Source: Thermoplasmata archaeon (GTDB lineage: Archaea; Thermoplasmatota; Thermoplasmata; Thermoplasmatales; Thermoplasmataceae). Taken from it: DNA of 5,617 bases. The position numbers were made by a program, and so were the translations under genes. Numbering within the stretch: position 1 is the stretch's first letter; every line of letters starts with the position of its first letter. The stretch covers positions 1 through 5,617 of the forward strand of contig JAKBQO010000106.1 of assembly GCA_021835185.1 (NCBI GenBank), read 5' to 3'. Below, piece by piece: positions 1 to 5,617 of the stretch. A model generated the notes under the pieces. That model ran no database searches. It saw nothing but the letters and a program-made list of their open reading frames with translations, and had not been told where the DNA came from.

Positions 1-9
1 TTCCGATCT
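1..9. other. Probable residual Illumina adapter at contig edge
   Basis: The first nine bases, TTCCGATCT, are exactly the 3' end shared by the standard Illumina TruSeq read 1 and read 2 adapters (ending GCTCTTCCGATCT). The match sits flush with the first base of the window, which is what an incompletely trimmed read at a contig end would give. If so, these bases are not genomic, and the TGA that ends the minus-strand frame at 9-11 is an artefact, because its last base comes from the adapter. A chance match cannot be ruled out from the sequence alone. Confidence 0.7.
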
Positions 10-104
10 CATTCCTTCAATATATGAATTCCCGATAGTATAATTGCTACAATTATAATCAGTACAAGAATTAAAATAACTTCTCCAACATCAATAGCTA
101 CCAT
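9..104 (-). CDS. N-terminal fragment of a probable stomatin/SPFH-type membrane protein (partial at window edge)
   Basis: Reading leftward from the ATG at 104-102, 31 codons are open before a TGA at 11-9. The peptide has a short acidic start (Asp5, Glu8), one very hydrophobic helix at about residues 9-23 made of Ile, Leu and Val, and then SGIHILKE. A single N-terminal helix followed by a segment like S-x-I-x-[IV]-[VL]-K-E is how stomatin/prohibitin (SPFH) proteins begin, just before a conserved aromatic and Arg and the SPFH domain. The stop codon overlaps the probable adapter at 1-9, so the frame may really continue beyond the contig; Trp (TGG) at that codon would differ by one base. A leaderless start is supported by a TATA box at 121-132 on this strand. 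Alternatives are a genuine 31-residue single-helix protein, or a gene broken by a nonsense mutation. The family call rests on a short stretch and is tentative. Confidence 0.45.
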   Translation of the reverse strand: MVAIDVGEVILILVLIIIVAIILSGIHILKE

Positions 105-120
105 GATATAACAATGATAT

Positions 121-132
121 ATTATATATAAA
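121..132 (-). promoter_or_regulatory. TATA box for the minus-strand membrane-protein gene
   Basis: On the minus strand this reads TTTATATATAAT. Its first base lies 28 nt upstream of the A of the ATG at 104, the spacing expected between an archaeal TATA box and the transcription start. Transcription would therefore begin at or next to the start codon (leaderless), as is common in Thermoplasmatales. No ribosome binding site is visible before this ATG, which agrees with that. Confidence 0.55.
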
Positions 133-360
133 CATTTTTAAATGGCAGGATCGCCAATTTCCCTTAAATATATTGGGATATTACAGAAATTCGGTTTAAA
201 TGATTTTATATAAAATTAGCAAACTTCAAATTTTTGCCGTTAAATTTACCTTTTCCAGTAGAGAGAAATCAGCAAACCAACAGAACTTTTAAAATATGAA
301 GAATTACACAGGTAATAATTTATGTGGTATTACACCGATTGCCGAAATATTAAACGTGAA

Positions 361-372
361 TTTTTATATATA
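361..372 (+). promoter_or_regulatory. TATA box of the HMG-CoA synthase operon
   Basis: TTTTTATATATA begins about 27-30 nt upstream of the ATG at 391, which places the transcription start at or beside the start codon. No GGTGA-type sequence precedes that ATG. The operon therefore probably starts as a leaderless transcript. The right end of the box overlaps the palindrome at 369-385. Confidence 0.6.
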
Positions 373-385
373 GTATAATACTATA
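369..385. promoter_or_regulatory. Perfect 17-bp palindrome between TATA box and start codon (candidate operator)
   Basis: TATAGTAT and ATACTATA are exact inverted repeats around a single A. The element begins inside the TATA box and ends 5 nt before the HMG-CoA synthase ATG. Because transcription should begin at about 391, the palindrome lies in untranscribed DNA, so an RNA hairpin is unlikely and a dimeric repressor site is more plausible. A protein bound here would block TBP/TFB or RNA polymerase. The AT-only composition apart from the central G/C pair makes chance occurrence possible. Confidence 0.4.
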
Positions 386-390
386 CAACT

Positions 391-1446
391 ATGTCTGGAA
401 TTGTAAGTTACGGGTCATATGTTCCAATATACAGGATAAAACCAGAGGAAATTGCCAGGATATGGGGCGACGATCCGGAAAAAATGAAGAATAATCTATT
501 TATATTAAGCAAATCGGTACCTTCACCGGATGAAGATGTTGCTTCTATTTCTGTGGAAGCGGCAAGAAATGCCCTTAAAAGAATAAATATAAATCCGGGA
601 GATATTGGCGCTATTTATGTTGGTTCAGAGTCACATCCATATGCCGTTAAACCGACAGCCACCATAGTGGCAGCTGCAATAGGGATGCCGCTTGAATACT
701 TTGCCGCAGATTATGAATTTGCATGCAAAGCAGGTACTGCCGGAATGCAGAATGTTAAGGCAATGGTTGATTCCGGTTATATCAAATATGGCATTGCTAT
801 TGGGTCAGATACATCGCAGGGTGCTCCAGGGGATGCTCTGGAATACAGTGCATCTGCGGGCGGAACAGCAATGATTATCGGAAAGGATAATGTAATTGCA
901 GAAATAAACGATACATTGTCAGTATCAACAGATACCCCTGATTTCTGGAGGAGGGAAGGAGAACCATATCCCCGTCATGGAGAAAGGTTTACAGGCGATC
1001 CCGGATACTTCAAGCACGTTTTAGCTGCCTCAAAGGCAATGATGGAAAGAATGGGAACAAAAAGCAGCGATTATGATTATGTTGTATTTCACCAGCCAAA
1101 TGGAAAATTCCCCACAAGGGCGGCAAAGATGCTTAATTTTACAGAAGAACAGTATAAAACTGGCCTTTTGACACCCTATATAGGGAATACATATTCAGGT
1201 TCTACAATGACCGGCCTATCAGCCATACTGGATGAAGCAAAACCGGGTGACAGGATTCTTGCAGTATCATTTGGTTCCGGTGCAGGCTCCGATGCCTTTG
1301 ATATAACAATAACAGAAAATATGAAAAATTACCATCGTGAAAACGCTCCAGGTGTAAGAAAAATGATTGAAAATGTGAAATTCATAGATTATGCCATATA
1401 TACAAAGTTTAGGAAAATACTGGTTATGGGTGATAGCCTTGAGTAA
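391..1446 (+). CDS. Hydroxymethylglutaryl-CoA synthase (archaeal type)
   Basis: This 351-residue enzyme condenses acetyl-CoA with acetoacetyl-CoA to HMG-CoA, the committed carbon-joining step of the mevalonate pathway that makes archaeal isoprenoid lipids. It acts in the cytoplasm. It has the thiolase-superfamily fold and the compact length of archaeal HMG-CoA synthases. The catalytic triad is intact: Glu80 in GSESHPY, nucleophile Cys112 in EFACKAG, and His234 in FHQPNGK. Other family landmarks are GNTYSGS at 265-271 and SFGSGAGSD at 293-301. The start is the first ATG, placed by a TATA box for leaderless transcription, and the protein begins with the usual [15 protein letters not shown] strand. 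Its last codons contain the ribosome binding site of the next gene and overlap that gene by 8 nt, so the two are translationally coupled. In characterised archaea this enzyme forms a complex with the thiolase and DUF35 protein encoded next. Confidence 0.95.
1428..1434 (+). promoter_or_regulatory. Ribosome binding site that fixes a TTG start for the thiolase gene
   Basis: GGGTGAT contains GGTGAT, complementary to the archaeal 16S rRNA 3' end (AUCACCUCC). It ends 4 nt before the TTG at 1439, ideal spacing for that codon. It lies within the end of the HMG-CoA synthase gene. The GTG at 1430 is part of this motif and the ATG at 1391 has no such motif, so neither is the likely start. Confidence 0.7.
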
Positions 1447-2602
1447 TGAAGTTTATATTATCGGCGCAGGTGAAACAAAGTTCGGTGAATTATGGGACAA
1501 ATCGTTGAGAAATCTGGCAGTTGAAGCTGGATTGAAGGCAGTTGAGGATGCAGGGATTTATTCAAAAGATATCGATGCAATTTATGGTGCAAATTCACTT
1601 GCCGGAATCATAAACATGCAGGAAAATATAGGTGCCCTGATCGCTGACTTTTCAGGTTTATCCGCTGAAGGAATACCTTCCTTAAGAGTAGAGTCATCTA
1701 CAGCTTCCGGAGGCGCAGCGTTGAGGGACGCATACCTCTCCATAAAATCTGGAGAATATGACGTAGTTGTAGTTGGTGGCGTAGAAAAAATGACAGATAT
1801 ACACGGAAGTGACATACTTGAAAAATCGTCATCCATTCTGGATCGGGAATGGGAAGCCTTTTTTGGGGCTACGCCTGCAGCAATGGCAGCGCTTATAGCC
1901 AGGAAATATATGCACGATTTTGGAGTTGAGAAAGAAGCACTATCAATGTTTTCCGTAAACGACCATCTTAATGGTTCAAAAAACCCGGACGCACAGTTCA
2001 GGAATAAATTAACCATACAGCAGGCTATGAATTCAACTGCAGTTGCTGACCCACTGAATATGATGGATTGCTCTCCAATGAGCGATGGTGCAGCTGCAGT
2101 GGTTCTGGCTTCCGAGAGCTTCATTAAGAAGAACAAACGCGAGGGAGTACGCATATTGAGTTCAGCTGTGGCAGAAGACTATCTTTCTGTTGGCTCTAGA
2201 AAATCTATATACACATTGAACTCCACAAAGCTTGCAGTTGAAAAGGCATTGCGGAAATCTGGGATAAAAAGGAACGATATATCATTTATGGAGGTTCATG
2301 ATTCATTTTCAATATTTGGTTTGCTGGAACTTGAAGACCTTGGATTCGCAGAAAAGGGCAAAGCAAAAGATCTTGTATACGATGAAATAAAGCTTAATGG
2401 CAGCATTCCTGTAAATCCCTCAGGCGGATTGAAAGCAAAGGGTGACCCATATGGTGCCGTTGGTGTTGGCCAGGCTGTAGATGCATACAGGCAGTTAAAG
2501 GGCAAGGCAGGCGATAACCAGATTAAGGATGCAAAATATGCACTTCTGCATAATATGGCTGGAACCGGGACATCGTCAATAATACATATACTGGGTGAAT
2601 AA
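1439..2602 (+). CDS. Thiolase-family protein with substituted active-site residues (acetoacetyl-CoA thiolase homologue)
   Basis: At 387 residues this has the full length of archaeal SCP2-type thiolases, which join two acetyl-CoA to give acetoacetyl-CoA for HMG-CoA synthase. Family landmarks are clear: [10 protein letters not shown] at 11-20, GGVEKMTD near residue 120, EDLGF around 300 and [10 protein letters not shown] at about 326-335. Yet the active site is altered. The nucleophile Cys, normally in E-x-A-C-A-S-G, is Thr88 in VESSTASGG. The HDCF motif is HDSF (His287 kept, Cys replaced by Ser289). The GHP histidine is Asp336 in GDP. These positions align without gaps, and there is no frameshift. 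Ordinary thiolase chemistry therefore looks lost. It may act as a scaffold holding the DUF35 protein and synthase together, or catalyse something else, with another thiolase encoded elsewhere making acetoacetyl-CoA. The TTG start at 1439 is chosen from its ribosome binding site. It overlaps the previous gene by 8 nt, and the next gene follows after 1 nt. Family is certain; activity is not. Confidence 0.9.
2593..2598 (+). promoter_or_regulatory. Ribosome binding site of the DUF35 gene
   Basis: GGGTGA, the same hexamer that precedes the thiolase start, lies 5 nt upstream of the ATG at 2604, inside the end of the thiolase gene. It supports 2604 as the start. The in-frame GTG at 2595 is part of this motif and would be a poor start. 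Confidence 0.65.
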
Positions 2603-2603
2603 A

Positions 2604-3008
2604 ATGACAGAGTTATCGAGAATCTGGAGAGAAACAGAGTATAGATACAATCTTATCGGATTTAAATGCAAAAATTGCGGGAATTCATATTTCCCACCGA
2701 GGGATGTATGCCCTGTATGCCATAGGGAATCTATAGGAAAAATGGAAAAAGTAAAATTCAGTGGCAATGGAGAAGTAATATCTTACACAGTTGTGCATGA
2801 TGCACCTCCAAGCTTTAAAAGGCAGGTACCCTATGTACTTGCGCTCATAAAGTTGTCAGAAGGCCCTGTAATTACTGCCCAGATAGTGGACTGTGATCCC
2901 GCAGATGTTGATATAGGGAAGAAGGTACATTCCGTTTTCAGGAAAATCAGGCAGGACGGGGACAGCGGTATAATAGAATATGGATATAAATTTGTATTAA
3001 ATCTTTAA
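2604..3008 (+). CDS. DUF35 OB-fold/zinc-ribbon acyl-CoA-associated protein of the thiolase-HMG-CoA synthase complex
   Basis: This 134-residue protein has the two-part DUF35 layout. An N-terminal helix leads to a rubredoxin-like zinc ribbon with Cys22-x2-Cys25 and Cys36-x2-Cys39, and an OB-fold follows at about 46-130, with the usual VISYTVVHDAPP strand and a GKKVHSVF segment near the end. In methanogens the homologue sits between acetoacetyl-CoA thiolase and HMG-CoA synthase and provides part of a shared CoA/pantetheine site, so that acetoacetyl-CoA passes from one enzyme to the other. The gene order here gives the same three partners in one transcript. The ATG at 2604 lies 1 nt after the thiolase stop and has a ribosome binding site; an upstream GTG at 2595 would add only three residues. 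All four zinc ligands are kept, so the protein looks functional even though its thiolase partner appears catalytically altered. Confidence 0.9.
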   Translation: MTELSRIWRETEYRYNLIGFKCKNCGNSYFPPRDVCPVCHRESIGKMEKVKFSGNGEVISYTVVHDAPPSFKRQVPYVLALIKLSEGPVITAQIVDCDPADVDIGKKVHSVFRKIRQDGDSGIIEYGYKFVLNL

Positions 3009-3184
3009 TACACTATTTTATTATTTTTGATTAAGTACATAGAGGCATTCTGTTCATTTTAAACCATATGGCTTCATAGATTCATATTTATATAGCAACC
3101 TTCTACGAGGTAATTTTTCATTCCTGAATTTTAAATTCCCCAAAGATTTTGTGTTATAAAAAATACTTTTAACCTTATTGTAAT
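3009..3184. promoter_or_regulatory. Intergenic region with promoter of the MqnD-family gene
   Basis: Two TATA-like elements lie just before the gene. TTATAAAAAA at 3154-3163 is spaced for leaderless initiation at the ATG at 3185. AAAATACTTTTAA at 3160-3172 has a better purine-rich upstream element and would place the start of transcription near 3194, the third-codon-downstream ATG. A further TATA-like ATTTATATAG lies near 3087-3096 with no gene assigned. A short palindrome, GAATTT-T-AAATTC, occupies 3126-3138. No small gene or RNA was recognised. Confidence 0.5.
3015..3028 (+). terminator. T-rich terminator after the HMG-CoA synthase operon
   Basis: ATTTTATTATTTTT starts 7 nt after the DUF35 stop codon and ends in five T's. 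Archaeal RNA polymerase commonly stops at such T-rich stretches without a hairpin, and none is visible here. It would separate the operon from the independently promoted MqnD gene. Confidence 0.45.
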
Positions 3185-4009
3185 ATGACAGGTATGAAAA
3201 TGTTGATAGCACACACACCGGATCCGGATGACGCCTTTATGTTTTACGCCATGTTTGAGCATAAAATCAAGACATCATTTGAATATGACCAGGTAGTAAA
3301 AGATATAGAAACACTGAACAAGGAATCTGTAGATTTAAAGTACGACGTCACTGCAATATCTGCGAATGGATATATGCATGTTTCTGATAAATATGACCTG
3401 ACAACTTCTGGAGCAAGTTTTGGTATAAGTTATGGGCCACAGGTAATAGCCAAAAAAAATATTGACCTGAAAGGAAAGACTATAGCAAGCCCAGGAAAAT
3501 ACACTTCCGCAGAATTGCTGTACAGGATGTTTGCACCGGAAGCAGGCATATTAAAAGAGATACGCTTTGATAAAATCGTAAACGCAATTATGGAAAATGA
3601 AGTAGATGCTGGAATACTTATACATGATGAACAGTTGACTTATCAGGATAAGGGGCTTGTACCTGTTCTGAACCTTTACGATGAATGGAAAAAATATGCA
3701 GGGGACCTCCCTATACCCTTAGGATTTAATGCAATACGCAAGGATATGCCCATAGAGGATAAACTGAAATACAAAGCGGACTTTGAAAACTCAATAAAAT
3801 ATGCATTTGAACACGAAACTGACGCGGTAAAATACGCAATGAAATATTCAAGATACGATGACTTTGAGCTTGAAAGAAAGTTTATTTTAATGTATGTAAA
3901 TGAACTCTCGGTAGATTTCGGTGAAAAGGGCCGGAAGGCACTGGACCTCTATTATAAAAGGGCTGCAGAAAAAAATATAATTAAGCCATTTAAACCTACC
4001 ATAGTTTAA
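3185..4009 (+). CDS. mqnD: MqnA/MqnD-family protein, probable 1,4-dihydroxy-6-naphthoate synthase (futalosine pathway)
   Basis: This 274-residue protein has the two-lobed periplasmic-binding-protein fold reused as an enzyme in menaquinone synthesis. MqnD converts cyclic dehypoxanthine futalosine to 1,4-dihydroxy-6-naphthoate. It has no signal peptide, so it is cytoplasmic and not a transport binding protein. Landmarks are PDPDDAFMF at 12-20, SGASFG at 75-80, the SPGKYTSA loop at 102-109, DAGILIH with His147 in the position of the MqnD catalytic histidine, and PIPLG at 176-180. The motifs and length fit MqnD better than MqnA (chorismate dehydratase), but assignment within this superfamily by eye is not final. 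The gene is alone between a T-rich terminator and a hairpin/T-tract. The start at 3185 is the longest; the ATGs at 3194 and 3200 are serious rivals because the better TATA box points to about 3194 and conserved sequence begins there. The neighbouring bd oxidase gene fits a menaquinone-using respiratory chain. Confidence 0.8.
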   Translation: MTGMKMLIAHTPDPDDAFMFYAMFEHKIKTSFEYDQVVKDIETLNKESVDLKYDVTAISANGYMHVSDKYDLTTSGASFGISYGPQVIAKKNIDLKGKTIASPGKYTSAELLYRMFAPEAGILKEIRFDKIVNAIMENEVDAGILIHDEQLTYQDKGLVPVLNLYDEWKKYAGDLPIPLGFNAIRKDMPIEDKLKYKADFENSIKYAFEHETDAVKYAMKYSRYDDFELERKFILMYVNELSVDFGEKGRKALDLYYKRAAEKNIIKPFKPTIV

Positions 4010-4029
4010 ATATATAAAATATATTTTTT
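4008..4029 (+). terminator. AT hairpin plus T-tract at the end of the MqnD gene
   Basis: AAATATAT at 4008-4015 and ATATATTT at 4019-4026 form an 8-bp all-AT inverted repeat with a three-base loop. A run of six T's at 4024-4029 overlaps its end. The first two bases are part of the TAA stop codon. The T-tract alone could serve as an archaeal terminator; the AT-only stem would be weak at high growth temperature. Confidence 0.4.
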
Positions 4030-4052
4030 ATAAGAATCAAAAACTACAATAT

Positions 4053-4072
4053 TTGTGATAAAAATATCACAA
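4053..4072. promoter_or_regulatory. Perfect inverted repeat upstream of the cytochrome bd gene (operator or terminator stem)
   Basis: TTGTGATA and TATCACAA are exact 8-bp arms around AAAA. The centre lies about 82 bp before the oxidase ATG and about 47 bp upstream of its TATA box, a position suited to an activator or remote regulator. Alternatively, transcribed from the MqnD gene, it folds into a stem-loop followed six bases later by six T's at 4079-4084, like an intrinsic terminator. A related half-site TTGTGAAT occurs at 4102-4109 and a weaker TTGTAATC at 4132-4139, which favours a DNA-binding role. Confidence 0.45.
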
Positions 4073-4118
4073 CAAGGATTTTTTAATAACAATTAGTTAA
4101 TTTGTGAATTAAATTAAC

Positions 4119-4126
4119 TTTAAATA
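4119..4126 (+). promoter_or_regulatory. TATA box of the cytochrome bd gene
   Basis: TTTAAATA begins 26 nt before the A of the ATG at 4145, so transcription should start at or near that codon. No GGTGA-type site precedes it. This supports a leaderless transcript and 4145 over the in-frame ATG at 4154. Confidence 0.6.
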
Positions 4127-4144
4127 TTATTTTGTAATCGCAAA

Positions 4145-5617
4145 ATGATAAACATGTTCAACATATCATACCCGGTTTGGGATAGTGCAATGTTTGCTTA
4201 CACTATATCCGCTCATATCTTGCTGGTATCGCTGAGTATGGGTCTGGCAATAACAGTAACTATAGCAGAATTCCTTGCACTGAAAAAGAAGGATAAATAT
4301 TATGATACACTTGCATACAAACTTTCAAAGGCTCTTGTGATATTCTTTGCAGTAGGAACTGCTTCAGGAACTGTAATGGCTATGGAATTATTCCTCTTCT
4401 GGCCATCCTTTATGAAGCTGGTTGGAGAAGTGGCCATGGGGCCATTCTATGTCGAAGTTTTCTCTTTCCTGCTTGAGGCTATAGCCCTTCCAATGTATGT
4501 ATATTTCTGGAAAGATTTCAAAAACAGGTGGGAACACTGGGGATTAAGCCTTGCAGTTACAATAGGCACATACCTATCTGCATTCACAGTTACTGAAATA
4601 AACGCATGGATGAATACACCTAATGGATTTAATGTCTCTGAATTTGTTACCAAAGGAGTAGTAACCAACGTTAATCCATTCGCTCCATTTATCACCGCTT
4701 CGACGGCAGCGGAGGAACTGCACATGTCAGGTGCTGTATACTACGCCGGTATAGCCATGATTCTCGGGTATCTTATATACAAATATTTGAAGACAACTAA
4801 CATGTCTGAAAAAATGATCTACCGGAGAGGAATAAATATCGCAGCAGTTTTTATGATCCTGGATATCATATATTTAGGAGCAACCGGTTCAAATGAACTT
4901 TCAACTTTAATGGTTATAGAACCTATAAAATACACAGCACTGGAACTTGACCTACATGCCACAATAGGGACATCATTCGCTACCATGGCACCGGAGCATA
5001 TATTCGGAGTATTAATAAATCATAAGCTTGCATATGCTCCTTCATTTCCATATGCCCAGTCATTGCTGGCATTTCCTTTAACATTCGGCAAAGGGTCTAT
5101 ACCCGGGCTTATACCTTTAACGACATATAAGGGCGTTACTGATTACGGAGTATGGCCACCTTATGTAGTGCACGATACCCTTGACCTTATGGTAGGATTC
5201 GGTGTTTTAATGGGATTATACTGGCTCTATGTCGTGGTACAGTATTTCAGGAAGAAAGACCCGTTAAGCCACAGGTTCACACTCCTTGGTGGGATAGCAG
5301 TTGCAATAATGGGAGTATTTACCATGGAAGATGGATGGTACACAGCCGAAGTTGGCAGAGTTCCATACATAATAAGATCACCTGTGCCCGGAGGTTTTGT
5401 TGTTGACGGTGTAAAACATTACGGTACTATGACAATTGCTCAGGCTGCCTCAACATCACCACTTGTGTTTCCACTTGGAATTGCAATTATAATATTCTAT
5501 CTCGCAGTATTCCCCTTAACGTTCTATTTCGCGGGAAAGGTAATGAAATTATCAAACGTGGACGAAGATCTTAAACTTGGTGAAGATGACATAAAAATGG
5601 AAGACGAAAGAAAGGCG
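4145..5617 (+). CDS. cydA: Cytochrome bd quinol oxidase subunit I (3' end beyond window)
   Basis: This multi-helix membrane protein is the catalytic subunit that oxidises quinol and reduces O2 to water without pumping protons. The 491 codons present run open to the window edge. By alignment to E. coli numbering, His24 matches His19 and Glu402 matches Glu445, the ligands of the high-spin hemes. Glu104 and Glu111 match Glu99 and Glu107. His193 and Met349 match His186 and Met393, the heme b558 ligands. Lys262 and Glu267 (K-x4-E) match the quinol residues Lys252 and Glu257, and Trp398 matches Trp441. The Q-loop after helix 6 is short. Differences are GRVPY at 404-408 instead of GRQPW, and Asp347 where E. 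coli has Arg391. The last helix spans about 440-463, and a charged cytoplasmic tail follows, so little is probably missing. A subunit II gene would be expected just downstream. The nearby MqnD gene suggests menaquinol as its substrate. Confidence 0.92.
   Translation, partial: MINMFNISYPVWDSAMFAYTISAHILLVSLSMGLAITVTIAEFLALKKKDKYYDTLAYKLSKALVIFFAVGTASGTVMAMELFLFWPSFMKLVGEVAMGPFYVEVFSFLLEAIALPMYVYFWKDFKNRWEHWGLSLAVTIGTYLSAFTVTEINAWMNTPNGFNVSEFVTKGVVTNVNPFAPFITASTAAEELHMSGAVYYAGIAMILGYLIYKYLKTTNMSEKMIYRRGINIAAVFMILDIIYLGATGSNELSTLMVIEPIKYTALELDLHATIGTSFATMAPEHIFGVLINHKLAYAPSFPYAQSLLAFPLTFGKGSIPGLIPLTTYKGVTDYGVWPPYVVHDTLDLMVGFGVLMGLYWLYVVVQYFRKKDPLSHRFTLLGGIAVAIMGVFTMEDGWYTAEVGRVPYIIRSPVPGGFVVDGVKHYGTMTIAQAASTSPLVFPLGIAIIIFYLAVFPLTFYFAGKVMKLSNVDEDLKLGEDDIKMEDERKA

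Follow-up and report, generated by a model that had tools for sequence, protein, structure and literature searches.

The middle gene of an HMG-CoA synthase/thiolase/DUF35 operon in a Thermoplasmata archaeon encodes a complete thiolase fold in which all three catalytic residues have been replaced, and this catalytic loss is far wider than the one organism: across most of the class the residues are gone, the gene is under purifying selection, the operon is kept with an intact synthase and an intact DUF35 protein, and a separate thiolase is present in most genomes. We consider it likely that this thiolase subunit of the archaeal complex has lost catalysis and persists as a conserved pseudoenzyme, which would maintain the assembly of DUF35 and synthase, with acetoacetyl-CoA coming from a stand-alone thiolase.

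The operon thiolase and its active site

The window, by which we mean the whole stretch of 5,617 nucleotides that was analysed (contig JAKBQO010000106.1), carries the three genes consecutively and in the same orientation:

391..1446, + strand: archaeal HMG-CoA synthase (TIGR00748, 562.2 bits, cut-off 353.35; SESH, FACKAG and FHQPN motifs)
1439..2602, + strand: pseudo-thiolase, a thiolase-fold subunit without the catalytic Cys/Cys/His (PRK06064 subfamily, 515.7 bits, cut-off 420)
1700..1702, + strand: Thr88, position of the nucleophile Cys (codon ACA; alignment to 6esq, homologs)
2303..2305, + strand: Ser289, position of the HDC(F) Cys (codon TCA; alignment to 6esq, homologs)
2444..2446, + strand: Asp336, position of the GHP His (codon GAC; alignment to 6esq, homologs)
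2595..3008, + strand: DUF35 subunit, zinc ribbon and OB fold (PF01796, 74.7 bits; PF12172, 40 bits)

On motif reading the catalytic Glu80, Cys112 and His234 of the synthase are all intact, as are the zinc Cys 25/28/39/42 of the DUF35 subunit, the likely start of which is the ATG at 2604. The window belongs to a Ferroplasma: the nearest named genome, that of Ferroplasma acidarmanus Fer1 (NC_021592.1, L001), matches it with 98.1% DNA identity over 5.6 kb and served as proxy for the window's organism; genome G038 is closer still, with 99.4% over the 4.1 kb compared, and the pseudo-thiolase protein is 100% identical to that of Fer1 and 99% identical to that of G038. On the 3' side of the operon are a VitK2_biosynth (menaquinone biosynthesis) protein at 3185-4009 (223.7 bits) and, at 4145-5617, an open-ended ORF (PF01654, 242.6 bits) that encodes cytochrome bd terminal oxidase subunit I.

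The reading frame of the pseudo-thiolase is open from 1391 to 2602, and the ACA, TCA and GAC codons are in frame with the TTG at 1439, making them residues 88, 289 and 336 of a 387-aa protein; the GTG at 1430 may be the true start, giving 390 aa as in the record P0010, in which case only the numbering shifts. The acetoacetyl-CoA thiolase/DUF35/HMG-CoA synthase complex of M. thermolithotrophicus (6esq, 6et9) provides the structural comparison: the 6esq thiolase has the nucleophile Cys, the HDC Cys and the active-site His, in the motifs VEAACASG, VHDCFA and AAGHALGA, whereas the aligned window protein has none of the three, reading VHDSFS at 289 and KGDPYG, opposite AAGHALGA, at 336. An intact frame with Thr, Ser and Asp in the catalytic positions was what the earlier note had described, and codons and alignment bear it out; its further claim, that this is not a normal thiolase, holds at the level of sequence, the nucleophile Cys, GHP His and HDCF Cys of an active SCP2-type or acetoacetyl-CoA thiolase all being absent. 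Loss of the HDC Cys alone is not decisive, since HDA stands in its place in P. furiosus 7yvy and likewise in 25 of 120 relatives that keep the nucleophile Cys.

A nucleophile hidden elsewhere in the chain, which the note had named as a way in which its reading could fail, was considered and rejected: the sole Cys is C211, in a DCSP motif at a site that is not equivalent, and no hidden nucleophile is evident because this lone Cys is Ala in 7yvy. The single-chain model has a pLDDT of 94.2 and the fold of the 6esq thiolase subunit, its best PDB match. Against AcCoTHIOL_METTL, the NCBIfam equivalog for the methanogen acetyl-CoA acetyltransferase, the protein scores 436.4 bits, below the cut-off of 600.

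Close homologs and selection

The closest homologs, taken as the best 120 of 5132 with E up to 1e-60, share the replacements. Residue 88 is Thr in 63% and Ser in 37%, with Cys in 0/120, so that the possibility of close relatives keeping the Cys, also raised beforehand, is contradicted; residue 289 is Ser in 119 and Ala in one, and residue 336 is Asn, Asp or Tyr in 119 and His in one. The Thr/Ser/Asp type of active site is thus common to the Thermoplasmatales relatives, the source names among the 120 including Ferroplasma, Acidiplasma, Picrophilus, Thermoplasma and Thermogymnomonas. A second Cys-less group (134 sequences) has Gly at the nucleophile site in 90% and a variable residue 336. The Cys-keeping comparison set was drawn from a third homolog search, itself seeded with Cys-keeping sequences; all 120 of the matches listed have the Cys (names include Methanohalophilus, Methanocellales and Aenigmarchaeota), which, because of the seeding, speaks for the wide existence of Cys-keeping relatives and not for any frequency. 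Of the positions fixed in the Cys-keepers, 26 have drifted in one or both of the Cys-less groups.

The gene for the dead thiolase is under purifying selection, with dN/dS of 0.012-0.046, values that are rough because dS exceeds 1 in many pairs; in one Thermoplasma pair it evolves faster than the synthase (0.019 versus 0.006). Thiolase and synthase frames appear broken at one locus, L043, in the draft genome of Thermogymnomonas acidicola JCM 13583; a different T. acidicola record (P0094) is intact, and the breaks are probably assembly errors.

Distribution in the class and phylum

Across 200 Thermoplasmata genomes, a homolog at E 1e-30 is found in 191, and the thiolase adjoining the synthase could be read in 177. 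The other 23 comprise three with a synthase and no readable thiolase (G055, G104, G153), 15 with no synthase match at 1e-20, three with a weak or partial synthase (G057, G062, G159), and G091 and G141. The nucleophile Cys is absent from 170 of the 177 operon thiolases and kept in seven, its replacements being Gly, Thr, Ser, Asp, Glu, Asn or Ala. Among the 170, 146 lack all three residues, 17 have His336, two more have Cys289 without His336, and five are incompletely readable. Two loci (L107 and L108, in G093 and G197) are in an intermediate Ser-Ala-His state with the GHP motif retained.

The survey was extended to 116 genomes of the phylum, 85 of them with a synthase, of which 25 were already in the class set, 53 were read and seven (G217, G225, G234, G281, G283, G287, G289) remained unread; in the 53 beyond the class set, the Cys is lost in 26 and kept in 27. 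Over both surveys (233 loci) the synthase residues are invariant wherever readable (Glu 222/222, Cys 223/223, His 228/228), the four zinc Cys of DUF35 are kept in 220 to 222 of 222 loci, and synthase and thiolase genes are co-oriented in 229/229 loci containing both.

Separate canonical thiolases

That a separate thiolase exists, as had been supposed from the window, could be confirmed at the sequence level. Fer1 has three canonical thiolases besides the operon gene: a PRK06366 acetyl-CoA C-acetyltransferase at ~353.8 kb (739.7 bits, cut-off 627; NVVCASGM, NEAF, GHPLG, CHGGG) and two PRK06445 enzymes at ~356.1 and ~1492 kb (RACSSS, NEAF, GHPLG, CVGGG). G038 has a TIGR01930 match above cut-off, the measure by which genomes with a canonical thiolase were counted, and 182 of the 200 class genomes have one. 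Next to the synthase of G093 lie, divergently oriented, a canonical thiolase that contains a masked stretch and a 3-hydroxybutyryl-CoA dehydrogenase-like gene. Among 34 inspected canonical loci (top-scoring matches), all 34 have both the nucleophile Cys and the GHP His, and the exact NEAF and CxGGG patterns are missed in some.

Within the class, a canonical thiolase accompanies 162 of the 170 Cys-lost operons versus one of the seven that keep the Cys; in the phylum extension the corresponding figures are 23/26 and 10/27, and for both surveys pooled 185/196 and 11/34. A canonical thiolase is therefore usual where the Cys has been lost, and its presence alone does not bring about the loss. Eleven Cys-less genomes have no canonical thiolase over the cut-off (8/170 in the class, 3/26 in the extension); G207 and G251 among them have partial matches, and incomplete assemblies may be the cause of these exceptions.

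Evolutionary history of the loss

Trees were calculated without rows shorter than 300 aa and near-duplicates, with Cys-keepers from Aenigmatarchaeota as outgroup. The state of the nucleophile position changes twice in the class tree and four times in the wider tree. A Cys-keeping group with Cys-Ala-His at the three sites and no canonical thiolase (G017, G056, G157, G174) adjoins the window's group in the class tree, as do the half-way Ser-Ala-His genomes G093 and G197; in the wider tree the long-branched Cys-Ala-His row G218 falls between these Cys-Ala-His and Ser-Ala-His rows and the window's group, its placement being unsure. L368 (G224), an operon thiolase with the full Cys/Cys/His set, is nested in a Cys-less clade and may be a regain, a transfer or a late survivor. 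Repeated loss of the Cys is the simpler reading of these trees; the counts of changes alone do not separate gain from loss.

The Fisher values for the association between Cys loss and canonical thiolase (5e-7, 1.6e-4 and 1.8e-15) overstate the evidence, because the independent-pairs test had only three to four pairs and was not significant. The association is strong across genomes but has few independent origins, since the tree shows only about four changes at the Cys position.

Comparison with known systems

The formation of acetoacetyl-CoA from acetyl-CoA is unfavourable. The methanogen complex has, at the interface of thiolase and synthase, a CoA site common to the two, which DUF35 holds together (PMC12329534, PMC6996347), and with the shared site acetoacetyl-CoA is not released (PMC12329534). 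The three-part PhlABC (PpATase) of Pseudomonas resembles the window's operon in architecture and in having one thiolase-superfamily subunit without the catalytic Cys (PMC6392133, PMC2954200), and yet is its mirror image: in PhlABC the dead subunit is the synthase-like PhlA (Gly115), beside an active thiolase PhlC, whereas in the window's operon it is the thiolase, beside an intact synthase.

TbSLP, the SCP2-thiolase-like protein of Trypanosoma brucei, likewise has a thiolase fold without the SCP2-thiolase cysteines and was crystallised with acetoacetyl-CoA; unlike the window protein, to which it is ~25% identical, it is described with no DUF35 partner and has a YDCF motif. The aldolases Ltp2-ChsH2(DUF35) and Sal-Shy(DUF35) also combine a thiolase fold with DUF35. 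Ltp2 has Gly at the nucleophile position. Sal has Gly there too and uses Tyr and Cys elsewhere, and both aldolases employ the Tyr of YDHF/YDCY as base (PMC12329534), whereas the window protein has HDSF. Both aldolases cleave steroid side chains. Membership in the Ltp2/Sal aldolases was rejected on the contrast between VHDSFS and this Tyr motif.

The portions available of the literature searched (including PMC6996347, PMC12329534, PMC3533463, PMC2954200, PMC6392133, PMC3857490 and PMC4244643) gave no account of such a thiolase loss; within these, a scope without the primary paper on the methanogen complex, we found no prior description of a dead thiolase that accompanies an intact synthase and is fixed in the greater part of a class.

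Interpretation of the Cys-less subunit

The proposed mechanism is as follows. The dead subunit would still bind both the synthase and DUF35, and the CoA-binding half that it retains would complete the CoA site that it and the synthase have in common. Acetoacetyl-CoA would be made by a stand-alone thiolase, for which the PRK06366 enzyme is the most likely candidate in Fer1, and would enter the synthase from outside the complex; the step joining two acetyl-CoA would therefore no longer be channelled within it.

Of the three options offered by the earlier note, a scaffold, an acyl-CoA-binding regulator and new chemistry, the scaffold is favoured over shared acyl-enzyme chemistry because of the Gly found at the nucleophile site in 90% of the second Cys-less group. 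An enzyme of altered chemistry, for instance a decarboxylase, an aldolase-like lyase with a CoA ester as substrate, or one that works through a Ser/Thr acyl-enzyme, seems to us quite improbable; Thr/Ser88 in 120/120 and Ser289 in 119/120 of the best homologs speak for it, as does the example of Sal, a thiolase fold with a DUF35 partner in which residues other than the missing Cys act (PMC12329534), but no new active site is shared with the 134 second-group sequences, the YDHF/YDCY motif is absent, and an ordinary thiolase is present in most Cys-less genomes. In the window's order Thr/Ser88 and Ser289 are themselves conserved, which is not expected from pure drift and counts against the pseudoenzyme reading. 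A regulatory role, in which CoA, acetyl-CoA or acetoacetyl-CoA would occupy the vestigial pocket and the subunit would thereby adjust the synthase, has a precedent of a kind in TbSLP, a fold relative without the SCP2-thiolase cysteines (PMC12329534) that PDB titles record with acetoacetyl-CoA and malonyl-CoA; sequence alone does not separate such a sensor from a scaffold, and we hold it to be rather improbable.

The absence of catalytic residues could also mark a decaying or misassembled gene. This reading was rejected, and we give it practically no chance in the face of the same residue states in the 120 best homologs, the near-identity with Fer1 and G038, the low dN/dS and the invariant co-orientation. 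A relaxed leftover, retained only since its loss would destabilise DUF35 and the synthase and with no role in CoA binding, is unlikely in our view; protection by the assembly alone would give such a pattern, and the 26 drifted positions agree with it, but it is a weaker form of the conserved pseudoenzyme, and the present data do not separate the two. Extending the pseudoenzyme reading to most of the class, we suggest with some hesitation that the complex at the first committed step of membrane-lipid synthesis has been uncoupled: in lineages with a stand-alone thiolase its thiolase subunit would have lost catalysis, on the simplest reading at least twice, and would have been retained as an obligate cofactor, itself not catalytic, for completing the synthase CoA site or sensing acyl-CoA.

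A lineage-wide operon with a non-catalytic thiolase offers a direct test of the channelling idea: either channelling is dispensable and the complex exists for some other reason, or the dead subunit has a new activity or role, and the sister lineages with the Cys are natural controls. The name "acetyl-CoA C-acetyltransferase," given to such proteins by some sources, is misleading for the 196 Cys-less genomes, for which metabolic models should take the stand-alone thiolase.

Other Cys-less thiolase-like proteins

In the archaeal thiolase-like protein ST0096 of Sulfolobus tokodaii (4yzo) the nucleophile position holds Ser, and the best 120 of its 4285 relatives read Ser/Met/His at the three sites. 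Its family (P0122-P0241), from Sulfolobales and some Thermoplasmata, is a fixed Cys-less one, with Ser/Met/His among the matches listed; it is separate from the operon type, and Thermogymnomonas has both (P0182, P0094).

Fer1 encodes a second Cys-less thiolase-like protein at ~673 kb (L313:5108-6376, - strand), which is PRK06365-like (693.6 bits, cut-off 695) and has GGGATGG and LYDAYT motifs; it is followed by a DUF35-type protein (L313:4658-5107, - strand; PF01796, 41.4 bits, cut-off 27.1), and the two appear to be another thiolase/DUF35 pair with a dead-looking thiolase. The same genome has a short N-terminal thiolase fragment with an internal TGA (G001:C1:71689-71886).
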